A stretch of DNA of 64,000 nucleotides, taken from Carnobacterium divergens (lineage in GTDB: Bacteria > Bacillota > Bacilli > Lactobacillales > Carnobacteriaceae). The translations under genes and the position numbers were made by a program. The notes under the pieces were generated by a model, which worked only from the letters and a program-made list of their open reading frames with translations, was not told where the DNA came from and ran no database searches. Every line of letters starts with the position of its first letter. Positions within the stretch are counted from its first letter, which is position 1. The stretch spans positions 1,253,246 through 1,317,245 of the forward strand of contig NZ_LT992558.1 in assembly GCF_900258435.1 (NCBI RefSeq). Reading direction: 5' to 3'. This document shows, piece after piece, positions 1 through 64,000 of this stretch.

Positions 1-3
1 TCG

Positions 4-378
4 TTATTCTTTTGTAGCGAGTTCTTCTAAATCAGGCATCAATTCAGAAAATTCTTCTAAGTCAGCAGTTAATTTAGTTGCTTTTTCTTCGATTCGACGC
101 ATACGCGGTTCATTTTGAAGCGTAAACTCTTCTACAGACTCAGTCATCTCTTCGGTAAATTCATTTAAGAGAGCGAGTCCTTCTGTACTCAATTCAGTGA
201 CAGCACCTTTCAAGGAATGAATGCTATTTGAAACGTCTTCAACTAACAAGGTTGTGTCTTCAATATAACTTAATGCTAGATCACGATTTTCTTTCCCAGA
301 ACGAGGGGTAGCAAGTAAAGCTGAGACTCCACCGACAATGGAACCAAAAAGTAATCCTTTAAAAAATGGATGTGCCAT
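4..378 (-). CDS. YtxH-like small membrane-associated protein
   Basis: A 124-residue protein with one N-terminal hydrophobic segment (about residues 8-24, FFKGLLFGSIVGGVSALLATP) followed by a Pro-Arg-Ser-Gly-Lys element and a long charged, probably helical tail. This is the layout of the YtxH family (small general-stress proteins of unknown biochemical role). The predicted tail is acidic and rich in Glu. It lies 3 nt downstream of the HIT gene on the same strand, so the two are probably cotranscribed. No catalytic motif is visible. The family call rests on layout and the GxxxG-containing start; function is unknown. Confidence 0.75.
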   Translation of the reverse strand: MAHPFFKGLLFGSIVGGVSALLATPRSGKENRDLALSYIEDTTLLVEDVSNSIHSLKGAVTELSTEGLALLNEFTEEMTESVEEFTLQNEPRMRRIEEKATKLTADLEEFSELMPDLEELATKE

Positions 379-381
379 TTG

Positions 382-810
382 TTAATCCTCCAATTCATGT
401 TGAATAGTTGCTGCAATTTCAGCTAATTTTTCAGGTGGGTATTTTTTCATATTGTTGCCAAAGTGCATAGTAAAATCATCTTTTTTGCCATAGCGAGGAA
501 TTAAATGAAAGTGTGAATGGAAAACAGACTGATAGGCCATCTCACGATTATTGTTAATAATATTCATTCCTTGAATAGCAGGATTTGATTTTTCAATACC
601 ACGAGCGATTTTTGGGATACGACTAAAAACAGTTTGAGCTAAGATTTCATCGTATTCAAAAATATCGGTTACGTGTTTTTTGGGAATCACCAAGGTATGG
701 CCAGGAGTGACTTGTGTGATGTCTAAAAAGGCTAATACATCGTCATCTTCATATACTACATGACTTGGAATTTCATGATTAATGATTTTACAAAAAACGC
801 AATCGTTCAT
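382..810 (-). CDS. hit: HIT family nucleotide-binding protein
   Basis: A 142-residue histidine triad protein, the usual length for the Hint-like branch. The triad H-S-H-F-H is at residues 98-102, followed by LIPR, and the N-terminal zinc-type cysteines are in the C-V-F-C-K motif at residues 4-7. Family members hydrolyse nucleotide phosphoramidates or AMP-linked adducts; the natural substrate in bacteria is mostly unknown. It is transcribed away from ecsA and precedes the YtxH-like gene; the hit-ecsAB divergent pairing is common in Bacilli. Confidence 0.93.
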   Translation of the reverse strand: MNDCVFCKIINHEIPSHVVYEDDDVLAFLDITQVTPGHTLVIPKKHVTDIFEYDEILAQTVFSRIPKIARGIEKSNPAIQGMNIINNNREMAYQSVFHSHFHLIPRYGKKDDFTMHFGNNMKKYPPEKLAEIAATIQHELED

Positions 811-980
811 TTAACTTAACCTTCTTTCTTTGTTCGAAAATGTGTCATTTTGATAGTTTAAATGTATCATAAAAATGATTGAAAGTGAAACGCTAATGCT
901 GAAAAAATAGAAAAATCAACCGACAGAAGTCATGCTATGATATACTAGGATAGAATAAGCAAACGGGAGGATTTACTATA

Positions 981-1715
981 ATGAGTTTAAAAGTAACGAA
1001 TGTAACAGGGGGTTACAGCCAAATACCTGTTTTAAAAGATATCTCATTTGAGGTAGGCAAAGGAAAATTAATCGGCTTAATTGGGTTGAATGGTGCCGGT
1101 AAGAGTACAGCGATTAAACATATCATTGGCTTGATGTCTCCGACAAAAGGATCCATTTCGATTGACGAGTTGACAGTGGAGGAGGATACAGAGAATTATC
1201 GAAAGAAATTTGCATTTATTCCTGAAACGCCTGTTTTATATGATGAATTGACCTTGAAAGAGCATATTGAATTAACCGCAATGGCGTATGACGTGCCGAC
1301 AGATATTGCTTTTGAAAGAGCGAGCAAGTTATTAAAAACGTTTCGTTTAGAAAATAAATTAGAATGGTTTCCAGCTCATTTTTCAAAAGGAATGAAGCAG
1401 AAAGTCATGATTTTATGTGCTTTTTTGGTAGAACCTAGTTTGTATATTATCGATGAGCCTTTTTTAGGTTTAGACCCATTAGGAATCAATGCTTTATTAG
1501 AATTAATGAATGAGATGAAAGCGCAAGGAGCTTCTATTCTAATGTCAACGCATATTTTGGCAACTGCTGAAAGACAGTGTGATGGGTTTATCTTGCTTCA
1601 TAATGGCGAAGTGAAAGCAGAGGGGACCTTAGAAGAAATTCGTGGAAGTTTTAATATGCCAGAAGCCACTTTAGATGAAATTTACATCCAATTAACTAAA
1701 GAAGAGGACAAATAG
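981..1715 (+). CDS. ecsA: ABC transporter ATPase EcsA
   Basis: A 244-residue ABC ATPase. Walker A is GLNGAGKS near residue 36, the signature is the variant FSKGMKQ near residue 137, and Walker B is LYIIDEPF with the catalytic Glu near residue 160. EcsA works with the membrane protein EcsB; in Bacillus the pair affects protein secretion, competence and site-2 proteolysis by RasP, though the transported molecule is not known. A GGAGG site lies 8 nt before the ATG. Its stop abuts the ecsB start, so the two are translationally coupled. Confidence 0.93.
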   Translation: MSLKVTNVTGGYSQIPVLKDISFEVGKGKLIGLIGLNGAGKSTAIKHIIGLMSPTKGSISIDELTVEEDTENYRKKFAFIPETPVLYDELTLKEHIELTAMAYDVPTDIAFERASKLLKTFRLENKLEWFPAHFSKGMKQKVMILCAFLVEPSLYIIDEPFLGLDPLGINALLELMNEMKAQGASILMSTHILATAERQCDGFILLHNGEVKAEGTLEEIRGSFNMPEATLDEIYIQLTKEEDK

Positions 1716-2948
1716 ATGAACATGATTGAAATTTGGAAAAACCGAGTTCGTTTACATCAAAAGAAAATGATGCGTTATATGAAGTATGTCTTTAATGACC
1801 ATTTTGTTTTAGTCTGTTTGTTTTTAATGGGTGCATTAGGTTATGCATACTCTAATTTTTTAAAAAGCTTAACCGGAGATTTTATTTGGAGTCGGCCTAT
1901 TGTGTTAGTTGTTTTTGTGTTATTGATTCTAACAGGAAAGTTAGCAACCTTGATTCAACCGGCAGATGCTGTATTTTTATTGCCAAAAGAAGAGCAGATG
2001 AAGGGCTATTTCAAAGGAGCGAAAATGTATAGTAGCTTATTGCCAAGTTTTATCATTGTATTAATAACAGCCTTTTTAATGCCATTATTAGTAGCCACAA
2101 CAACTCTTACTTTCTTCGATATGGTTTATTTTATCGTAATGTTGCTAATGTTGAAAAACTGGGAATTAGAGTTACAAATTTATGCGTTAAAAGTAAGTCA
2201 AAAGAAAGAGCGACAAATGCTTACGCTTATTAAAGTAGCAACAGTCGCCCTTATTAGCGGGATTTCTTTGTTTAGTTATCCAATAATCGGTGTGGTATTA
2301 GCGATTTTATTAGTTGTGGGAAGTAAAAATGTGCTTAGTAAAAAGGGGAATCATCAAGTGTATCAATGGGAATGGATGGTTTCAAGCGAACAACAACGAA
2401 TGCACCGCATCTATCAATTTATTAATTTATTTACAGATATTCCTTCATTAAAAGGAAAAATTAGACGTCGCAAATATTTAGATGGATTTTTAAAAGGCAT
2501 TAAACCAGTTCATCAAAAAACATTTGACTACCTCTATGCTCGAACGTTTTTACGAGGAACGGAGTACAGTGGCTTGTTCATCCGATTGACGGGTATTGTG
2601 GCTATTTTGATTGTAGTCACCCATTCATTTTACGTTGGACTGTTCTTAGCTGTTATTTTTATTTACTTAACGGGCTTTCAACTAGTGCCTCTTTATTTTC
2701 ACTATGACAATATGGCATTGACGAATTTATATCCTGTTAAAGAAAAAGAAAAATTAGCTGCACTAAAGCGTTTATTGAGGATGATTTTATTTGGTCAATC
2801 AGTGATAATTTTCATTGCGAGTTTAGCAGTTCTTTCCATCTCTGAAAGTTTATTAATGGGAATTGTGGCTCTTGGGTTTAGTGTAGTATTTTGCCAAGTA
2901 TACTTGCCAAGCAGAATTAAAAAGATGACCCTTGCAAAACGTTATTAA
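1716..2948 (+). CDS. ecsB: ABC transporter permease EcsB
   Basis: A 410-residue polytopic membrane protein beginning immediately after the ecsA stop codon. Hydrophobic segments occur in pairs near residues 30-50, 60-80, 110-150, 175-205 and, after a cytoplasmic basic stretch (residues 205-275), near 285-320 and 350-400. The length and arrangement fit EcsB, the membrane partner of EcsA. The gene is followed by two hairpin terminators. Confidence 0.92.
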   Translation: MNMIEIWKNRVRLHQKKMMRYMKYVFNDHFVLVCLFLMGALGYAYSNFLKSLTGDFIWSRPIVLVVFVLLILTGKLATLIQPADAVFLLPKEEQMKGYFKGAKMYSSLLPSFIIVLITAFLMPLLVATTTLTFFDMVYFIVMLLMLKNWELELQIYALKVSQKKERQMLTLIKVATVALISGISLFSYPIIGVVLAILLVVGSKNVLSKKGNHQVYQWEWMVSSEQQRMHRIYQFINLFTDIPSLKGKIRRRKYLDGFLKGIKPVHQKTFDYLYARTFLRGTEYSGLFIRLTGIVAILIVVTHSFYVGLFLAVIFIYLTGFQLVPLYFHYDNMALTNLYPVKEKEKLAALKRLLRMILFGQSVIIFIASLAVLSISESLLMGIVALGFSVVFCQVYLPSRIKKMTLAKRY

Positions 2949-2956
2949 AAAAAAAA

Positions 2957-2997
2957 TCTTGCTCTTTCTATGAATGAAAGAAGCAAGGTTCTTTTTT
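2957..2997 (+). terminator. Rho-independent terminator of ecsAB
   Basis: Stem of CTTGC-CTTTC paired with GAAAG-GCAAG (one bulge) around a 7-nt loop, followed by a T6 run. Confidence 0.8.
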
Positions 2998-3008
2998 AGG
3001 AACAAAAT

Positions 3009-3047
3009 AAAACAGCCCTCACATATTATTAAAGTGAGGGCTGTTTT
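3009..3047. terminator. Bidirectional terminator between ecsB and the beta-glucosidase gene
   Basis: A perfect 14-bp stem: AAAACAGCCCTCAC at 3009-3022 pairs with its complement at 3034-3047. A/T tracts on both flanks allow use from either side; it would end the converging bgl transcript. Confidence 0.85.
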
Positions 3048-3053
3048 GATTGA

Positions 3054-4514
<1,461 letters not shown>

Positions 4515-4540
4515 TCATTTATTTCTCTTAGCATAAACTA

Positions 4541-4560
4541 TGAGATGCATCCCATGTCAA
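4541..4560 (-). promoter_or_regulatory. Promoter -35 and candidate LacI-type operator of the beta-glucosidase gene
   Basis: On the minus strand TTGACA (complement of 4555-4560) is followed directly by a dyad, TGGGATGCATCTCA (complement of 4541-4554), in which six of seven pairs match around a GC centre. It fills the space between the -35 and a TATGCT-like -10, where a bound repressor would block RNA polymerase. The promoter part is firmer than the operator assignment. Confidence 0.5.
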
Positions 4561-4641
4561 ATAAAAATAAAATCTTCTCTGAAATTCCAGTTAAATAATG
4601 CTACAATATGTAATGAATCGAACAAAAAGGAGTGAGCTAGC

Positions 4642-5610
4642 ATGTCGAATATTAATGAAATTGCAAAGCTAGCTGAGGTTTCAAGATCAACTGTTTCACG
4701 AGTGATTTCCAATAATGGCTATGTAAAAGAAGAAACTAGAAAAAAAGTTCAAAAAATTATTGACGAACTTGATTACACACCCAATCAAAATGCCATTTAT
4801 TTAAAAAACGGTGAGACGAAAAATATTGGCATTGTATCACCAGATTTTTCAGATGTATTAACCATTTTTTTGAGTAGCTTTGCAACGGTTGCAAAAAAAT
4901 ATGGCTATCAAGTGACGTTACTTTTAACCGATTACGATAAAAAAAGTGAAGTAGAAGCATTTCAAAAACTAAAGCAAAAACAAATCGATGGTATTTTTCA
5001 TATTGTCCGTTCAAACGAATGGGAAGTGCTTGAAAAATACAGAAAATATGGACCTATTGTGACGTGGCAAAGAGTTCAATCAACAAAAATTGACACTATT
5101 TTTATGGATCATTATGAAGGGTTCAAATTAGGGCTGTATCATTTGTACAAAAAAGGTCATCGTAAAATCAAACCTTTTTTTGGCATTGAAAAAAGTCTCA
5201 ATACAGTCGCACGAGTAAACGCTTGGTACGATTTCTGTCTTGAAAAGCAACTTGATCCTAAGCTAGAGGATATTGTTTATGATTTGCATAGCTCAAATGA
5301 TGGGAGAAAAATTGCTCAATGGTGGGTAAAGGAAACAACGCCTCCAACAGCCATTTTATTTCCAACAGATAATGTAGCGGTGGGCTTTTTAGCAGAAGCT
5401 AGAGAATTAGAAATTGCCGTTCCTAATCAAGTCGCTGTTATAGGATTTGACAATACTTTTATTTCTGAACTATTTAATTTAACAACCATTGATTACCCTA
5501 TGCACTTACAAGCAGAAAATGCTTTTTTTAAACTGTACAATCAATTAAAACATAAAGAATTGCCATTGCATAAGCTTGAATTTAAATTAATTGAACGCGG
5601 TACCACTTAA
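4642..5610 (+). CDS. LacI/GalR family transcriptional regulator
   Basis: A 322-residue repressor. Residues 1-50 form the LacI helix-turn-helix and hinge (INEIAKLAEVSRSTVSRVIS, then YTPNQNA), followed by a periplasmic-binding-protein-like sugar domain (from about residue 60, NIGIVSPDFSD, to the C-terminus with the VIGFDNTFISELFN effector-domain motif). A GGAGTGAGC site precedes the ATG. Divergent placement from the 6-phospho-beta-glucosidase, with a dyad in between, suggests it controls that gene and perhaps itself. The effector is unknown. Confidence 0.9.
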   Translation: MSNINEIAKLAEVSRSTVSRVISNNGYVKEETRKKVQKIIDELDYTPNQNAIYLKNGETKNIGIVSPDFSDVLTIFLSSFATVAKKYGYQVTLLLTDYDKKSEVEAFQKLKQKQIDGIFHIVRSNEWEVLEKYRKYGPIVTWQRVQSTKIDTIFMDHYEGFKLGLYHLYKKGHRKIKPFFGIEKSLNTVARVNAWYDFCLEKQLDPKLEDIVYDLHSSNDGRKIAQWWVKETTPPTAILFPTDNVAVGFLAEARELEIAVPNQVAVIGFDNTFISELFNLTTIDYPMHLQAENAFFKLYNQLKHKELPLHKLEFKLIERGTT

Positions 5611-5715
5611 AAGTTTAAGATTTTTTGAATTTTCAGATAAATGACGTGCGTTGCAGGTTAATTTTTGATATGATAACTTCAAAATAGATGAATGTGTAAC
5701 GAGAGGAGACTAATT

Positions 5716-6576
5716 ATGAAAGTCTTATGGGATGATAAAATAGTAGATCGCAATGAAGTGGAAATTGATATGGAAGATAGAGGCTACCAATTTGGTGATG
5801 GGTTATATGAAGTCATTAGAGCCTATAATGGCACTTTTTTTACAGCTGACGAACATATTGACCGTCTCTTTACAGGAGCTAAAAAAATTGACTTAGTCCT
5901 TCCCTTCACTAAAAATGAATTAAAAGAACGCCTATACAAACTAATGAGAGAAAATGAAATTGAAACAGGCAACATTTATTTTCAAGTAACAAGAGGGATT
6001 GCGATTCCAAGAGACCATTCTTACCCGGATCCAACAAAAGTACCCGCTGTTTTTACAGCATCAACTACCAAAGTCCCAAGGGATCAAGCAAAAATGGATC
6101 GCGGTATTTCAGTGATTACATTGCCTGATATGCGTTGGTTGCACTGTGACATTAAATCAATTAGTTTACTTGGAAATGTAATGGCTAAGCATGAAGCCCA
6201 CAAAGTTGGAGCAGAAGAAGCAATACAGCATCGTGAGGGGATTGTCACTGAAGGGGCTTCGACAAATATGTGGATGGTCAAAGATGGTGTCATTTATACT
6301 CATCCAGATGGCAATTTAGTGTTACCAGGAATCACTAAAATTGTCTTATTAGATGTAGCAAGAAAAGCAGGTATTCCAGTTAAAGAAGAAGCCTTTACAT
6401 TAGAACAATTGAAAAATGCGGATGAAGTCTTTTCATCAAGTACAACGATTGAAGCAATGCCAATTATTGAAATTGATGGCGTTAAAGTGAATGATGGCAA
6501 ACGAGGACCTGTTGTGAAGCAACTTCAAGATTTGTATGTAAAAGCAGTTGAAGACGTTTGTGGGAAAGTTCGATAA
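5716..6576 (+). CDS. dat: D-amino acid aminotransferase
   Basis: A 286-residue fold-type IV PLP enzyme of the D-alanine transaminase type, which interconverts D-amino acids with 2-oxo acids and can supply D-glutamate for peptidoglycan. The N-terminal DRGYQFGDGLYEVIR motif is present, the PLP lysine is in CDIKSISLLGN (about residue 145), and the cofactor phosphate loop is near SSSTTIEAMPI. The ATG at 5716 is chosen because GAGAGGAGA lies 6 nt upstream; a longer frame reaches 5692 but lacks a ribosome site. Confidence 0.93.
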   Translation: MKVLWDDKIVDRNEVEIDMEDRGYQFGDGLYEVIRAYNGTFFTADEHIDRLFTGAKKIDLVLPFTKNELKERLYKLMRENEIETGNIYFQVTRGIAIPRDHSYPDPTKVPAVFTASTTKVPRDQAKMDRGISVITLPDMRWLHCDIKSISLLGNVMAKHEAHKVGAEEAIQHREGIVTEGASTNMWMVKDGVIYTHPDGNLVLPGITKIVLLDVARKAGIPVKEEAFTLEQLKNADEVFSSSTTIEAMPIIEIDGVKVNDGKRGPVVKQLQDLYVKAVEDVCGKVR

Positions 6577-6631
6577 ATATCTAACTATTGATTGCATGAG
6601 AAATTTATGATACGATTATAAAAGTAAACAA

Positions 6632-6663
6632 GGCGCTAGCTCTATCCAGAGTAGCGTCTTTTG
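6632..6663 (+). terminator. Rho-independent terminator after dat
   Basis: Hairpin in which GGCGCTA-CTCT (one bulged G) pairs with AGAGTAGCGTC across a 4-nt loop, followed by TTTT. Confidence 0.75.
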
Positions 6664-6794
6664 TGATGTGGAAGTTTGATTATTTCTAACTAGTCCAATA
6701 AAGGTTCGTTGAAATTCTAAAAAAACAGTCGGTATTTTAAAGCTGTTTAATTAAAATCTACATCGCAAATCAAATGATGATTGGAGGAATCGAT

Positions 6795-8228
6795 GTGGAA
6801 CATGAACATCAAAAATCTCATATTGTAACGATTTTAGGCGTTATTATTATGGGGACATTTGTAACAATATTAAATCAAACCTTGATGAGCACAGCGCTTC
6901 CAAGTATTATGAAAGAATTTTCAATTACAGCAGTAGGTGGTCAATGGTTGACGACGTCTTATATGCTGATTAATGGGATTATGATTCCCATTACAGCTTA
7001 CTTAGTGGAACGATTTACAACAAGGCAGCTTTACTTATTTGCCATGATTTGTTTTACAATAGGAACATTAATTGCAGCAACATCTAGTGTCTATTGGGTA
7101 TTGATTGGTGGAAGAATGATTCAAGCAATTGGTGCTGGAATTGTCTTACCATTACAAACGATTGTGGTTCTGTATATGTTTCCAATTGAAAAAAGAGGTT
7201 CGGCAATGGGATTAATTGGACTTGCGATGAACTTCGCGCCAGCAATTGGTCCTACCTTTTCCGGTTGGGTTGTTCAAAATTACAGTTGGAATATGCTTTT
7301 TTACTTTATTTTGCCTTTTGCAATTCTTGATGTGGTGGTAGCTTACTTTGTCTTGAAAAATGTGAGTGAGGTTGGAAAACCACGTTTAGACTGGTTAAGT
7401 GTCGTCTACTCCACATTAGGATTTGGTGGCTTGCTATTTGGTTTCAGCAATGCCGCTTCTCATGATTTCTTTAGCATCAATGTTGGAGGTGTCCTTTTAG
7501 TTGGAATTGCATCGATTTTATTATTAATTAAACGCTGCAATGCTTCAGAGCATCCTTTGCTTAATTTTAAAGTATTTAAATTCCGTGGTTTTAGACTAAA
7601 TGTAATGATTTCCTTTATTATTTTAGCTGGAATGTATGGTGGAATTATTTTATTTCCAATTTACTTCCAAAGTATTCGTGGGTTTGATCCTATGAAATCA
7701 GGGATGATTTTACTACCAGGTTCTATCGTTATCGCGGTGATGAGTCCAATTACTGGACGTTTATTTGATCGATATGGTGGGAAAATACTAGCTGTTACAG
7801 GACTGTTTCTAATAACCGTTACGACGTTTATGATTGGAAGGTTAACCCTAACGTCTTCTATTTCAACTATTATAGGAATTCAATTGGTTCGATCACTAGG
7901 CATTGCTTTAACCTTGATGCCACTTCAAACAGGAGCCTTTAATGCGGTTCCCTTATCAATGGCAGGACATGCAAGCGCGATGTTTAATACTCAACGGCAA
8001 TTAGCGGGTTCGATGGGAACGGCACTATTTGTTGTTATCATGATGATGGTATCAAATAGTGCAGCTGCATTAAATCAAGGAAGTCCGCAATTGGCTTCGT
8101 TAAGCGGCTTCCAAGCAGTCTTTTTCGTAGTCGGAATTTTTTCATTAATTGGTTTAATACTCAGCATATTTGTTCGAGATGAAGTACCAAAATCAAAAGT
8201 AAAAATTGTCCAAGAGAATACAAAATAA
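6795..8228 (+). CDS. MFS drug exporter, DHA2 family (EmrB/QacA type)
   Basis: A proton-driven multidrug exporter of about 477 residues with 14 predicted hydrophobic segments, the usual number for the DHA2 branch. Early motifs include TILNQTLMSTALPSI in TM1 and QWLTTSYMLINGIMIP in TM2, and a conserved RFGRMIQ-like element appears as GGRMIQAIGAG. I prefer the GTG at 6795: GGAGGA at 6783-6788 is well spaced before it. An ATG at 6774 in frame lies before that site and has none of its own. Substrate unknown; no regulator is adjacent. Confidence 0.88.
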   Translation: MEHEHQKSHIVTILGVIIMGTFVTILNQTLMSTALPSIMKEFSITAVGGQWLTTSYMLINGIMIPITAYLVERFTTRQLYLFAMICFTIGTLIAATSSVYWVLIGGRMIQAIGAGIVLPLQTIVVLYMFPIEKRGSAMGLIGLAMNFAPAIGPTFSGWVVQNYSWNMLFYFILPFAILDVVVAYFVLKNVSEVGKPRLDWLSVVYSTLGFGGLLFGFSNAASHDFFSINVGGVLLVGIASILLLIKRCNASEHPLLNFKVFKFRGFRLNVMISFIILAGMYGGIILFPIYFQSIRGFDPMKSGMILLPGSIVIAVMSPITGRLFDRYGGKILAVTGLFLITVTTFMIGRLTLTSSISTIIGIQLVRSLGIALTLMPLQTGAFNAVPLSMAGHASAMFNTQRQLAGSMGTALFVVIMMMVSNSAAALNQGSPQLASLSGFQAVFFVVGIFSLIGLILSIFVRDEVPKSKVKIVQENTK

Positions 8229-8253
8229 ATGAAATTCGTTAAAATCAGCTTAG

Positions 8254-8311
8254 AAAAACACACTTTTTAGAGATGAAAATGTGAGTTTTTAAGCTTTTTT
8301 TATTTTTTTTG
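8254..8311 (+). terminator. Probable terminator after the MFS gene
   Basis: AAAAAC-CAC-TTTT at 8254-8268 pairs with AAAA-GTG-GTTTTT at 8276-8290 with two mismatches, followed by T-rich sequence (8294-8311). Confidence 0.6.
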
Positions 8312-8331
8312 GTAAAACAGTGTATATATGC

Positions 8332-8360
8332 TTGACGTAGAAGCAGAAGCAACCTAAAAT
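8332..8360 (+). promoter_or_regulatory. Promoter of the ccrZ leader
   Basis: TTGACG at 8332-8337 and TAAAAT at 8355-8360 with the ideal 17-bp spacer. Transcription would begin near 8367, just before the stem-loop at 8375-8403. Confidence 0.6.
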
Positions 8361-8374
8361 AAGGAGTGAATAGA

Positions 8375-8437
8375 ATGATAGATGTCTTTTTGATGTCTAT
8401 CATTTTTGGCTCTAGTAGGTTAAGTTCGTTAATTTAA
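8375..8437 (+). other. Possible 20-codon leader ORF overlapping a stem-loop, upstream of ccrZ
   Basis: ATG at 8375 is preceded by AAGGAGTGAATAG and opens a 20-codon frame (MIDVFLMSIIFGSSRLSSLI) ending at 8437. Its first 12 bases (8375-8386) pair with 8392-8403 (10 Watson-Crick and 2 GU pairs, T5 loop), and TTTT follows. The structure could be a small attenuator or a 5'-end stabilising hairpin. If the promoter at 8332-8360 is used, the ribosome site of the small ORF would be barely transcribed, so its translation is doubtful. Confidence 0.35.
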
Positions 8438-8454
8438 GTTAGGGAATGATTAAG

Positions 8455-9246
8455 ATGGATTTTGAAATAGATACAGGATGGAAATTGCTTCCGGTTGGTG
8501 GAGATACTGGCCAAGCATATATGGGAATTAGAGCAGAAGAAAAGCTTTTTTTGAAGCGAAATTCTTCGCCTTTTTTAGCTGCACTTTCTGTTGAAGGTAT
8601 TACCCCTAGACTTGTTTGGACGAAACGCATCGGTAATGGAGATGTTTTAACGGCTCAAGAATGGTTAAATGGACGTACCTTAGCAAGTGAAGAGATGTCC
8701 TCACCAAGCGTTGCAAAATTATTATATAAAATTCACCATTCAGAGACATTGCGTAAAATGCTGTATCGTGTTGGTGGAGAAGAAGTATCACCAGAAAAAT
8801 TGCTGCGTTCCTATAAAATGTCGTTGCCACATGATTTAGCCATTCATCCGTTGTTAAAAGAAATTTTAGCGAAATTAACTCATGAAGTGACCCAAATGGA
8901 ATCTGTTAAACCACAAGTATGTCATGGAGATATTTACCGTAAAAATTGGTTGCTTTCTGATGAAAATCGTTTGTATTTAGTTGACTGGGATATGGCTGTT
9001 TTAGCTGATCCAGCGATGGATTTAAGCATGTTATTGTGTCAATATGTACCTAAAGAAAACTGGCAAGAATGGCTAGAAAATTATGGGACTATTGTGACCG
9101 ATGAAGTCATCAAACGAATTGAATGGTATGCACTTATTAATTTTTTACAACAAACAAAACGTCATCATTATCAATCGCGTTTTCATGAAATGAATCAGGA
9201 TATTTTAACATTACAAGAAATTTATCAAAGCACTAAAGAAGCTTAG
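8455..9246 (+). CDS. ccrZ: CcrZ/YtmP-like aminoglycoside-phosphotransferase-fold protein
   Basis: A 263-residue APH/choline-kinase-fold protein. The catalytic loop is CHGDIYRKNW (about residues 160-170) and the metal-binding loop is VDWDMA (about 178-183), so the kinase core seems intact. In Streptococcus pneumoniae its homologue CcrZ binds FtsZ and times DNA replication initiation; in Bacillus the homologue is YtmP. The position directly before trmB is conserved and supports this call. Start at 8455 is preferred because AGGGA lies 9 nt before it; an ATG at 8446 is too close to that site. Confidence 0.82.
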   Translation: MDFEIDTGWKLLPVGGDTGQAYMGIRAEEKLFLKRNSSPFLAALSVEGITPRLVWTKRIGNGDVLTAQEWLNGRTLASEEMSSPSVAKLLYKIHHSETLRKMLYRVGGEEVSPEKLLRSYKMSLPHDLAIHPLLKEILAKLTHEVTQMESVKPQVCHGDIYRKNWLLSDENRLYLVDWDMAVLADPAMDLSMLLCQYVPKENWQEWLENYGTIVTDEVIKRIEWYALINFLQQTKRHHYQSRFHEMNQDILTLQEIYQSTKEA

Positions 9247-9250
9247 CAAT

Positions 9251-9288
9251 AGAATTCTCTTCTTTTACAGAAGAGAATTCTGTTTTTT
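9251..9288 (+). terminator. Hairpin terminator between ccrZ and trmB
   Basis: A perfect 12-bp stem (AGAATTCTCTTC at 9251-9262 with 9270-9281), 7-nt loop, then GTTTTTT. It should reduce but need not abolish read-through to trmB. Confidence 0.85.
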
Positions 9289-9327
9289 AACTTACTAATA
9301 ATTATAGAAGCGAAAGAGGAGAATAGA

Positions 9328-9972
9328 ATGCGTTTAAGAAATAAACCAGGGGCACCTGCAAAGATTGCAAATTATCCCCAATACGTGGTAGATACCCCAG
9401 AAAAATGGCAAGGACGTTGGCAAGAACGCTTTGGCAATGCGAATCCTATCCATATTGAAGTTGGGACAGGAAAAGGACGTTTTGTTACTGAAATGGCAAA
9501 ATTACATCCAGAAATCAACTATATTGGAATCGAATTGCAAATGAGTGTTGTCGTTGTAGCGCTTGATAAATTAATTGCCGAAGACTTACCAAACTTACAA
9601 TTACTTCACGTAAACGGTGGAGCATTGACACAATATTTTGCAAAAGGTGAAGTGAGTCAAGTGTACTTGAATTTTTCAGATCCATGGCCTAAAACAAAAC
9701 ATGAAAAACGTCGATTGATGTATCATGATTTCTTAGCAGGGTATGAAGAAATCTTGATTCCACAAGGTGAAATTCATTTTAAAACAGATAATCAAGGGTT
9801 ATTCGAATATTCTCTTCATAGTTTTTCAAAATACGGCATGTTGATTGAAAAAGTGTGGTTGAATTTACATGAAAGTGATTTTGAAGGCAATGTAATGACG
9901 GAGTATGAAGAAAAATTTTCAAATCGTGGACAACGGATTTATCGAGTTGTAGCGAGCTTTCCTAAAAAATAA
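9328..9972 (+). CDS. trmB: tRNA (guanine-N7-)-methyltransferase TrmB
   Basis: A 214-residue SAM-dependent enzyme that makes m7G46 in tRNA. The SAM-binding loop is [11 protein letters not shown] (about residues 44-54) and the family motif [14 protein letters not shown] is at about residues 117-130. Length is normal for the family. AAAGAGGAG lies 7 nt before the ATG. A strong terminator follows. Confidence 0.96.
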
Positions 9973-9984
9973 AAGTTCCATTTT

Positions 9985-10026
9985 AAACTGGCAAAAGAGA
10001 ACCTTATCTTTTGCCAGTTTTTTTAA
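9985..10026 (+). terminator. Rho-independent terminator of trmB
   Basis: A 14-bp perfect stem (AAACTGGCAAAAGA at 9985-9998 with 10007-10020) followed by TTTT after the arm's own T3. Confidence 0.88.
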
Positions 10027-10084
10027 AAATAAAAAAACAAGCCCTATTAAATGGCTTGCTAAACTATAGTTACAAAGGAGGAGT

Positions 10085-10356
10085 GTGGTTGTTACTAAAA
10101 CTGAAAAAATAGCCATGGCATTGTTTTCTCATTTTGATAGGATTCTATCTGCTGGTAAATTTTATATTCTATGGTAGTAGAATGTTGCCTTAAAAAGTTC
10201 ATCCCTTGTTTCTTTTTGCAAGTGATGCATTTATTTTTATTGGAGGTTATCAAGTTTGCCAGTTCTTTATGGTTCAAGAAATAAGTTCATTTTCCCGACT
10301 GATAATGAATGTGTTTATTTCGATTGTATCAGCTGTTATTTTAATGATACGGCACT
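10085..10356 (+). pseudogene. Possible decayed small membrane-protein gene
   Basis: This 270-nt stretch lies in the 343-nt gap between trmB and the SEDS gene. After AAAGGAGGAGT a GTG at 10085 opens 30 codons (VVVTKTEKIAMALFSHFDRI...) ending in TAG at 10175. In another frame an open stretch without a good start, 10194-10355, encodes about 54 residues ending in a membrane-like helix (NVFISIVSAVILMIRH). The two pieces read like one short protein broken by a stop and a frameshift. I do not recognise the family; it may instead be unrelated noise. Confidence 0.35.
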
Positions 10357-10373
10357 AGTTTAAGCAATACAAA

Positions 10374-11504
10374 CTAGTCAGTTACTTGTCGAAAAGTATC
10401 ACTGACATTTAAAATCAATCCAATTGCGAGAGAAGAAATAATTAAACTAGAGCCACCATAACTTACAAATGGTAAAGTGACGCCACTAATAGGCAGCCAA
10501 CCTGTTACGCCTCCAATATTGATGCAACTTTGAATCAAAAACATCATTCCCACGCCGATACATAGCAAGGAAGCAAAAGGATCTTTCAAAATGATGCCTA
10601 GGTAAAATATCCATAAAATTAAACTGAACAGTAAGGTCAAAATCATAATGATTCCTAGGAGACCAAGCTCTTCTCCAATTACAGCTAAAATAAAATCAGT
10701 ATGTGGTTCAGGTAGGTAGCCCGTCTTTTGGACACTTTTCCCTAAACCAACACCAAGCAATCCGCCACGATCTAAGGCATAGTAGGAATTGATTAATTGA
10801 TGTCCAGCGCCGTTTTCCAATTCAAAAGGTGACCAGAAAGCTTTAAAACGATCAAACCGATACGAGGACATGCCAATTACAGAAGTTCCGTAACGGCTGA
10901 CTAAAAAAATGTAACCGGATAAAACCGAAGTGATAAAAAGTGAACTTAGCAGGCCTAGATAAAAAGGAATCCCCGATGCAAAAACTTGGACTAAGACAAT
11001 GCCCGCTAAAATCAAAACACTACCTGTATCAGGTTGAAGAAAAAGGAGCATCCCAACCAAGCTTAAAACAATTAAAGGAGCCCAAACAACTTGCACCCAA
11101 TTTTCTGTCAGTTGCTTTTGTTTTTTTGAAAGAATAAAAGCCGTGTACCAAATTAAAATAATTTTAGCTAATTCAACAGGTTGAATGTTAAAAAAGCCAA
11201 TATTAATCCAACGACTTGCGCCGTTTATTTTACCCGTCAAAAGAACAATACCGAGTAGTACAAACATTCCAGCAAGAAGACCCTTTAGTAAACTTGGATG
11301 AACTAGCAAGGATTTTTTTAATCTACTTACGAAAAAAAGTGAAAAAATACCAATCAGTGCGTAGATTCCTTGATTTCTAAAATAAGTAATACTACTGCCT
11401 GTATTTGATTGTGCGCTATCGCTACTTGCTGAATAAACCATTAAAATTCCAAAGCAAAGCAGCAAAAAATAAACCAATAAGAAGAAACAATTTGTTTTTT
11501 TCAT
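10374..11504 (-). CDS. ftsW: SEDS family glycan polymerase, FtsW type
   Basis: A 376-residue, about 10-TM SEDS protein, a peptidoglycan glycosyltransferase that polymerises lipid II together with a class B PBP. The conserved loop LPEPHTDFILAVIGEELG (about residues 250-267) holds the catalytic Asp, and VTLPFVSYGGSSL near residue 350 is the family signature. The sequence is closer to FtsW/SpoVE than RodA, but two SEDS genes lie side by side without other division genes, so this may be an accessory copy. It starts 22 nt after its upstream neighbour and is probably cotranscribed with it. Confidence 0.85.
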   Translation of the reverse strand: MKKTNCFFLLVYFLLLCFGILMVYSASSDSAQSNTGSSITYFRNQGIYALIGIFSLFFVSRLKKSLLVHPSLLKGLLAGMFVLLGIVLLTGKINGASRWINIGFFNIQPVELAKIILIWYTAFILSKKQKQLTENWVQVVWAPLIVLSLVGMLLFLQPDTGSVLILAGIVLVQVFASGIPFYLGLLSSLFITSVLSGYIFLVSRYGTSVIGMSSYRFDRFKAFWSPFELENGAGHQLINSYYALDRGGLLGVGLGKSVQKTGYLPEPHTDFILAVIGEELGLLGIIMILTLLFSLILWIFYLGIILKDPFASLLCIGVGMMFLIQSCINIGGVTGWLPISGVTLPFVSYGGSSLIISSLAIGLILNVSDTFRQVTD

Positions 11505-11526
11505 ATAAACCTCCTATAACGACGAA

Positions 11527-12684
11527 CTAAGTTAAAAAATGCCATTTTTTATGATTGGTGGAAAAGACATACTCACGATCGTGCTTGTTCATAGATAAGA
11601 CTAACCCTACAGCTGCCATGTTTCCCATCAAAGAAGAGCCACCGTAACTAATGAATGGCAATGGAATCCCTGTGACGGGGAGAATGCCAATGGTCATGCC
11701 AATATTTTCAAAAATGTGAAAACAAATTAGCATTAATACACCTGTAACAATATACGTATAAAATTCACTTCTAGTTAAAAAACACGTCACTACCAAACGA
11801 TAAATCAATAAAAAGTAAATTAATAACAAAATACCGCCGCCTATAAAGCCAAAATTTTCACCAATAGCAGTGAAAATAAAATCAGTATGATTTTCTGGTA
11901 CATGCACTTCTGAAATGCCTAATCCTTTCCCAGTAATTTGTCCAGAACCAATCGCTTTCATACTTTGGATCGTTTGATACGAATCGCCTGAAATATCCTT
12001 ATAAGGTTCAAGCCAAACATCAACCCGGTCAAATTGATAACTGTGAAAGCCGAAACGATAAAGAACCGGTCGATTAAATAGGATGAAATAAAACAACGCT
12101 GTTATAATTCCTACAAAGGTTGAAAATAAAGGAAGCAACAGTTTCCATGAAATACCAGACAACAGCGTAATGCCACTGATAATTGCTAGAAAGACAATGG
12201 TAGTACCTAAGTCAGGTTGCAGCATAATGAATACTACAGGAGGGATACTGAGGGCAACAATTTTTGAAAGCAATCTCAAATCGGTCTGAATCGTTCGCTT
12301 TATATTTTTAAAATTATGTTGAGTTACGCATCTTGAAAGCATCAAAATAAAGGCAATTTTCATGACTTCAGAAGTTTGGAAATTCATAATTCCAAAATTC
12401 AACCAACGTTTTGCCCCGCCGATTGTGACACCAAAAAATAAAACTGCTATTAAACAAAAAATACCGATTAAATAGGTTAACGGGGCGATTTTCCACAATA
12501 CCTCCGCATCAAATTTCATCAAAATGATAATTACAATAACACTAATAAAGTACCAAAAGGTTTGTAAAATTACGTAATGCCAAGTATCTGTTGCTGAATA
12601 AATTGACAGTAAACTAATAGCAGCTAATAACATTAATAAAAGCACAATTGCGTAATTTTGTTGTTCGTTTTTTTCTCTTTCCAT
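11527..12684 (-). CDS. rodA: SEDS family glycan polymerase, RodA type
   Basis: A 385-residue multi-pass SEDS protein. The catalytic loop is VPENHTDFIFTAIGENFG (about residues 263-280) and the C-terminal signature is PVTGIPLPFISYGGSSL (about 337-353), the RodA wording. Role: glycan strand synthesis for cell elongation with a class B PBP partner, which is not in this window. AAAGGAG precedes the ATG. It is first in a two-gene operon with the FtsW-type gene and divergent from a LytTR two-component system, an unusual setting for the housekeeping RodA. Confidence 0.86.
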   Translation of the reverse strand: MEREKNEQQNYAIVLLLMLLAAISLLSIYSATDTWHYVILQTFWYFISVIVIIILMKFDAEVLWKIAPLTYLIGIFCLIAVLFFGVTIGGAKRWLNFGIMNFQTSEVMKIAFILMLSRCVTQHNFKNIKRTIQTDLRLLSKIVALSIPPVVFIMLQPDLGTTIVFLAIISGITLLSGISWKLLLPLFSTFVGIITALFYFILFNRPVLYRFGFHSYQFDRVDVWLEPYKDISGDSYQTIQSMKAIGSGQITGKGLGISEVHVPENHTDFIFTAIGENFGFIGGGILLLIYFLLIYRLVVTCFLTRSEFYTYIVTGVLMLICFHIFENIGMTIGILPVTGIPLPFISYGGSSLMGNMAAVGLVLSMNKHDREYVFSTNHKKWHFLT

Positions 12685-12820
12685 TTAAAAACTCCTTTCT
12701 ATTCCATGTTGAAAGATGAGTTTAATTTATAAAGAAAAAGTTAATAAATGTTCCGAGTGGTTGTAATTTGACCTTCAAATGTAATAATTGGAATGAATGA
12801 TTCGAAAGGAGGGGTGCAGA

Positions 12821-13549
12821 ATGAATATTGCAATTTGTGAAGATGAAGAAATTTATCAACAAATGTTACTGGAGAAGTTAAAGAAATATCAAGAAAAATT
12901 TCATGGGAAACTAAAAATCGAATGGTTTAAAAATGGCGAAGAATTACTGGAGATTTACCGCTATTCAAGTCATCGTTTTGATGTTCTCTTTTTAGATATT
13001 AAATTAGAAGGATTAAGTGGCATGGAGGTTGCTAAAAAAATTCGTAAAATGGATCAGCAAGTAGAATTAGTTTTTTTAACAAGTTTGATGGAGTACGCTA
13101 TTGAAGGATACCAAGTGAATGCATTGCGGTATCTACTTAAACCCATTCAACAAGCGCAGCTAAATGATTTGTTAGACTTGATTATAACCAAGCGAAAAGA
13201 AGAAGTTCTGACAATTTCAACAAAATTTGGACAAAAAAAAATCGTATTAAAGGAGATTGCGTATATTGAAAGTAAGCAGCGAAAACTATACTTCCATTGC
13301 AATCAAGAAGTCGATAAGATGTATGGTAAAATTGGAGAATTTGCTATTACGTTAGCCAATAACAATTTTGTTAGGCCCCATCAATCCTATTTAGTACAGT
13401 TGGAATTTGTCAAAGAATTAAAAAAAGACCATTTAATTTTAGAAGATGGCTCTTTGATTCCAGTTAGCAAAGGATACGCAAAAACATTTAAAGCCGCTTT
13501 CTTTGATTATTTATCACAAGGAGGTGGGAATTATGAAGGACTTTATTGA
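12821..13549 (+). CDS. LytTR-type response regulator
   Basis: A 242-residue response regulator of the AgrA/ComE type. The receiver domain (about residues 1-120) has the acidic pair in ICEDEE, the phosphoacceptor Asp in VLFLDIKLEG (about residue 58) and Lys in RYLLKPI (about 106). The LytTR DNA-binding domain covers about 135-240 (IAYIESKQRKLYFH, VRPHQSYLV, LIPVSKGYAK). AAAGGAGGGG precedes the ATG at 12821. The kinase gene starts inside its 3' end (17-nt overlap). Confidence 0.92.
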   Translation: MNIAICEDEEIYQQMLLEKLKKYQEKFHGKLKIEWFKNGEELLEIYRYSSHRFDVLFLDIKLEGLSGMEVAKKIRKMDQQVELVFLTSLMEYAIEGYQVNALRYLLKPIQQAQLNDLLDLIITKRKEEVLTISTKFGQKKIVLKEIAYIESKQRKLYFHCNQEVDKMYGKIGEFAITLANNNFVRPHQSYLVQLEFVKELKKDHLILEDGSLIPVSKGYAKTFKAAFFDYLSQGGGNYEGLY

Positions 13550-14831
13550 GTGGATTTCTCTTAATTGGGGATATTCAGACTTTATGGAAGCAGTAGCGGA
13601 ATCCTTTTTGATTTACTATTTTTTTAGTCGATTAGTTGGAAAGACTCAAGTGAATAAGGTCCTTTTATTTCCAGTCTTTTTTTGTTTAGATTTAACGGTT
13701 ACTTATTTCGAACAATTTTCTTTGATTCCTTATTTTATTGCCTTGGCAACAAGTTTATATATTAGCAGTCGCTTTTTTACAGGCAGTCGAAAAGCACGTT
13801 ATATTTTACTATACGGGTTCATTACAATCATAGTTGAGAGTAGCGTAGGACATATTTCAAGTGGGTTATATATCGTTTCAAGCACTTTTGAACAAGTGGA
13901 TTCGCTTAAACATGTCTTTTTTTACTTATGTAGTGATCTCGTGCAGTTTTATTGCATTCAGTTGGTAGTATTGAAAAAAAATTACAAAGAAAGAGCGTTG
14001 TATTTGAATGCGAGCATTACAACTTTATTGGTTACCATCACGATTATTTTAGTGTACAATTCATTACTAGTTGTTTATTTAGAAAACAATCCAATTTTTC
14101 GTTTGCTTTCAGTCGGGTCAATAATAACAATGATACTTGGCAGTTATTTTGTCTTGCAATTATTAGGAAAATTGGAAAGACAATACAAAGTAGAATTTGA
14201 AAACAACACACTAAATGAACAACTCTATTATCAAAAACAAACCCAATTAAAAATTTTAGCGAATCAAAATGAAATTAGAGGAATGAAACATGATCTAAAA
14301 AATCAATTGATCATTATGGAGCACCTACTTAAAAAGGGGCATTACCAACAACTAGAACACTATTTTTCAGAATTAGAATTAACCAAAATAGACGACTATC
14401 AAACGATTTTTACAGATAATGTAATGATTGATAGCATGATTCTGCATTTGGAAGAACGCTGTAAAGAGCAACATAGTCAATTTGATTTATCCGTATTCCC
14501 TATCAAATTCCAACTCGTAAACGAAAAGGATGTTGCTATTTGTTTAGGAAATGCCTTTGACAATGCGATTGAAGCGGTTAATAAAATCTCAAGTGGTCAA
14601 AAAAGAATCACCCTTCAATTTAAAGTGAAAAATGGGTATCTAATTATTTTAATCACGAATAGTGTTTCAAATCAAGAAATTGATCCTTTGAGTACAAGCA
14701 AAAAAGATCAATTGAATCATGGTTTCGGTTGGAAAAACATGCAGAAAATTACAACAAAATACAATGGAGAGGTAAAATTTGAAAAACACGACAAAACTGT
14801 AACCGTACGGTTGATTTTTAAAGATTATTAA
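13533..14831 (+). CDS. GHKL-type sensor histidine kinase, AgrC/ComD class
   Basis: A 432-residue kinase with six or more hydrophobic segments in residues 1-215 and a cytoplasmic kinase part. The phosphoacceptor His is in RGMKHDLKNQL (about residue 253), the N-box in GNAFDNAIEA (about 338) and a glycine box in NHGFGWKNM (about 397). Class members usually sense secreted peptides. No peptide precursor or exporter gene is adjacent, so the signal is unknown. ATG at 13533 follows GGAGGTGGGAATT. Divergence from the SEDS pair suggests control of cell wall synthesis; this is inference. Confidence 0.9.
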   Translation: MKDFIEWISLNWGYSDFMEAVAESFLIYYFFSRLVGKTQVNKVLLFPVFFCLDLTVTYFEQFSLIPYFIALATSLYISSRFFTGSRKARYILLYGFITIIVESSVGHISSGLYIVSSTFEQVDSLKHVFFYLCSDLVQFYCIQLVVLKKNYKERALYLNASITTLLVTITIILVYNSLLVVYLENNPIFRLLSVGSIITMILGSYFVLQLLGKLERQYKVEFENNTLNEQLYYQKQTQLKILANQNEIRGMKHDLKNQLIIMEHLLKKGHYQQLEHYFSELELTKIDDYQTIFTDNVMIDSMILHLEERCKEQHSQFDLSVFPIKFQLVNEKDVAICLGNAFDNAIEAVNKISSGQKRITLQFKVKNGYLIILITNSVSNQEIDPLSTSKKDQLNHGFGWKNMQKITTKYNGEVKFEKHDKTVTVRLIFKDY

Positions 14832-14863
14832 AAAAGCAATGAAATCTAGCTTCATTGCTTTTT
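14831..14863. terminator. Bidirectional terminator after the histidine kinase gene
   Basis: A perfect 13-bp stem (AAAAAGCAATGAA at 14831-14843 with 14851-14863) and 7-nt loop, with A and T tracts built into the arms; serves the converging genes. Confidence 0.87.
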
Positions 14864-14878
14864 AGATTACCTATTAAA

Positions 14879-15214
14879 TTAAACGCGGTACAAGTCTAAA
14901 ATTGAGCCTGTGTAAGCATCGGCAATAAACTCATATTGGACTAAAGTATCTTCTTCCATCCTAGAAACGCCGCCATAATAAACATCAGTTTTAAAAGCGA
15001 ACTTTCTAAGAGGCACTTTTTTTAATTCAATCCAAGACCCTTCAATTGGCCCTTCTTCAAGAAAAGCTTTTTTGACCATCGTTAAAATTTCATCCCCGTG
15101 AATGGTTTTATTTTTTTTCATTAAGCAAGCGATTTTATACCCGCATGTCAAACCAGCTCCAAAAATAAGCCCGCCCACAACCGCGTAAGTATTAAATGAG
15201 TTTTTAGAAGTCAT
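14879..15214 (-). CDS. Predicted small membrane-anchored protein with PepSY-like C-terminus
   Basis: A 111-residue protein with one N-terminal hydrophobic segment (about residues 10-28, YAVVGGLIFGAGLTCGYKIA) and a soluble part. The C-terminal YEFIADAYTGSILDLYRV resembles the end of a PepSY domain, which often inhibits extracellular proteases. It faces away from pepA just upstream; small secreted proteins at this place are common in related genera. The PepSY match is by eye and tentative; function unknown. Confidence 0.7.
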   Translation of the reverse strand: MTSKNSFNTYAVVGGLIFGAGLTCGYKIACLMKKNKTIHGDEILTMVKKAFLEEGPIEGSWIELKKVPLRKFAFKTDVYYGGVSRMEEDTLVQYEFIADAYTGSILDLYRV

Positions 15215-15399
15215 GATATATATCCTCCAATCAAATGATTACTGTTTTTAGTATACCATTTTCCGCAAAAAAAGATAATTGAATCCACTAAAAAAGCAAA
15301 TAAAAATCACTTTTATGATGATTTTATAAAATTAATCCCGAACCAGTTAAAATCTTTATAGAAATACGATATAATAAAGAAGGTAAATCAAATATCTAA

Positions 15400-15454
15400 A
15401 GGAGGGTAGATCACAAATAAAAAGAAATTCTACTTATTTGTGAGTATACACATG
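15400..15454 (+). promoter_or_regulatory. Ribosome binding site separated from the pepA start by a stem-loop
   Basis: A strong ribosome site AAGGAGGG at 15399-15406 lies 46 nt before the ATG at 15452, too far for normal use. Between them TCACAAATAA (15411-15420) and TTATTTGTGA (15434-15443) form a perfect 10-bp stem with a 13-nt loop. Folding would bring the site to about 13 nt from the ATG. A TATAAT (15370-15375) lies upstream. Confidence 0.55.
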
Positions 15455-16531
15455 AATGAAGAAACATTTTCGCTAGTTAAAAAGATGACTGAATTACAAG
15501 GCACCAGTGGCTTTGAGCACAATGTAAGAGAGGTTATGAGAAAAGAGTTGACCCCTTTAGTTGATGAAGTCGTTCAAGACGGTTTAGGTGGCATCTTTGG
15601 AATCCGCCGTAGTAAAATCGAACAAGCTCCAAGAATCATGTTAGCTGCTCATATGGATGAGGTTGGCTTTATGGTTGCTAACATTACGGATCAAGGTTTA
15701 TTTAGAGTGGTTCCTTTAGGTGGATGGAATCCTTATGTTGTTTCAGCACAACGCTTTACACTACAAACTGCTAAGGGAGACTATCCTTGTGTTTCTTCTT
15801 CAGTACCCCCACACTTACTACGAGGTACAAATGGAAAAGCAGGAGCACCAGAAGTTGCAGATATTTTATTTGATGCTGGTTTTGATTCAAAAGACGAAGC
15901 GATGAGCTTTGGCGTTCGTCCAGGAGATGCAATCGTTCCATTAACAGAAACGGTTAAAATGGCAAATGGGAAAAAAATTCTAAGCAAAGCTTGGGATAAC
16001 CGTTATGGCTGTACAGTTGTGATTGAAGCCTTAAAAGAATTACAAGGCGAAGATTTACCCAATACATTGATTGCAGGCGCAAATGTTCAAGAAGAAGTTG
16101 GCTTACGTGGAACAAAAGGTGCCGTTCACCAATTTAAACCTGACCTATTCTTTGCAGTGGATTGTTCAGCAGCTGATGATTTAACAGGAGACAAATCTAA
16201 ATATGGCCATCTTGGCGAAGGCTTCTTATTAAGAATCTTTGATCCAGGGATGATTACCTTAAAAGGAATGCGTGAGTTTTTATTAGATACAGCTGAAACC
16301 AATAACATTCCTTACCAGTATTTTGTATCAAAAGGTGGTACGGATGCAGGTGCAGCGCATATTTCAAATAATGGAGTTCCAAGTGCAGTTATTGGCGTGT
16401 GCGCGCGTTATATTCACACACATCAAACAATGTTCCATATTGATGATTACGCAGCAGCTAAAGAAATGGTATTACAAGTTGCTCGTACAATGGATCGCAG
16501 TACCTATGAAACCATCATGAAAAATAACTAG
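15452..16531 (+). CDS. pepA: Glutamyl aminopeptidase, M42 family
   Basis: A 359-residue cytosolic metallopeptidase that removes N-terminal residues, in lactic acid bacteria typically Glu or Asp, from peptides. Metal and catalytic motifs are present in order: AAHMDEVGFMV (His and Asp), KAWDNRYG, the QEEVGLRG Glu pair, the DCSAAD Asp, and the late GGTDAGAAH with final His in IHTHQTMFH. The start could be ATG 15452 or the in-frame GTG 15440, which lies inside the stem-loop. It opens the pepA-ytpP-usp-ytpR-sftA block known from Bacillus as ytoP-ytpP-ytpR-sftA. Confidence 0.93.
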   Translation: MNEETFSLVKKMTELQGTSGFEHNVREVMRKELTPLVDEVVQDGLGGIFGIRRSKIEQAPRIMLAAHMDEVGFMVANITDQGLFRVVPLGGWNPYVVSAQRFTLQTAKGDYPCVSSSVPPHLLRGTNGKAGAPEVADILFDAGFDSKDEAMSFGVRPGDAIVPLTETVKMANGKKILSKAWDNRYGCTVVIEALKELQGEDLPNTLIAGANVQEEVGLRGTKGAVHQFKPDLFFAVDCSAADDLTGDKSKYGHLGEGFLLRIFDPGMITLKGMREFLLDTAETNNIPYQYFVSKGGTDAGAAHISNNGVPSAVIGVCARYIHTHQTMFHIDDYAAAKEMVLQVARTMDRSTYETIMKNN

Positions 16532-16553
16532 TTTATTACAAAGGGGTATTGAT

Positions 16554-16865
16554 ATGAGAGAATTAAAATCACTAGCAGAATTTGAGACATTAAAGAATAA
16601 AGGGAAAACAATTTTCTTTTTCACAGCAGATTGGTGTGGTGATTGTGTGTTCATTAAACCTTTGATGCCTGAAATTGAAAAAGAACAGGCAGATTTTACA
16701 TTTATACAAGTAGATCGTGATGAATTTATTGATTTATGTGGAGAGTTGGCTATTTTTGGGATTCCGAGTTTTGTAGCGTTTGAAAATGGAAGCGAAACAG
16801 GCCGTTTTGTCAATAAAGATCGCAAAACAAAAGAAGAAGTTACTCAATTTATCAATACGCTCTAA
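16554..16865 (+). CDS. ytpP: Thioredoxin-like protein (YtpP family)
   Basis: A 103-residue thioredoxin fold protein with active-site ADWCGDC at about residues 24-30; the dipeptide between the cysteines is Gly-Asp instead of the Gly-Pro of classical thioredoxin. The cis-Pro region is IFGIPSFVAF (about 73-82). It lies 22 nt downstream of pepA with an AAAGGGG site and is probably cotranscribed. Expected role is cytosolic thiol-disulfide exchange; partner unknown. Confidence 0.88.
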   Translation: MRELKSLAEFETLKNKGKTIFFFTADWCGDCVFIKPLMPEIEKEQADFTFIQVDRDEFIDLCGELAIFGIPSFVAFENGSETGRFVNKDRKTKEEVTQFINTL

Positions 16866-16964
16866 TGATTCAAGATGAAGCGTTTAGCCTTTTGTTATAG
16901 GAATGAAAGAGTTATAATAAAAGAAAGCAGTTAAATGCTAAGTTTTTCAAAAGGGGATGAGATT

Positions 16965-17429
16965 ATGGTTGAACAAAATCAAGAATATCAACACATCATG
17001 GTTGCAGTAGACGGAAGCGACGAAGCAAGTGCAGCTTTAGAAAATGCAATTGAAACAGCGAAACGAAATAATGGTGATTTATTGATTGTCCACGTAATTG
17101 ACAATCGTTCATACACGATGGGTGTTGCGAGCTTTGATATTGAAGCCAGTGAAGAAGAGACGCGTACGATGAAAGAAATTCTTGGTGAATACCGTCAATT
17201 TGCAATTAATCGTGGTGTAAAAAAAGTTTCAACTGAATTAGTAACAGGCTCACCAAAAGAATTACTAGCAAAATCATTGCCAAAAGAACATAACATCGAT
17301 TTGATTTTATGTGGTCAAAGCGGATTAAGTGGAATTGAACGTTTAATGATGGGAAGCGTTAGTCAATACATTATTCGAGAAGCACCATGTGATGTATTGA
17401 TTGTTCGAAATCAAGCGAAGGAAAAATAG
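16965..17429 (+). CDS. Universal stress protein, UspA family
   Basis: A 154-residue single-domain Usp protein. It opens with IMVAVDGSDEAS and ends with the ATP-binding pattern GQSGLSGIERLMMGSVSQYI (Gly-x2-Gly, then Gly-Ser), so it is probably an ATP-binding UspA member. AAGGGGATGAG lies before the ATG at 16965; the frame extends to 16935 without a good site. A TATAAT near 16914 suggests its own promoter within the ytpP-ytpR block. Confidence 0.92.
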   Translation: MVEQNQEYQHIMVAVDGSDEASAALENAIETAKRNNGDLLIVHVIDNRSYTMGVASFDIEASEEETRTMKEILGEYRQFAINRGVKKVSTELVTGSPKELLAKSLPKEHNIDLILCGQSGLSGIERLMMGSVSQYIIREAPCDVLIVRNQAKEK

Positions 17430-17448
17430 ATTGGAGAAAAATAAATTG

Positions 17449-18063
17449 ATGATTAGTTGTTACAATAAAAATGGAATAGGCGATACTCTTTTAATTATGA
17501 CTGAAAACAGTAATTTTTCGGAACAAGGATTTGAAGAAAACGGAGACGTTGTTAGAATTTTTAAATCAGAAACAAATGAAACTGTTGGTTTTAACTTCTT
17601 TCATATCTCAAACCACTTAACAGTGTCAGGAAATGGTCAAATCTATTTAACTGAAGATCAAGTGGCTGTTTTAAATGAGCTTATTCAAAAAGCTGGATTT
17701 GATTATGTCTTAGAAGTCGACAATGAACCTAAATTCGTTGTTGGATTTGTTAAAGAATGCGTGCCACATCCAGATTCAGACCATTTATCCATTACGCAAG
17801 TTGAAGTTGGAAACAATGAAACAGTTCAAATCGTTTGTGGCGCTCCAAACATTGCGGCGGATCAAAAAGTAGTGGTTGCAAAAGTAGGCGCAATGATGCC
17901 GAATGGGTTAATTATTTGGGACGGTGAATTGCGTGGCGAAGCGAGTCACGGAATGATTTGTTCAGCTAAAGAATTAAACTTAGCGGATGCACCTACTCAA
18001 AAAGGTATTTTAGTATTGCCAGCAGACGCAACTGTTGGAGAAGCCTTTAAAATAGGCTCTTAA
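17449..18063 (+). CDS. ytpR: YtpR family tRNA-binding-domain protein
   Basis: A 204-residue protein. Residues 1-85 hold an N-terminal DUF4479-type domain (NKNGIGDTLLI), and residues 90-200 a tRNA-binding OB fold like that of the PheT N-terminus (FVVGFVKECVPHPDSDHLSITQV, VCGAPNI, GEASHGMICSAKEL). The start is taken at ATG 17449 with TTGGAG 12 nt upstream; a TTG at 17446 is also possible. Its biochemical role is unknown. The order ytpP-ytpR-sftA matches Bacillus. Confidence 0.88.
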   Translation: MISCYNKNGIGDTLLIMTENSNFSEQGFEENGDVVRIFKSETNETVGFNFFHISNHLTVSGNGQIYLTEDQVAVLNELIQKAGFDYVLEVDNEPKFVVGFVKECVPHPDSDHLSITQVEVGNNETVQIVCGAPNIAADQKVVVAKVGAMMPNGLIIWDGELRGEASHGMICSAKELNLADAPTQKGILVLPADATVGEAFKIGS

Positions 18064-18074
18064 CAGTTAAATAG

Positions 18075-18119
18075 AACAATCTACTTTTCACAACTTGTGT
18101 TGAGTAGATTGTTTTTTTA
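18075..18119 (+). terminator. Rho-independent terminator after ytpR
   Basis: An 11-bp perfect stem (AACAATCTACT at 18075-18085 with 18103-18113) followed by a T-run. Confidence 0.87.
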
Positions 18120-18220
18120 TTGTTATCTAAGAAGATTTTAAGCTTTCTTAATTATGATTCAATAAAGAGGGGGATTATGTTAAACTAAACAAAGACAACA
18201 GAGAGGAAAGGAGCATCATC

Positions 18221-20932
18221 ATGTCAAATTATGATGGACCAAGCTATCAAGGTGGGCAAAATCATCCTAAAAAATTTAAGTTTCCTTTCTATTCTGATAC
18301 TGAACAAGTAAGACAGAATGAAAAAAAACAACCTTACGAAACACAAAATAATGAAACAAATAGACCTGTTAAACTAACAAAATCAGGTCGTCAACCAGCA
18401 CCAGATGCTGTTTTTTCAGAATTTTTACATCGTACTAACGAGTACACACGAAAAGAAACGAATGCAGTTGTAAAAAAAGAGACGCAAGATTTCCATACTC
18501 GAAAAGCCAATACTGAAAGAAAAGTTGAAGCGAAACAAGCAGTTAAGCACTCTATCGAAAAACAACCAACTGCCTATCATGAAACAAGAAGTTCAACACC
18601 ATTTAAAGTTCAAAAAATTCCGTCACCGATTTATGGTTTTCAAAGAGAGGACGTAAAGAAGACAATTGACGAAATTGATTATGATCTTTTAGCCGCGCGT
18701 TTAAAAAAAGAGTTAAACACGTTTATTTTGCTAACAGAAAATGAAGATTCAGTCGAAATTGAAGTAGAAAAGGACGTAACCCCTTCAAAATTGATTACAT
18801 TTGAAGAGGTTCTTCCAACGAGTGAAGTCGAAAATAGTCGTCTCATTCAAGAGGAGGAATACCTAGAAGAGACAGAAAAATCGAGGATTTCTCAAATCGA
18901 AGAAATCCACCACGATAAAAAAAGAGGCCTTTCAAGATCCCTTGCTGGAATGATTGAAGAAGAACAAGACATTACAATAAATCGTGGAACGAATGTTGCG
19001 CGTTATTTTGGGGAGCTTCATGAAGAAGAGTTCGGAGATGAAGCTCAAGATTCAGATGAAAATGAAGGCATCAATAAAGAGGAATCATCTGTTGAATCAC
19101 TTTTAGAAGAAGCCACTGAAACGAGTCCATTTAATCAAGAGGAATCTGATTTGGAATTAAAAGCGGCCTTAAGTCGTTTTAATTATTTGTCTCAAACCTT
19201 AACACCAGTAGTTGAAGAACAGGTAGAAGAGTCTAGTCTAGAAGATTCCATTTCAGAAGAAGTGCCGCCCTTTTTTGAAGAAAAGAGAGCAGAACCTGTC
19301 AGCGAAGAACTTGAGGAAACGATTGTAGAAGAACAGCCACAAGCAGTTGAAGAACCTTCAACGGAAGAGCCAGAAGCATTCATTGCAGAAGAAGGGCCTC
19401 CATTAATTGAAGAGACAAGAATTGAACCAGCATTGAAAGATAACCCTGTTTCTTTAGAAGAAAAAGTAGCAGTTTCAGTTTTAAATCAAATTGAAGACGA
19501 AAATCTCGCTGCGTATCAATTTCCTTCACTGAGCTTACTTGAACCACCTGTTCAATTTACAAATAGTGCCGTGGATGATTGGGTTATTGAACAAGCTGAA
19601 ATGCTAAATGAAGCCTTAGATGCCTTTGGGGTTGATGCCCAAGTAATTGGCTGGACGATTGGACCGGCAGTAACTCAATTTGAATTGCAGTTGGGTCGAG
19701 GCGTCAAAGTGAATAAAATAACTAATTTATCAGATGATTTGAAGCTTGCGTTAGCAGCAAAAGACATTCGGATAGAAGCACCCATTCCAGGCAGAAGTTC
19801 TGTCGGGGTTGAGATTCCAAATCAATTTTCAAGACCAGTCATGCTATCCGAAGTGATGGAAAGTCCAGAATTTAAAGAAAATAAATCGCCCTTAACAGTC
19901 GCAATTGGAGTGAATCTATCTGGGAAAGCAGTGGTTTCAACCATTGATAAAATGCCCCATGGGTTAATTGCAGGAGCAACAGGTTCAGGTAAGAGTGTCT
20001 TTATCAATTCAATTTTAATCAGCTTACTATACAAAGCAAATCCAAGTGAAGTGAAATTGATTTTAATTGATCCAAAAGCGGTGGAGCTTGCGCCTTATAA
20101 CGACATTCCTCATTTACTATCACCCGTTATTTCAGAACCAAAAGCTGCAGCAGAAGCGTTAAAATGGGCAGTTGAAGAAATGGAAGAACGTTACCAAAAA
20201 TTGGCAGCAGCTGGTGTTCGAAACATTGAAAAATTCAATGAAAAAGCAGCTCTCCATGGCGATCACGGATTGAAAATTCCTTATATCGTGATTGTTATTG
20301 ATGAGTTGGCCGATTTAATGATGGTGGCGAGTAGCGAAGTTCAAGACTACATCGCTCGCATTACACAAAAGGCAAGAGCTGCAGGGATTCATTTACTAGT
20401 TGCAACACAAAGACCGAGTGTGGATGTGGTAACAGGAACCATTAAAAATAATATTCCAACTCGAGTAGCCTTTATGGTTTCTAGTCAAGTGGATTCAAGA
20501 ACCATTATGGATACAGGTGGAGCAGAAAAATTACTTGGAAAAGGGGATATGCTGTTCTTAGAAAATGGCATAGGCCAACCTATTCGAGTACAAGGAACCT
20601 ATGTTGAAAACGAAATTGATTCGATTGTGCAACATGTGAAGGATCAACGAGCAGCTAATTATCTGTTTGAACCAGAAACCTTACTTGCAAAATTAGAACT
20701 AGTTGAAAGTCAAGATGAGCTATTTGATGAAATTCTAGCCTTTATTTCAGAAGAAGACACCGTTTCCGTTTCTTTATTGCAACGTAAATTTAAAATTGGA
20801 TTTAATCGTGCTTCTAACTTAATTGAAGCATTAGAAGAGCAACAGTTAATTTCTGGAAATAAAGGTTCTAAACCAAGAGATGTCTTTTTAACGAAAGCAA
20901 CTTATGAAGCAAATTATCAAAAAACGGAGTAA
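18221..20932 (+). CDS. sftA: DNA translocase SftA (FtsK/SpoIIIE family)
   Basis: A 903-residue ATP-driven DNA pump that clears chromosomal DNA from the division septum. No N-terminal membrane helices are seen, which separates it from SpoIIIE and fits SftA. Residues 1-420 are a charged, mostly disordered linker very rich in Glu, including a twice-repeated motif (EEVPPFFEEKRAEP at 346-359; EEGPPLIEETRIEP at 390-403). The motor follows with Walker A GATGSGKS at 585-592 and Walker B YIVIVIDELADLM near 690. A winged-helix gamma domain closes the protein (about 840-900, KFKIGFNRASNLIEALE). Confidence 0.93.
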   Translation: MSNYDGPSYQGGQNHPKKFKFPFYSDTEQVRQNEKKQPYETQNNETNRPVKLTKSGRQPAPDAVFSEFLHRTNEYTRKETNAVVKKETQDFHTRKANTERKVEAKQAVKHSIEKQPTAYHETRSSTPFKVQKIPSPIYGFQREDVKKTIDEIDYDLLAARLKKELNTFILLTENEDSVEIEVEKDVTPSKLITFEEVLPTSEVENSRLIQEEEYLEETEKSRISQIEEIHHDKKRGLSRSLAGMIEEEQDITINRGTNVARYFGELHEEEFGDEAQDSDENEGINKEESSVESLLEEATETSPFNQEESDLELKAALSRFNYLSQTLTPVVEEQVEESSLEDSISEEVPPFFEEKRAEPVSEELEETIVEEQPQAVEEPSTEEPEAFIAEEGPPLIEETRIEPALKDNPVSLEEKVAVSVLNQIEDENLAAYQFPSLSLLEPPVQFTNSAVDDWVIEQAEMLNEALDAFGVDAQVIGWTIGPAVTQFELQLGRGVKVNKITNLSDDLKLALAAKDIRIEAPIPGRSSVGVEIPNQFSRPVMLSEVMESPEFKENKSPLTVAIGVNLSGKAVVSTIDKMPHGLIAGATGSGKSVFINSILISLLYKANPSEVKLILIDPKAVELAPYNDIPHLLSPVISEPKAAAEALKWAVEEMEERYQKLAAAGVRNIEKFNEKAALHGDHGLKIPYIVIVIDELADLMMVASSEVQDYIARITQKARAAGIHLLVATQRPSVDVVTGTIKNNIPTRVAFMVSSQVDSRTIMDTGGAEKLLGKGDMLFLENGIGQPIRVQGTYVENEIDSIVQHVKDQRAANYLFEPETLLAKLELVESQDELFDEILAFISEEDTVSVSLLQRKFKIGFNRASNLIEALEEQQLISGNKGSKPRDVFLTKATYEANYQKTE

Positions 20933-20995
20933 ATGAAAAATTCAATTGTTTATTTTTAGGAAGTTCTAATACAAAAGGATTCTAGGTGAAAGCAG

Positions 20996-21024
20996 TATGC
21001 TAATGAAAAAAATCGTGGTATACT
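20996..21024 (+). promoter_or_regulatory. Candidate murC promoter
   Basis: TATACT at 21019-21024 with a weak -35 (TATGCT, 20996-21001) at 17 bp. It lies in the 247-nt gap between sftA and murC, which has no other clear feature. Confidence 0.4.
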
Positions 21025-21179
21025 AATAGCGTTATAATTTTTGAATAAGTAACTATTTATAGAAGAAATTGATGCTAAAAAGACCCGTTAATTAAAATAG
21101 GGACATGACTGTTTAATAAAAATATAAGTAACTAGACGATTTAGATAACTACGAATCACATCATTTGGAGGCAAAAAAA

Positions 21180-22511
21180 ATGAATACAAATACACTATAT
21201 CACTTTGTCGGTATCAAAGGTTCTGGAATGAGCGCATTAGCATTAGTCTTGAATGATAAAGGTTTTAATGTACAAGGATCTGATGTTGAAAAATACTTCT
21301 TTACTCAAAAAGGAATAGAAGATGCAGGAATTCCAATCTTCCCATTTGCGAAAGAAAACATTCGTGAAGGATTAACGGTTATTGCAGGGAATGCATTTCC
21401 AGATACTCATGAAGAAATTCAAGCCGCTTTAGATTTAGGAATTCCAGTTATTCGCTACCATAAATTTATCGGTGAGTTTTTAAAACAATACACAAGTGTT
21501 GCCATTACAGGTTCTCACGGTAAAACAAGTACAACAGGACTATTAGCACATGTATTAAGTTCAATTGAACCAACAAGCTACATCATTGGAGATGGAACGG
21601 GGCATGGTGTACCTGATGCTGATTTCTTTGTCTTAGAAGCTTGCGAATACCGTCGTCATTTCTTAGCCTACCGTCCTGATTATGCCATTATGACCAATAT
21701 TGATTTTGATCATCCTGATTACTTTACAGGTATTGAAGATGTATTTGACGCTTTCCAATCAATGGCCAACCAAGTTCAAAAAGCAATTATTGCTTGTGGT
21801 GAAGATGAAGAGTTGCAAAAAATTAAAGCAAATGTTCCAGTGCTTTATTATGGATTTGCCGATCACAATGATTTCCAAGCCCGCAACATTACGCGTTCGA
21901 CAAAAGGGTCAAGTTTCGATGTGTACATTTCGAATGAATTTTACAATCACTTTGAAATTCCAACCTATGGAGCTCATAATGTATTAAATGCACTTGCAGT
22001 TATTGCCCTTTGTCAACTTGAAGGCATTTCAAAAGAAAAAATTGCTGAAAACTTACTGACTTTCCAAGGCGTTAAACGTCGTTTTAGTGAAAAACAAATG
22101 GGAGACATGGTTATCATTGATGATTACGCACACCATCCTTCTGAAATCCGTGCTACTTTAGATGCTGCACGTCAAAAGTATCCAGATAAAGAAATTATTG
22201 CGGTTTTCCAACCTCATACCTTCACAAGAACGGTTGCGTTGTTGAGCGAATTTGCTGAAGCGCTAAATCTAGCAGACTCTGTTTATCTATGTGATATCTT
22301 TGGATCAGCAAGAGAAGATCAAGGAAGCGTAACAATCCAAGATTTGGCTGAAAAAATTAAAAATGGTGCCACTGTTTTAAAAGAAGAAAACATGTCGCCA
22401 TTATTGAATCATCATGATGCAGTTGTTATCTTTATGGGTGCAGGAGATGTTCAAAAATTTGAAAGCTCTTATGAAACACTATTAAGCAGAACTACTCTAC
22501 AAAACAATTAA
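21180..22511 (+). CDS. murC: UDP-N-acetylmuramate--L-alanine ligase
   Basis: A 443-residue Mur ligase that joins L-Ala to UDP-MurNAc in cytosolic peptidoglycan precursor synthesis. Visible are the UDP-binding start [14 protein letters not shown], the ATP loop [11 protein letters not shown] (about residue 112), and the C-terminal domain motifs [10 protein letters not shown] (about 320) and VFQPHTFTR (about 350). The ATG at 21180 follows TTTGGAGGC; a TTG at 21165 in frame contains that ribosome site and is rejected. murC after sftA is the common order in Bacilli. Confidence 0.97.
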
Positions 22512-22522
22512 ATTGATTGATG

Positions 22523-22554
22523 CCTAAACAAAATTATTTGTTTAGGTTTTTATT
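22523..22554 (+). terminator. Rho-independent terminator of murC
   Basis: A 10-bp stem (CCTAAACAAA at 22523-22532 with 22537-22546) followed by TTTTTATTTTT. Confidence 0.82.
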
Positions 22555-22648
22555 TTTATAGAAAGTGAAATTAAAAAACTTTATTCATTACATTTTCCAG
22601 AACATTTGGTAAAATAAAGACAAAGACAATGAAGGAGAAAATGAAAAA

Positions 22649-23110
22649 ATGATGAAACCAAGAAAAATGGGGAAATTGATTACGGAAATCCAAGAAGGCG
22701 ATCAATTAAGTGTGACGGAATCAATTGAAGATAAAGATATCTTGTTGTACTTAGGATTGACAAATGATGCAAATCCCTTATTTATTCAACATGATTATAC
22801 CAATCAAACGGAATACGAAAAGCCATTAGTGCCGGTTATTATGCTGATTGGCATTATGACAAGTACGATTTCAAAACATTTACCAGGACCAGGGTCAAAT
22901 GTAGTGAATGTTTCAGTAAACTGCGTAAATCCCGTCTACCACTATGAAACGATTACCTTTGAATTCGAAGTCATTCGAGTGGATTTAATGAAAGAAGTAG
23001 TGACGATTTCAGTAGAAGCAAAAAACATGGAAGGTGAGCGAGTAATTGACGCTAGCTTTATTGTTGAGCCGCCACGATTAATCCCCCAAATTGAAGAAGC
23101 CTTACATTAA
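22649..23110 (+). CDS. MaoC-like hot-dog fold protein (dehydratase/hydratase type)
   Basis: A 153-residue single hot-dog domain resembling MaoC-type (R)-specific enoyl-CoA hydratases. The central stretch YLGLTNDANPLFIQHDY contains the Asn-Asp-x-Asn-Pro-x-x-x-x-x-His pattern that usually carries the catalytic Asp and His, here modified (Phe-Ile-Gln before His). Substrate unknown; the gene stands alone between terminators, not in a fatty-acid operon. An AAGGAG site lies before the ATG. Confidence 0.75.
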   Translation: MMKPRKMGKLITEIQEGDQLSVTESIEDKDILLYLGLTNDANPLFIQHDYTNQTEYEKPLVPVIMLIGIMTSTISKHLPGPGSNVVNVSVNCVNPVYHYETITFEFEVIRVDLMKEVVTISVEAKNMEGERVIDASFIVEPPRLIPQIEEALH

Positions 23111-23140
23111 AATCAGAGTGCGCAAACTCTGGTTTTTTTC
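23111..23140 (+). terminator. Rho-independent terminator of the MaoC-like gene
   Basis: A 9-bp stem (AATCAGAGT with ACTCTGGTT, one GU pair) around a 6-nt loop, then a T-run. Confidence 0.8.
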
Positions 23141-23268
23141 TTTTGAAGGGAACGAATTTCTTTTTCGCTATCTGCTCTTTTTTTTGGTAGAATAGAAGAG
23201 ATGAAATTGGCACCAAACGATAAGTGAACACCACTTACTTAAGGTTTCCATAAAAAAGGAGTTTTCTT

Positions 23269-25929
23269 ATGACGAAAAAAAATAAACTATTATTGATTGA
23301 TGGAAGCAGTATTGCGTTCAGAGCATTTTATGCAATTCCCGGATCATTAGATCGATTTGTTAATAAAAACGGGCTTCACACAAATGCCCTTTTTAGCTTT
23401 CACCGAATGTTAGAAAATGAAATGAGTAAAGAAGAACCGACACATGTATTAGTTGCATTTGATGCAGGGAAAACGACATTTAGACATGAATTTTATAAAG
23501 AATATAAAGATGGACGGTCTAAAACCCCAGGGGAATTTAAAGAGCAAATGCCTTATTTACGTGATTTACTAGTCGGATTTGGGATTCCACATTACGAATT
23601 GGATAATTATGAAGCGGATGATATTATTGGAACCCTAGCAACGCAAGTAGACCCAAATGAATATGACGTTGTAGTCGTTTCAGGCGACCGAGATTTAACG
23701 CAACTTGCTAAAGAAAATGTTCGTGTGGACATTACCATAAAAGGCGTTAGTGAAATCGAAGAAAATACCCCTGCTTATCTAATGGAAAAATACGGTTTAA
23801 CGCCAAATCAAATTATTGACATGAAGGGATTAGCAGGAGACTCTTCTGATAACATCCCAGGAGTGACCAATATTGGTGAAAAAACAGCTTTAAAACTGTT
23901 ACATGAATTTGGTTCTGTTGAAGGCGTGTATGAAAACATTGAAGATATGAAAAAAAGCAAACGAAAAGAAAACCTAATCAATGACAAAGAACAAGCTTTC
24001 CTAAGTAAACGCTTGGCAACAATCGATGTTGAGGCTCCTCTAGAAGTGACAGTGGATGATTTAGTTTACAAAGGAAAAGACGTTGGAAAACTAATTGAGT
24101 TTTATAAAGAAATGGATTTTAAATCATTTTTAAGCAAATTAGATACTAAAGCTTATGATGAAGAAAATCAAATTGAAAAAGCTGAAATTCTTTTTGAAGT
24201 GGTAACCGAAGTAAAACCTGAAATGTTCGGTAAAGAAGGTGCTTTATACGTTGAAATGTTAAGTGATAATTACCATACAGCAGATATTGTAGGAGTCACT
24301 TGGACAAATGGCGAAAAAATTTATATGGCAGATCCTGATTTTATTTTAGCAGAGCCGTTATTTGCAGAATGGTTAAAAGACGAATCAATAGTTAAACACG
24401 TCTTTGATGCAAAACGAACAGTCGTAGCAATGAAACGCTACGGCAACGAAGTGAATGGCATCCAGTTTGACGTTTTACTGGCCTCTTATATTTTAAATAC
24501 AAATGACAACAGTAAAGACTTATCTGAAGTAGCAATGGAGCATGATTACTATGAAGTTGATTCAGATGAAAGTGTCTATGGAAAAGGAGCTAAAATTGCC
24601 ATTCCAGAAGATCCAGCAGTTCTTTATCAACATTTAGCGAGAAAAGCAAAAGCTATTGAAGTTTTAAGCAAGCATTTGAAAACTGAGTTAGAAAAAAGTG
24701 AACAAAGTGATCTTTTCTTTACAATGGAATTGCCTCTTTCAATGGTATTAGCAAAAATGGAAATGACAGGTGTAAAAGTCAATGCCAATCGCTTACTAGA
24801 AATGAAATCAGAATTTGCTACTCGCTTAACTGAAATTGAAGCGCGTATCTATGAAGAAGCTGGAGAAACTTTTAACATCAATTCACCAAAACAATTAGGT
24901 GTGATTTTATTTGAAAAAATGGGATTACCTGCAATTAAGAAAACTAAAACCGGCTATTCAACAGCAGTTGATGTTTTAGAGCAATTAAGAGAACAAGCGC
25001 CAATCGTAGATGATATTTTACAATACCGTCAAATTGCTAAAATTCAATCAACCTATGTGGAGGGCTTACTAAAAGTCGTTCATAATGCGACTGGAAAAGT
25101 ACACACTAGATATGTTCAAACCTTAACCCAAACAGGTCGCCTTAGTTCCGTTGATCCTAACTTACAAAATATTCCGATTCGCTTAGAAGAAGGGCGTAAA
25201 ATTAGACAAGCCTTTGTACCAAGCCATGAAGGCTGGAAAATGTTTGCTTCCGATTATTCACAAATTGAATTACGTGTGCTGGCAGATATTTCAAATGACA
25301 CCCATTTAAAAGAAGCCTTTCTTGAAGGGCAAGACATCCATTCAAGTACGGCAATGCGCGTTTTTGGAATTGAAAAAGCAGAAGATGTGACTGGAAATAT
25401 GCGTCGCCAAGCAAAAGCGGTTAACTTTGGAATCGTTTATGGCATCAGTGACTACGGACTATCACAAAACTTAGGAATAACTAGAAAAGAAGCACAACAA
25501 TTTATTGATACGTATTTTGATAAATATCCAGGCGTTAAACAATATATGGAAGACATCGTACGGGAAGCAAAAGACAAGGGCTATGTTGAAACCTTATTCC
25601 ACCGTCGCCGTTACTTGAAAGACATTAATTCAAGAAACTTTAACCTACGATCATTTGCTGAAAGAACCGCTATGAATACGCCAATCCAAGGAAGTGCGGC
25701 TGATATTATTAAAGTAGCGATGATTGAAATGGACAAACGTTTAAAAGCAGAAAATTTAAAAGCGACGATGTTGTTACAAGTACACGATGAACTGATTTTT
25801 GAAGCACCGATGGAAGAAATTCCAATCCTTGAAAAATTAGTTCCAGAAGTGATGGAACATGCCGTGAAATTACAAGTTCCATTAAAAGTAGACAGCAATT
25901 ATGGCGACAGTTGGTATGACGCTAAATAA
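23269..25929 (+). CDS. polA: DNA polymerase I
   Basis: An 886-residue family A polymerase for gap filling and Okazaki fragment processing. Residues 1-290 are the 5'-nuclease (DYEADDIIGT; VSGDRDLTQL; GLAGDSSDNIPGV). The 3'-5' exonuclease-like domain (about 300-480) lacks the Asp-x-Glu pair, showing ALYVEML in its place, so proofreading is probably absent, as in Bacillus. The polymerase domain has SDYSQIELRVLA (about 662-673), RRQAKAVNFGIVYG and QVHDELIFEAP. It heads a polA-mutM-coaE series. Confidence 0.97.
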   Translation: MTKKNKLLLIDGSSIAFRAFYAIPGSLDRFVNKNGLHTNALFSFHRMLENEMSKEEPTHVLVAFDAGKTTFRHEFYKEYKDGRSKTPGEFKEQMPYLRDLLVGFGIPHYELDNYEADDIIGTLATQVDPNEYDVVVVSGDRDLTQLAKENVRVDITIKGVSEIEENTPAYLMEKYGLTPNQIIDMKGLAGDSSDNIPGVTNIGEKTALKLLHEFGSVEGVYENIEDMKKSKRKENLINDKEQAFLSKRLATIDVEAPLEVTVDDLVYKGKDVGKLIEFYKEMDFKSFLSKLDTKAYDEENQIEKAEILFEVVTEVKPEMFGKEGALYVEMLSDNYHTADIVGVTWTNGEKIYMADPDFILAEPLFAEWLKDESIVKHVFDAKRTVVAMKRYGNEVNGIQFDVLLASYILNTNDNSKDLSEVAMEHDYYEVDSDESVYGKGAKIAIPEDPAVLYQHLARKAKAIEVLSKHLKTELEKSEQSDLFFTMELPLSMVLAKMEMTGVKVNANRLLEMKSEFATRLTEIEARIYEEAGETFNINSPKQLGVILFEKMGLPAIKKTKTGYSTAVDVLEQLREQAPIVDDILQYRQIAKIQSTYVEGLLKVVHNATGKVHTRYVQTLTQTGRLSSVDPNLQNIPIRLEEGRKIRQAFVPSHEGWKMFASDYSQIELRVLADISNDTHLKEAFLEGQDIHSSTAMRVFGIEKAEDVTGNMRRQAKAVNFGIVYGISDYGLSQNLGITRKEAQQFIDTYFDKYPGVKQYMEDIVREAKDKGYVETLFHRRRYLKDINSRNFNLRSFAERTAMNTPIQGSAADIIKVAMIEMDKRLKAENLKATMLLQVHDELIFEAPMEEIPILEKLVPEVMEHAVKLQVPLKVDSNYGDSWYDAK

Positions 25930-25938
25930 AAGAATAGC

Positions 25939-25982
25939 CTTGCATCCATTTGATAAAATAAAAAATGGGTGCAAGTTTTTTA
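25939..25982 (+). terminator. Hairpin terminator between polA and mutM
   Basis: A 13-bp stem with one GU pair (25939-25951 with 25963-25975) and a T7 run, ending just before the mutM ribosome site. Confidence 0.78.
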
Positions 25983-26000
25983 AGAAGAAAGGAGCTTTTT

Positions 26001-26861
26001 ATGCCAGAATTACCAGAAGTTGAAACGGTCCGAAAAGGACTAACCAACCTTGTTAAAGGTGCCACGATTAAAGACGTAGCAGTTTATTGGGATCGCATTA
26101 TCACAAAACCATTTTCTGGTGAAGAGTTTGGTCATCAATTAATAGGAGAAACCATTCAACGTATTGACCGTCGAGGAAAATACTTGATTTTTATTTTAGA
26201 TCACTGGGCAATGATTTCCCATTTGCGAATGGAAGGCAAGTATGAAGTTGAAGAAACGGAAACACCTTTGAAAAAACATACTCATGTGGTTTTTCATTTA
26301 ACAGATGGCCGAGATTTAAGGTACTTAGACGTTCGAAAATTTGGTCGTATGACATTAGTTCCTTTGGGAGAACAATTTAATGTGACTGGAATACGCGACT
26401 TAGGACCAGAACCTATTCCAGATTTCTTTAAGCTACCAGAATTTTCAAAGGCTTTAGGTATAAAAAACAGAGCCATCAAGCCATTATTACTAGAACAAAA
26501 AATTGTTACAGGTCTAGGCAATATTTATGTTGACGAAGCTCTTTTTGAAGCGGAAATCCATCCTTTACGTCCAGCGAACTCATTGAAAAAAAGTGAAGTC
26601 AAAGCCCTTTATCAAGCGATTATTGATGTTTTAGGTCGAGCAGTTGAAGCAGGTGGAACGACAATTCGAACGTATCAAAATGCGTTAGGAGAAGCAGGAA
26701 CATTCCAAGTAGAACTAGCAGTGTATGGTAAAACAGGCGAGCCTTGCATTCGCTGTGGACACCTTATTGAGAAAATTAAGGTAGCACAACGAGGAACCCA
26801 CTTTTGTCCTCAATGTCAAAAATTGACAACTACAAATACAAAGTCATTCAATCAATTATAG
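26001..26861 (+). CDS. mutM: Formamidopyrimidine-DNA glycosylase
   Basis: A 286-residue bifunctional glycosylase/AP lyase that excises 8-oxoguanine and formamidopyrimidines. It begins MPELPEVE (catalytic Pro2 and Glu3), has the conserved Lys in GKYLIF, the helix-two-turn-helix region QKIVTGLGNIYVDEALF (about 155-172), and the C-terminal zinc finger CIRCGH...FCPQCQ. ATG at 26001 follows AAAGGAG; the upstream extension lacks Pro2 chemistry and is rejected. Confidence 0.97.
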   Translation: MPELPEVETVRKGLTNLVKGATIKDVAVYWDRIITKPFSGEEFGHQLIGETIQRIDRRGKYLIFILDHWAMISHLRMEGKYEVEETETPLKKHTHVVFHLTDGRDLRYLDVRKFGRMTLVPLGEQFNVTGIRDLGPEPIPDFFKLPEFSKALGIKNRAIKPLLLEQKIVTGLGNIYVDEALFEAEIHPLRPANSLKKSEVKALYQAIIDVLGRAVEAGGTTIRTYQNALGEAGTFQVELAVYGKTGEPCIRCGHLIEKIKVAQRGTHFCPQCQKLTTTNTKSFNQL

Positions 26862-26876
26862 AAAAGAGTGATAAAG

Positions 26877-27488
26877 ATGACAGTTATCTTAGGTTTAACA
26901 GGGAGTATTGCCACCGGAAAATCAACCGTCAGCCAACTCTTCAAAGATTTTGGCTTTCCAGTAGTAGATGCTGATCTTGGGGCAAGAGCCGTAGTCGAAA
27001 AAGGAACAGCAGGTCTTAGAGCAATCAAAACCTATTTTGGCGATGAAATCATCCATTCAGATGGCAGTTTGAATCGGCAAAAACTTGGAAAGATTGTCTT
27101 TGAAGACGGAGAGAAACGAAAACAGTTAAATGAACTTTTAAAACCCTATATTCGAAAATGGATTATGGATGAGACTCAAAAACAAGTTGTAAAAGGCGTG
27201 TCATTGGTCGTGTTGGATATTCCGCTTTTATATGAAGCGGAGTACGACAAAGTTGTAGATATGGTGATGGTAGTAGCCGTTTCTCCTGCCACTCAACTAA
27301 AACGACTACAAAAACGCAATCAATTATCAAAAGAAGAAGCCTTATTGCGAATTCACTCGCAAAAATCAATTGTTGAAAAAGAGCAACTTGCGGATATTGT
27401 GATCGATAATAATGGGTCAAAAGAATCAACCAAACAACAAGTCGAAAAGTGGCTAGGTCAAATGGGGTTTCTTTCTATCAAAGGATAG
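26877..27488 (+). CDS. coaE: Dephospho-CoA kinase
   Basis: A 203-residue P-loop kinase that makes CoA from dephospho-CoA, the final step of the pathway. Walker A is GLTGSIATGKST (residues 6-17); VVDADLGARAVV and VLDIPLLYE are the substrate and Walker B-like motifs. Start ATG 26877 with AAAGAG upstream. It follows mutM by 15 nt, the common polA-mutM-coaE arrangement. Confidence 0.96.
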   Translation: MTVILGLTGSIATGKSTVSQLFKDFGFPVVDADLGARAVVEKGTAGLRAIKTYFGDEIIHSDGSLNRQKLGKIVFEDGEKRKQLNELLKPYIRKWIMDETQKQVVKGVSLVVLDIPLLYEAEYDKVVDMVMVVAVSPATQLKRLQKRNQLSKEEALLRIHSQKSIVEKEQLADIVIDNNGSKESTKQQVEKWLGQMGFLSIKG

Positions 27489-27532
27489 GAAGAACTCTAT
27501 TTTTATAATCAACACCTTTTTTCATAAGTCTT

Positions 27533-27560
27533 TTCACAAAGGTTCAAGCTATGTTATAAT
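27533..27560 (+). promoter_or_regulatory. nrdR promoter
   Basis: TTCACA at 27533-27538 and TATAAT at 27555-27560 with a 16-bp spacer, upstream of nrdR. Confidence 0.6.
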
Positions 27561-27634
27561 GACGTGTAAACACCTAATTATAATACGAATTATTTTATTA
27601 ATCATAATAAATTAAACATAGAGGATGATGAAAA

Positions 27635-28093
27635 GTGCAATGTCCACGCTGTCAAAATAATGGTTCTAGAGTTGTCGACAGTCGTCCAGCAGATGAAGGA
27701 CGAGCAATTAGACGAAGACGTGAATGTGAAGCATGCAGCTTTCGTTTTACAACCTTTGAAAGAACAGAACAGGCGCCTTTACTTGTTGTCAAAAAAAATG
27801 GAACAAGAGAAGAATTTAATCGTGAAAAAATCTTACGTGGCCTTATTCGCTCCTGTGAAAAACGCCCAGTAGCAATGGAGCAAGTTGAAAAAATTGTCGA
27901 TGAAGTTGAAAATAAAGTTCGAGGTTTAGGTGAAAATGAAGTATCAACCACTTTGATTGGCGAATACATCATGGAACGCTTAGCCCAAGTAGACGAAGTT
28001 GCCTATATTCGTTTTGCAAGTGTCTACCGTGAATTTAAAGATATGAGTGTCTTTTTGAAAGAATTACAAGAAATGCAAGAAAAAGAAAAATAA
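27635..28093 (+). CDS. nrdR: Transcriptional repressor NrdR
   Basis: A 152-residue nucleotide-sensing repressor of ribonucleotide reductase genes. The N-terminal zinc ribbon has CPRC (residues 3-6) and CEAC (31-34); the ATP-cone domain runs from about residue 49 ([16 protein letters not shown]). The start codon is GTG at 27635 after GAGGATGATG. Standing before dnaB-dnaI is a conserved arrangement. Likely target in this window: nrdDG, which has candidate NrdR boxes. Confidence 0.96.
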
Positions 28094-28117
28094 GCAAGCG
28101 AAAGGTGTGAATCTTAT

Positions 28118-29554
28118 ATGAATTATCCATGGAAAAATCTTAGTCCAAAAGATGGCTTTAAAGTCCGTCAAAATGGCTTGCTTTCAGATATGGATCAAAA
28201 AATTCTCACTTTTTTATATCAGCCTCTGATTGGAGCCACTGCCTACAGTCTTTATATGACCTTATGGACAGAAGTTGAAGATGATAAGTATTGGAGTGAC
28301 GGTATTCTTCATTCAGAATTGCTGGCACTATTAAATATTGGAATTCCAGAATTGTATCAAGCTAGAATTAAACTTGAAGCCATTGGCTTACTTAAAACGT
28401 ATGTCAGTTCAGAACAAGAAAAAAACTTTGTTTATGAACTTCTATCTCCACAACCAGTCCATGTCTTTTTTAAAGACGATTTGTTAAGTTTGTTGTTATT
28501 TGAAAAAGTAGGCGAACGGAAATTCAGAAAGCTACGCCAACGATTCACATCGAATTCAGTTAATCCCAAAGAATTTGAAGAGATTACAAAATCATTCCTA
28601 GATGTCTATCATTTTGATAGTCAACTATTTAATCAAGAAAAAAATCTATTGACCGAGCCAGTCGAACTGGTGGGTGCTACAGAAAGTACGGTACCTCAAT
28701 TGGATTCTAAGCAGTTTGATTTTAAATTTTTCTATGATGGCTTATCTACTCAATATATCAATCGATCTTCCATTACAAAAGAAATTGAAAAGACGATTAT
28801 TGTGTTGAACACAATGTACGGGGTCGATGAATTAAAAATGCAAAAAGCTGTTTTAGAAGCATCTGATATTGATACAGGCAAAGTAGATGACCGTAAGCTC
28901 AAGCAATTGATATACGATCAGTATCATCAAACCAATCAACAAGCTGTGCATGTAAAAGATGTTATGGAAGAAGTGATTACCACTTCAAAAACGAAGCGTC
29001 AATTTAGAAAAAATGAATTGAAGCATCAAGGCTTTACCAATGAGGATATTGCTGTAATTGAAGTAAGTGAAACCATGACTCCTTATGATTTTATGACATC
29101 CATCAAAGAACAAAAAGGTGGATTTGTTGCCAAAACAGAAGAGTGGACGTTAGAAAATTTGCTTAAAAGAGCCAATTTACCGTCATCCGTAGTCAATATT
29201 TTGATCCATTATGTGTTAGTCGTCCGAGGAAATCCAACCTTTACTCAAAATTTAGCTGACAGTATTGCCAATGATTGGAGTCAAGACAACGTCACTTCTC
29301 CAGAACGAGCGATTCAAAAAGTAAAAGAACTTTATCAAGAAAATGCAGCTAAAAAACAAAAACGAGAAGAACAACAAAAAAGCTACTCAAAATCAAAACC
29401 TGCTACTTATCGCAACAATCAAACCAGTACAAGAAAAGAAACCCTACCAGAATGGGCAAAAGATGATTATCAAGAAACCGAAGAAAAACCGATGAGCAAA
29501 GAAGAGCAAGAAGCCTTTATGCAACGAATCAAACGGTTAGAAAAACAAAATTAG
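28118..29554 (+). CDS. dnaB: Replication initiation and membrane attachment protein DnaB
   Basis: A 478-residue Firmicutes primosome protein (not the helicase called DnaB in E. coli) that helps DnaI load the replicative helicase at oriC and at restarted forks. It has the N-terminal winged-helix part (LTFLYQPLIGATAYSLYMTLW) and the DnaB/DnaD C-terminal DDBH2-type region near residues 330-410 (WTLENLLKRANLPSSVVNILIHYVL). A charged, Lys/Glu/Gln-rich tail follows. dnaI is 6-18 nt downstream. Confidence 0.93.
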   Translation: MNYPWKNLSPKDGFKVRQNGLLSDMDQKILTFLYQPLIGATAYSLYMTLWTEVEDDKYWSDGILHSELLALLNIGIPELYQARIKLEAIGLLKTYVSSEQEKNFVYELLSPQPVHVFFKDDLLSLLLFEKVGERKFRKLRQRFTSNSVNPKEFEEITKSFLDVYHFDSQLFNQEKNLLTEPVELVGATESTVPQLDSKQFDFKFFYDGLSTQYINRSSITKEIEKTIIVLNTMYGVDELKMQKAVLEASDIDTGKVDDRKLKQLIYDQYHQTNQQAVHVKDVMEEVITTSKTKRQFRKNELKHQGFTNEDIAVIEVSETMTPYDFMTSIKEQKGGFVAKTEEWTLENLLKRANLPSSVVNILIHYVLVVRGNPTFTQNLADSIANDWSQDNVTSPERAIQKVKELYQENAAKKQKREEQQKSYSKSKPATYRNNQTSTRKETLPEWAKDDYQETEEKPMSKEEQEAFMQRIKRLEKQN

Positions 29555-29572
29555 GAAAGGATGGTGAACAAA

Positions 29573-30499
29573 ATGGAAGATATGGGCAAAGGTTTATCTA
29601 AACTCATTAAAGAACGAAACTTAGAAAGCCAGTACGATTCTTTGATGAAAGAAGTCTTAAGAGACGAGGATGTCATAAGCTTCATTGAAGAAAATCGAGA
29701 AAAATTAACAGATGAACGAATCGTACGAAGCTATGCAAAACTTTACGAATACGTTCAAGAAAAAAAGAAATTTCAGCGTAAAGATGGCATGATGGCACCA
29801 GGCTATATGCCAAAATTATTTATGAATTTTCACGTTATCGACGTTACGTATGTTCCGACAACTGAATTGATTGCCAAACAAAAAGAAAATGAGATTCGTG
29901 AACGAATTCATTCAATGGATATGCCAAAAGATGTTCGTAATGCAACGCTAGCTAAATTTGAATTAACTGATGAGCGGCGTGAAGCCGTTTCGGAAGCACT
30001 TGATTTTATTGATTCTTATTTAAGTGATCCAAAAGGGTTTCATAAATCGTTATATTTACAAGGATCTTTTGGAGTGGGGAAAACCTATTTATTAGGAGCT
30101 CTTGCCCATGAATTGGCAAAAAATGGCTATGCCAGTACATTGATGCACTTTCCATCTTTTGCAGTTGAAATGAAACAATCCATTGGCAAAAATGATATGA
30201 GTGAAAAATTGGATATGGTCAAAAAATCAGCCATCTTAATGTTAGATGATATTGGAGCAGATTCGATGTCTAGCTGGATTCGTGATGATGTTTTAGGTGT
30301 TATTTTGCAATACAGAATGCAAGAGCAATTGCCAACCTTCTTTTCATCAAACTTTGATATGAAGCAATTAGAAAACGAACATTTAAGAACTAGTCAACGG
30401 GGAGAAGATGAGCCTTTAAAGGCAAAACGAATTATGGAACGAATTCGTTATCTTGCAAAAGAAATTAAGATGACAGGGAAAAATAGACGTAATGGATAA
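29573..30499 (+). CDS. dnaI: Primosomal helicase loader DnaI
   Basis: A AAA+ ATPase of about 308 residues that loads the replicative helicase. The N-terminal part binds helicase; the ATPase has Walker A GSFGVGKT (about 165-172), Walker B AILMLDDIGAD (about 222-232) and the arginine-finger region near RIMERIRYLA. The start is uncertain: ATG at 29561 overlaps the ribosome site GGAAAGG, so ATG at 29573 is preferred. It is the last gene before the thrS T-box leader. Confidence 0.94.
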   Translation: MEDMGKGLSKLIKERNLESQYDSLMKEVLRDEDVISFIEENREKLTDERIVRSYAKLYEYVQEKKKFQRKDGMMAPGYMPKLFMNFHVIDVTYVPTTELIAKQKENEIRERIHSMDMPKDVRNATLAKFELTDERREAVSEALDFIDSYLSDPKGFHKSLYLQGSFGVGKTYLLGALAHELAKNGYASTLMHFPSFAVEMKQSIGKNDMSEKLDMVKKSAILMLDDIGADSMSSWIRDDVLGVILQYRMQEQLPTFFSSNFDMKQLENEHLRTSQRGEDEPLKAKRIMERIRYLAKEIKMTGKNRRNG

Positions 30500-30559
30500 T
30501 TTGTTTTTGTTATTTAACGATTGTTACTTGAAAACTCAGAGAAAAAGTGTTTTAATTAG

Positions 30560-30835
30560 GTCAATAGATTAAATCAATGAGAAAGACACCAAGACAAGAA
30601 GCCTATTTACCAGAGAGGAAAGCATTTGCTGAGAGCTTTCTAAACAAGAACTTGTTTTGACCACTTTCAAGTGCCACTGTGAACCAGTTATGAACTAGCA
30701 GTTTGGCCGTTTCGCTAACGTTATCAAGCCTAAGAGCAAGAGTCTATTTTGGACTCTAAAATTGGGTGGAACCACGACTAGATCGTCCCTTTTACAACAA
30801 GTAATGTTAGTTGTTGTAAAAGGGGCTTTTTTTAT
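30560..30835 (+). ncRNA. Threonine T-box leader of thrS
   Basis: The 382-nt gap before thrS holds a T-box riboswitch that reads uncharged tRNA-Thr. The conserved T-box GGGTGGAACCACG is at 30764-30776. A terminator with the arm CCCTTTTACAACAA (30787-30800) paired with 30811-30824 and a T-run follows. Stem I lies upstream (about 30580-30690); its 3' side has GACCACTT, in which ACC or ACT would be the threonine specifier codon. I could not fix the exact specifier position by eye. Confidence 0.88.
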
Positions 30836-30881
30836 TTAGCAAAAGATTGATTTAAAAATTAACTACATTGGGGGAAGCAGT

Positions 30882-32819
30882 ATGTCAGAAATCAAGATTA
30901 CATTACCAGATGGCGCAATTAAAGAAGTTGCAGCAGGTTCATCAACGTTAGATATTGCGAAAAGTATCAGCAATAGTTTAGCAAAAAAAGCTTTAGCCGG
31001 AAAATTCAATGGAGAATTAGTCGATTTAGTTCGTCCACTTGAAGTAGATGGAAGCTTAGAAATTATTACACCCGATCACGAAGATGCCTTACAAATCATT
31101 CGTCATTCTTCTGCTCATTTAATGGCAAATGCGTTGCGTCGTTTATATCCAGATATTCATTTTGGTGTAGGTCCAGCAATTGAAAGTGGATTTTATTACG
31201 ATACTGATACTGAAACACCTATCACAGAAGAAGACTTACCAAAAATCGAAGCTGAAATGATGAAAATCGTGAAAGAAAATAATCCGATTGTTCGCAAAGA
31301 AGTGACTCGTGAAGAAGCGCTAGACTTGTTTAAAGAAGATCCTTACAAAGTAGAATTGATTACAGCGTTGCCAGCAGATGAAACAATCACAGTCTACGAT
31401 CAAGGCGATTTTGTTGATTTATGTCGCGGGGTCCATGTTCCTTCAACAGGCCGTATTCAAGTATTCAAATTATTGTCTCTTGCAGGAGCTTACTGGAGAG
31501 GTGATTCATCTAACAAAATGATGCAACGTATTTATGGAACAGCCTTTTTTGATAAAAAAGACTTAAAAGAATTTATCAAAATGCGCGAAGAAGCAAAAGA
31601 ACGCGACCATCGTAAACTAGGTAAAGAATTAGATCTATTTATGATTTCTCCAGAAGTAGGATCAGGATTGCCATTCTGGTTGCCAAAAGGTGCGACAATT
31701 CGTCGCACTATCGAACGTTACATCACAGATAAAGAAATCAGTTTAGGCTATCAACACGTTTACACTCCAATTATGGCAAACGTTGACCTTTATAAAACAT
31801 CTGGTCACTGGGATCATTACCATGAAGACATGTTCCCACCAATGGATATGGGAGACGGCGAAATGCTAGTGTTGCGTCCAATGAACTGTCCTCATCATAT
31901 GATGGTTTATAAAAATGACGTTCATAGTTACCGCGAATTGCCAATCCGTATTGCAGAATTAGGCATGATGCACCGTTATGAAAAGAGTGGCGCATTATCA
32001 GGATTGCAACGAGTTCGTGAGATGACTCTTAATGATGGACATACATTTGTTCGTCCAGATCAAATCAAAGACGAATTTAAACGCACATTGGAATTAATGG
32101 TGGCAGTCTATGAAGACTTTGATATTACCGATTACCGTTTCCGTTTAAGCTATCGTGATCCAAAAAATACAGACAAATACTTTGATGATGATGCAATGTG
32201 GGAAAAAGCACAAATCATGCTAAAAGCTGCTATGGATGAAATGGAATTAGAATACTTTGAAGCAGACGGAGAAGCAGCATTTTATGGTCCTAAACTAGAC
32301 GTTCAAGTGAAAACAGCAATGGGAATTGAAGAAACATTGTCAACAATTCAATTAGATTTCCTATTACCAGAGCGTTTTGATCTAACTTATGTTGGAGACG
32401 ATGGCGAAAATAATCACCGTCCTGTTGTTATTCATCGCGGTATCGTATCTACAATGGAACGCTTTGTGGCCTACTTGACTGAAGTATACAAAGGCGCCTT
32501 CCCGACATGGTTAGCACCTGTTCAAGCTACAATTATTCCAGTTAATATGGATATGCACTCAGATTATGCTTTTGAAATCAAAGAACGCCTGACAGCTGCA
32601 GGTATGCGGGTTGAAGTGGATGACCGCAACGAAAAAATGGGTTATAAAATTCGTGCTTCACAAACTCAAAAAATTCCGTATCAATTAGTTGTTGGAGATA
32701 ATGAAGTAAAAGAAGCAACCGTTGCTGTCCGCAAGTATGGCGAAAAAGAAACAACGGACATGGCTTTAAATATGTTTATAGATGTTATGGTTGCAGAAGT
32801 AACGAACTTTAGTAAATAA
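30882..32819 (+). CDS. thrS: Threonyl-tRNA synthetase
   Basis: A 645-residue class II synthetase with N-terminal TGS domain (1-62), editing domain ([35 protein letters not shown]), catalytic core (motif 2 region with [13 protein letters not shown] and [26 protein letters not shown], zinc Cys and His residues) and C-terminal anticodon domain (from about 540, [10 protein letters not shown]). GGGGGAAGC precedes the ATG. Expression should rise under threonine starvation through the T-box. Confidence 0.97.
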
Positions 32820-32826
32820 TAAAAAG

Positions 32827-32865
32827 CGGTTATAGAATTCTTAAGAATTTTATAACCGTTTTTTT
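32827..32865 (+). terminator. Rho-independent terminator of thrS
   Basis: A 14-bp stem (32827-32840 with 32845-32858), TTAA loop, then T7. Confidence 0.88.
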
Positions 32866-32935
32866 GTATAAATTAATTTTTTAATATGATAAAATTAATA
32901 ATTGTATAGGAATTTTTTGAGTTGGAGTGGAAAAA

Positions 32936-34288
32936 ATGGGAATGTATGAAAAACTAGTAGGTGTTGGTTTAATCGTAGCAAGTGGTTTATATGGGCTTTC
33001 TTTAATTGGAAATGCGAGTCAAAAAATTGATTATCCCAATGAAGGCATGCGCTTTTTTGAACCAAAAACTGTAAATCAACTAGAACAACAACAACTAGAT
33101 AAGTACAGGGATAGAAAAGTTGAGGCAGAAAAAAAAGTTCCTCATTTAAAAGATTATTTAAAAGAACCCTGTAGTTATTTTTTAAATATTAAAAAAACTC
33201 AACAAGGATCTGAAAGTTTGTCCTACCGTATTACAGAAATAGAACCGATTTTAAAATCCCACTCAGCAACCTTTGAAAAACGAACAGAAATGAGTACTGT
33301 CAATCCAAAAGAAGGAACAGAGTTGGAATTACAAACTATTTTTACGGATGCTAGTAATGGAGTAGAGTCTTTGAAACAAGATATAATAAAAAAAATAAAC
33401 GAGATGCAAGTTTATTCAACAGAGCAAAAACAAGAGGTAATCCAACAAGTAACCGATCAAATAGAACCAAATTTAAATCACTACAGCATGTCAGATGATT
33501 TATTTGAATTTGAGCTAAAAGACAGAACCATTCAAGTTCCAAAAGCTGAGTTAAAAAGGATCATTAAGCCGGATTACCTATCCTCACAATTAAATCAACA
33601 AGTAGCAGATGAAATTCAGCAAGAAAAAATAGCAGAACAAAAACGCATTCAAGAAGAAGTAAGACGTCACCAAGCAAAAAATCCAATTGCAAAAGTCAGC
33701 GGGAAAGTAGTAGCATTAACTTTTGACGATGGACCAAGCCCTACTGTAACGCCACGTGTATTAGAACTCTTAAAAAAATACAATGCAAAAGCGACCTTCT
33801 TTGTTTTAGGGAAAAACGCCATAGCCAATCCAAGTTTAATCCAGCAAGAAATTGGAAATGGCAATGAAATTGGCAACCATAGTTGGAATCATGCTGACTT
33901 AACGAAATTAAAAAAAGACGGTGCACTTAGCCAAATTCAGCAAACCAATCAAGCCGTCAAACAAGCATCTGGTTACGATGTTCAGTTAGTCCGACCACCG
34001 TATGGAGCCATTACGAAAGAATTAAGCCCTATTATCGGCATGCCAGTCATTCAATGGTCAGTAGATTCGCTAGACTGGAAAACTAAAAATGGGGTAGCCG
34101 TACACAAAGAAGTGATGAGCCACGTCAAAAATGGTTCCATTGTGTTAATGCATGATATTCATCCGACCACGGCTGATGGGCTGGAGCAAATTTTAAAGGA
34201 GTTAAAAGAGCAAGGCTATCAATTTGTTACCATTAGTGAATTATTTGGAACACCAATGGTGCCTGGGAAAGCTTATTACAACGATTGA
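32936..34288 (+). CDS. Membrane-anchored polysaccharide deacetylase (PgdA-like)
   Basis: A 450-residue extracellular enzyme anchored by an N-terminal hydrophobic segment (about residues 5-25). Residues 30-240 are a charged, partly coiled region. The NodB homology domain covers about 252-440 with the metal and catalytic motifs TFDDGPS, HSWNH, RPPYG, WSVDSLDW and VLMHDIH. Expected role: N-deacetylation of peptidoglycan GlcNAc or a related polymer, which raises lysozyme resistance. ATG 32936 follows TTGGAGTGG. It stands alone between terminator and the infC promoter. Confidence 0.9.
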   Translation: MGMYEKLVGVGLIVASGLYGLSLIGNASQKIDYPNEGMRFFEPKTVNQLEQQQLDKYRDRKVEAEKKVPHLKDYLKEPCSYFLNIKKTQQGSESLSYRITEIEPILKSHSATFEKRTEMSTVNPKEGTELELQTIFTDASNGVESLKQDIIKKINEMQVYSTEQKQEVIQQVTDQIEPNLNHYSMSDDLFEFELKDRTIQVPKAELKRIIKPDYLSSQLNQQVADEIQQEKIAEQKRIQEEVRRHQAKNPIAKVSGKVVALTFDDGPSPTVTPRVLELLKKYNAKATFFVLGKNAIANPSLIQQEIGNGNEIGNHSWNHADLTKLKKDGALSQIQQTNQAVKQASGYDVQLVRPPYGAITKELSPIIGMPVIQWSVDSLDWKTKNGVAVHKEVMSHVKNGSIVLMHDIHPTTADGLEQILKELKEQGYQFVTISELFGTPMVPGKAYYND

Positions 34289-34301
34289 TTTCTAAAAAGA
34301 G

Positions 34302-34330
34302 TTGACATATTTCTAAAAAAAAGGTATACT
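34302..34330 (+). promoter_or_regulatory. infC operon promoter
   Basis: Consensus TTGACA at 34302-34307 and TATACT at 34325-34330 with a 17-bp spacer. Confidence 0.85.
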
Positions 34331-34336
34331 ATAAAA

Positions 34337-34475
34337 GTTGAGAAAACAAAGCAGAAGCACCCGCTTCTCGCCTTAGTAGACAAATGTCGCTGGGCTAGAT
34401 ATAAAAGATGATATCTTGCGTAATGCAAGTTCGGATATTTATAGGCGGGTTCATATAGAACTCGTCTATTTTTCT
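34337..34475 (+). ncRNA. L20-type leader of the infC-rpmI-rplT operon
   Basis: A structured 5' leader precedes infC. It has an early hairpin (GCAGAAGC with GCTTCTCGC), a middle region, and a terminator-like stem of 12 pairs (34441-34452 with 34458-34469) followed by TTTT. In Firmicutes such a leader binds ribosomal protein L20 and causes early termination, so L20 limits its own operon. The position and terminator are seen; the L20 binding is by analogy. Confidence 0.72.
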
Positions 34476-34507
34476 GCTGTACATTCTCGCGAATTTGATG
34501 GAGGTGA

Positions 34508-35029
34508 ATGACCATAGCAAAAGATATGATGGTAAATGACGGCATTCGTGCTCGTGAGTTACGCTTAATAGGCGACGATGGAGAACAGCTTGGTGTGAAA
34601 ACAAAAAGCGAAGCTCTTAAACTTGCTGAACAAGCTAATCTTGACCTAGTATTAGTAGCACCAACGGCAAAACCGCCAGTTGCTCGTGTCATGGATTACG
34701 GTAAATTCCGTTTTGAACAACAAAAGAAAGAACGTGAAGCCCGTAAAAACCAAAAAATCATTAACGTAAAAGAAGTTCGTTTAAGTCCGACAATTGATGT
34801 CAATGACTTTAACACTAAATTACGTAATGCTCGCAAATTCCTTGAAAAAGGTGACAAAGTGAAAGCTTCGATCCGATTTAAAGGCCGTGCCATTACTCAT
34901 AAAGAGATTGGCCAAAAAGTTTTAAACCGTTTAGCTGAAGAAACTGCTGATATTTCAACAGTAGAATCAAAAGCAAAAATGGATGGACGTAGTATGTTCT
35001 TGGTCTTAGCACCAAAGAATGATAAGTAA
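34508..35029 (+). CDS. infC: Translation initiation factor IF-3
   Basis: A 173-residue IF-3 with the N-terminal domain ([22 protein letters not shown]), linker and C-terminal 30S-binding domain ([31 protein letters not shown]). The start is uncertain. The ATG at 34508 directly abuts the full anti-SD match GGAGGTGA (34500-34507), leaving no spacer. The in-frame ATA at 34514 (peptide IAKDMMVND) sits 6 nt after it. IF-3 genes elsewhere begin with AUU or AUA, which lets IF-3 repress itself, so ATA is the likelier start. Confidence 0.96.
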
Positions 35030-35059
35030 GATCGATGTATTTTTAAGGAGGAAACACTA

Positions 35060-35260
35060 ATGCCAAAACAAAAAACACACCGCGGTTCTGCTAAACGTTT
35101 CAAAAGAACAGGTAATGGCGGACTAAAACGTCATAGCGCTTTTACAAGCCATATGTTTGCTAACAAATCACAAAAGCAAAAACGTAAATTACGTAAAGCT
35201 TCAATGGTTTCAGCTGGTGATTACAAACGCATTCGTCAACAATTATCACAAATGAAATAA
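35060..35260 (+). CDS. rpmI: 50S ribosomal protein L35
   Basis: A 66-residue, very basic L35 with the family start [28 protein letters not shown] lies before the ATG. Second gene of infC-rpmI-rplT. Confidence 0.97.
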
Positions 35261-35378
35261 TTTTCAACTAGACGATTGCATTGCGTAATCCGTACTTAGA
35301 TGAAAAACACAACGATTAAAAAATTAGTGAAAAGAATTTTCTAAATAATAGAAAATTTCTTATAAGGAGGAAATTACT

Positions 35379-35738
35379 ATGCCACGTGTTAAAGGTGGGA
35401 CAGTTACCCGTAAACGCCGTAAAAAGATTTTAAAATTATCAAAAGGTTATTACGGAGCAAAAAGCAAATTATTTAAAGTAGCAAATCAACAAGTGATGAA
35501 ATCTTATCAATATGCATACAGAGATCGTCGTCAAAAGAAACGTGATTTCCGTAAATTATGGATCGCTCGTATCAACGCAGCAGCTCGCATGAACAACATG
35601 AGCTACAGTGTATTGATGCACGGTTTAAAAGTTGCTGGTATCGACATTAACCGTAAAATGTTAGCTGATATCGCTGTTCATGATGCAGCAGCATTTACTG
35701 CTCTTGCTGAACAAGCAAAAGATGCTTTAAACAAATAA
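35379..35738 (+). CDS. rplT: 50S ribosomal protein L20
   Basis: A 119-residue L20 ([28 protein letters not shown]), essential in 50S assembly and the expected autoregulator of the operon. The 118-nt gap before it contains an A/T-rich hairpin (AGAATTTTCTA region, 35333-35360) just before AAGGAGG. Its last codons (QAKDALNK, stop) are repeated 2.76 kb downstream at 38470-38496, with a single synonymous change. Confidence 0.97.
35712..35738 (+). repeat. Direct repeat copy 1 (rplT 3' end)
   Basis: The last 27 nt of rplT including the stop codon, encoding QAKDALNK. It matches 38470-38496 at 26 of 27 positions; the difference (GAT here, GAC there) is synonymous. Possible attachment-site half. Confidence 0.75.
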
Positions 35739-35745
35739 GATAGTT

Positions 35746-35778
35746 AGTCCCGCTCATTTGAGTGGGGCTTTTTTTTTG
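35746..35778 (+). terminator. Rho-independent terminator after rplT
   Basis: A stem of AGTCCCGCTC with GAGTGGGGCT (GU pairs) and a T9 run. Confidence 0.82.
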
Positions 35779-36003
35779 AGATTTTTTGACTATGACGATT
35801 GATTTTTTTCATGAAAGTTCCAAGGATGTTGGTATTTTCTATATCGGATTCCTTTGTTACTTAAATAAAAAAATGTTCTAAAGTGCCTCAGAAGATTCCA
35901 TAGGGTTGTTTTTTAACGAATAGAGATGGAGGATAAACTTATATTGAGAAATGAGAATATAGAAGAGGCTAAACTAGAATTGTTCTTTAAAAAAATGAAA
36001 TCC
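35779..36003. other. Gene-poor A/T-rich stretch at the left end of the MerR cassette
   Basis: The gap between rplT and the MerR gene (35739-36052) holds the rplT terminator at its left and the MerR promoter at its right. Between them I see no convincing gene. A 30-codon TTG-started frame at about 35943 after GGAGG runs through the MerR promoter and looks spurious. Confidence 0.5.
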
Positions 36004-36034
36004 TTGACCTTCGGGTTACCCAAAGGTTTATAAT
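36004..36034 (+). promoter_or_regulatory. MerR-type promoter with operator dyad
   Basis: TTGACC (36004-36009) and TATAAT (36029-36034) are 19 bp apart, the long spacer of promoters activated by MerR-family proteins through DNA untwisting. A dyad fills it: ACCTTCGGGT at 36007-36016 and ACCCAAAGGT at 36018-36027, 9 of 10 pairs matching. Confidence 0.75.
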
Positions 36035-36052
36035 AAGAATGAGGTGAGGGGA

Positions 36053-36775
36053 ATGTCAGAAAAACTAATGACGATTTCAGAGTTGGCAAAAGTATTTAAA
36101 ATAAATCAACACACGATTCGACACTATGAAGAAAAAGAGTTATTGTTACCATCTGAAATAAGTGAAAATGGGTATAGAAAATATGGGTTATCAGAAGCAT
36201 ATCAGTTAGCTTTCATATTATTTTTAAGAGAATTAGGATTAAGTTTGGCAAGTATTAAACTACTTATTGAAGAAGGTTCAAGAACGGATTATACAAGTAT
36301 TTTGTTAGAGAAGAAAGCAAAAATTATAGAAGAAAAACGACGTTTAGAGAAGTTAAGTAAAATGGTTGATGAACAAATTGTAATTAGTTCAAAATCGAAA
36401 GAAGAAATGTACACGGTCAATCATGCTATTAATTTAAGTTTACTCAAGCGTATGCCACTATCAGAAAGTTTTGGCATCTCTGACTTAGCTGAAATCAAAT
36501 TGAGTTCGGGACTTTTTATGGAAAAAATATATTACATTATCCATGAAACCTTTTATGATATATGCATTGAAGAAGCCAAAGGAACATACTTTAGTATTAG
36601 TTCAGGAAAGTATTATTTTCAATTAATTGAAATAGGCAGTGAAAAAGAAGTAGATAAAGAAATAGAACATGCACTATTAAATCACGGGTTCCCTCTAATT
36701 GCGATTGAAGATAGCGAACGTTTTTTAACAACTGGAAATCGAATCACCATCAAAGTCTTGGGAGAGAAAAAATGA
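36053..36775 (+). CDS. MerR family transcriptional regulator
   Basis: A 240-residue regulator. Residues 5-75 form the MerR winged helix-turn-helix (TISELAKVFKINQHTIRHYEEKELL, GYRKYG), then a dimerisation helix (about 75-118), then a C-terminal effector domain that I do not recognise. There is no metal-binding Cys cluster, so a small-molecule or drug signal is more likely than a metal. The gene lies directly behind a MerR-type promoter, so it probably controls itself and the two following genes. Its stop overlaps the next start (ATGA). Confidence 0.88.
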   Translation: MSEKLMTISELAKVFKINQHTIRHYEEKELLLPSEISENGYRKYGLSEAYQLAFILFLRELGLSLASIKLLIEEGSRTDYTSILLEKKAKIIEEKRRLEKLSKMVDEQIVISSKSKEEMYTVNHAINLSLLKRMPLSESFGISDLAEIKLSSGLFMEKIYYIIHETFYDICIEEAKGTYFSISSGKYYFQLIEIGSEKEVDKEIEHALLNHGFPLIAIEDSERFLTTGNRITIKVLGEKK

Positions 36776-37341
36776 TAGTGATAGAAAAAATAAACAGGTT
36801 AACTGAACAAGATTTAACTCTTTTATTCAAAGGATTTAAATCGAAATGGCAGAGGTTGCTAAAGGTCTATTCTTTTGAAGAATTTATTAGATTATATAAC
36901 AGCACTAGTCTAACAGAAGTCTGTTATCGAGTTGTTTATAATGGGCATTTAGCAGGTATTTTTGCTATTAATGGAGATTTTTCCAAAAAGAAAAGGAAGC
37001 TTATTAGAATTCAAAATTTTTCTGACTGGCGTTGGCATATCGGGCTGAAATTACTAAGTGTTAAAGTTGCAAAAAAGGAGTGTTATCTGTCATTTCTTGT
37101 AATTGAAGATGATTTTCAAGGGAAAGGGATTGGAAAAATGTGTTTGTACTATATTGAAACAGTTATGTTAAATTTAAATGAAATGAATTGCATTACCCTG
37201 TTTGTTTCAACTGAAAATAGTAGAGCTATAAAGTTATATGAACAACAAGGATTTAAAATTGATAGGCAACTACATTCATTTCTTACTGACTACTTTATTG
37301 GCGAAAAAAAATGGTATAAGATGAAAAAAGATTTAAATTGA
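36772..37341 (+). CDS. GNAT family N-acetyltransferase
   Basis: A 189-residue acetyltransferase. The acetyl-CoA loop DDFQGKGIGKMCL (about residues 113-125) matches the Q/R-x-x-G-x-G/A motif, and NSRAIKLYEQQGFKI (about 152-166) is the usual C-terminal motif. Substrate unknown. It overlaps the MerR gene by 4 nt and is therefore coupled to it. Frequent AUA and AGA/AGG codons here differ from the ribosomal genes just upstream, compatible with acquisition by transfer. Confidence 0.87.
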   Translation: MIVIEKINRLTEQDLTLLFKGFKSKWQRLLKVYSFEEFIRLYNSTSLTEVCYRVVYNGHLAGIFAINGDFSKKKRKLIRIQNFSDWRWHIGLKLLSVKVAKKECYLSFLVIEDDFQGKGIGKMCLYYIETVMLNLNEMNCITLFVSTENSRAIKLYEQQGFKIDRQLHSFLTDYFIGEKKWYKMKKDLN

Positions 37342-37404
37342 AGCGTTTTTTTAATGTAGTTTTCTATTTTTAGTAAATTTAATAATAAATAAAGGGTGAA
37401 TAAA

Positions 37405-38400
37405 ATGAAGAAAGCAACGATTTCAGTGATTGCAATACTCATTATTTTAATAAGTATTATTGTTTATAATAATGAATTTGATATGATTATCAAAGATGAA
37501 ACCGTTAATATCGAAAAAGAAAGTATAGCAGTTGAATATGCGCTGCCAAAAAAGAAGAGAGAAAAACCCGGTTTAATTTTATTTATACATGGCGATGGAC
37601 CAATTAATAAGAATGGTGATGAAGGGTATTATCCAGCATGGGAAACTCTTGCAAAAGAAAATTACATATCCATTAGTTGGGATAAAGCAGGCGTTGGGGG
37701 TTCCACGGGAAATTGGTTGAAACAAGATATGGTTGATCGAAAGCAAGAAGCGGAAAAAGTATTGAAATGGGCACTTGAAAAATTTGATCTTGATTTAAGG
37801 AAAGTTGGTGTTTGGGGAGCTAGTCAAGGAGGTTGGGTCATAACAAAACTATTAAATGAAAACAAGGATGTGAAATTTGCGATTGGCGTTGCACCAGCGG
37901 TAAATTGGATGAGACAGGGGAGGTTTAATACCATTAGTGAGATGGAATATGAAGGTTATTCTAAAAAGAAAATTGATGAAAAACTACTGACAGAGACTCA
38001 AGTAAATAAATATTTAAAAGAAAATAATTACCAAGGATACAAGGACAGTAATTTAGAAAAAGAGATTTTGGAAAAAGACAGATGGGATTTTATTCGTAAA
38101 AATATGGACTTAGATAATACTTCAGAGGTTGAACAAATTAGTAAACCCTATTATTTAGTAATAGGTGACCATGATCTTAATGTTGATACGAAAGAAACAG
38201 AAAATATTTATAGAGAGCACATAAATAAAGAGTATTTAACAGTCTATCCAATTTCAAATGCGACCCATAGGATGTTAAAACCAAGACATCAAAAAGATAG
38301 TAGAATGACAGTTGTAGAAACCGTTTTTAATCCTAGAAGAATTTTTGCACCAGATTATTTTAAAGCACTCAAAGAGATAGCATCGAAAAAAGAAATATAA
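37405..38400 (+). CDS. Alpha/beta hydrolase, membrane-anchored
   Basis: A 331-residue serine hydrolase with an N-terminal hydrophobic segment (about residues 5-22) that could be an uncleaved anchor or signal. The oxyanion region LFIHGDGP (about 60-67) and the nucleophile elbow VWGASQGGW (Gly-x-Ser-x-Gly, about 140) are intact; the Asp GDHDLN and His ATHRM near the end complete a plausible triad. The DGP/GGWV context resembles dienelactone hydrolase or S9-like esterases. ATG 37405 follows AAAGGGTGA. Third gene of the MerR cassette. Confidence 0.83.
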   Translation: MKKATISVIAILIILISIIVYNNEFDMIIKDETVNIEKESIAVEYALPKKKREKPGLILFIHGDGPINKNGDEGYYPAWETLAKENYISISWDKAGVGGSTGNWLKQDMVDRKQEAEKVLKWALEKFDLDLRKVGVWGASQGGWVITKLLNENKDVKFAIGVAPAVNWMRQGRFNTISEMEYEGYSKKKIDEKLLTETQVNKYLKENNYQGYKDSNLEKEILEKDRWDFIRKNMDLDNTSEVEQISKPYYLVIGDHDLNVDTKETENIYREHINKEYLTVYPISNATHRMLKPRHQKDSRMTVVETVFNPRRIFAPDYFKALKEIASKKEI

Positions 38401-38469
38401 TTTCGGCGCTGTTTAATCCAAGATTTTTAAATCATACTACTAATAATGAAAGGTTAAAGGCAAACGGGT

Positions 38470-38496
38470 CAAGCAAAAGACGCTTTAAACAAATAA
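38470..38496 (+). repeat. Direct repeat copy 2 (orphan rplT 3' end)
   Basis: A 27-nt fragment matching the rplT end (35712-35738) with one mismatch, reading QAKDALNK and a stop. Sequence to its left shows no rplT similarity. It is followed at once by a strong terminator, as expected for the original end of rplT before insertion of the cassette. Confidence 0.75.
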
Positions 38497-38500
38497 TCAT

Positions 38501-38534
38501 AAAAAAAGAGAATCGTTTAAGATTCTCTTTTTTT
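38501..38534. terminator. Bidirectional terminator after the orphan rplT end
   Basis: A perfect 14-bp stem (AAAAAAAGAGAATC at 38501-38514 with 38521-38534) and 6-nt loop; serves the MerR gene on the minus strand and may be the ancestral rplT terminator. Confidence 0.87.
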
Positions 38535-38543
38535 ATCCATAGA

Positions 38544-39287
38544 TTAGCGAACTTCAATCCAAGCATGATAATAATCAAACCGTTCCTCCTCAGCAAAGCT
38601 AACAAGATACCTTGCAACCGTATGTCCTGTCGTGTAGCCTAAGCTTGTTAACGCGTTAAGATGCTCTTGTAGGTTGTGAATAGCGGGTTCTTGAATTGAA
38701 ACCTTTAACAAGCATTCTTTAAAGCATTTCGTTTCTTTTGATTTCTGCCACAGCACATCTTGATTTTTTTGATTGGTAGAGGCTATCCCGTATTCGATTT
38801 CACTGTTTGAAGCAGAATTTATTTTTAAAAGAAAGCTTGAAGGATCCGCTAAATACGTAGTGACACTTTCCTTATCTGCAATATCTAAATGAATCATAAA
38901 ATCAAAATCTGGCTGACTGTCCTGATAAAGTTGCTTTTGCAAATACTTCACCAGCTCTATTTTTTTAAGACGTGTACGAATTCCTAATTGAACGTTCCTT
39001 AATCGTTCGATTTCATTTGTTACACTCAATTCAGTTTCCATAAGAACCCCAGATAAGGAAGAGGCATCAAAAGTAGTTATTTTTTTTAATTGTTGAATGG
39101 GAACATTTAAACTTCGATAAAATTGAATATCGGTTAGTTCAATTAATTGTGTTTCCGTATAAATGCGGTACCCATTCGCTGGGTTTCGTTCAATCTGAAT
39201 CAATTTTTCTGCATCCCAATAGCGCAAAGTAGATTTTGGAATATTAAACAAATCCGATATCTCTTTAATTGAATAATGTTCTTCCAT
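38544..39287 (-). CDS. MerR family transcriptional regulator, divergent from ABC exporter
   Basis: A 247-residue regulator with the MerR DNA-binding domain at residues 5-72 (SIKEISDLFNIPKSTLRYWDAEKLI, NGYRIY), a coiled linker and a C-terminal effector-binding domain of an unrecognised kind. Transcribed away from the two ABC exporter genes, whose promoter has the 19-bp MerR spacer; it is the likely activator of these pumps in response to their substrate. Confidence 0.88.
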   Translation of the reverse strand: MEEHYSIKEISDLFNIPKSTLRYWDAEKLIQIERNPANGYRIYTETQLIELTDIQFYRSLNVPIQQLKKITTFDASSLSGVLMETELSVTNEIERLRNVQLGIRTRLKKIELVKYLQKQLYQDSQPDFDFMIHLDIADKESVTTYLADPSSFLLKINSASNSEIEYGIASTNQKNQDVLWQKSKETKCFKECLLKVSIQEPAIHNLQEHLNALTSLGYTTGHTVARYLVSFAEEERFDYYHAWIEVR

Positions 39288-39322
39288 TCCCTCACCTCTT
39301 TTTCATTATATGAAAAATCTCA

Positions 39323-39353
39323 TTGACATTCAAGTAACTTTAACCTTTATACT
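39323..39353 (+). promoter_or_regulatory. MerR-type promoter of the ABC exporter operon
   Basis: TTGACA (39323-39328) and TATACT (39348-39353) with a 19-bp spacer. An interrupted dyad, TTCAAGT-A-ACTTTAA at 39329-39343 (6 of 7 pairs), sits in the spacer. Confidence 0.68.
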
Positions 39354-39388
39354 AGGCTAAGTAGAAATAACAGAAAGTTGGTAAAGGT

Positions 39389-41131
39389 ATGAAATTAGTG
39401 ATTGATTTTTTCAAAAAAAACAAAGGATTAAGTGTTGCAACCATTGTCGCACTTTTGTTTCAAATTTTAGGAACACTTGGAGTCCCACTTTTAGTTGCTA
39501 AATTAATTGATGAAGGCATTGCTAGTGGTGATTCTACACTAGTTTATCAAATCGGCTTGCAAATGGTAGGGGTGGCTTTTTTTGCCGCTATCTCAGCGAT
39601 TATAGGAAGTTATTTATCTGCTCAAATAGCCGCTTCCTTTGGCTATCACATCAGAAATCATTTTTTTAGAAAAGTACAAAAGCTATCTTTAAAAGATACA
39701 GAAGAATTTGGTGTTGCATCACTGGTCAATCGAACGAGTAATGATGTTGATAATATTCAACAAGTGATGATTTTATTTTTACAAATGATTTTGCCAGGTC
39801 CAATCATTTCTGTCGTTGCAATTTATATGACGTATTCTCTTTCACCAAAATTAACAATTGTTCCACTTCTTTCAATGCTTGTTTTTTTTATTGCCGTTTT
39901 TATTTTAATGAAAAAAGGCAATCACTATTCAAGAAGCGTCCAAATAAAGATGGATCAAGTAACCCGAGTTTTCAGAGAATTTTTTATGGGGATTCGTGTT
40001 ATTCGTGCTTTTGGCAATCAAGAATATGAAAAAAAACGAACGGATCAAACCTTCAAGGAATACGCTGACAATACTATTAAGCTAAATCAAGTCTTTGCTT
40101 GGCTGACGCCCACTGTTTTATTTTTGATGGGAGCTTCTCTTGCTGGAATATTATGGATTGGAGGAAATGAAGTTGCACTTGGAAAACTTCAAATTGGCAG
40201 TATTACAGCCGTCGGTGAATATACGATTATTACCTTAGCTTACCTTGTAATGGCAGCCATGGTGATAGTAACGATTCCAAAAGGGATGGCGTCGGTTTAC
40301 CGAATTCAAGAATTGTTAACTAAAGAACCAGAAGTTAAAGACTTCGCAAATGTAAATGCAGACAATCAAAAAAGTCAAAAAGAAGTTGTCGCCTTTAAGA
40401 ATGTTACCTTTTCCTATCAAAATGCAGCAGAACCAGTATTACAAAATATTAGTTTTACTGCTAAACGAGGAGAAGTGACCGCTATCGTTGGTGGGACAGG
40501 CTCTGGAAAAAGTACGATTGCTAAAGCATTATTACGCTTTAGCGAAATAACCTCAGGAGAAATCCAGTTAAATGGCCAGGCAATTCATGAACTTTCTCAA
40601 TATGATTTACGAAAAAAGATTAGTTATGTTCCACAAAAAGCGTATTTATTTAGTGGAACAATTGAAGAAAATTTAAAAACAGGCAATCAAACAATGAGTT
40701 CAGACGAATTGGAACATATTATTAAAATTGCCCAATCCGACTCCTTTATCCATTCACTGGAAAAAGGAATACAATCACAAGTCTCACAAGGTGGGAGTAA
40801 TTTTTCAGGCGGACAAAAGCAACGTTTGGCCATTGCTCGCGCGTTGGCTAAACAAGCAGACGCTTATATTTTTGACGATAGCTTTAGTGCCCTTGATTTT
40901 AAAACAGATAGTAGACTTAGGCAAGCATTAAAAGAGGAACTAAAAAATAAAGCAGTGATTATCGTAGCGCAACGCATTAGTACAATCAAAGATGCAGATC
41001 AAATCCTTGTGTTAGATGAAGGAGTGATGGTTGGAAAAGGCACTCATGCAGAACTCCTTGCAACCAATCCGATTTACCAAGAATTCGTTGCCTCACAAAG
41101 TGCAAGTAAGGAGACACAAGATGATGAATAA
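39389..41131 (+). CDS. Heterodimeric ABC exporter subunit with degenerate catalytic site
   Basis: A 580-residue half-transporter: six TM segments (residues 15-300) and an ABC domain (from about 335). Walker A is GGTGSGKS and the signature FSGGQKQR is canonical, but after Walker B the motif is IFDDSFSALD, with Asp in place of the catalytic Glu. This pattern marks the subunit whose own ATP site is inactive in pairs such as LmrCD, BmrCD, EfrCD and TM287/288. It overlaps the partner gene by 11 nt. Confidence 0.92.
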   Translation: MKLVIDFFKKNKGLSVATIVALLFQILGTLGVPLLVAKLIDEGIASGDSTLVYQIGLQMVGVAFFAAISAIIGSYLSAQIAASFGYHIRNHFFRKVQKLSLKDTEEFGVASLVNRTSNDVDNIQQVMILFLQMILPGPIISVVAIYMTYSLSPKLTIVPLLSMLVFFIAVFILMKKGNHYSRSVQIKMDQVTRVFREFFMGIRVIRAFGNQEYEKKRTDQTFKEYADNTIKLNQVFAWLTPTVLFLMGASLAGILWIGGNEVALGKLQIGSITAVGEYTIITLAYLVMAAMVIVTIPKGMASVYRIQELLTKEPEVKDFANVNADNQKSQKEVVAFKNVTFSYQNAAEPVLQNISFTAKRGEVTAIVGGTGSGKSTIAKALLRFSEITSGEIQLNGQAIHELSQYDLRKKISYVPQKAYLFSGTIEENLKTGNQTMSSDELEHIIKIAQSDSFIHSLEKGIQSQVSQGGSNFSGGQKQRLAIARALAKQADAYIFDDSFSALDFKTDSRLRQALKEELKNKAVIIVAQRISTIKDADQILVLDEGVMVGKGTHAELLATNPIYQEFVASQSASKETQDDE

Positions 41132-42899
41132 AAAAATATATCTAGATAAAAGTTTTTGGCGTTTCTTTAAGATTTTAATGACTGAAAAAAAAGCTTTTAT
41201 TTTAATGGCTTTTTCCAGTTTGGTTTCAAATTTATTAATGACTAGTATTCCCTTTATTATGGGAATCGGAATTGATCGCTTGCTTCATATGATTCAAGAA
41301 GTAGGTCTGCGTGATGTGACGATTCGTCAGACACATGAAATCCTAAGCCCGTTGATTTTTATGATGATCAGTTTTGAATTAATCACCTTTTTCTTTTCAT
41401 ATACGCAGGAAAAAACAATGGCAAAAGCAAGTGAAAAAATAACCTTAAATTTAAGAAAACAATTGACAACTAAATACACAAAATTGCCGATGGAATTCTT
41501 TGATACTCATCAAGTGGGAGATATCTTAAGCCGTTCCACAACAGATTTAAATAAAGTTGCCAATGTTTTATTAACGGGCATTAACCAAATGATGTCTTCA
41601 ATTGCCAATGTTTTCTTTGGTGTATTGATGTTGCTTTATATCAGTCCAGCATTAACCATTGTCGTCTTAGGAATTATGGGGATGAATTTTTTTGTAACGA
41701 AGTGGATTGCAGCGAAAAATAAAGAGTTTGCTGAAAAAAGTTACCGTGAATTAGGCGAATTAACTAATTTTGCAGAAGAATATTATACAGGTAATCTGAT
41801 TGTAAAATCGTTTAATCAACAAGAAACAGCAATTCAAGCCTTCAATGAAATCAATCAAAAACAAGCAAAATCTTTTAAGAAATCTCAATTTGTCAATTTT
41901 GGTATCTATCCTTTAATTCGTTTTTTAAACCAGCTAGCTTTTGTTGTAAGTGCAATTTTTGGAGCGAAATTAGTGTTGTCAGGAGCTATGAGCTTAGGAA
42001 CGATTCAAGCCTATCTGCAATACGTCAATCAAATATCGGAACCACTAACACAATCTTCTTATGTTATAAATTCGATTCAAAGTGCGCTGGCTTCGATGGA
42101 GCGTATATTTGAAATATTGGATGCAAAAGAAGAAATAAAAGAGGCTAAAACCGTCGTTGAATTAAAAAATCCAAAAGGGGAGATTGCCTTCAACCATGTG
42201 CAATTTGGCTATGACGCTACAAAAATGCTTATGGAAGATGTTGATTTTCTTGCAAAAGCTCATGGGACGGTTGCTATTGTGGGGCCAACGGGAGCTGGTA
42301 AAACAACCTTGGTTAATCTACTCTTACGTTTTTATGAACTAACTGGAGGCGAGATTACCTTTGATGGTGAACCTATCACCAACTTATCAAGAAGCCATTT
42401 AAGAAGTATGTTTGGAATGGTCTTACAAGACACCTGGTTATTTGAAGGAACGATTGCTGAAAATTTGGCATATGGAAAAAGAGATGCGACGCGTAATGAA
42501 ATCATCGAAGCGGCTAAAATTGCGCAATGCCATCATTTTATCCAAACCTTACCAGATGGTTACGACACGATTATTTCCAGTGAAGAAAATACAATTTCCC
42601 AAGGTCAACAACAGTTACTAACGATTGCTCGCATTATTTTAGCCAATCCAGCAATTGTGATTTTAGATGAAGCAACCTCAAGTGTAGATACCCGAACAGA
42701 AATTGAAATTCAAAAAGCAATGAACCACGTAATGAAGGGGAGAACTAGTTTTGTCATTGCCCATCGTTTATCAACGATTCAATCTGCTGATTTGATTTTA
42801 GTAATGAAAGAAGGAACGATTATTGAGCAGGGCAGGCATTTAGAATTGCTTAATCAAGATTCCTTCTATTCCGATTTGTATAACAGTCAATTTTCATAA
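41121..42899 (+). CDS. Heterodimeric ABC exporter subunit, catalytic partner
   Basis: A 592-residue half-transporter with six TM segments (about residues 20-310) and an ABC domain. Walker A is GPTGAGKT and Walker B VILDEATSS keeps the catalytic Glu, but the signature reads ISQGQQQ rather than LSGGQ. The asymmetry complements the first subunit: one full and one degenerate ATP site in the dimer. ATG 41121 follows AAGGAGACAC; a second ATG is at 41124. Probable multidrug or peptide efflux. Confidence 0.92.
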   Translation: MMNKKIYLDKSFWRFFKILMTEKKAFILMAFSSLVSNLLMTSIPFIMGIGIDRLLHMIQEVGLRDVTIRQTHEILSPLIFMMISFELITFFFSYTQEKTMAKASEKITLNLRKQLTTKYTKLPMEFFDTHQVGDILSRSTTDLNKVANVLLTGINQMMSSIANVFFGVLMLLYISPALTIVVLGIMGMNFFVTKWIAAKNKEFAEKSYRELGELTNFAEEYYTGNLIVKSFNQQETAIQAFNEINQKQAKSFKKSQFVNFGIYPLIRFLNQLAFVVSAIFGAKLVLSGAMSLGTIQAYLQYVNQISEPLTQSSYVINSIQSALASMERIFEILDAKEEIKEAKTVVELKNPKGEIAFNHVQFGYDATKMLMEDVDFLAKAHGTVAIVGPTGAGKTTLVNLLLRFYELTGGEITFDGEPITNLSRSHLRSMFGMVLQDTWLFEGTIAENLAYGKRDATRNEIIEAAKIAQCHHFIQTLPDGYDTIISSEENTISQGQQQLLTIARIILANPAIVILDEATSSVDTRTEIEIQKAMNHVMKGRTSFVIAHRLSTIQSADLILVMKEGTIIEQGRHLELLNQDSFYSDLYNSQFS

Positions 42900-42907
42900 T
42901 GCTTGTC

Positions 42908-42940
42908 AAAAAAGAGAATTTTAATCGATTCTCTTTTTTT
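42908..42940 (+). terminator. Rho-independent terminator of the ABC exporter operon
   Basis: A 12-bp stem (AAAAAAGAGAAT with ATTCTCTTTTTT), 8-nt loop and T-run. Confidence 0.86.
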
Positions 42941-43101
42941 GTTATCCTAAAAAAAAGTCAAAAACATTGTGAAAGAATTAAATAGCTTAATTTGACCGTT
43001 TACAGCCGTTCTTTAATCCGTAAGTCATTTAATCTATTTTAAAGAAAAGAAGAGAAACGCGATGTTGATGCTGTAAATCAATTTTTAAACGAAACTAACA
43101 C

Positions 43102-43117
43102 ATACTACATATAGTGT
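43102..43117 (+). promoter_or_regulatory. Candidate NrdR box 1
   Basis: ATACTACATATAGTGT matches the NrdR consensus ACACwATATmTwGTGT at 14 of 16 positions. Confidence 0.55.
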
Positions 43118-43141
43118 CAATAAATAAAATAATTTTCTAAT

Positions 43142-43157
43142 ACACAAGATATTGATT
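43142..43157 (+). promoter_or_regulatory. Candidate NrdR box 2
   Basis: ACACAAGATATTGATT matches the NrdR consensus at 13 of 16 positions; it starts 40 bp after box 1, roughly four helical turns. Confidence 0.5.
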
Positions 43158-43218
43158 GTAAAATAAATAGGAATGAGATAGAATAAGTGAGGTAGAGAAC
43201 AAAAGGAGTGACGTGTAA

Positions 43219-45411
43219 ATGATGAATGTTGAGAATGTTGAAGAAGGTACTGCTAACTTTAAAAGTAAAAAACTAAACGTCTTTGTGATTAAAAGAGATA
43301 GTCGGTTAGTGCCATTTGACGATCAAAAAATTTACGATGCCTTAATGAAGGCAGAAGCACAGTTAAATGGAAAAATAACACCAGAAGTAAAAGCTGAGAT
43401 TCAAGAAATTGTCTATAAAATTGATCAAGAAATCACAGATCGTTTCCAAAAGGATATTAAAATTTATGAAATTCAAAATATTGTTGAGCATATTTTAATC
43501 GCAGAAAAAAAAGTAGCCTTAGCAGAACATTATATCAGTTACCGAGCAAATCGAGATTTTGAACGAACCAAAGCAACGGATATCAACTTTACGATTGAAA
43601 AATTAATCAATAAAGATCGCTCTGTTGTGAATGAAAATGCTAATAAAGATAGTGAAGTTTTTAACACACAACGGGATTTAACAGCTGGAATTGTTGGGAA
43701 ATCAATGGGATTAAAAATGTTGCCACCCCACGTAGCAAACGCACATCAAAAAGGAGATATTCATTACCATGACTTAGATTACCAACCATATTCTCCGATG
43801 ACAAATTGTTGCTTGATCGACTTTAAAGGTATGTTAACAGAAGGCTTTAAAATTGGAAATGCGGAAGTTGAAAGTCCTAAGTCCATTCAAACAGCTGCCG
43901 CACAAATGGCACAAATTATCGCAAATGTTGCCTCTAGCCAATACGGCGGGTGTAGTGCTGACCGAATTGATGAAGTGCTAGCTCCCTTTGCACAATTAAA
44001 CTACGACAAGCACTTAGCAACTGCTAAAGAATGGATTGAAGGAGAAGAAAAACAACTTGCCTTTGCAAAAGAAAAAACAGAAAAAGACATTTACGATGCG
44101 ATGCAAAGCTTAGAATATGAAATCAATACGCTGTATTCTTCACAAGGACAAACGCCCTTCACCTCATTAGGTTTTGGTTTAGGAACAAACTGGATTGAAC
44201 GAGAAATTCAACAAGCAATTTTAAAAGTACGAATTAAAGGAATAGGCAAAGAACAACGTACAGCGATTTTCCCTAAATTAATTTTCACATTAAAACGTGG
44301 CGTAAACTTAGAAGAACAAGATCCAAACTATGATATGAAACAAATCGCCTTAGAATGTGCAACAAAACGGATGTACCCAGATGTCTTAATGTACGATAAA
44401 TTAGTAGAATTAACCGGTAGCTTCAAAACGCCAATGGGTTGTCGTTCCTTTTTACAAGGCTGGGAAGATGAAGAAGGCAACGACGTGAGTTCTGGACGGA
44501 TGAACTTAGGCGTGTTGACGTTAAACATCCCACGAATTGCCATGGAAGCAGACGGCAATCAAGAAAAATTCTGGTCAATTTTAGAAGAACGTCTAGCCAT
44601 TTGTAAAGACGGATTGGTTTACCGCGTCGAACGAGTGAAGGAAGCAACACCAAGCAATGCGCCTATTTTATACATGCATGGAGCATTTGGCAATCGCTTA
44701 ACAAAAGATCAATCAGTAGACGAATTATTTAAAAATCGGCGTGCAACAGTATCGCTAGGCTATATTGGCTTGTATGAAGCAGCGACAGCCTTTTTTGGAG
44801 GAGAATGGGAAAAAGACCCAGCAGCAAAACAATTTACGTTAGACATTCTAAAAACCTTGAAAAAACATACGGATGCGTGGTCAGATGAATACGATTATCA
44901 CTTTAGTGTCTATGGTACACCAAGTGAAAGTTTAACAGATCGCTTCTGTCGTTTAGATACTGAAAAATTTGGACAAGTTGAGAATATTACAGACAAGGAA
45001 TACTACACAAACAGTTACCATTATGATGTGCGTAAAAATCCAACTCCTTTTGAAAAGCTTGAATTTGAAAAAGACTATCCAAAATATGCAAGTGGTGGTT
45101 TTATCCATTATTGTGAATATCCTAATATGCGACAAAATCCAAAAGCATTAGAGGCCGTATGGGATTTTGCCTACGATAAAATCGGTTATTTAGGCACCAA
45201 TACTCCGATTGACCACTGTTATGAATGTGATTTTGAAGGAGACTTCGAGCCAACTGAGCGAGGATTTGAATGTCCACAATGCGGCAATCATGATCCTAAG
45301 ACATGTGATGTTGTGAAAAGAACGTGTGGCTACTTAGGTAACCCCCAAGCGCGTCCAATGGTACACGGTCGTCATAAAGAAATTTCCTCTCGTGTTAAAC
45401 ATATGAAGTAA
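43219..45411 (+). CDS. nrdD: Anaerobic ribonucleoside-triphosphate reductase
   Basis: A 730-residue class III reductase that makes dNTPs without oxygen. An ATP-cone lies at about residues 20-115 (VFVIKRDSRLVPFDDQKI), the catalytic barrel follows, and the C-terminus has a four-Cys zinc site (CYECDF...CPQCG) and the glycyl radical loop RTCGYLG (about 702-708). It is activated by NrdG, encoded next. Candidate NrdR boxes suggest repression when dATP is plentiful. Confidence 0.97.
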   Translation: MMNVENVEEGTANFKSKKLNVFVIKRDSRLVPFDDQKIYDALMKAEAQLNGKITPEVKAEIQEIVYKIDQEITDRFQKDIKIYEIQNIVEHILIAEKKVALAEHYISYRANRDFERTKATDINFTIEKLINKDRSVVNENANKDSEVFNTQRDLTAGIVGKSMGLKMLPPHVANAHQKGDIHYHDLDYQPYSPMTNCCLIDFKGMLTEGFKIGNAEVESPKSIQTAAAQMAQIIANVASSQYGGCSADRIDEVLAPFAQLNYDKHLATAKEWIEGEEKQLAFAKEKTEKDIYDAMQSLEYEINTLYSSQGQTPFTSLGFGLGTNWIEREIQQAILKVRIKGIGKEQRTAIFPKLIFTLKRGVNLEEQDPNYDMKQIALECATKRMYPDVLMYDKLVELTGSFKTPMGCRSFLQGWEDEEGNDVSSGRMNLGVLTLNIPRIAMEADGNQEKFWSILEERLAICKDGLVYRVERVKEATPSNAPILYMHGAFGNRLTKDQSVDELFKNRRATVSLGYIGLYEAATAFFGGEWEKDPAAKQFTLDILKTLKKHTDAWSDEYDYHFSVYGTPSESLTDRFCRLDTEKFGQVENITDKEYYTNSYHYDVRKNPTPFEKLEFEKDYPKYASGGFIHYCEYPNMRQNPKALEAVWDFAYDKIGYLGTNTPIDHCYECDFEGDFEPTERGFECPQCGNHDPKTCDVVKRTCGYLGNPQARPMVHGRHKEISSRVKHMK

Positions 45412-45422
45412 CTAAATAAAGT

Positions 45423-45452
45423 GCTGCCAAAAAAATTTGGCAGCCTTTTTTC
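45423..45452 (+). terminator. Hairpin terminator between nrdD and nrdG
   Basis: A perfect 9-bp stem (GCTGCCAAA with TTTGGCAGC), 4-nt loop, then CTTTTTT. It probably lowers nrdG expression relative to nrdD. Confidence 0.82.
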
Positions 45453-45470
45453 GAAAGAATGGTGAGACAA

Positions 45471-46034
45471 ATGAAAAATCCTAAACCGCAAGAATGGCAA
45501 TCGACGCAATTGACAAAACACCATATTGCCGATTACAAGCCGTTTAATTTTGTAGACGGGGAAGGCGTACGTTGTAGCCTATATGTAAGTGGCTGTTTAT
45601 TTGCTTGTGAAGGCTGTTATAACAAAGTAGCACAATCCTTTCAATATGGAACTCCTTACACAAAAGAATTAGAAGATCGTATTATCGAGGACTTAGCAAA
45701 ACCTTACGTTCAAGGGTTAACGCTACTTGGTGGAGAACCTTTTTTAAATACTGGTGTTACAATTCAACTAGCCAAACGAATTCGAGCAGAATTTGGTTCA
45801 ACAAAAGACATTTGGTCGTGGACTGGCTATACATGGGACGAACTAATGATGGAAACTGCGGACAAATTAGAATTGCTAAGTTTGATAGATATTGTGGTAG
45901 ATGGACGTTTTGAATTAAGCAAAAAAGACCTAAGCCTCCAGTTTAGAGGAAGTTCCAATCAGCGAATCATCGATGTACCTCGTTCTCTTACTAAGGGCCA
46001 AGTGGTGTTATGGGAAAAAGGAATTGATTTATAA
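45471..46034 (+). CDS. nrdG: Anaerobic ribonucleotide reductase activating protein
   Basis: A 187-residue radical SAM activase that generates the glycyl radical in NrdD. The cluster motif CLFACEGC (Cys-x3-Cys-x2-Cys) is at about residues 43-50, followed by LLGGEPF, which contacts SAM. ATG 45471 lies 7 nt after GGTGAG; an ATG at 45459 lies before that site. Confidence 0.95.
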   Translation: MKNPKPQEWQSTQLTKHHIADYKPFNFVDGEGVRCSLYVSGCLFACEGCYNKVAQSFQYGTPYTKELEDRIIEDLAKPYVQGLTLLGGEPFLNTGVTIQLAKRIRAEFGSTKDIWSWTGYTWDELMMETADKLELLSLIDIVVDGRFELSKKDLSLQFRGSSNQRIIDVPRSLTKGQVVLWEKGIDL

Positions 46035-46040
46035 AACAAC

Positions 46041-46080
46041 AAATAAAAACAGCTAATCTTAACATTAGCTGTTTTTATTT
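46041..46080. terminator. Bidirectional terminator between nrdG and the kinase gene
   Basis: A perfect 17-bp stem (46041-46057 with 46064-46080), 6-nt loop, A and T tracts in the arms. Confidence 0.88.
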
Positions 46081-46089
46081 GTTTATGAT

Positions 46090-47139
46090 TCACAAAAAAA
46101 CTTTATCCTTATCTTCATTAAAATAAGTTAAAAAAGGAAATAAAATTTTAAAAGTGGTGCCTTCGTTCACTTTAGATTCAACAATGATTTGATGGCCAAG
46201 TTTTTCCCCAAGGTTTTTCGCTAAATACAAGCCTAGCCCTGTTGAATGGTGGTTTGTATCATTTCGCCCATTATGACCAGTAAACCCCTTATCAAAAATA
46301 CGTCGCTGATCTTCTAAGGGAATCCCAATCCCTGTATCTGTTAAATCAAGCCACACGCCTAAATGGTTTTTACGGATAGCAAAAGTAATTTTCCCACCAG
46401 GTAAAGTATACTTTAAAGCATTTGAAAGCAATTGCTCTAAAATAAAGCTCAGCCATTTTTCATCCGTTAGAATTTTTTGATCCTCACCAGTAAAATCAAA
46501 AGTGAGCTGTTTTTGGATAAAGTAAGGAGCATTGTTTTTAATAATGCCATTAACAATAGTCCTTAGGGAATATTCTTGAATCAAATAGTCTCGTGAAAAT
46601 GAATCTAAGCGTGAATAATATAAAACTTGTTCCACATAGTGGTTCATTTTTTTCAGTTCATCTTCTAATTGATAGAATTTTTTTTCAGGAAGTTGATCTT
46701 CTAGCGATTCAATAATCAATTTTGTTCCAGCTAAAGGGACTTTGATTTCATGAACCCAGCTGTCAATAAAATCTTTTTGCTCTTGTTGATTTTGAGCAAG
46801 CGTTCCTAATTGCTTTTGATGTAAAATCAAAAGATCATTGATATAACTTTGGATAAAACGCTGTTCTTCGTTTAAAGCAGCATCAAGTGGAGTTAAGAGG
46901 CCATCTTCTCCTGCATCTTGGCGTTCTTCGATTTCTTGGTACCATTTTGAATGGTAAATGTAGAGCCCAAGCAATAAAAATAGAAAGAAAACCGTTAAGA
47001 GCAACGTAACATAAACAACATTGCCAAGATCAAAGGTTTGGTTGGGATCAAGAAATAGAATAAGATTCAAAATAATCAAACACACAATCCAAAAGCCAAT
47101 CAAAATCCACTGATCTTTAATAAATTTTAAACCATTCAT
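46090..47139 (-). CDS. BceS-type sensor histidine kinase
   Basis: A 349-residue intramembrane-sensing kinase with two TM helices (about residues 12-30 and 40-62) and almost no external loop. The His box is SWVHEIKVPLAG (about residue 130), N-box LEQLLSNALKYT (about 232), G-boxes LTDTGIGIP and STGLGLYLAK. Kinases of this type have no ligand domain; they take the signal from a BceAB-like transporter, which is encoded divergently here. Gene follows its regulator by 12 nt. Confidence 0.92.
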   Translation of the reverse strand: MNGLKFIKDQWILIGFWIVCLIILNLILFLDPNQTFDLGNVVYVTLLLTVFFLFLLLGLYIYHSKWYQEIEERQDAGEDGLLTPLDAALNEEQRFIQSYINDLLILHQKQLGTLAQNQQEQKDFIDSWVHEIKVPLAGTKLIIESLEDQLPEKKFYQLEDELKKMNHYVEQVLYYSRLDSFSRDYLIQEYSLRTIVNGIIKNNAPYFIQKQLTFDFTGEDQKILTDEKWLSFILEQLLSNALKYTLPGGKITFAIRKNHLGVWLDLTDTGIGIPLEDQRRIFDKGFTGHNGRNDTNHHSTGLGLYLAKNLGEKLGHQIIVESKVNEGTTFKILFPFLTYFNEDKDKVFL

Positions 47140-47151
47140 AGATAAGCTCCT

Positions 47152-47826
47152 TTAGGGAATAATATAACCTTGCCCAACTTTTGTTTCAATATAGCCAACA
47201 GCACCAGCTTGTTCGATTTTTTTCCTTAAACGATTAATATTTACCGTCAGGGTATTGTCATCGACATAACGTTCATCATCCCAAAGGCCACGTAAGAGTT
47301 TTTCACGACTAATAATTTTCCCATGATTTTTCATTAATAGATGAAGCAATTTGTATTCATTTTTACTTAAGTCGATATGCTGTTCGCCAACAGTTGCAGA
47401 TCCATCTTTTAAATTTAAAATCACATTATTGTGTTGAATAGCATCAATGGCCTGATCTGCATAGTTATAAGTTCTTCGCAAAATTGCATTGATTTTTGCA
47501 GTTAACACTTCAATAGAAAAAGGTTTGTTGACAAAATCATCCCCTCCCATATTCATCGCCATGACCATATCCATATTTGTATTGCGACTTGAAATAAATA
47601 AAATAGGTGCTTTTGAAATCTCTCTAATTTTTTGACACCAATAAAAACCGTCGTAGACAGGTAAATTGATATCAAGCAATACTAAATGAGGTTTTTCAGC
47701 AATAAAGTTATTTAGTGTCTCAGTAAAATCAGTCGTCGTAAATGTCTCGAAATTCCATTTTTGTAACGTGTCGGAAATCGTGTCACGAATTGTTTCGTCA
47801 TCTTCAACAATCATAATTTTAAACAT
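47152..47826 (-). CDS. BceR-type response regulator (OmpR family)
   Basis: A 224-residue regulator: receiver domain (acidic EDDE near residues 8-11, phosphoacceptor Asp in LVLLDINLP at about 52, Lys in NKPFSIE at about 101) and an OmpR-type winged helix (about 130-224, YVDDNTLTVNINRLRKKIE). Likely activates the divergent bceAB-like operon on sensing cell-wall-active peptides. Confidence 0.93.
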   Translation of the reverse strand: MFKIMIVEDDETIRDTISDTLQKWNFETFTTTDFTETLNNFIAEKPHLVLLDINLPVYDGFYWCQKIREISKAPILFISSRNTNMDMVMAMNMGGDDFVNKPFSIEVLTAKINAILRRTYNYADQAIDAIQHNNVILNLKDGSATVGEQHIDLSKNEYKLLHLLMKNHGKIISREKLLRGLWDDERYVDDNTLTVNINRLRKKIEQAGAVGYIETKVGQGYIIP

Positions 47827-47979
47827 TAGGCAATTCCTCTTTTCTATAATTGGATTCCATCATTCCTTATGTTAAACAAATTCCCCAATTCATGCAACTA
47901 TCTTTACCGAAACTTCGTAAAATATTAAGAAGCTAAAAATCACATGACAAAACTGTTCGTTTACTAGAAGGAAAATCCC

Positions 47980-48008
47980 TTTAAATTCTAAAGTTTAATT
48001 GCTACACT
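47980..48008 (+). promoter_or_regulatory. Candidate promoter of the BceAB-type transporter
   Basis: TACACT at 48003-48008 with a poor -35 (TTTAAA, 47980-47985) at 17 bp, compatible with a promoter that needs an activator. I could not define a BceR box with confidence. Confidence 0.4.
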
Positions 48009-48042
48009 GATAGGTGAATAGAAGAAAAGAGGGGTGTATTAG

Positions 48043-48810
48043 ATGAGACCAATTTTAGAAGTGAATCAATTAAAAAAAACATATGGCAAAAAAGGAACCT
48101 TATATACTGCGCTTGAAAACATTAGTTTTGAAATAGAAAAGGGTGAATTTGTTGGAATTATGGGTCCGAGCGGGGCGGGTAAAACCACACTTTTAAATAT
48201 CTTATCTACTATTGATAAGCCCACTAACGGACAAGTAAAAATTGGTGGCAAAGAGATTACCTCAATGAAAGATAACGAGCTAAGTCATTTTAGAAGACAT
48301 GAATTAGGCTTTATTTTTCAGGATTTCAACTTATTAAATTCATTAAATGCAGGCGAAAATATTCTTTTGCCACTTGCTTTAGATCGCAAAAAAATTGAAT
48401 TTATGGAAGAACGACTGGCTCGAGTAGCCAATATTTTAGGGATTTCAGATATTCTTGAAAAATACCCTTCCGAAATTTCGATTGGACAAAAGCAACGAAT
48501 TTCAGCAGGTAGAGCGATGATTACGAATCCACAGTTAATCTTTGCCGACGAACCTACAGGCGCGTTAGACTCGAAGTCTGCTACTGAATTGCTACAATAT
48601 TTGGCTGAGATTAACTTAAAAGAAGATGCAACAATTTTAATGGTTACCCACGATGCCTTTTCAGCAAGCTATTGCAACCGCATCTTATTTATCAAAGACG
48701 GTGTGTTATTTGCCGAAATTATTCGTAATGGAACCAGAAAAGAATTTTTTCAAAAAATCATAGACATGCAAGCAACTATTGGTGGAGGAGTGAGCCATGA
48801 CTTATATTAA
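48043..48810 (+). CDS. BceA-type ABC transporter ATPase
   Basis: A 255-residue ATPase with Walker A GPSGAGKT (about residue 41), the SIGQKQR signature (variant of LSGGQ) and Walker B LIFADEPTGALD. Belongs to the MacB/BceA group that pairs with FtsX-like permeases. GAGGGGTG precedes the ATG; it overlaps the permease gene by 14 nt. Confidence 0.93.
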   Translation: MRPILEVNQLKKTYGKKGTLYTALENISFEIEKGEFVGIMGPSGAGKTTLLNILSTIDKPTNGQVKIGGKEITSMKDNELSHFRRHELGFIFQDFNLLNSLNAGENILLPLALDRKKIEFMEERLARVANILGISDILEKYPSEISIGQKQRISAGRAMITNPQLIFADEPTGALDSKSATELLQYLAEINLKEDATILMVTHDAFSASYCNRILFIKDGVLFAEIIRNGTRKEFFQKIIDMQATIGGGVSHDLY

Positions 48811-50803
48811 ACTGGCAATAAAAAATGTGAAGACGCAGTTTAGAGATTACTATGTGTACATGCTGTCAATGTCTTTTTCTATAATGGTTTATTTTACGTT
48901 TATTTCCCTATCATTTAGTGACGATGTGGTTAAAATTACCAAGGAAAGCGTCAAAATTTCAGCAACTTTACAAGCTACCAGTATTTTGATACTTGCGTTT
49001 GTTGTGCTATTTATGTTTTATGCAAATGCTTTTTTTATTCGAAAAAGAAAAAAAGAAATAGGCTTATACAATATTTTAGGTATGAAAAAAAGTGAACTGG
49101 GGATTCTTTTTTTCTTAGAAAATTTGTTCCTAGGAATGATTGCCTTATTTATCGGGATTTTGCTAGGACAGCTGCTTTCAAAACTCTTTGCAATGATTCT
49201 TTTAAGTGCGATGCGCATTCAAGGTGTCGCCCATTTTAGGTTATCATTCCATGCCGTTAATCAAACAGTAGTGGTTTTTTTACTGATTTTTCTATTTTTA
49301 TCCATACAAAATGCGTCTCTTGTTTATCGTTACAAATTAGTTGATTTATTTAAAGCGACAAGCGTAGGAAATCGGTTGCCTAAAAAATCGTTTTTTTCAG
49401 GATTTTTAGGATTACTAGGTATTTTTTTAATAGGTGCAGGCTATTATATGGCCTTAAACATTGGAGAAATTATCAGCATTATTGAGAATTCAGATGTCCA
49501 ATGGCTATTAGCAGCGTTAGTAATTATTTTACTATTTGAAATCATAGGAACGTATCTATTTTTTAATAGCTTCTTAGCGTTCTTTATCCGTTTGCGTAAA
49601 AAAAATAGAGGAAGTTATTACAAAGGGATGAATTTGATTACAACAAGTGAACTTCTCTTTCGCTTTAAAAAAAATGCCATCAGTTTGTCGACCATTGCCA
49701 TTTTAAGCGCAGTCACATTAACTGCAGTCGGTGGAGCGGGTGCCCTTTATACCTTTTCAATCAGACAAATTGCGGCAACGGCAAGTTTCGATTTTAATTA
49801 TGAAAGCAGCAATGATGAAATCAAACAAACGATTAAAGAGACGTTGAAGAAATACCCTGATTTTCCAGTCAAAGATACTGTTACATCAACCTATAAAGTA
49901 GTAGAAGGAACCTATATTAGCTTTATAAATCATAAAAAAACGACGGAATACTTTAATCTAATGAAAGAATCTGATTATAATCAGACAGTAAAAAAATCAA
50001 ATTATGGGAAAATGGTTAGCTTAAAAAATAATCAAAATGTGGCGTATTTAACAGGACTGTATTATCCTTCCTTATTTGGCGATCCCATAGGGACCTCTAT
50101 CGCTATTAAACAGCTTGGTGGCCCGTTAAAAATTCAAGAAATTAGCGGCACAATCCCATACAACCAAATGGCAACCAGTGGGGATATCTTAGTAGTTAAA
50201 GATACTGTTTTTAATCAAGTTACTAACCCTCTTACTACCTATAAAAAAACTGGCATCAATATCGAACACTATAAAAAAAGTGGTAAACTAGCAACAGAAA
50301 TGGATAAGAAATTAGAGGATGAAAAGATGGCCTTTTTACCACTGGAAAATAGCAACATCTATCAACAACCTAGATCGGTATACAGCTCAAAATATTGGGT
50401 TGAGCAAGATTTAAACGCTTCAATGGGGTTTATGATGTACATTTCAGTCTTTCTAGGACTGGTCTTTATGATTGCAACAGGAAGCATTATCATGCTAAAA
50501 CAATTAGCAGAAGCGGAAGAAGAAATCGGAAACTATCTGATTTTAAAAAAAATTGGTGTGACCTATCAAGAAATCAAACGGTCGATTTACAAACAAACAG
50601 CATTTGTATTTTTACTTCCAATTTTAATCGCAAGTATCCACACGTATGTTGCAATTAAAATGATGTCCATTATCTTAAATAACAATTGGATATATACTCT
50701 ATTAATTTGTGGAAGCTTTATTTTTATTTACTTTATCTTTTATTTATTTACAGCTAGAGCATACAATCGAATTGTAAACCGACGAATAACTGCGAGACTA
50801 TAA
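48797..50803 (+). CDS. BceB-type permease, antimicrobial peptide resistance
   Basis: A 668-residue FtsX-type permease with ten predicted TM helices and a large extracellular domain (about residues 325-535) between TM7 and TM8, the diagnostic BceB layout. With the ATPase it removes peptide antibiotics such as bacitracin or lantibiotics from lipid-II-cycle targets and passes the flux signal to the kinase. The specific drug cannot be read from sequence. Confidence 0.92.
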   Translation: MTYIKLAIKNVKTQFRDYYVYMLSMSFSIMVYFTFISLSFSDDVVKITKESVKISATLQATSILILAFVVLFMFYANAFFIRKRKKEIGLYNILGMKKSELGILFFLENLFLGMIALFIGILLGQLLSKLFAMILLSAMRIQGVAHFRLSFHAVNQTVVVFLLIFLFLSIQNASLVYRYKLVDLFKATSVGNRLPKKSFFSGFLGLLGIFLIGAGYYMALNIGEIISIIENSDVQWLLAALVIILLFEIIGTYLFFNSFLAFFIRLRKKNRGSYYKGMNLITTSELLFRFKKNAISLSTIAILSAVTLTAVGGAGALYTFSIRQIAATASFDFNYESSNDEIKQTIKETLKKYPDFPVKDTVTSTYKVVEGTYISFINHKKTTEYFNLMKESDYNQTVKKSNYGKMVSLKNNQNVAYLTGLYYPSLFGDPIGTSIAIKQLGGPLKIQEISGTIPYNQMATSGDILVVKDTVFNQVTNPLTTYKKTGINIEHYKKSGKLATEMDKKLEDEKMAFLPLENSNIYQQPRSVYSSKYWVEQDLNASMGFMMYISVFLGLVFMIATGSIIMLKQLAEAEEEIGNYLILKKIGVTYQEIKRSIYKQTAFVFLLPILIASIHTYVAIKMMSIILNNNWIYTLLICGSFIFIYFIFYLFTARAYNRIVNRRITARL

Positions 50804-51171
50804 GAATAAAATAAATGGGTAGTGAGGATCAAACGACCCCTTTTTTTTGTTTGCCTATAAACAAAAAGAATCTTTACAAATATATATTTTTTAGTTATTT
50901 TAATAACTGGAAAATCGTGTTGGGGGAATGCACTGTTAATGCTTTAGAAAAGCCCTAAAGGCTTCTTTTAAATTCAATAATAAAAGTCACTTCAAATTCT
51001 CATTTTCAGCTATTTTTTTAATTTTTTAGAACAAGTTCATTTTACTAAAAGAACATAAAAAACAAATGAAATAAAATAAAAAACGCTATTAATCAGGTAG
51101 TTTATAAGTTTTCAGATTAAATAAAATAAAACTACTGAATCAAAAAAATTCAGATAATTTAAATTTAAATG
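50804..51171. other. Long A/T-rich intergenic region before oppA
   Basis: About 450 nt separate the permease gene from oppA. A weak hairpin with T8 (near 50815-50850) may end the bce transcript. A short hairpin AAGCC-GGCTT (50950-50964) with trailing T's is another candidate. The rest is strongly A/T-rich without a convincing gene; the oppA promoter lies at its right end. Confidence 0.45.
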
Positions 51172-51200
51172 TTGATAATATTAAATTAAGATGATAATAT
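51172..51200 (+). promoter_or_regulatory. Promoter of the first oppA gene
   Basis: TTGATA at 51172-51177 and TAATAT at 51195-51200 with a 17-bp spacer. Confidence 0.5.
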
Positions 51201-51253
51201 AGTGACAAGAAGTTAATTTGTTATTTAAAGTATTACAAATCGGAGGAATGAAT

Positions 51254-52942
51254 ATGAAAAAAAGAAATGTAGTAGGCCTATTAGGAATTGCTTTAACATC
51301 AACATTAGTTTTAGCAGCCTGTGGCGGTGGAAGTAGTTCAGATAGTGGAAGCAAATCTTCCTCTGATAAAGGATCATCAAAAGTGGCTGATAAACAAACT
51401 TTGAATTTAATTGAAAGTGCTGAAATTCCTACAATGGACACCGTCATGAATACAGATGCAGTTGGTTCTGTTGTAATGAACAACGTTTTTGAAGGACTGT
51501 ATCGCCAAGATCTTAAAAATAATAATGAATTAGCAATGGCGGCAGAAGAGCCAAAAGTGAGTGAAGATGGCTTAACTTATACGTTTAAAATTAGAGAAGA
51601 CGCAAACTGGTCAAACGGTGATCCTGTAACTTCAGGTGATTTCGTTTATGCATGGCAACGTTTAGTGGATCCTGCAACAGCAGCTCCATATAGCTACATG
51701 ATGGATGGCGTTATTGCAAATGCAACAGAGATTATTGCAGGTGAAAAACCAGCAACTGACTTAGGCGTTAAGGCAATTGACGATAAAACGTTAGAAGTAA
51801 AACTAGCTTCAGAAGTACCTTATTTCAAAGGTTTGCTAGGATTATCAATGTACTACCCACAAAACGAGAAATTTGCTAAAGAAAAAGGCGAAACTTACGC
51901 TAAAAATAGTGACAATCTTGTTTACAATGGTCCATTTACATTAACAAAATGGGATGGTACAGGCTTAAACTGGGTATACAAAAAGAACGACACTTATTGG
52001 GATAAAAAATCTGTTAAGCTAGATTCAATCAACGTGGACGTTGTAAAAGAAACCTCAACTGCATTGAATTTATATGACAATGATTCTATTGATAGAATGC
52101 TTTTAACAGGTGACTATGCACAACAAAGACAAGATGATGCAGATTTGAAAAAACTGCCAACTTCATCTGTATTCTGGTTCAAATTTAACCAAAAACGTTC
52201 AGATAAAGAAACACCTTTAGCAAATGAAAATATCCGTAAAGCCATCGCAATGTCTTATGATAAACAAGCTTACGCAGACACTGTTTTACAAAACGGATCT
52301 GTTCCAGCTAACGGCATGGTTCCAGAAGGTCTTGCAAAAGATCCTGATGGTGGAAAAGATTTCCGTAAAGAAAATGGCAACTTGTTAGAATACAACAAGA
52401 AAAAAGCAAAAGAGTATTGGGAAAAAGGCTTGAAAGAACTTGGCGTTGACAAATTAGAGCTTGAAATTCTTTCAGATGATACTGAAAATGCGAAAAAATC
52501 TTCAGAATTTATGCAAGGCCAAATGGAAGCCAACCTTCCTAACCTAAAAATCAAATTAAAAAATGTTCCATTTAAAGTTCGTCTTGACTTAAATGACAAA
52601 CAAGACTATGACATCCAAGTAGCAGGTTGGGGCGCAGATTTCGCTGATCCAATCAACTTCCTTGAATTGTTCCAAACAGAAAACGGCAATAACAAATCAG
52701 GATTCTCAGATGCAAAATACGATGCATTACTTGAAAAAATTCAAACAACTAGTCTTTCTGATCCAGCAAAACGTTGGGATGAAATGTTAGAAGCTGAAAA
52801 AATCTTGATGGATACTGCCGGAATTGCACCGATTTACCAACGTTACAATTCTGTATTACAAAAACCATATGTTAAAGATATCGGAGTTCACTTAGTTGGG
52901 TCTGATTACACTTACAAATGGGCTTACGTTGAAAGCCATTAA
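51254..52942 (+). CDS. oppA: Oligopeptide-binding lipoprotein OppA (copy 1)
   Basis: A 562-residue SBP family 5 protein. It starts with a lipoprotein signal (basic MKKRN, hydrophobic stretch, lipobox LVLAAC near residues 18-23), then a Ser/Gly/Lys-rich spacer and the two-lobed peptide-binding domain (EGLTY-type EDGLTYTFKIREDANWSNGDPVT). Displays peptides to an OppBCDF importer. ATG 51254 lies 8 nt after GGAGG. It is a close paralogue of the next gene and has its own promoter and terminator. Confidence 0.95.
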   Translation: MKKRNVVGLLGIALTSTLVLAACGGGSSSDSGSKSSSDKGSSKVADKQTLNLIESAEIPTMDTVMNTDAVGSVVMNNVFEGLYRQDLKNNNELAMAAEEPKVSEDGLTYTFKIREDANWSNGDPVTSGDFVYAWQRLVDPATAAPYSYMMDGVIANATEIIAGEKPATDLGVKAIDDKTLEVKLASEVPYFKGLLGLSMYYPQNEKFAKEKGETYAKNSDNLVYNGPFTLTKWDGTGLNWVYKKNDTYWDKKSVKLDSINVDVVKETSTALNLYDNDSIDRMLLTGDYAQQRQDDADLKKLPTSSVFWFKFNQKRSDKETPLANENIRKAIAMSYDKQAYADTVLQNGSVPANGMVPEGLAKDPDGGKDFRKENGNLLEYNKKKAKEYWEKGLKELGVDKLELEILSDDTENAKKSSEFMQGQMEANLPNLKIKLKNVPFKVRLDLNDKQDYDIQVAGWGADFADPINFLELFQTENGNNKSGFSDAKYDALLEKIQTTSLSDPAKRWDEMLEAEKILMDTAGIAPIYQRYNSVLQKPYVKDIGVHLVGSDYTYKWAYVESH

Positions 52943-52951
52943 TAAAATGTA

Positions 52952-52990
52952 AAAAGCAAGTGAGAATTCATTCTCACTTGCTTTTTTTTT
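52952..52990 (+). terminator. Rho-independent terminator of oppA copy 1
   Basis: A long perfect inverted repeat AAAAAGCAAGTGAGAAT with its complement, followed by T's. Confidence 0.88.
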
Positions 52991-53163
52991 GATTTTCAAC
53001 CATTACATTCTTCATTAATTAAGGTTTGATTAACAAGGATGAGAGCTTAATTAGAAACAAGCAGGTAACAATTGCTAGCCTTATAATAAGATGATAAAAT
53101 CGGTTTTGTTAGCTTATAAAAATTTAATCTTAACTTAATAAGATTGAAATTGGAGGTATAGAA

Positions 53164-54843
53164 ATGAAAAAAGGTAAAGTAATGGGGATTTTAGGAGTTG
53201 CTCTAGCTTCAACTGTCATTTTGGCAGCATGTGGTGGAGGAAGTTCTGATAAAAGTGATAACGCATCAAACGATAGCGGCAAGATGGCGAAAAAACAAGA
53301 ATTAAATTTAATTGAAACAGCAGAAATTCCAACAATGGATTCTGTAATGAATACCGATTCGGTAGGTTCAACCGTTATGAACAATGTATTTGAAGGTCTT
53401 TATCGTAAAGATTTGAAAAACAACATCGTGTTAGGGATGGCAAAAGAAGAACCACAAATTAGTGAAGATGGTTTAACCTATACCTTCAAAATTAGAGACG
53501 ATGCTAATTGGTCAAATGGCGACCCTGTAACAGCAAATGATTTTGTGTTTGCATGGAGACGCGTCGTAGATCCTAACACAGCAGCACAATTTTCATACAT
53601 GATGTCAGGAATTGTTGAAAATGCTACTGAAATTACAAAGGGTGAAAAACCAGCAACAGATTTAGGTGTCAAAGCCCTTGATGATAAAACCTTTGAAGTA
53701 AAATTAGCAGCAGAAGTTCCTTACTTTAAAGATTTATTATGTTTAACCATGTTTATGCCACAAAATGAAAAATATGTGACTGAACAAGGCGATTCATTTG
53801 CTAAAAACAGTGAAAAATTAGTTTATAACGGACCTTTCCAATTAACCGAATGGGACGGAACTGGTTTAAGCTGGGTTTACAAAAAGAACGACACTTATTG
53901 GGATAAAAAAGAAGTGAAACTAGATACAATCAAAGTAGACGTCGTAAAAGAAATGTCAACTGCGTTGAATTTATATGATTCAGATGATATCGATATGATG
54001 AAATTAACAGGGGAGTATGTTCAAACTAAAGAAGGCGATCCTGATTTGAAAAACATTCCAACTTCATCTGTGTTCTACTTTAAATACAATCAAAAACGTA
54101 ATGGTAGTGACACTCCATTAGCCAATGAAAATATCCGTAAAGCTATTTCAATGGCATTTGATAAACAATCTTATTCAGATACTATCTTAAAAAATGGTTC
54201 AATTCCAGCGGATGGTTTTGTTCCAGAAGGTTTAGCAAAAGATCCTAAAAACGGTAAAGACTTCCGTAAAGAAAATGGCAACATATTGAAATACAATAAA
54301 AAAGAAGCAACTACTGCATGGAAAAAAGGCTTGAAAGAACTTGGTGTTGATAAAGTTGAGTTAGAATTACTTTCTGACGATACTGAAAATGCAAAACGTT
54401 CATTAGAGTTTATGCAAGGTCAATTAGAAGAAAACTTACCAGGCTTAACAGTGAAATTGAAAAATGTTCCATTTAAAGTTCGTATCGATTTAAATAATAA
54501 AATGGACTATGACATTCAAGTAGCTGGTTGGAGTGCTGATTTCTCTGATCCAGTTAGCTTCTTAGATTTATTTACAACAGATAACAGCAACAACCGTTCA
54601 AACTTCTCAAATGCGAAGTACGACGAATTGTTGGAAAACGTTAAAACAACGAGCCTTTCTGACCCAGAAAAACGTTGGGATGAAATGCGCGAAGCTGAAA
54701 AAGAACTGTTGAAAACAGCCGGAATTGGTCCGATTTATCAACGTTACAATGCAGTTTTAGAAAAACCATTTGTTAAAGATGTGGGAATGCAATTAGTAGG
54801 TCCTGAATATTCATACAAATGGGCTTATGTAACAAGTCATTAA
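53164..54843 (+). CDS. oppA: Oligopeptide-binding lipoprotein OppA (copy 2)
   Basis: A 559-residue paralogue of the preceding gene, with lipobox VILAAC (about residues 18-23) and the same binding-domain motifs (EDGLTYTFKIRDDANWSNGD; WVYKKNDTYWDKK). The two differ mostly in the spacer after the lipobox and at scattered positions in the binding lobes, suggesting duplication with possible change of peptide preference. GGAGG precedes the ATG; a TATAAT near 53086 may be its promoter. Confidence 0.95.
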   Translation: MKKGKVMGILGVALASTVILAACGGGSSDKSDNASNDSGKMAKKQELNLIETAEIPTMDSVMNTDSVGSTVMNNVFEGLYRKDLKNNIVLGMAKEEPQISEDGLTYTFKIRDDANWSNGDPVTANDFVFAWRRVVDPNTAAQFSYMMSGIVENATEITKGEKPATDLGVKALDDKTFEVKLAAEVPYFKDLLCLTMFMPQNEKYVTEQGDSFAKNSEKLVYNGPFQLTEWDGTGLSWVYKKNDTYWDKKEVKLDTIKVDVVKEMSTALNLYDSDDIDMMKLTGEYVQTKEGDPDLKNIPTSSVFYFKYNQKRNGSDTPLANENIRKAISMAFDKQSYSDTILKNGSIPADGFVPEGLAKDPKNGKDFRKENGNILKYNKKEATTAWKKGLKELGVDKVELELLSDDTENAKRSLEFMQGQLEENLPGLTVKLKNVPFKVRIDLNNKMDYDIQVAGWSADFSDPVSFLDLFTTDNSNNRSNFSNAKYDELLENVKTTSLSDPEKRWDEMREAEKELLKTAGIGPIYQRYNAVLEKPFVKDVGMQLVGPEYSYKWAYVTSH

Positions 54844-54850
54844 TCCATAG

Positions 54851-54888
54851 AAAAAGCTTGTACTCGTTAACGGGTACAAGCTTTTTTG
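54851..54888 (+). terminator. Rho-independent terminator of oppA copy 2
   Basis: A 13-bp stem (AAAAAGCTTGTAC with GTACAAGCTTTTT) and T-run. Confidence 0.87.
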
Positions 54889-54985
54889 TTTTAATATTCG
54901 TCTTGTTATAAAAAAGGAATGGTTTTAGTTTTTTCATAAAAAGTGATATAATAAAGCTTAGAATTGAAAAGGAGGCCTTTTTAAA

Positions 54986-56071
54986 ATGGAAGAAAAGGAA
55001 TTGCAATTATTAAAAGATTTAACAGATGCAAAAGGGGTTCCAGGAAATGAAGGAGCCGTTCGAACTGTTTTCGTTAACTATGCAGAAAAATATGCGGATA
55101 ACATTAGCTTTGACGGTTTAGGAAGTGTGATTGCAAAACAAGTCGGAGACGCATCTGGACCGAAAGTATTATTTGCAGGTCACCTAGATGAAGTCGGTTT
55201 TATGGTTACAGGAATCACTGAAGAAGGCTTTCTTAAGTTTCAAACCTTAGGTGGTTGGTGGTCACAAGTAATGTTAGCGCAACAAGTTGAAATTACAACT
55301 GGCAAAAATAAAACAATTCATGGCGTAATTGGCTGTAAACCACCCCATGTGTTAACTGCTGAAGTACGCAACAAAGCCTATGAGATTGCCGATATGTTTA
55401 TCGATATTGGCGCAACGAATAAAGAAGAAGCTCTTAGCTGGGGAGTTAAACCAGGAGATATGGTGACGCCTTATATCGAATTTAAGCGTTTGAATGATTC
55501 TAAGTTTTTATTAGCAAAAGCGTGGGATAATCGAATTGGTTTAGCAGTGACACTAAGAATTTTAGAAAACTTAAAAGCATCATCACATCCAAATATTGCT
55601 TTTGGAGCAGGAAATGTTCAAGAAGAAGTTGGTTTGCGTGGTGCAAAAACGGCTACTCATATGGTTGATCCAGATATTGCTTTTGCATTAGATACTGGAA
55701 CAGCCGGAGACACTCCTGGGATGACACCTAAAGAAGCCGATTCTAAATTAGGTGAAGGGCCACAAATTATTATTTACGATGCGTCAATGGTCGCTCATAA
55801 AGGGTTACGTGATTTTGTCGTAGGTGTAGCTGAAGAATTAGAAATTCCTTTCCAATATACAGTGATTGCTGGTGGGGGAACTGATGCAGGAAGTCAACAT
55901 GTGAGTAAAAATGGAATTCCAGCCTTAGCGATTACAGTGGCAACACGTTATTTACATTCTCATACTTCAGTTATTCATGAAGACGATTATTTAAATACAG
56001 TGAAACTCATGACAGAAGTCATTAAACGCTTGGACAGTGAAACCGTTAAGAAAATTAAATTTGGTTCATAA
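54986..56071 (+). CDS. M42 family metallopeptidase (YsdC-like)
   Basis: A 361-residue second M42 aminopeptidase in the window. Metal motifs: [36 protein letters not shown] and [10 protein letters not shown], final His in LHSHTSVIH. It differs from pepA in having Leu for Met in the first motif and other substrate-pocket residues, so specificity probably differs. GGAGG precedes the ATG. Placed after two OppA genes, it may digest imported peptides. Confidence 0.92.
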
Positions 56072-56089
56072 AAAGAAAGGATGATGAAA

Positions 56090-56848
56090 ATGACAAGTGC
56101 TGATTTTCGTAAAGCAGCAAGAACAACACTTAAAGGTCAATGGGGAACGTTTGCGCTCTTAACCTTGTTATCAGGTTTGATCAATTATTTTATTACAGCC
56201 ATTTTAGGAGCTCTTTTTCATGACAATTCAACCATTATTTGGTTGTCTGGAATATTCCTAACTTTTGCATTTTCCTATGGGTTATATATTGCGGCCTTAA
56301 GAACAGTTCGAGGAGAAAAAGCAGAAGTATCTATGTTATTTAATGTTTTTAGCGAAGGGCGTTATGTACCGATGCTATTGATTAATATTGTTTCTAAACT
56401 AGTTAGCTTTATTATTAGTTTTATTATTTTTATTCCTGCCATCGGTGTAGTAGGACTGGGTGCAGTGATTGCCTTGGTGTTTACTAGTGGAACAGGAGCG
56501 TCGATGCCACAAGGCGCTGTGGCGACTAGCGGGGTTGGAGCTTTACTTGGCTTAACAACGATTTTAACACTTGTTGCAGTTGGATTTTCGCTTATAATTG
56601 GAGCCTACTTCCAAATCGTAGTCCAAGCACGTTATGATTTCCCTCAATTAGGATTTGGCGATTTATTCAAATATGTAAACCAATTGCTAAAAGGAAAAAT
56701 TTGGGCATTGTTTGTTTTACAATTGTCATTTATTGGCTGGTATTTACTTAGTGTAGTTGGATTCTTCATTCCATTACTTTGGGTATTTCCTTATAATCAA
56801 GTAGCTATTACAGAATTTTATGTTGTAGCGAAAAGTGAATTAAATTAA
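56090..56848 (+). CDS. DUF975 family integral membrane protein
   Basis: A 252-residue membrane protein with about six hydrophobic segments and the DUF975 start (ADFRKAARTTLKGQWGTFALL) and end (PYNQVAITEFYVVAK). Function unknown. The ATG at 56090 is 9 nt after GAAAGG; ATGs at 56081 and 56084 abut that site. It follows the M42 gene by 18 nt and is likely cotranscribed. Confidence 0.88.
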   Translation: MTSADFRKAARTTLKGQWGTFALLTLLSGLINYFITAILGALFHDNSTIIWLSGIFLTFAFSYGLYIAALRTVRGEKAEVSMLFNVFSEGRYVPMLLINIVSKLVSFIISFIIFIPAIGVVGLGAVIALVFTSGTGASMPQGAVATSGVGALLGLTTILTLVAVGFSLIIGAYFQIVVQARYDFPQLGFGDLFKYVNQLLKGKIWALFVLQLSFIGWYLLSVVGFFIPLLWVFPYNQVAITEFYVVAKSELN

Positions 56849-56854
56849 AGAATC

Positions 56855-56893
56855 AAAAAGCCTTAAGCAATATTTTTGCTTAAGGCTTTTTAT
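56855..56893. terminator. Bidirectional terminator after the DUF975 gene
   Basis: A perfect 16-bp stem (56855-56870 with 56876-56891) with A and T tracts. Confidence 0.88.
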
Positions 56894-56922
56894 CAATAAT
56901 GGCGTGTCGATTTTAAACTAAA

Positions 56923-57420
56923 TTATCTAATATAAAATACATCTGCATAAGTGATTTCAGAAGATTGACTTTGATGATCCGCAACATAAGGAAGTAGCGG
57001 TTGAAAATCAATTGATTTTTCAAACTTATGAAAATCATCTGTTGATTGCCAAAAAGTCATAATTAGATAGGCCATTTTGCGTTCCGATTTTAAGAGATAC
57101 AAACAATTTAATTCAGGATGATTAACTAAAGTTGCTTTTAATTTATCAAATTGCAATAAAAAACTTTTTTCATTTTCTGGTAATAAACCGATATGTTGCA
57201 ATACTGCCATGCCGATGGGCGGCTTTTCTTGATATTGATAACGATTCACGTACCCAAAAGGGGCGTTAAAAATTGAATTGCCATTACTTTCATCCATTAA
57301 CAAATAAGTACCTGATGAATCTGCTCGTTGCATTAAGGTCATCGTACGTTCAGGATAATCGTGTAAATACGTTCTTAGATAGGGATGTGTACCGGTTGTG
57401 GTATAAACATACATACTCAT
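56923..57420 (-). CDS. HmoB-like haem-degrading monooxygenase family protein
   Basis: A 165-residue protein with an N-terminal extension (residues 1-65) and a C-terminal ABM-like ferredoxin fold (about 65-165; LYLLKSERKMAYLIMTFWQSTDDFHKF). This two-part layout and length fit HmoB/YhgC of Bacillus and the Listeria homologue Lmo2213, which open the haem ring to release iron. The Trp in TFWQS and the nearby His fit, but I cannot confirm haem-binding residues. Divergent from the HemY-like gene, which supports a haem or porphyrin role. Confidence 0.75.
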   Translation of the reverse strand: MSMYVYTTTGTHPYLRTYLHDYPERTMTLMQRADSSGTYLLMDESNGNSIFNAPFGYVNRYQYQEKPPIGMAVLQHIGLLPENEKSFLLQFDKLKATLVNHPELNCLYLLKSERKMAYLIMTFWQSTDDFHKFEKSIDFQPLLPYVADHQSQSSEITYADVFYIR

Positions 57421-57646
57421 AATTTACCTCCATAATAGTCAGTTGTGATTACACTTCATAGTATACACTGCTTGATGCAAGAAGTGTATTGAAATCTGTT
57501 AGAAAATTAAGAGAAATAATATTAATAAAAATTATAAAAATAAGCACTTTAATTATATGTGAAAAAGAGCTTAAAGATGGTTTCCTTTTTCAACAAAAAC
57601 AAGTAAAATAAAGGTACTTTGGAAGCATACTGGAGGTTGGATAAAA

Positions 57647-59050
57647 ATGGAGCGAGCTAAAAAAAGAATTGCAATCATTGGTGGAGGGATTACAGGTTTA
57701 ACAGCAGCTTACCGAATTGAACAAGAAATTCAAAGAGAAAATTTACCATTCGAACTGATTTTATTGGAAGGATCAACAAGAATCGGTGGCAAAATACATA
57801 CCATTAAAGTAGAAGACCGCTATATTGATACAGGAGCAGAATCCATTGATGTACGTTACTCGGATGCGCTGAATTTAATTAAAGAATTGGGAATAGAAGA
57901 CCGGTTGATTTTTAGTCAAGGAAACAAGCCGGATGTTTACTTTTATAATCAACTGCATAGCTTAGATTATCCAACTTATAAAGGTATTCCTATTAGGCGA
58001 AAAGACATTTGGAAAAATCAAATTTTAACCTTTCATGGAAAAGTTGCTAGTTACAAAGATTTTATTCAACCTAAAATAACATTAGAACAAGATATTTCAG
58101 TCAGTAAATTTTTAAGAAAACGTTTAGGAGAAGAGCAGGTCGAACATGTTGTTGAACCCTTCTTTTCTAAAATTTATGCAGGTGATTTAGATGAAATGGG
58201 CATTATCAGCTCAAATGAATCCATCTATAAAATCCATCAAAAATATCGGAGTTTATCGAAAGGGCTCGCAAAATATCCTGAACTTTTAGATGGGGACGGT
58301 AATTACGCAACCTTTGATAAAGGGTTGTCGGTGCTAACTGGAAAACTTGAAGAGTTATTAAAATGTCATATCCAATTTAGCAAAAAAGTGTTTGAAATTA
58401 AAAAAAGTGTGGAAGAAACGTATATTTTAGACATTAACCGCAAAGAACAGATGCGCGTGGGAGCTGTTATTATAGCAACACCAGCAACCGAATACCGTAA
58501 TCTTTTTAAAAATACCGAGTTGACGGAATTCTTCAATCAAATTGTGACAGCATCAATTGGGTTTATTCTATTGAGTTTCCCAAAAGGAGCAATCAAAAAT
58601 CAACCAACCGGGTTTGGTTTTGTTACACCGCGAAGAGATGCCTCTCACGTGACGTCAGCGGTCTTGTTGGATAAAAAATGGCCCGTACTCAACACGACAG
58701 ATGAAACGCTTGTTGGCGTTAATTTTGGCCGACGAGGAGAAGATTCACTCGTCTCATTAAGCAATCAAGAAGTTGAAAAATATATTTTGGAAGACTTACA
58801 GAAAATACTTGGAATTGATACACCTCCTAACTATCATATTATTTCGAGATGGCCAAACGCGATTCCTCAATACACGACGCAACATGACGAAAGAAAAGCA
58901 AAAGTCAGTCAATTATTAGAAAAAAATTTCCCTGGCATTTATATTGGTGGAAATGGCTTTGGTGGGTTTGGTATTAACCAATGTGTGGAACAAGCGAACG
59001 GGATAAGTGAAAGCATTATTGCATTTATGAAAAAACAAAATTGTATTTAA
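57647..59050 (+). CDS. hemY: Coproporphyrinogen III / protoporphyrinogen oxidase (HemY/CgoX type)
   Basis: A 467-residue FAD amine-oxidase-fold enzyme. FAD-binding motif IIGGGITGLTAAYRIE is at residues 10-25, followed by GSTRIGGKI, and the C-terminal FAD motif is GIYIGGNGFGGFGINQCVEQ. In Firmicutes such enzymes oxidise coproporphyrinogen III to coproporphyrin III in haem synthesis. No other haem synthesis gene is in the window, so it may act in a partial pathway or salvage, or be a flavin oxidase with another substrate. Confidence 0.9.
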   Translation: MERAKKRIAIIGGGITGLTAAYRIEQEIQRENLPFELILLEGSTRIGGKIHTIKVEDRYIDTGAESIDVRYSDALNLIKELGIEDRLIFSQGNKPDVYFYNQLHSLDYPTYKGIPIRRKDIWKNQILTFHGKVASYKDFIQPKITLEQDISVSKFLRKRLGEEQVEHVVEPFFSKIYAGDLDEMGIISSNESIYKIHQKYRSLSKGLAKYPELLDGDGNYATFDKGLSVLTGKLEELLKCHIQFSKKVFEIKKSVEETYILDINRKEQMRVGAVIIATPATEYRNLFKNTELTEFFNQIVTASIGFILLSFPKGAIKNQPTGFGFVTPRRDASHVTSAVLLDKKWPVLNTTDETLVGVNFGRRGEDSLVSLSNQEVEKYILEDLQKILGIDTPPNYHIISRWPNAIPQYTTQHDERKAKVSQLLEKNFPGIYIGGNGFGGFGINQCVEQANGISESIIAFMKKQNCI

Positions 59051-59175
59051 ATTAGAATGTTTTATATAAATATCCAACTAAACCCTCTCTTTGAAAGAAA
59101 AAAAGTCTTTTTTATTTATCTTTTAACGGGTGTGGTGTATGGTAATTATGAAGTGTTTGAAAGGAGAGAATAGAG

Positions 59176-59922
59176 ATGAACGTAACCGTTTTAGGATATT
59201 GGGGCGGCTATCCCTTTAAAAACGAAGGAACAAGTGCTTATTTAGTTGAATCTGAAGGGTATCATTTATTAGTAGATGCTGGAAGTGCTTCTCTGATTGC
59301 TTTAGAGCAACATCTAGATCCGTTAGAATTAGATGCTGTTATCTTGTCTCACTATCATCACGATCATATCGCTGATGTAGGAGTGCTCCAATTTTTAAGA
59401 CAATTGAAGCGGAAAAAACAGGGCGAAGATCGGGCGCCTATTTTGCCGATTTATGCCCATACAGAAAATGAGCAAGGATTTAAAGGCTTAACCTTAGAAC
59501 GCGTTTCAGAGGGGATTGCTTACGAAGAACACCATAAAACTTATATTGGACCGTTTGAGATAACCTTTATGAAAACGTTGCATCCAGTTCCTTGTTTTGC
59601 AATGCGAATAGAGGAAGTCAAGACAGGTAAAGTGTTAGTGTATACAGCAGATTCTGGTTATTTAGCTGATTTTATTCCATTTTCAAAGGGAGCAGATGTA
59701 TTATTAGCAGATACAAACTTCTTTGAGGGAATGGAAAACCACCGTGTGCATATGACTTCAGTAGAAGTGGCTCGGATTGCCAAAGAAGCAAAAGTATCTA
59801 AGTTAGTGTTAACGCATTTGCCACAAACTGGCGACTTAGAATTGTTAAAAGCAGAGGCCATTAATCACGCGGGGAATACAGAAGTTTTATTAGCGAAAAA
59901 AGATTTAGTAATAGAATTATAA
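59176..59922 (+). CDS. MBL-fold metal-dependent hydrolase (YhfI-like)
   Basis: A 248-residue metallo-beta-lactamase-fold protein with the zinc motif SHYHHDHIAD (about residues 58-67), a later His in LHPVPCFAMR, Asp in YTADSG and a terminal TH in LTHLPQ. It resembles the RNase Z-like hydrolase YhfI, which lies before the lipoate ligase gene in Bacillus as here. Substrate unknown. GGAG precedes the ATG; lipoate ligase follows after 21 nt. Confidence 0.87.
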   Translation: MNVTVLGYWGGYPFKNEGTSAYLVESEGYHLLVDAGSASLIALEQHLDPLELDAVILSHYHHDHIADVGVLQFLRQLKRKKQGEDRAPILPIYAHTENEQGFKGLTLERVSEGIAYEEHHKTYIGPFEITFMKTLHPVPCFAMRIEEVKTGKVLVYTADSGYLADFIPFSKGADVLLADTNFFEGMENHRVHMTSVEVARIAKEAKVSKLVLTHLPQTGDLELLKAEAINHAGNTEVLLAKKDLVIEL

Positions 59923-59943
59923 GAAAAAAAGGAGCAACTAGTT

Positions 59944-60951
59944 ATGTATTTTGTAGACAACAATGAGATTACAGATCCACGAATTAACTTGGCAATTGAA
60001 ACATTTTTGTTGAAAGAAATGAATTTAGACGAACCGATTTTACTTTTTTACATTAATGAACCTTCAATTATTATTGGGCGTAATCAAAATACGATTGAAG
60101 AAATTAACACACAATATGTTGAAGAAAATAAGATTCATGTGGTGCGTCGTCTATCAGGCGGAGGCGCTGTGTATCATGATTTTGGCAACCTATCCTTTAG
60201 TTTTATCATGCCTGATGATGGCAACTCATTCCGTGATTTCGGGAAATTTACAAAACCTGTGATTGCTTCATTGCATCAAATGGGTGTTGAGGGTGCAGAA
60301 TTAAAAGGACGAAATGATTTAGTGATTGACGATAAAAAGTTTTCAGGCAATGCGATGTATGCAACAAGTGGCAGAATGTTTGCTCATGGTACGATTATGT
60401 TTGATAGTGATATTGAAGCAGTTGTAGGAGCTTTAAAAGTCCGCAAAGATAAAATTGAATCAAAGGGAATCAAGTCAATCAGAAGTCGTGTTACGAATAT
60501 CAAACCGTTTTTAAGTGATGAGTATCAATACATTTCAACAAAAGAATTTAGAAATCAGCTGTTGTTGAGTATTTTTGATGTAACCGACCGTAGCCAAGTA
60601 AAAGAATATCATTTGACAGAAGCGGATTGGAATCGAATCCATGAAATTTCAAATGACTATTATGGGAATTGGGATTGGAATTATGGGAAATCACCTAAGT
60701 TTGAGTTAAATCGTCGTCAACGCTTTCCGATTGGATCCGTTGAATTTAAGATGAATGTGGAAAACGGGCTTTTAAAAGAAGTAAGAATTTTTGGAGATTT
60801 CTTTGGTTTGGGTGAAATTTCAGACGTGGAGAAACTGTTAGAAAATGTAAAATATGAACGTAACGCAATCAACGACGTATTAGAAAAAGTAGACATTAAG
60901 CGTTACTTTGGAAATATCGAAAAAGAGGATTTATTAAATTTAATCTATTAA
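59944..60951 (+). CDS. lplA: Lipoate--protein ligase
   Basis: A 335-residue enzyme that activates lipoate with ATP and attaches it to E2 and GcvH proteins. It has the lipoate-binding motif RRLSGGGAVYHDFGNLSFSF (about residues 71-90) and the catalytic Lys region DDKKFSGNAMY (about 129-139), plus the C-terminal accessory domain. Usual length for the LplA/LplJ two-domain type. AAGGAG precedes the ATG. Confidence 0.95.
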   Translation: MYFVDNNEITDPRINLAIETFLLKEMNLDEPILLFYINEPSIIIGRNQNTIEEINTQYVEENKIHVVRRLSGGGAVYHDFGNLSFSFIMPDDGNSFRDFGKFTKPVIASLHQMGVEGAELKGRNDLVIDDKKFSGNAMYATSGRMFAHGTIMFDSDIEAVVGALKVRKDKIESKGIKSIRSRVTNIKPFLSDEYQYISTKEFRNQLLLSIFDVTDRSQVKEYHLTEADWNRIHEISNDYYGNWDWNYGKSPKFELNRRQRFPIGSVEFKMNVENGLLKEVRIFGDFFGLGEISDVEKLLENVKYERNAINDVLEKVDIKRYFGNIEKEDLLNLIY

Positions 60952-60980
60952 AAAAAGAGAAGCCGTAGCTTCTCTTTTTT
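60951..60980. terminator. Bidirectional terminator between lplA and trpS
   Basis: A perfect 13-bp stem AAAAAAGAGAAGC with GCTTCTCTTTTTT around a 4-nt loop; abuts the trpS stop. Confidence 0.88.
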
Positions 60981-62063
<1,083 letters not shown>

Positions 62064-62081
62064 TTAATTATACGCTAAATT

Positions 62082-62435
62082 TCACAAATAGTAACCTAAA
62101 AGTGCGAATAAACTGATGATTAATAATAAGGCACCTGAGATTAAAAAGGTTCTAAAGCCAGTTCCTACTGATTTAGAAAGTGGTTTTACTTCTAATTTTT
62201 CCTCGCTTCTTTTAACAAGGTGAAGACTTTTTCTCATACTATAATTAAAGAAATCGAAAACACCAGAAGAAAGAGTCAACCAAAGCAGAGCAAAAATCAG
62301 TAAAATACCAGCAATAAAAAAGAGGCTATTTGATGTTTCTAAGAGGCTGATTGATTGCAGCGTGATAAGTTGCCAAACAAAGCTTGCAATCAATGACAAA
62401 ATGATTAAAATTAAGGGTTTATTTTTCATATTCAT
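62082..62435 (-). CDS. DUF3899 family small membrane protein
   Basis: A 117-residue protein with two hydrophobic segments at the N-terminus (about residues 6-28 and 36-58) and one at the C-terminus (about 95-117), separated by a basic and acidic loop. This resembles DUF3899, often found beside trpS. Function unknown. AGGAGG lies 11 nt before the first ATG (second ATG at 62429). Confidence 0.75.
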   Translation of the reverse strand: MNMKNKPLILIILSLIASFVWQLITLQSISLLETSNSLFFIAGILLIFALLWLTLSSGVFDFFNYSMRKSLHLVKRSEEKLEVKPLSKSVGTGFRTFLISGALLLIISLFALLGYYL

Positions 62436-62627
62436 GTTTTTTATTTCCTCCTAATAGGAAAATCTACTTAATTTAATTTACCCTAAAATTTGTTTTAAAA
62501 CAATATAATGACTTCAAAAAAAATATATATTAGGGAAAACACATGAAAACAAAGCTTTTTGTCACTGTTTTTTAATAAAGTGAAAAAAAAAAAGGAAAAA
62601 TAGCAAAAAACTTTTGCATTATTCCCT

Positions 62628-62656
62628 TTGACAAGCTATTCTATATAGTATATTCT
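62628..62656 (+). promoter_or_regulatory. Promoter of the oppBC operon
   Basis: Consensus TTGACA at 62628-62633 and TATTCT at 62651-62656 with a 17-bp spacer. Confidence 0.75.
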
Positions 62657-62703
62657 TTTTTTAAGAATACGATTAAAATTATGAGTTGGAGGTGCTTGAA
62701 TCG

Positions 62704-63648
62704 ATGAAAAACTACGCAAAATTTTTAGGAACGAGAATATTCTACATGTTTTTGACATTATTCCTAATCGCATCGATTACATTCTTTTTGATGAAGCTTT
62801 TACCAGGTACACCATACAGTAACCAGGAAAAACTGTCGGAAGAACAAATTTATATTATGAATGAAAAGTATGGCTTGAATAAACCAATGGCAGAACAATA
62901 TTGGATTTATATTACCGGATTATTAAGAGGAAATTTGGGCGTATCATTCCAATTTAATAATACACCAGTAACAACGTTACTATCTTCTCGTGTTGGACCT
63001 TCCTTACAGCTAGGATTCCAAGCGATTATCCTCGGGACACTACTGGGAATTATTCTAGGAGTAATCGGGGCAATGAACCAAAATACATGGATTGACACAT
63101 CAGCCACCTTTATGGCGATATTAGGTCGATCGATTCCAAACTTTGTGTTTGCAGTATTGTTACAATTAGTGTTTGGAGTGTACTTAAAGTGGTTCCCAAT
63201 TGCGATGTGGAAAGACGGATTTGCTTCATCAGTCCTTCCAACCATAGCCTTAGCCATTTCTCCATTAGCAGATTCAGCTCGTTTTATCAGAACTGAAATG
63301 GTTGACGTTTTAAGCAGTGATTATATTGAATTAGCACGTGCTAAGGGATTGAGTCGTTGGACTGTAGCCTTTAAACATGGTGTTCGTAATGCACTAATTC
63401 CATTAGTAACCTTATTAGGTCCATTAGCAGTTGGATTAATGACAGGTTCGTTAGTCGTTGAAAATATTTTCTCAATCCCTGGAATCGGGGAACAATTTGT
63501 AAAATCAATTATGACCAATGATTACCCAACGATTATGGGTGTGACAATTCTGTTTTCTGCAATGTTAGTAGGCGTAATTTTACTTGTAGATATTTTATAT
63601 GGAATTATTGATCCACGTATTCGTGTAACTGCAGGAGGGGATAATTAA
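62704..63648 (+). CDS. oppB: Oligopeptide ABC transporter permease OppB
   Basis: A 314-residue permease of the peptide importer with six TM segments and the binding-protein-dependent permease motif (EAA loop) YIELARAKGLSRWTVAFKHGVRNALIP (about residues 215-241), preceded by the DVLSSD. ATG 62704 lies 9 nt after GGAGGTG; a TTG at 62686 overlaps that site. Stop and oppC start overlap (TAATG). Confidence 0.95.
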   Translation: MKNYAKFLGTRIFYMFLTLFLIASITFFLMKLLPGTPYSNQEKLSEEQIYIMNEKYGLNKPMAEQYWIYITGLLRGNLGVSFQFNNTPVTTLLSSRVGPSLQLGFQAIILGTLLGIILGVIGAMNQNTWIDTSATFMAILGRSIPNFVFAVLLQLVFGVYLKWFPIAMWKDGFASSVLPTIALAISPLADSARFIRTEMVDVLSSDYIELARAKGLSRWTVAFKHGVRNALIPLVTLLGPLAVGLMTGSLVVENIFSIPGIGEQFVKSIMTNDYPTIMGVTILFSAMLVGVILLVDILYGIIDPRIRVTAGGDN

Positions 63649-64000
63649 TGAGTACTCAACAAAGTGAATTAAATCAAGAACTAAAAAACTTAACCCCTGA
63701 CAGCTTTCAACCAGCTTTAGATTCTGGTTTAGCAGATAAAGAAAAAATTGCAGCACCTTCACTAAATTTCTTCCAAGATTCATGGAGACGTTTGAAAAAG
63801 AATAAAGCAGCAGTTGTCTGTTTGTTCATTTTATTATTTATTATTGCAGCATGTGCGTCAGCAAAACTAATCTCACCACATGATCCTAATAAACAAACAG
63901 TGGCATACTCAAACTTACCACCAAGAATTCCTGGAATCAACATCAACGGATTAAACGGAACAGCAAAAGTTGGCGATAAGCGTGTAGATAAATATGCCCA
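63648..64000 (+). CDS. oppC: Oligopeptide ABC transporter permease OppC (truncated by window end)
   Basis: The first 117 residues of OppC. A cytoplasmic N-terminal tail (residues 1-45) with SWRRLKKNKAAV leads into the first TM helix (about 50-70, VVCLFILLFIIAACASAKLI), and then ISPHDPNK, typical of OppC/DppC. GGAGGGG precedes the ATG at 63648. The rest lies beyond the window; oppDF probably follow. Confidence 0.92.
   Translation, partial: MSTQQSELNQELKNLTPDSFQPALDSGLADKEKIAAPSLNFFQDSWRRLKKNKAAVVCLFILLFIIAACASAKLISPHDPNKQTVAYSNLPPRIPGININGLNGTAKVGDKRVDKYA

What the first reader, a model, noticed from the sequence alone, without database searches (positions are those of the whole stretch)
15399..15454. 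Stem-loop between ribosome site and start codon of pepA
A strong AAGGAGGG site is 46 nt from the ATG. A perfect 10-bp inverted repeat with a 13-nt loop occupies the space, and folding it brings the site to about 13 nt from the ATG. Phage T4 gene 38 is a known case of start sites joined by a hairpin. The alternative in-frame GTG (15440) lies in the stem. The fold could make pepA translation depend on temperature or on a binding protein.
Basis: partly seen in the sequence, partly recalled or inferred. Interest (0 to 1): 0.6.

Follow-up and report, generated by a model that had tools for sequence, protein, structure and literature searches.

The report
Hairpin-bridged ribosome site of pepA
In this bacterium and many relatives, the messenger of the peptidase gene pepA has its ribosome-binding site much too far from the start codon, and a hairpin whose letters change while its pairing is kept folds the gap away; this looks like a long-kept cellular version of a rare trick known from phage T4.

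Summary
AAGGAGGG (15399-15406) lies 45 nt before the pepA ATG (15452). A perfect 10-bp stem (15411-15420/15434-15443, 13-nt loop) fills the gap; folded, 4+8 = 12 unpaired nt remain. The spacer folds far better than its shuffles (z -3.55, 1 of 200 as good).

The main result is comparative. By one fixed rule, 79 of 110 sampled pepA orthologues (five of six sampled Lactobacillales families) have no nearby SD, a distant SD and a bridging hairpin, with 64 different stems. In 80 loci chosen without a hairpin rule, spacers of 20-63 nt leave unpaired remainders with sd 3.0 (shuffled 7.9; median 12 in both). Stem arms of different genera pair at chance level, while in aligned Carnobacteriaceae rows 5 of 10 pairs, and in Enterococcus rows 4 of 7, changed on both sides and stayed paired. 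Fifty-three of 55 outside loci (Bacillales, Listeria, Streptococcus and others) and 12 of 12 paralogues tested have near SDs.

Best reading: a split ribosome-binding site that works like T4 genes 38 and 25, held by selection on structure. Temperature sensing or a sequence-specific binding protein is not supported. Why it is kept is unknown; no experiment was possible.

The parts
15347..15375 (+). promoter-like site TTAAAA-17-TATAAT (inferred; transcription start near 15382)
   Evidence: 10 of 12 consensus matches; such sites are hardly enriched over shuffles in this region; TATAAT lies within 75 nt upstream of the SD in 70 of 79 hairpin orthologues
15398..15406 (+). distant Shine-Dalgarno sequence AAAGGAGGG
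   Evidence: pairing with anti-SD -11.0 kcal/mol, no SD near the ATG
15407..15410 (+). 4-nt linker between SD and stem
15411..15420 (+). 5' arm of the bridging stem
15421..15433 (+). 13-nt loop (may hold 3 extra inner pairs, 15423-15425/15429-15431)
15434..15443 (+). 3' arm of the bridging stem; holds the in-frame GTG 15440-15442
15444..15451 (+). 8-nt linker between stem and start codon
15452..16531 (+). pepA, glutamyl aminopeptidase (M42), ATG start, 359 aa
   Evidence: NCBIfam TIGR03107, 590.9 bits, cut-off 469.7; Pfam PF05343, 329.8 bits; alignment begins at residue 1 in most listed orthologues

Best explanation
It is a split ribosome-binding site. The 30S subunit pairs with the strong SD at 15398-15406. 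The hairpin folds out the intervening 33 nt and is accommodated on the ribosome rather than unwound, so that 12 unpaired nt separate SD and AUG and the AUG reaches the P site. Shown here by computation: the parts, the lack of a nearby SD, the predicted fold, its persistence with compensatory changes across several families, and the narrow spread of the unpaired remainder. Inferred: that ribosomes use this SD through the folded hairpin, that breaking the stem lowers PepA synthesis, and that the pepA arrangement arose once in a Lactobacillales ancestor and was lost several times.
For: (1) By a fixed rule (no SD better than -4 kcal/mol near the ATG; a far SD of -4.5 or better; one bridging helix of at least 4 bp; 5-18 outside nt) 79 of 110 sampled orthologues qualify: own family 17 of 18, f2 27 of 42, f4 16 of 24, f6 8 of 12, f8 11 of 13, f9 0 of 1; 64 distinct stems; 72 of 79 with shuffle p <= 0.05.
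(2) Compensation: 11 of the 18 own-family rows, 5 of 10 pairs changed on both sides, 94.5% of cells paired, slid controls 33-64%, 0 of 500 shuffles as high in percentage paired; 10 Enterococcus-family rows (9 distinct) of 42, 4 of 7 pairs, 96.8% paired, slid controls 9-46%, 0 of 500. On the number of pairs with such a change the shuffles are less clear: 31 and 16 of 500 as high.
(3) 80 loci chosen without a hairpin rule (no near SD, strongest SD 13-70 nt away): spacer 20-63 nt; unpaired remainder sd 3.0 against 7.9 for shuffled spacers (median 12 in both); median energy -8.7 against -2.9; 75 of 80 have one helix and 5-16 unpaired nt, shuffles 900 of 1600. Ordinary pepA SD spacing: median 8 (48 loci).
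(4) E. innesii: the SD is 129 nt from the ATG, and a branched fold (-36.6, z -3.15, 2 of 200 shuffles as good) starts 2 nt after the SD and ends 8 nt before the ATG. Another f2 locus (L142): 120-nt spacer, z -5.37.
(5) Controls: 12 of 12 M42 paralogues tested have a near SD (the best in-frame start was taken); of 55 named loci outside Carnobacteriaceae and Enterococcaceae, 53 have a near SD.
(6) On a pepA tree all 42 rows labelled split fall on one side of a branch with SH-aLRT 100, with 15 ordinary and 1 unclear row; 6 changes suffice if the 3 unclear rows are left out.
Against: No measurement of translation, transcription start or RNA structure. In a gapless same-genus test the structure of one locus was laid on another (each pair of loci counted both ways): one-side changes kept 42, broken 70; both-side changes kept 12, broken 3. 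63 of the 70 are Trichococcus, where the outer 5 pairs never change and breaks fall at pairs 6-9 and 12-14. In leader context 8 of 79 stems have a mean pair probability under 0.5. The arrangement is dispensable: about 19 of 110 sampled orthologues have an ordinary or weak near SD and no hairpin (read by eye). The rows for searches were chosen because their stems line up at the base; 7 of 18 own-family rows, the window's own genus among them, were left out (L001 and L002 were misaligned by MAFFT). The median unpaired remainder of shuffled spacers is also 12; only the spread, the energy and the single helix differ.
Confidence: 0.86

Rival explanations
1. Regulated switch: the hairpin is a sensor (heat, a protein or a small RNA), and pepA is translated only when it is folded, or only when it is opened.
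For: A conserved structured leader of a peptidase gene could be regulatory; retention in several families suggests some benefit.
Against: Stem predicted folded from 0 to 70 C; arms of different genera pair at chance level; no Rfam family at gathering score in the leader and one sub-threshold hit on the other strand, 19.8 bits against 50, E 0.16.
Confidence: 0.15
2. Constructive neutral ratchet: an insertion once separated SD and AUG, and the hairpin is kept only because breaking it is harmful until a new SD arises near the AUG.
For: Loops and spacers drift widely (21-129 nt); several lineages have a near SD instead, for example the E. raffinosus clade.
Against: A near SD is easy to evolve (inference), yet 79 of 110 sampled orthologues keep the hairpin. 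It is a claim about why, compatible with the best explanation about how.
Confidence: 0.4
3. The distant SD is a 5' mRNA stabiliser (Stab-SD, as I recall from Bacillus cry3A and hbs) and pepA starts SD-independently at the ATG.
For: Strong SD near the inferred 5' end; Gram-positive precedents (recalled, not searched).
Against: Explains neither a compensating hairpin nor the narrow spread of the unpaired remainder.
Confidence: 0.06
4. DNA-level operator: the inverted repeat is a repressor or activator site, not RNA structure.
For: Inverted repeat shortly downstream of a promoter-like site.
Against: Half-site sequence and spacing vary widely among genera (loops 3-96 nt); G-U pairs are used.
Confidence: 0.03
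5. Translation starts upstream of ATG 15452 (GTG 15440 or a non-standard codon after the SD) and the stem is coding.
For: Frame open from 15410 in the window; GTG in frame.
Against: No ATG, GTG or TTG at SD distance in the window; an in-frame stop in the spacer of 47 of 79 orthologues; spacer lengths in all three classes of remainder by 3 (20, 34, 25).
Confidence: 0.03

Closest known systems
Phage T4 genes 38 and 25 (split or 'accommodated' translation initiation region)
   Same: A structure between SD and AUG cuts an over-long spacing to a working one: 22 to 5 nt and 27 to 11 nt; destabilising mutations lower initiation; for gene 25 the arrangement is shared by close T-even phages only (PMC3014915, passages seen).
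   Different: Cellular chromosomal gene, kept with compensatory changes in several bacterial families; spacers up to 129 nt and branched folds; function not yet measured.
E. coli thrS split ribosome-binding site
   Same: The ribosome accommodates a hairpin within its binding region (PMC3936740, passages seen).
   Different: As I recall, in thrS the hairpin lies upstream of the SD and is part of the ThrRS operator; here it lies between SD and start codon and shows no conserved sequence.
RNA thermometers and SD-sequestering leaders (recalled)
   Same: Hairpin in the initiation region.
   Different: Here SD and AUG lie outside the helix, and melting would separate rather than free them.

Membership tests
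T4 gene 38/25-type split RBS | strong SD beyond working distance and no SD near the start codon | tested here: met
   window: far SD -11.0, near 0; 79 of 110 orthologues by the full rule
T4 gene 38/25-type split RBS | hairpin wholly between SD and AUG, both left free | tested here: met
   in a longer context SD bases have unpaired probability 0.99-0.57 save the last G (0.08), AUG 0.96-0.73
T4 gene 38/25-type split RBS | folded spacing within the working range | tested here: met
   12 nt in the window; median 12, sd 3.0 over 80 loci, against a median of 8 in ordinary pepA leaders; T4 values 5 and 11 nt
T4 gene 38/25-type split RBS | structure kept by compensatory change | tested here: met
   the gapless test is mixed, with breaks mainly in inner Trichococcus pairs
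T4 gene 38/25-type split RBS | stem-breaking mutations lower translation, restoring ones rescue it | not testable with these tools
   needs a reporter
RNA thermometer | SD or AUG sequestered, melting in the growth range | tested here: not met
   SD and AUG outside the stem; predicted folded 0-70 C
riboswitch or protein-bound leader in Rfam | match to a family or conserved sequence core | tested here: not met
   arms of different genera pair at 0.38, chance being about 6/16
Stab-SD mRNA stabiliser | SD protects the 5' end from ribonuclease without starting the gene | not testable with these tools
   needs mRNA half-life and toeprints

The most novel reading that the evidence does not exclude
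A sequence-free RNA device shared by several families: selection keeps the SD apart from its start codon because it pays, for example by letting 30S dock on the nascent SD before the AUG exists and start only once a complete, folded leader has emerged. pepA would then be a cellular gene, the first that I know of, whose translation is conditional on a conserved bridging structure.
Probability: 0.2. Interest if true: 0.85.

Novelty: new variant of a known kind. Interest (0 to 1): 0.68.

Why it matters
Split initiation sites joined by a hairpin between SD and AUG are known to me only from a few phage T4 genes, with thrS as a related case. A chromosomal gene that keeps one in several families, with stems that change sequence and spacers from 20 to 129 nt, is a natural mutation series for the question of what structure the 30S can accommodate between SD and P site. 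It also warns that start-site callers and RBS models that look for an SD at a fixed distance will miss such genes. Ten literature searches were answered; no title or abstract in their listings reports a split site for pepA or for a cellular gene with the SD upstream of the hairpin. Several lists were cut (15 of 23, 15 of 19, 10 of 18, 25 of 78, 10 of 22), and the library holds open-licence papers only.

Tried and rejected
Thermosensor, known RNA family, coding extension or upstream ORF and chance were tested and not supported. A first genome control wrongly dropped pepA itself because an internal ATG has an SD-like sequence; it was repeated with starts limited to 20 codons. A first SD score without G-U pairs misread GGGGG sites and was replaced. 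MAFFT alignments A1, A2, A4 and A5 misaligned arms of different length and were not counted; A3 was not counted either. The genome control listed a CNNM gene (Pfam PF01595) with GGAGGTG-TGGG(loop)CCCA-AT-ATG; the arms are kept while the spacer is 2 nt shorter in a sister species. It is a possible second case, narrowly fails the cut (p 0.055), and was not pursued.

Rows dropped: L077 (77 aa) by length and L099, L117, L118, L121, L125 by hand as near-copies or partial; L021 was labelled 'other' there although one search shows a bridge. Of the 31 loci failing the rule, by eye 6 still show the arrangement (L097, L138, L144, L161, L162, L199), 4 have only a 3-bp stem (L167-L170), L153 has both a hairpin and a near SD, L118 is a partial hit with no located start, and 19 are ordinary or weak. 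The 80 loci were chosen from the rows listed: up to 5 per genus in listing order, plus 3 more (two of g15, one of g18); genus g33, of which 10 loci were already held, was not added to. The listing was cut, so Streptococcaceae and Listeriaceae are covered only by named loci. Paralogue controls: 12 loci of the closer paralogue were tested; the more distant M42 loci (L007-L011) and fragment L107 were not.

Full report
WHAT IS THERE. The window lies in a 2.8-Mb genome of 4 contigs, taken as Carnobacteriaceae because a named Carnobacterium MAG locus (L012) has the same leader as family member L099. The gene at 15452-16531 is glutamyl aminopeptidase PepA of the M42 kind (TIGR03107, 590.9 bits; PF05343). 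Its leader reads: promoter-like TTAAAA-17-TATAAT (15347-15375), AAAGGAGGG (15398-15406), 4 nt, a 10-bp stem with 13-nt loop (15411-15443), 8 nt, ATG. The spacer is predicted at -10.2 kcal/mol, z -3.55. No SD lies near the ATG.

CHANCE. Among 392 predicted genes in 464 kb of the same genome, 75 lack a near SD, 12 pass the bridging rule and 3 do so with shuffle p <= 0.05: pepA (0.015), a 311-aa gene (0.035) and a 94-aa ORF (0.005). Gene starts there are uncertain, so some of these are probably wrong starts. Among pepA orthologues the same rule is met by 79 of 110, 72 of them with p <= 0.05.

RELATIVES. I tabled 110 orthologues: 18 of the own family, 12 more loci of the order search and 80 fetched by rule. 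Hairpin and no near SD: own family 17 of 18 (the other has two helices), f2 27 of 42, f4 16 of 24, f6 8 of 12, f8 11 of 13, f9 0 of 1. Named loci tie these codes to Enterococcus (f2), Trichococcus (f4), and Marinilactibacillus, Alkalibacterium and Lacticigenium (f6) by equal contig length or equal leader; f8 resembles the Vagococcus leader L028 (inferred). Among 25 named Carnobacteriaceae and Enterococcaceae loci (L012-L034, L042, L077), some of them the same genomes as above, 18 are split by the looser rule (L027 on a 3-bp stem), L021 is a nineteenth by its long fold and 6 are ordinary. Of 55 other named loci (mostly Bacillales; 2 Listeria, 8 Streptococcus, Dolosicoccus), 53 have a near SD and 2 are unclear.

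STRUCTURE, NOT SEQUENCE. The 79 loci hold 64 different stems of 4-18 bp with loops of 3-96 nt. Pairing the 5' arm of one locus with the 3' arm of another gives 0.78 paired within a genus and 0.38 between genera, chance being about 6/16. Where arms can be aligned, pairs covary: 11 own-family rows, 5 of 10 pairs changed on both sides (U-A/C-G, U-A/A-U, A-U/G-C and others), 94.5% paired, slides at most 64%; 9 distinct Enterococcus-family rows, 4 of 7, 96.8%, slides at most 46%. These rows were picked because their stems line up at the base, and related rows are not independent. A gapless test without that choice was mixed: one-side changes kept 42, broken 70; both-side changes kept 12, broken 3. 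63 of the 70 are Trichococcus, where the outer 5 pairs never change and the breaks fall at pairs 6-9 and 12-14.

GEOMETRY. For 80 loci taken without a hairpin condition the SD-ATG spacer is 20-63 nt and the nucleotides outside helices have sd 3.0, against 7.9 for shuffled spacers; the median is 12 in both. 75 of 80 have one helix and 5-16 outside nt, against 900 of 1600 shuffles; median energy -8.7 against -2.9. In the rule-selected set the SD-stem linker is 2-6 nt and the stem-ATG linker 3-13 nt; the rule itself sets the lower bounds and the sum. The longest case is E. innesii: 129 nt, a branched fold that starts 2 nt after the SD and ends 8 nt before the ATG, -36.6 kcal/mol, z -3.15, 2 of 200 shuffles as good; L161 has a closely similar leader. 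L142 has 120 nt, z -5.37, 0 of 200. Ordinary pepA leaders have a median spacing of 8 (48 loci).

CONTROLS AND ORIGIN. Of the closer M42 paralogue, 12 of 12 loci tested have a near SD, the best in-frame start being taken. On a pepA protein tree of 104 rows the 42 split rows sit on one side of a branch with SH-aLRT 100, together with 15 ordinary rows and 1 unclear one; 6 changes suffice without the 3 unclear rows. This fits one origin and several losses (E. raffinosus clade, one other Enterococcus, one Alkalibacterium, and the long-branched Streptococcus and Dolosicoccus), but the tree is a quick one and cannot tell gain from loss.

HOW IT MOST LIKELY WORKS. The 30S pairs with the distant SD and the hairpin is accommodated, so that the AUG reaches the P site: the arrangement reported for T4 genes 38 (22 to 5 nt) and 25 (27 to 11 nt), where destabilising mutations lower initiation (PMC3014915, passages only). 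Accommodation of a hairpin is also described for thrS (PMC3936740, passages only). Stronger reliance on SD pairing and a spacing 2-3 nt longer than in E. coli are described for S. aureus (PMC13009471, passages only). All functional steps are inferred for pepA.

WHAT IT IS PROBABLY NOT. A thermosensor: predicted folded from 0 to 70 C. A coding extension in general: 47 of 79 spacers hold a stop in frame with the ATG, and lengths fall in all three classes of remainder by 3; 26 of 79 have some start codon (5 an ATG) 2-12 nt after the SD, so a short upstream ORF is not excluded in every species, though the window has none. A known RNA family: none at gathering score, one weak hit on the other strand. 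A DNA operator: no shared half-site between genera.

WHAT IS OPEN. Why it stays. A neutral ratchet and a positive use (such as early docking of 30S on the nascent leader) both fit. In leader context 65 of 79 stems have a mean pair probability of at least 0.8 and 8 are under 0.5.

VERDICT. A real, rare and conserved split ribosome-binding site; the mechanism is known from phage, the setting and depth of conservation are apparently new. Absence from print rests on the listings, some of them cut, of open-licence papers only.

Noticed in passing
L211:2225-3535 (-); L229, L230, L231: A CNNM membrane protein gene (PF01595) has GGAGGTG, a TGGG/CCCA hairpin and AT before its ATG; in a sister species the spacer is 2 nt shorter with the arms kept. 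Possible second split ribosome site.
   Followed up: partly
window 34343-34479 (+): Rfam L20 leader (RF00558), 59.9 bits against a gathering score of 58.7.
   Followed up: no
window 54986-56056 (+): A second M42 aminopeptidase, paralogue of pepA, with an ordinary AAAGGAGG site near its ATG.
   Followed up: yes
window 12797-14831 (+): A LytTR response regulator followed by an overlapping GHKL-domain sensor kinase, of the quorum-sensing look (recalled).
   Followed up: partly
L139, L141-L143, L145, L018, L019, L021: In some Enterococcus-family loci the spacer has grown to 88-129 nt, with long or branched folds, while the linkers next to SD and ATG stay short.
   Followed up: partly
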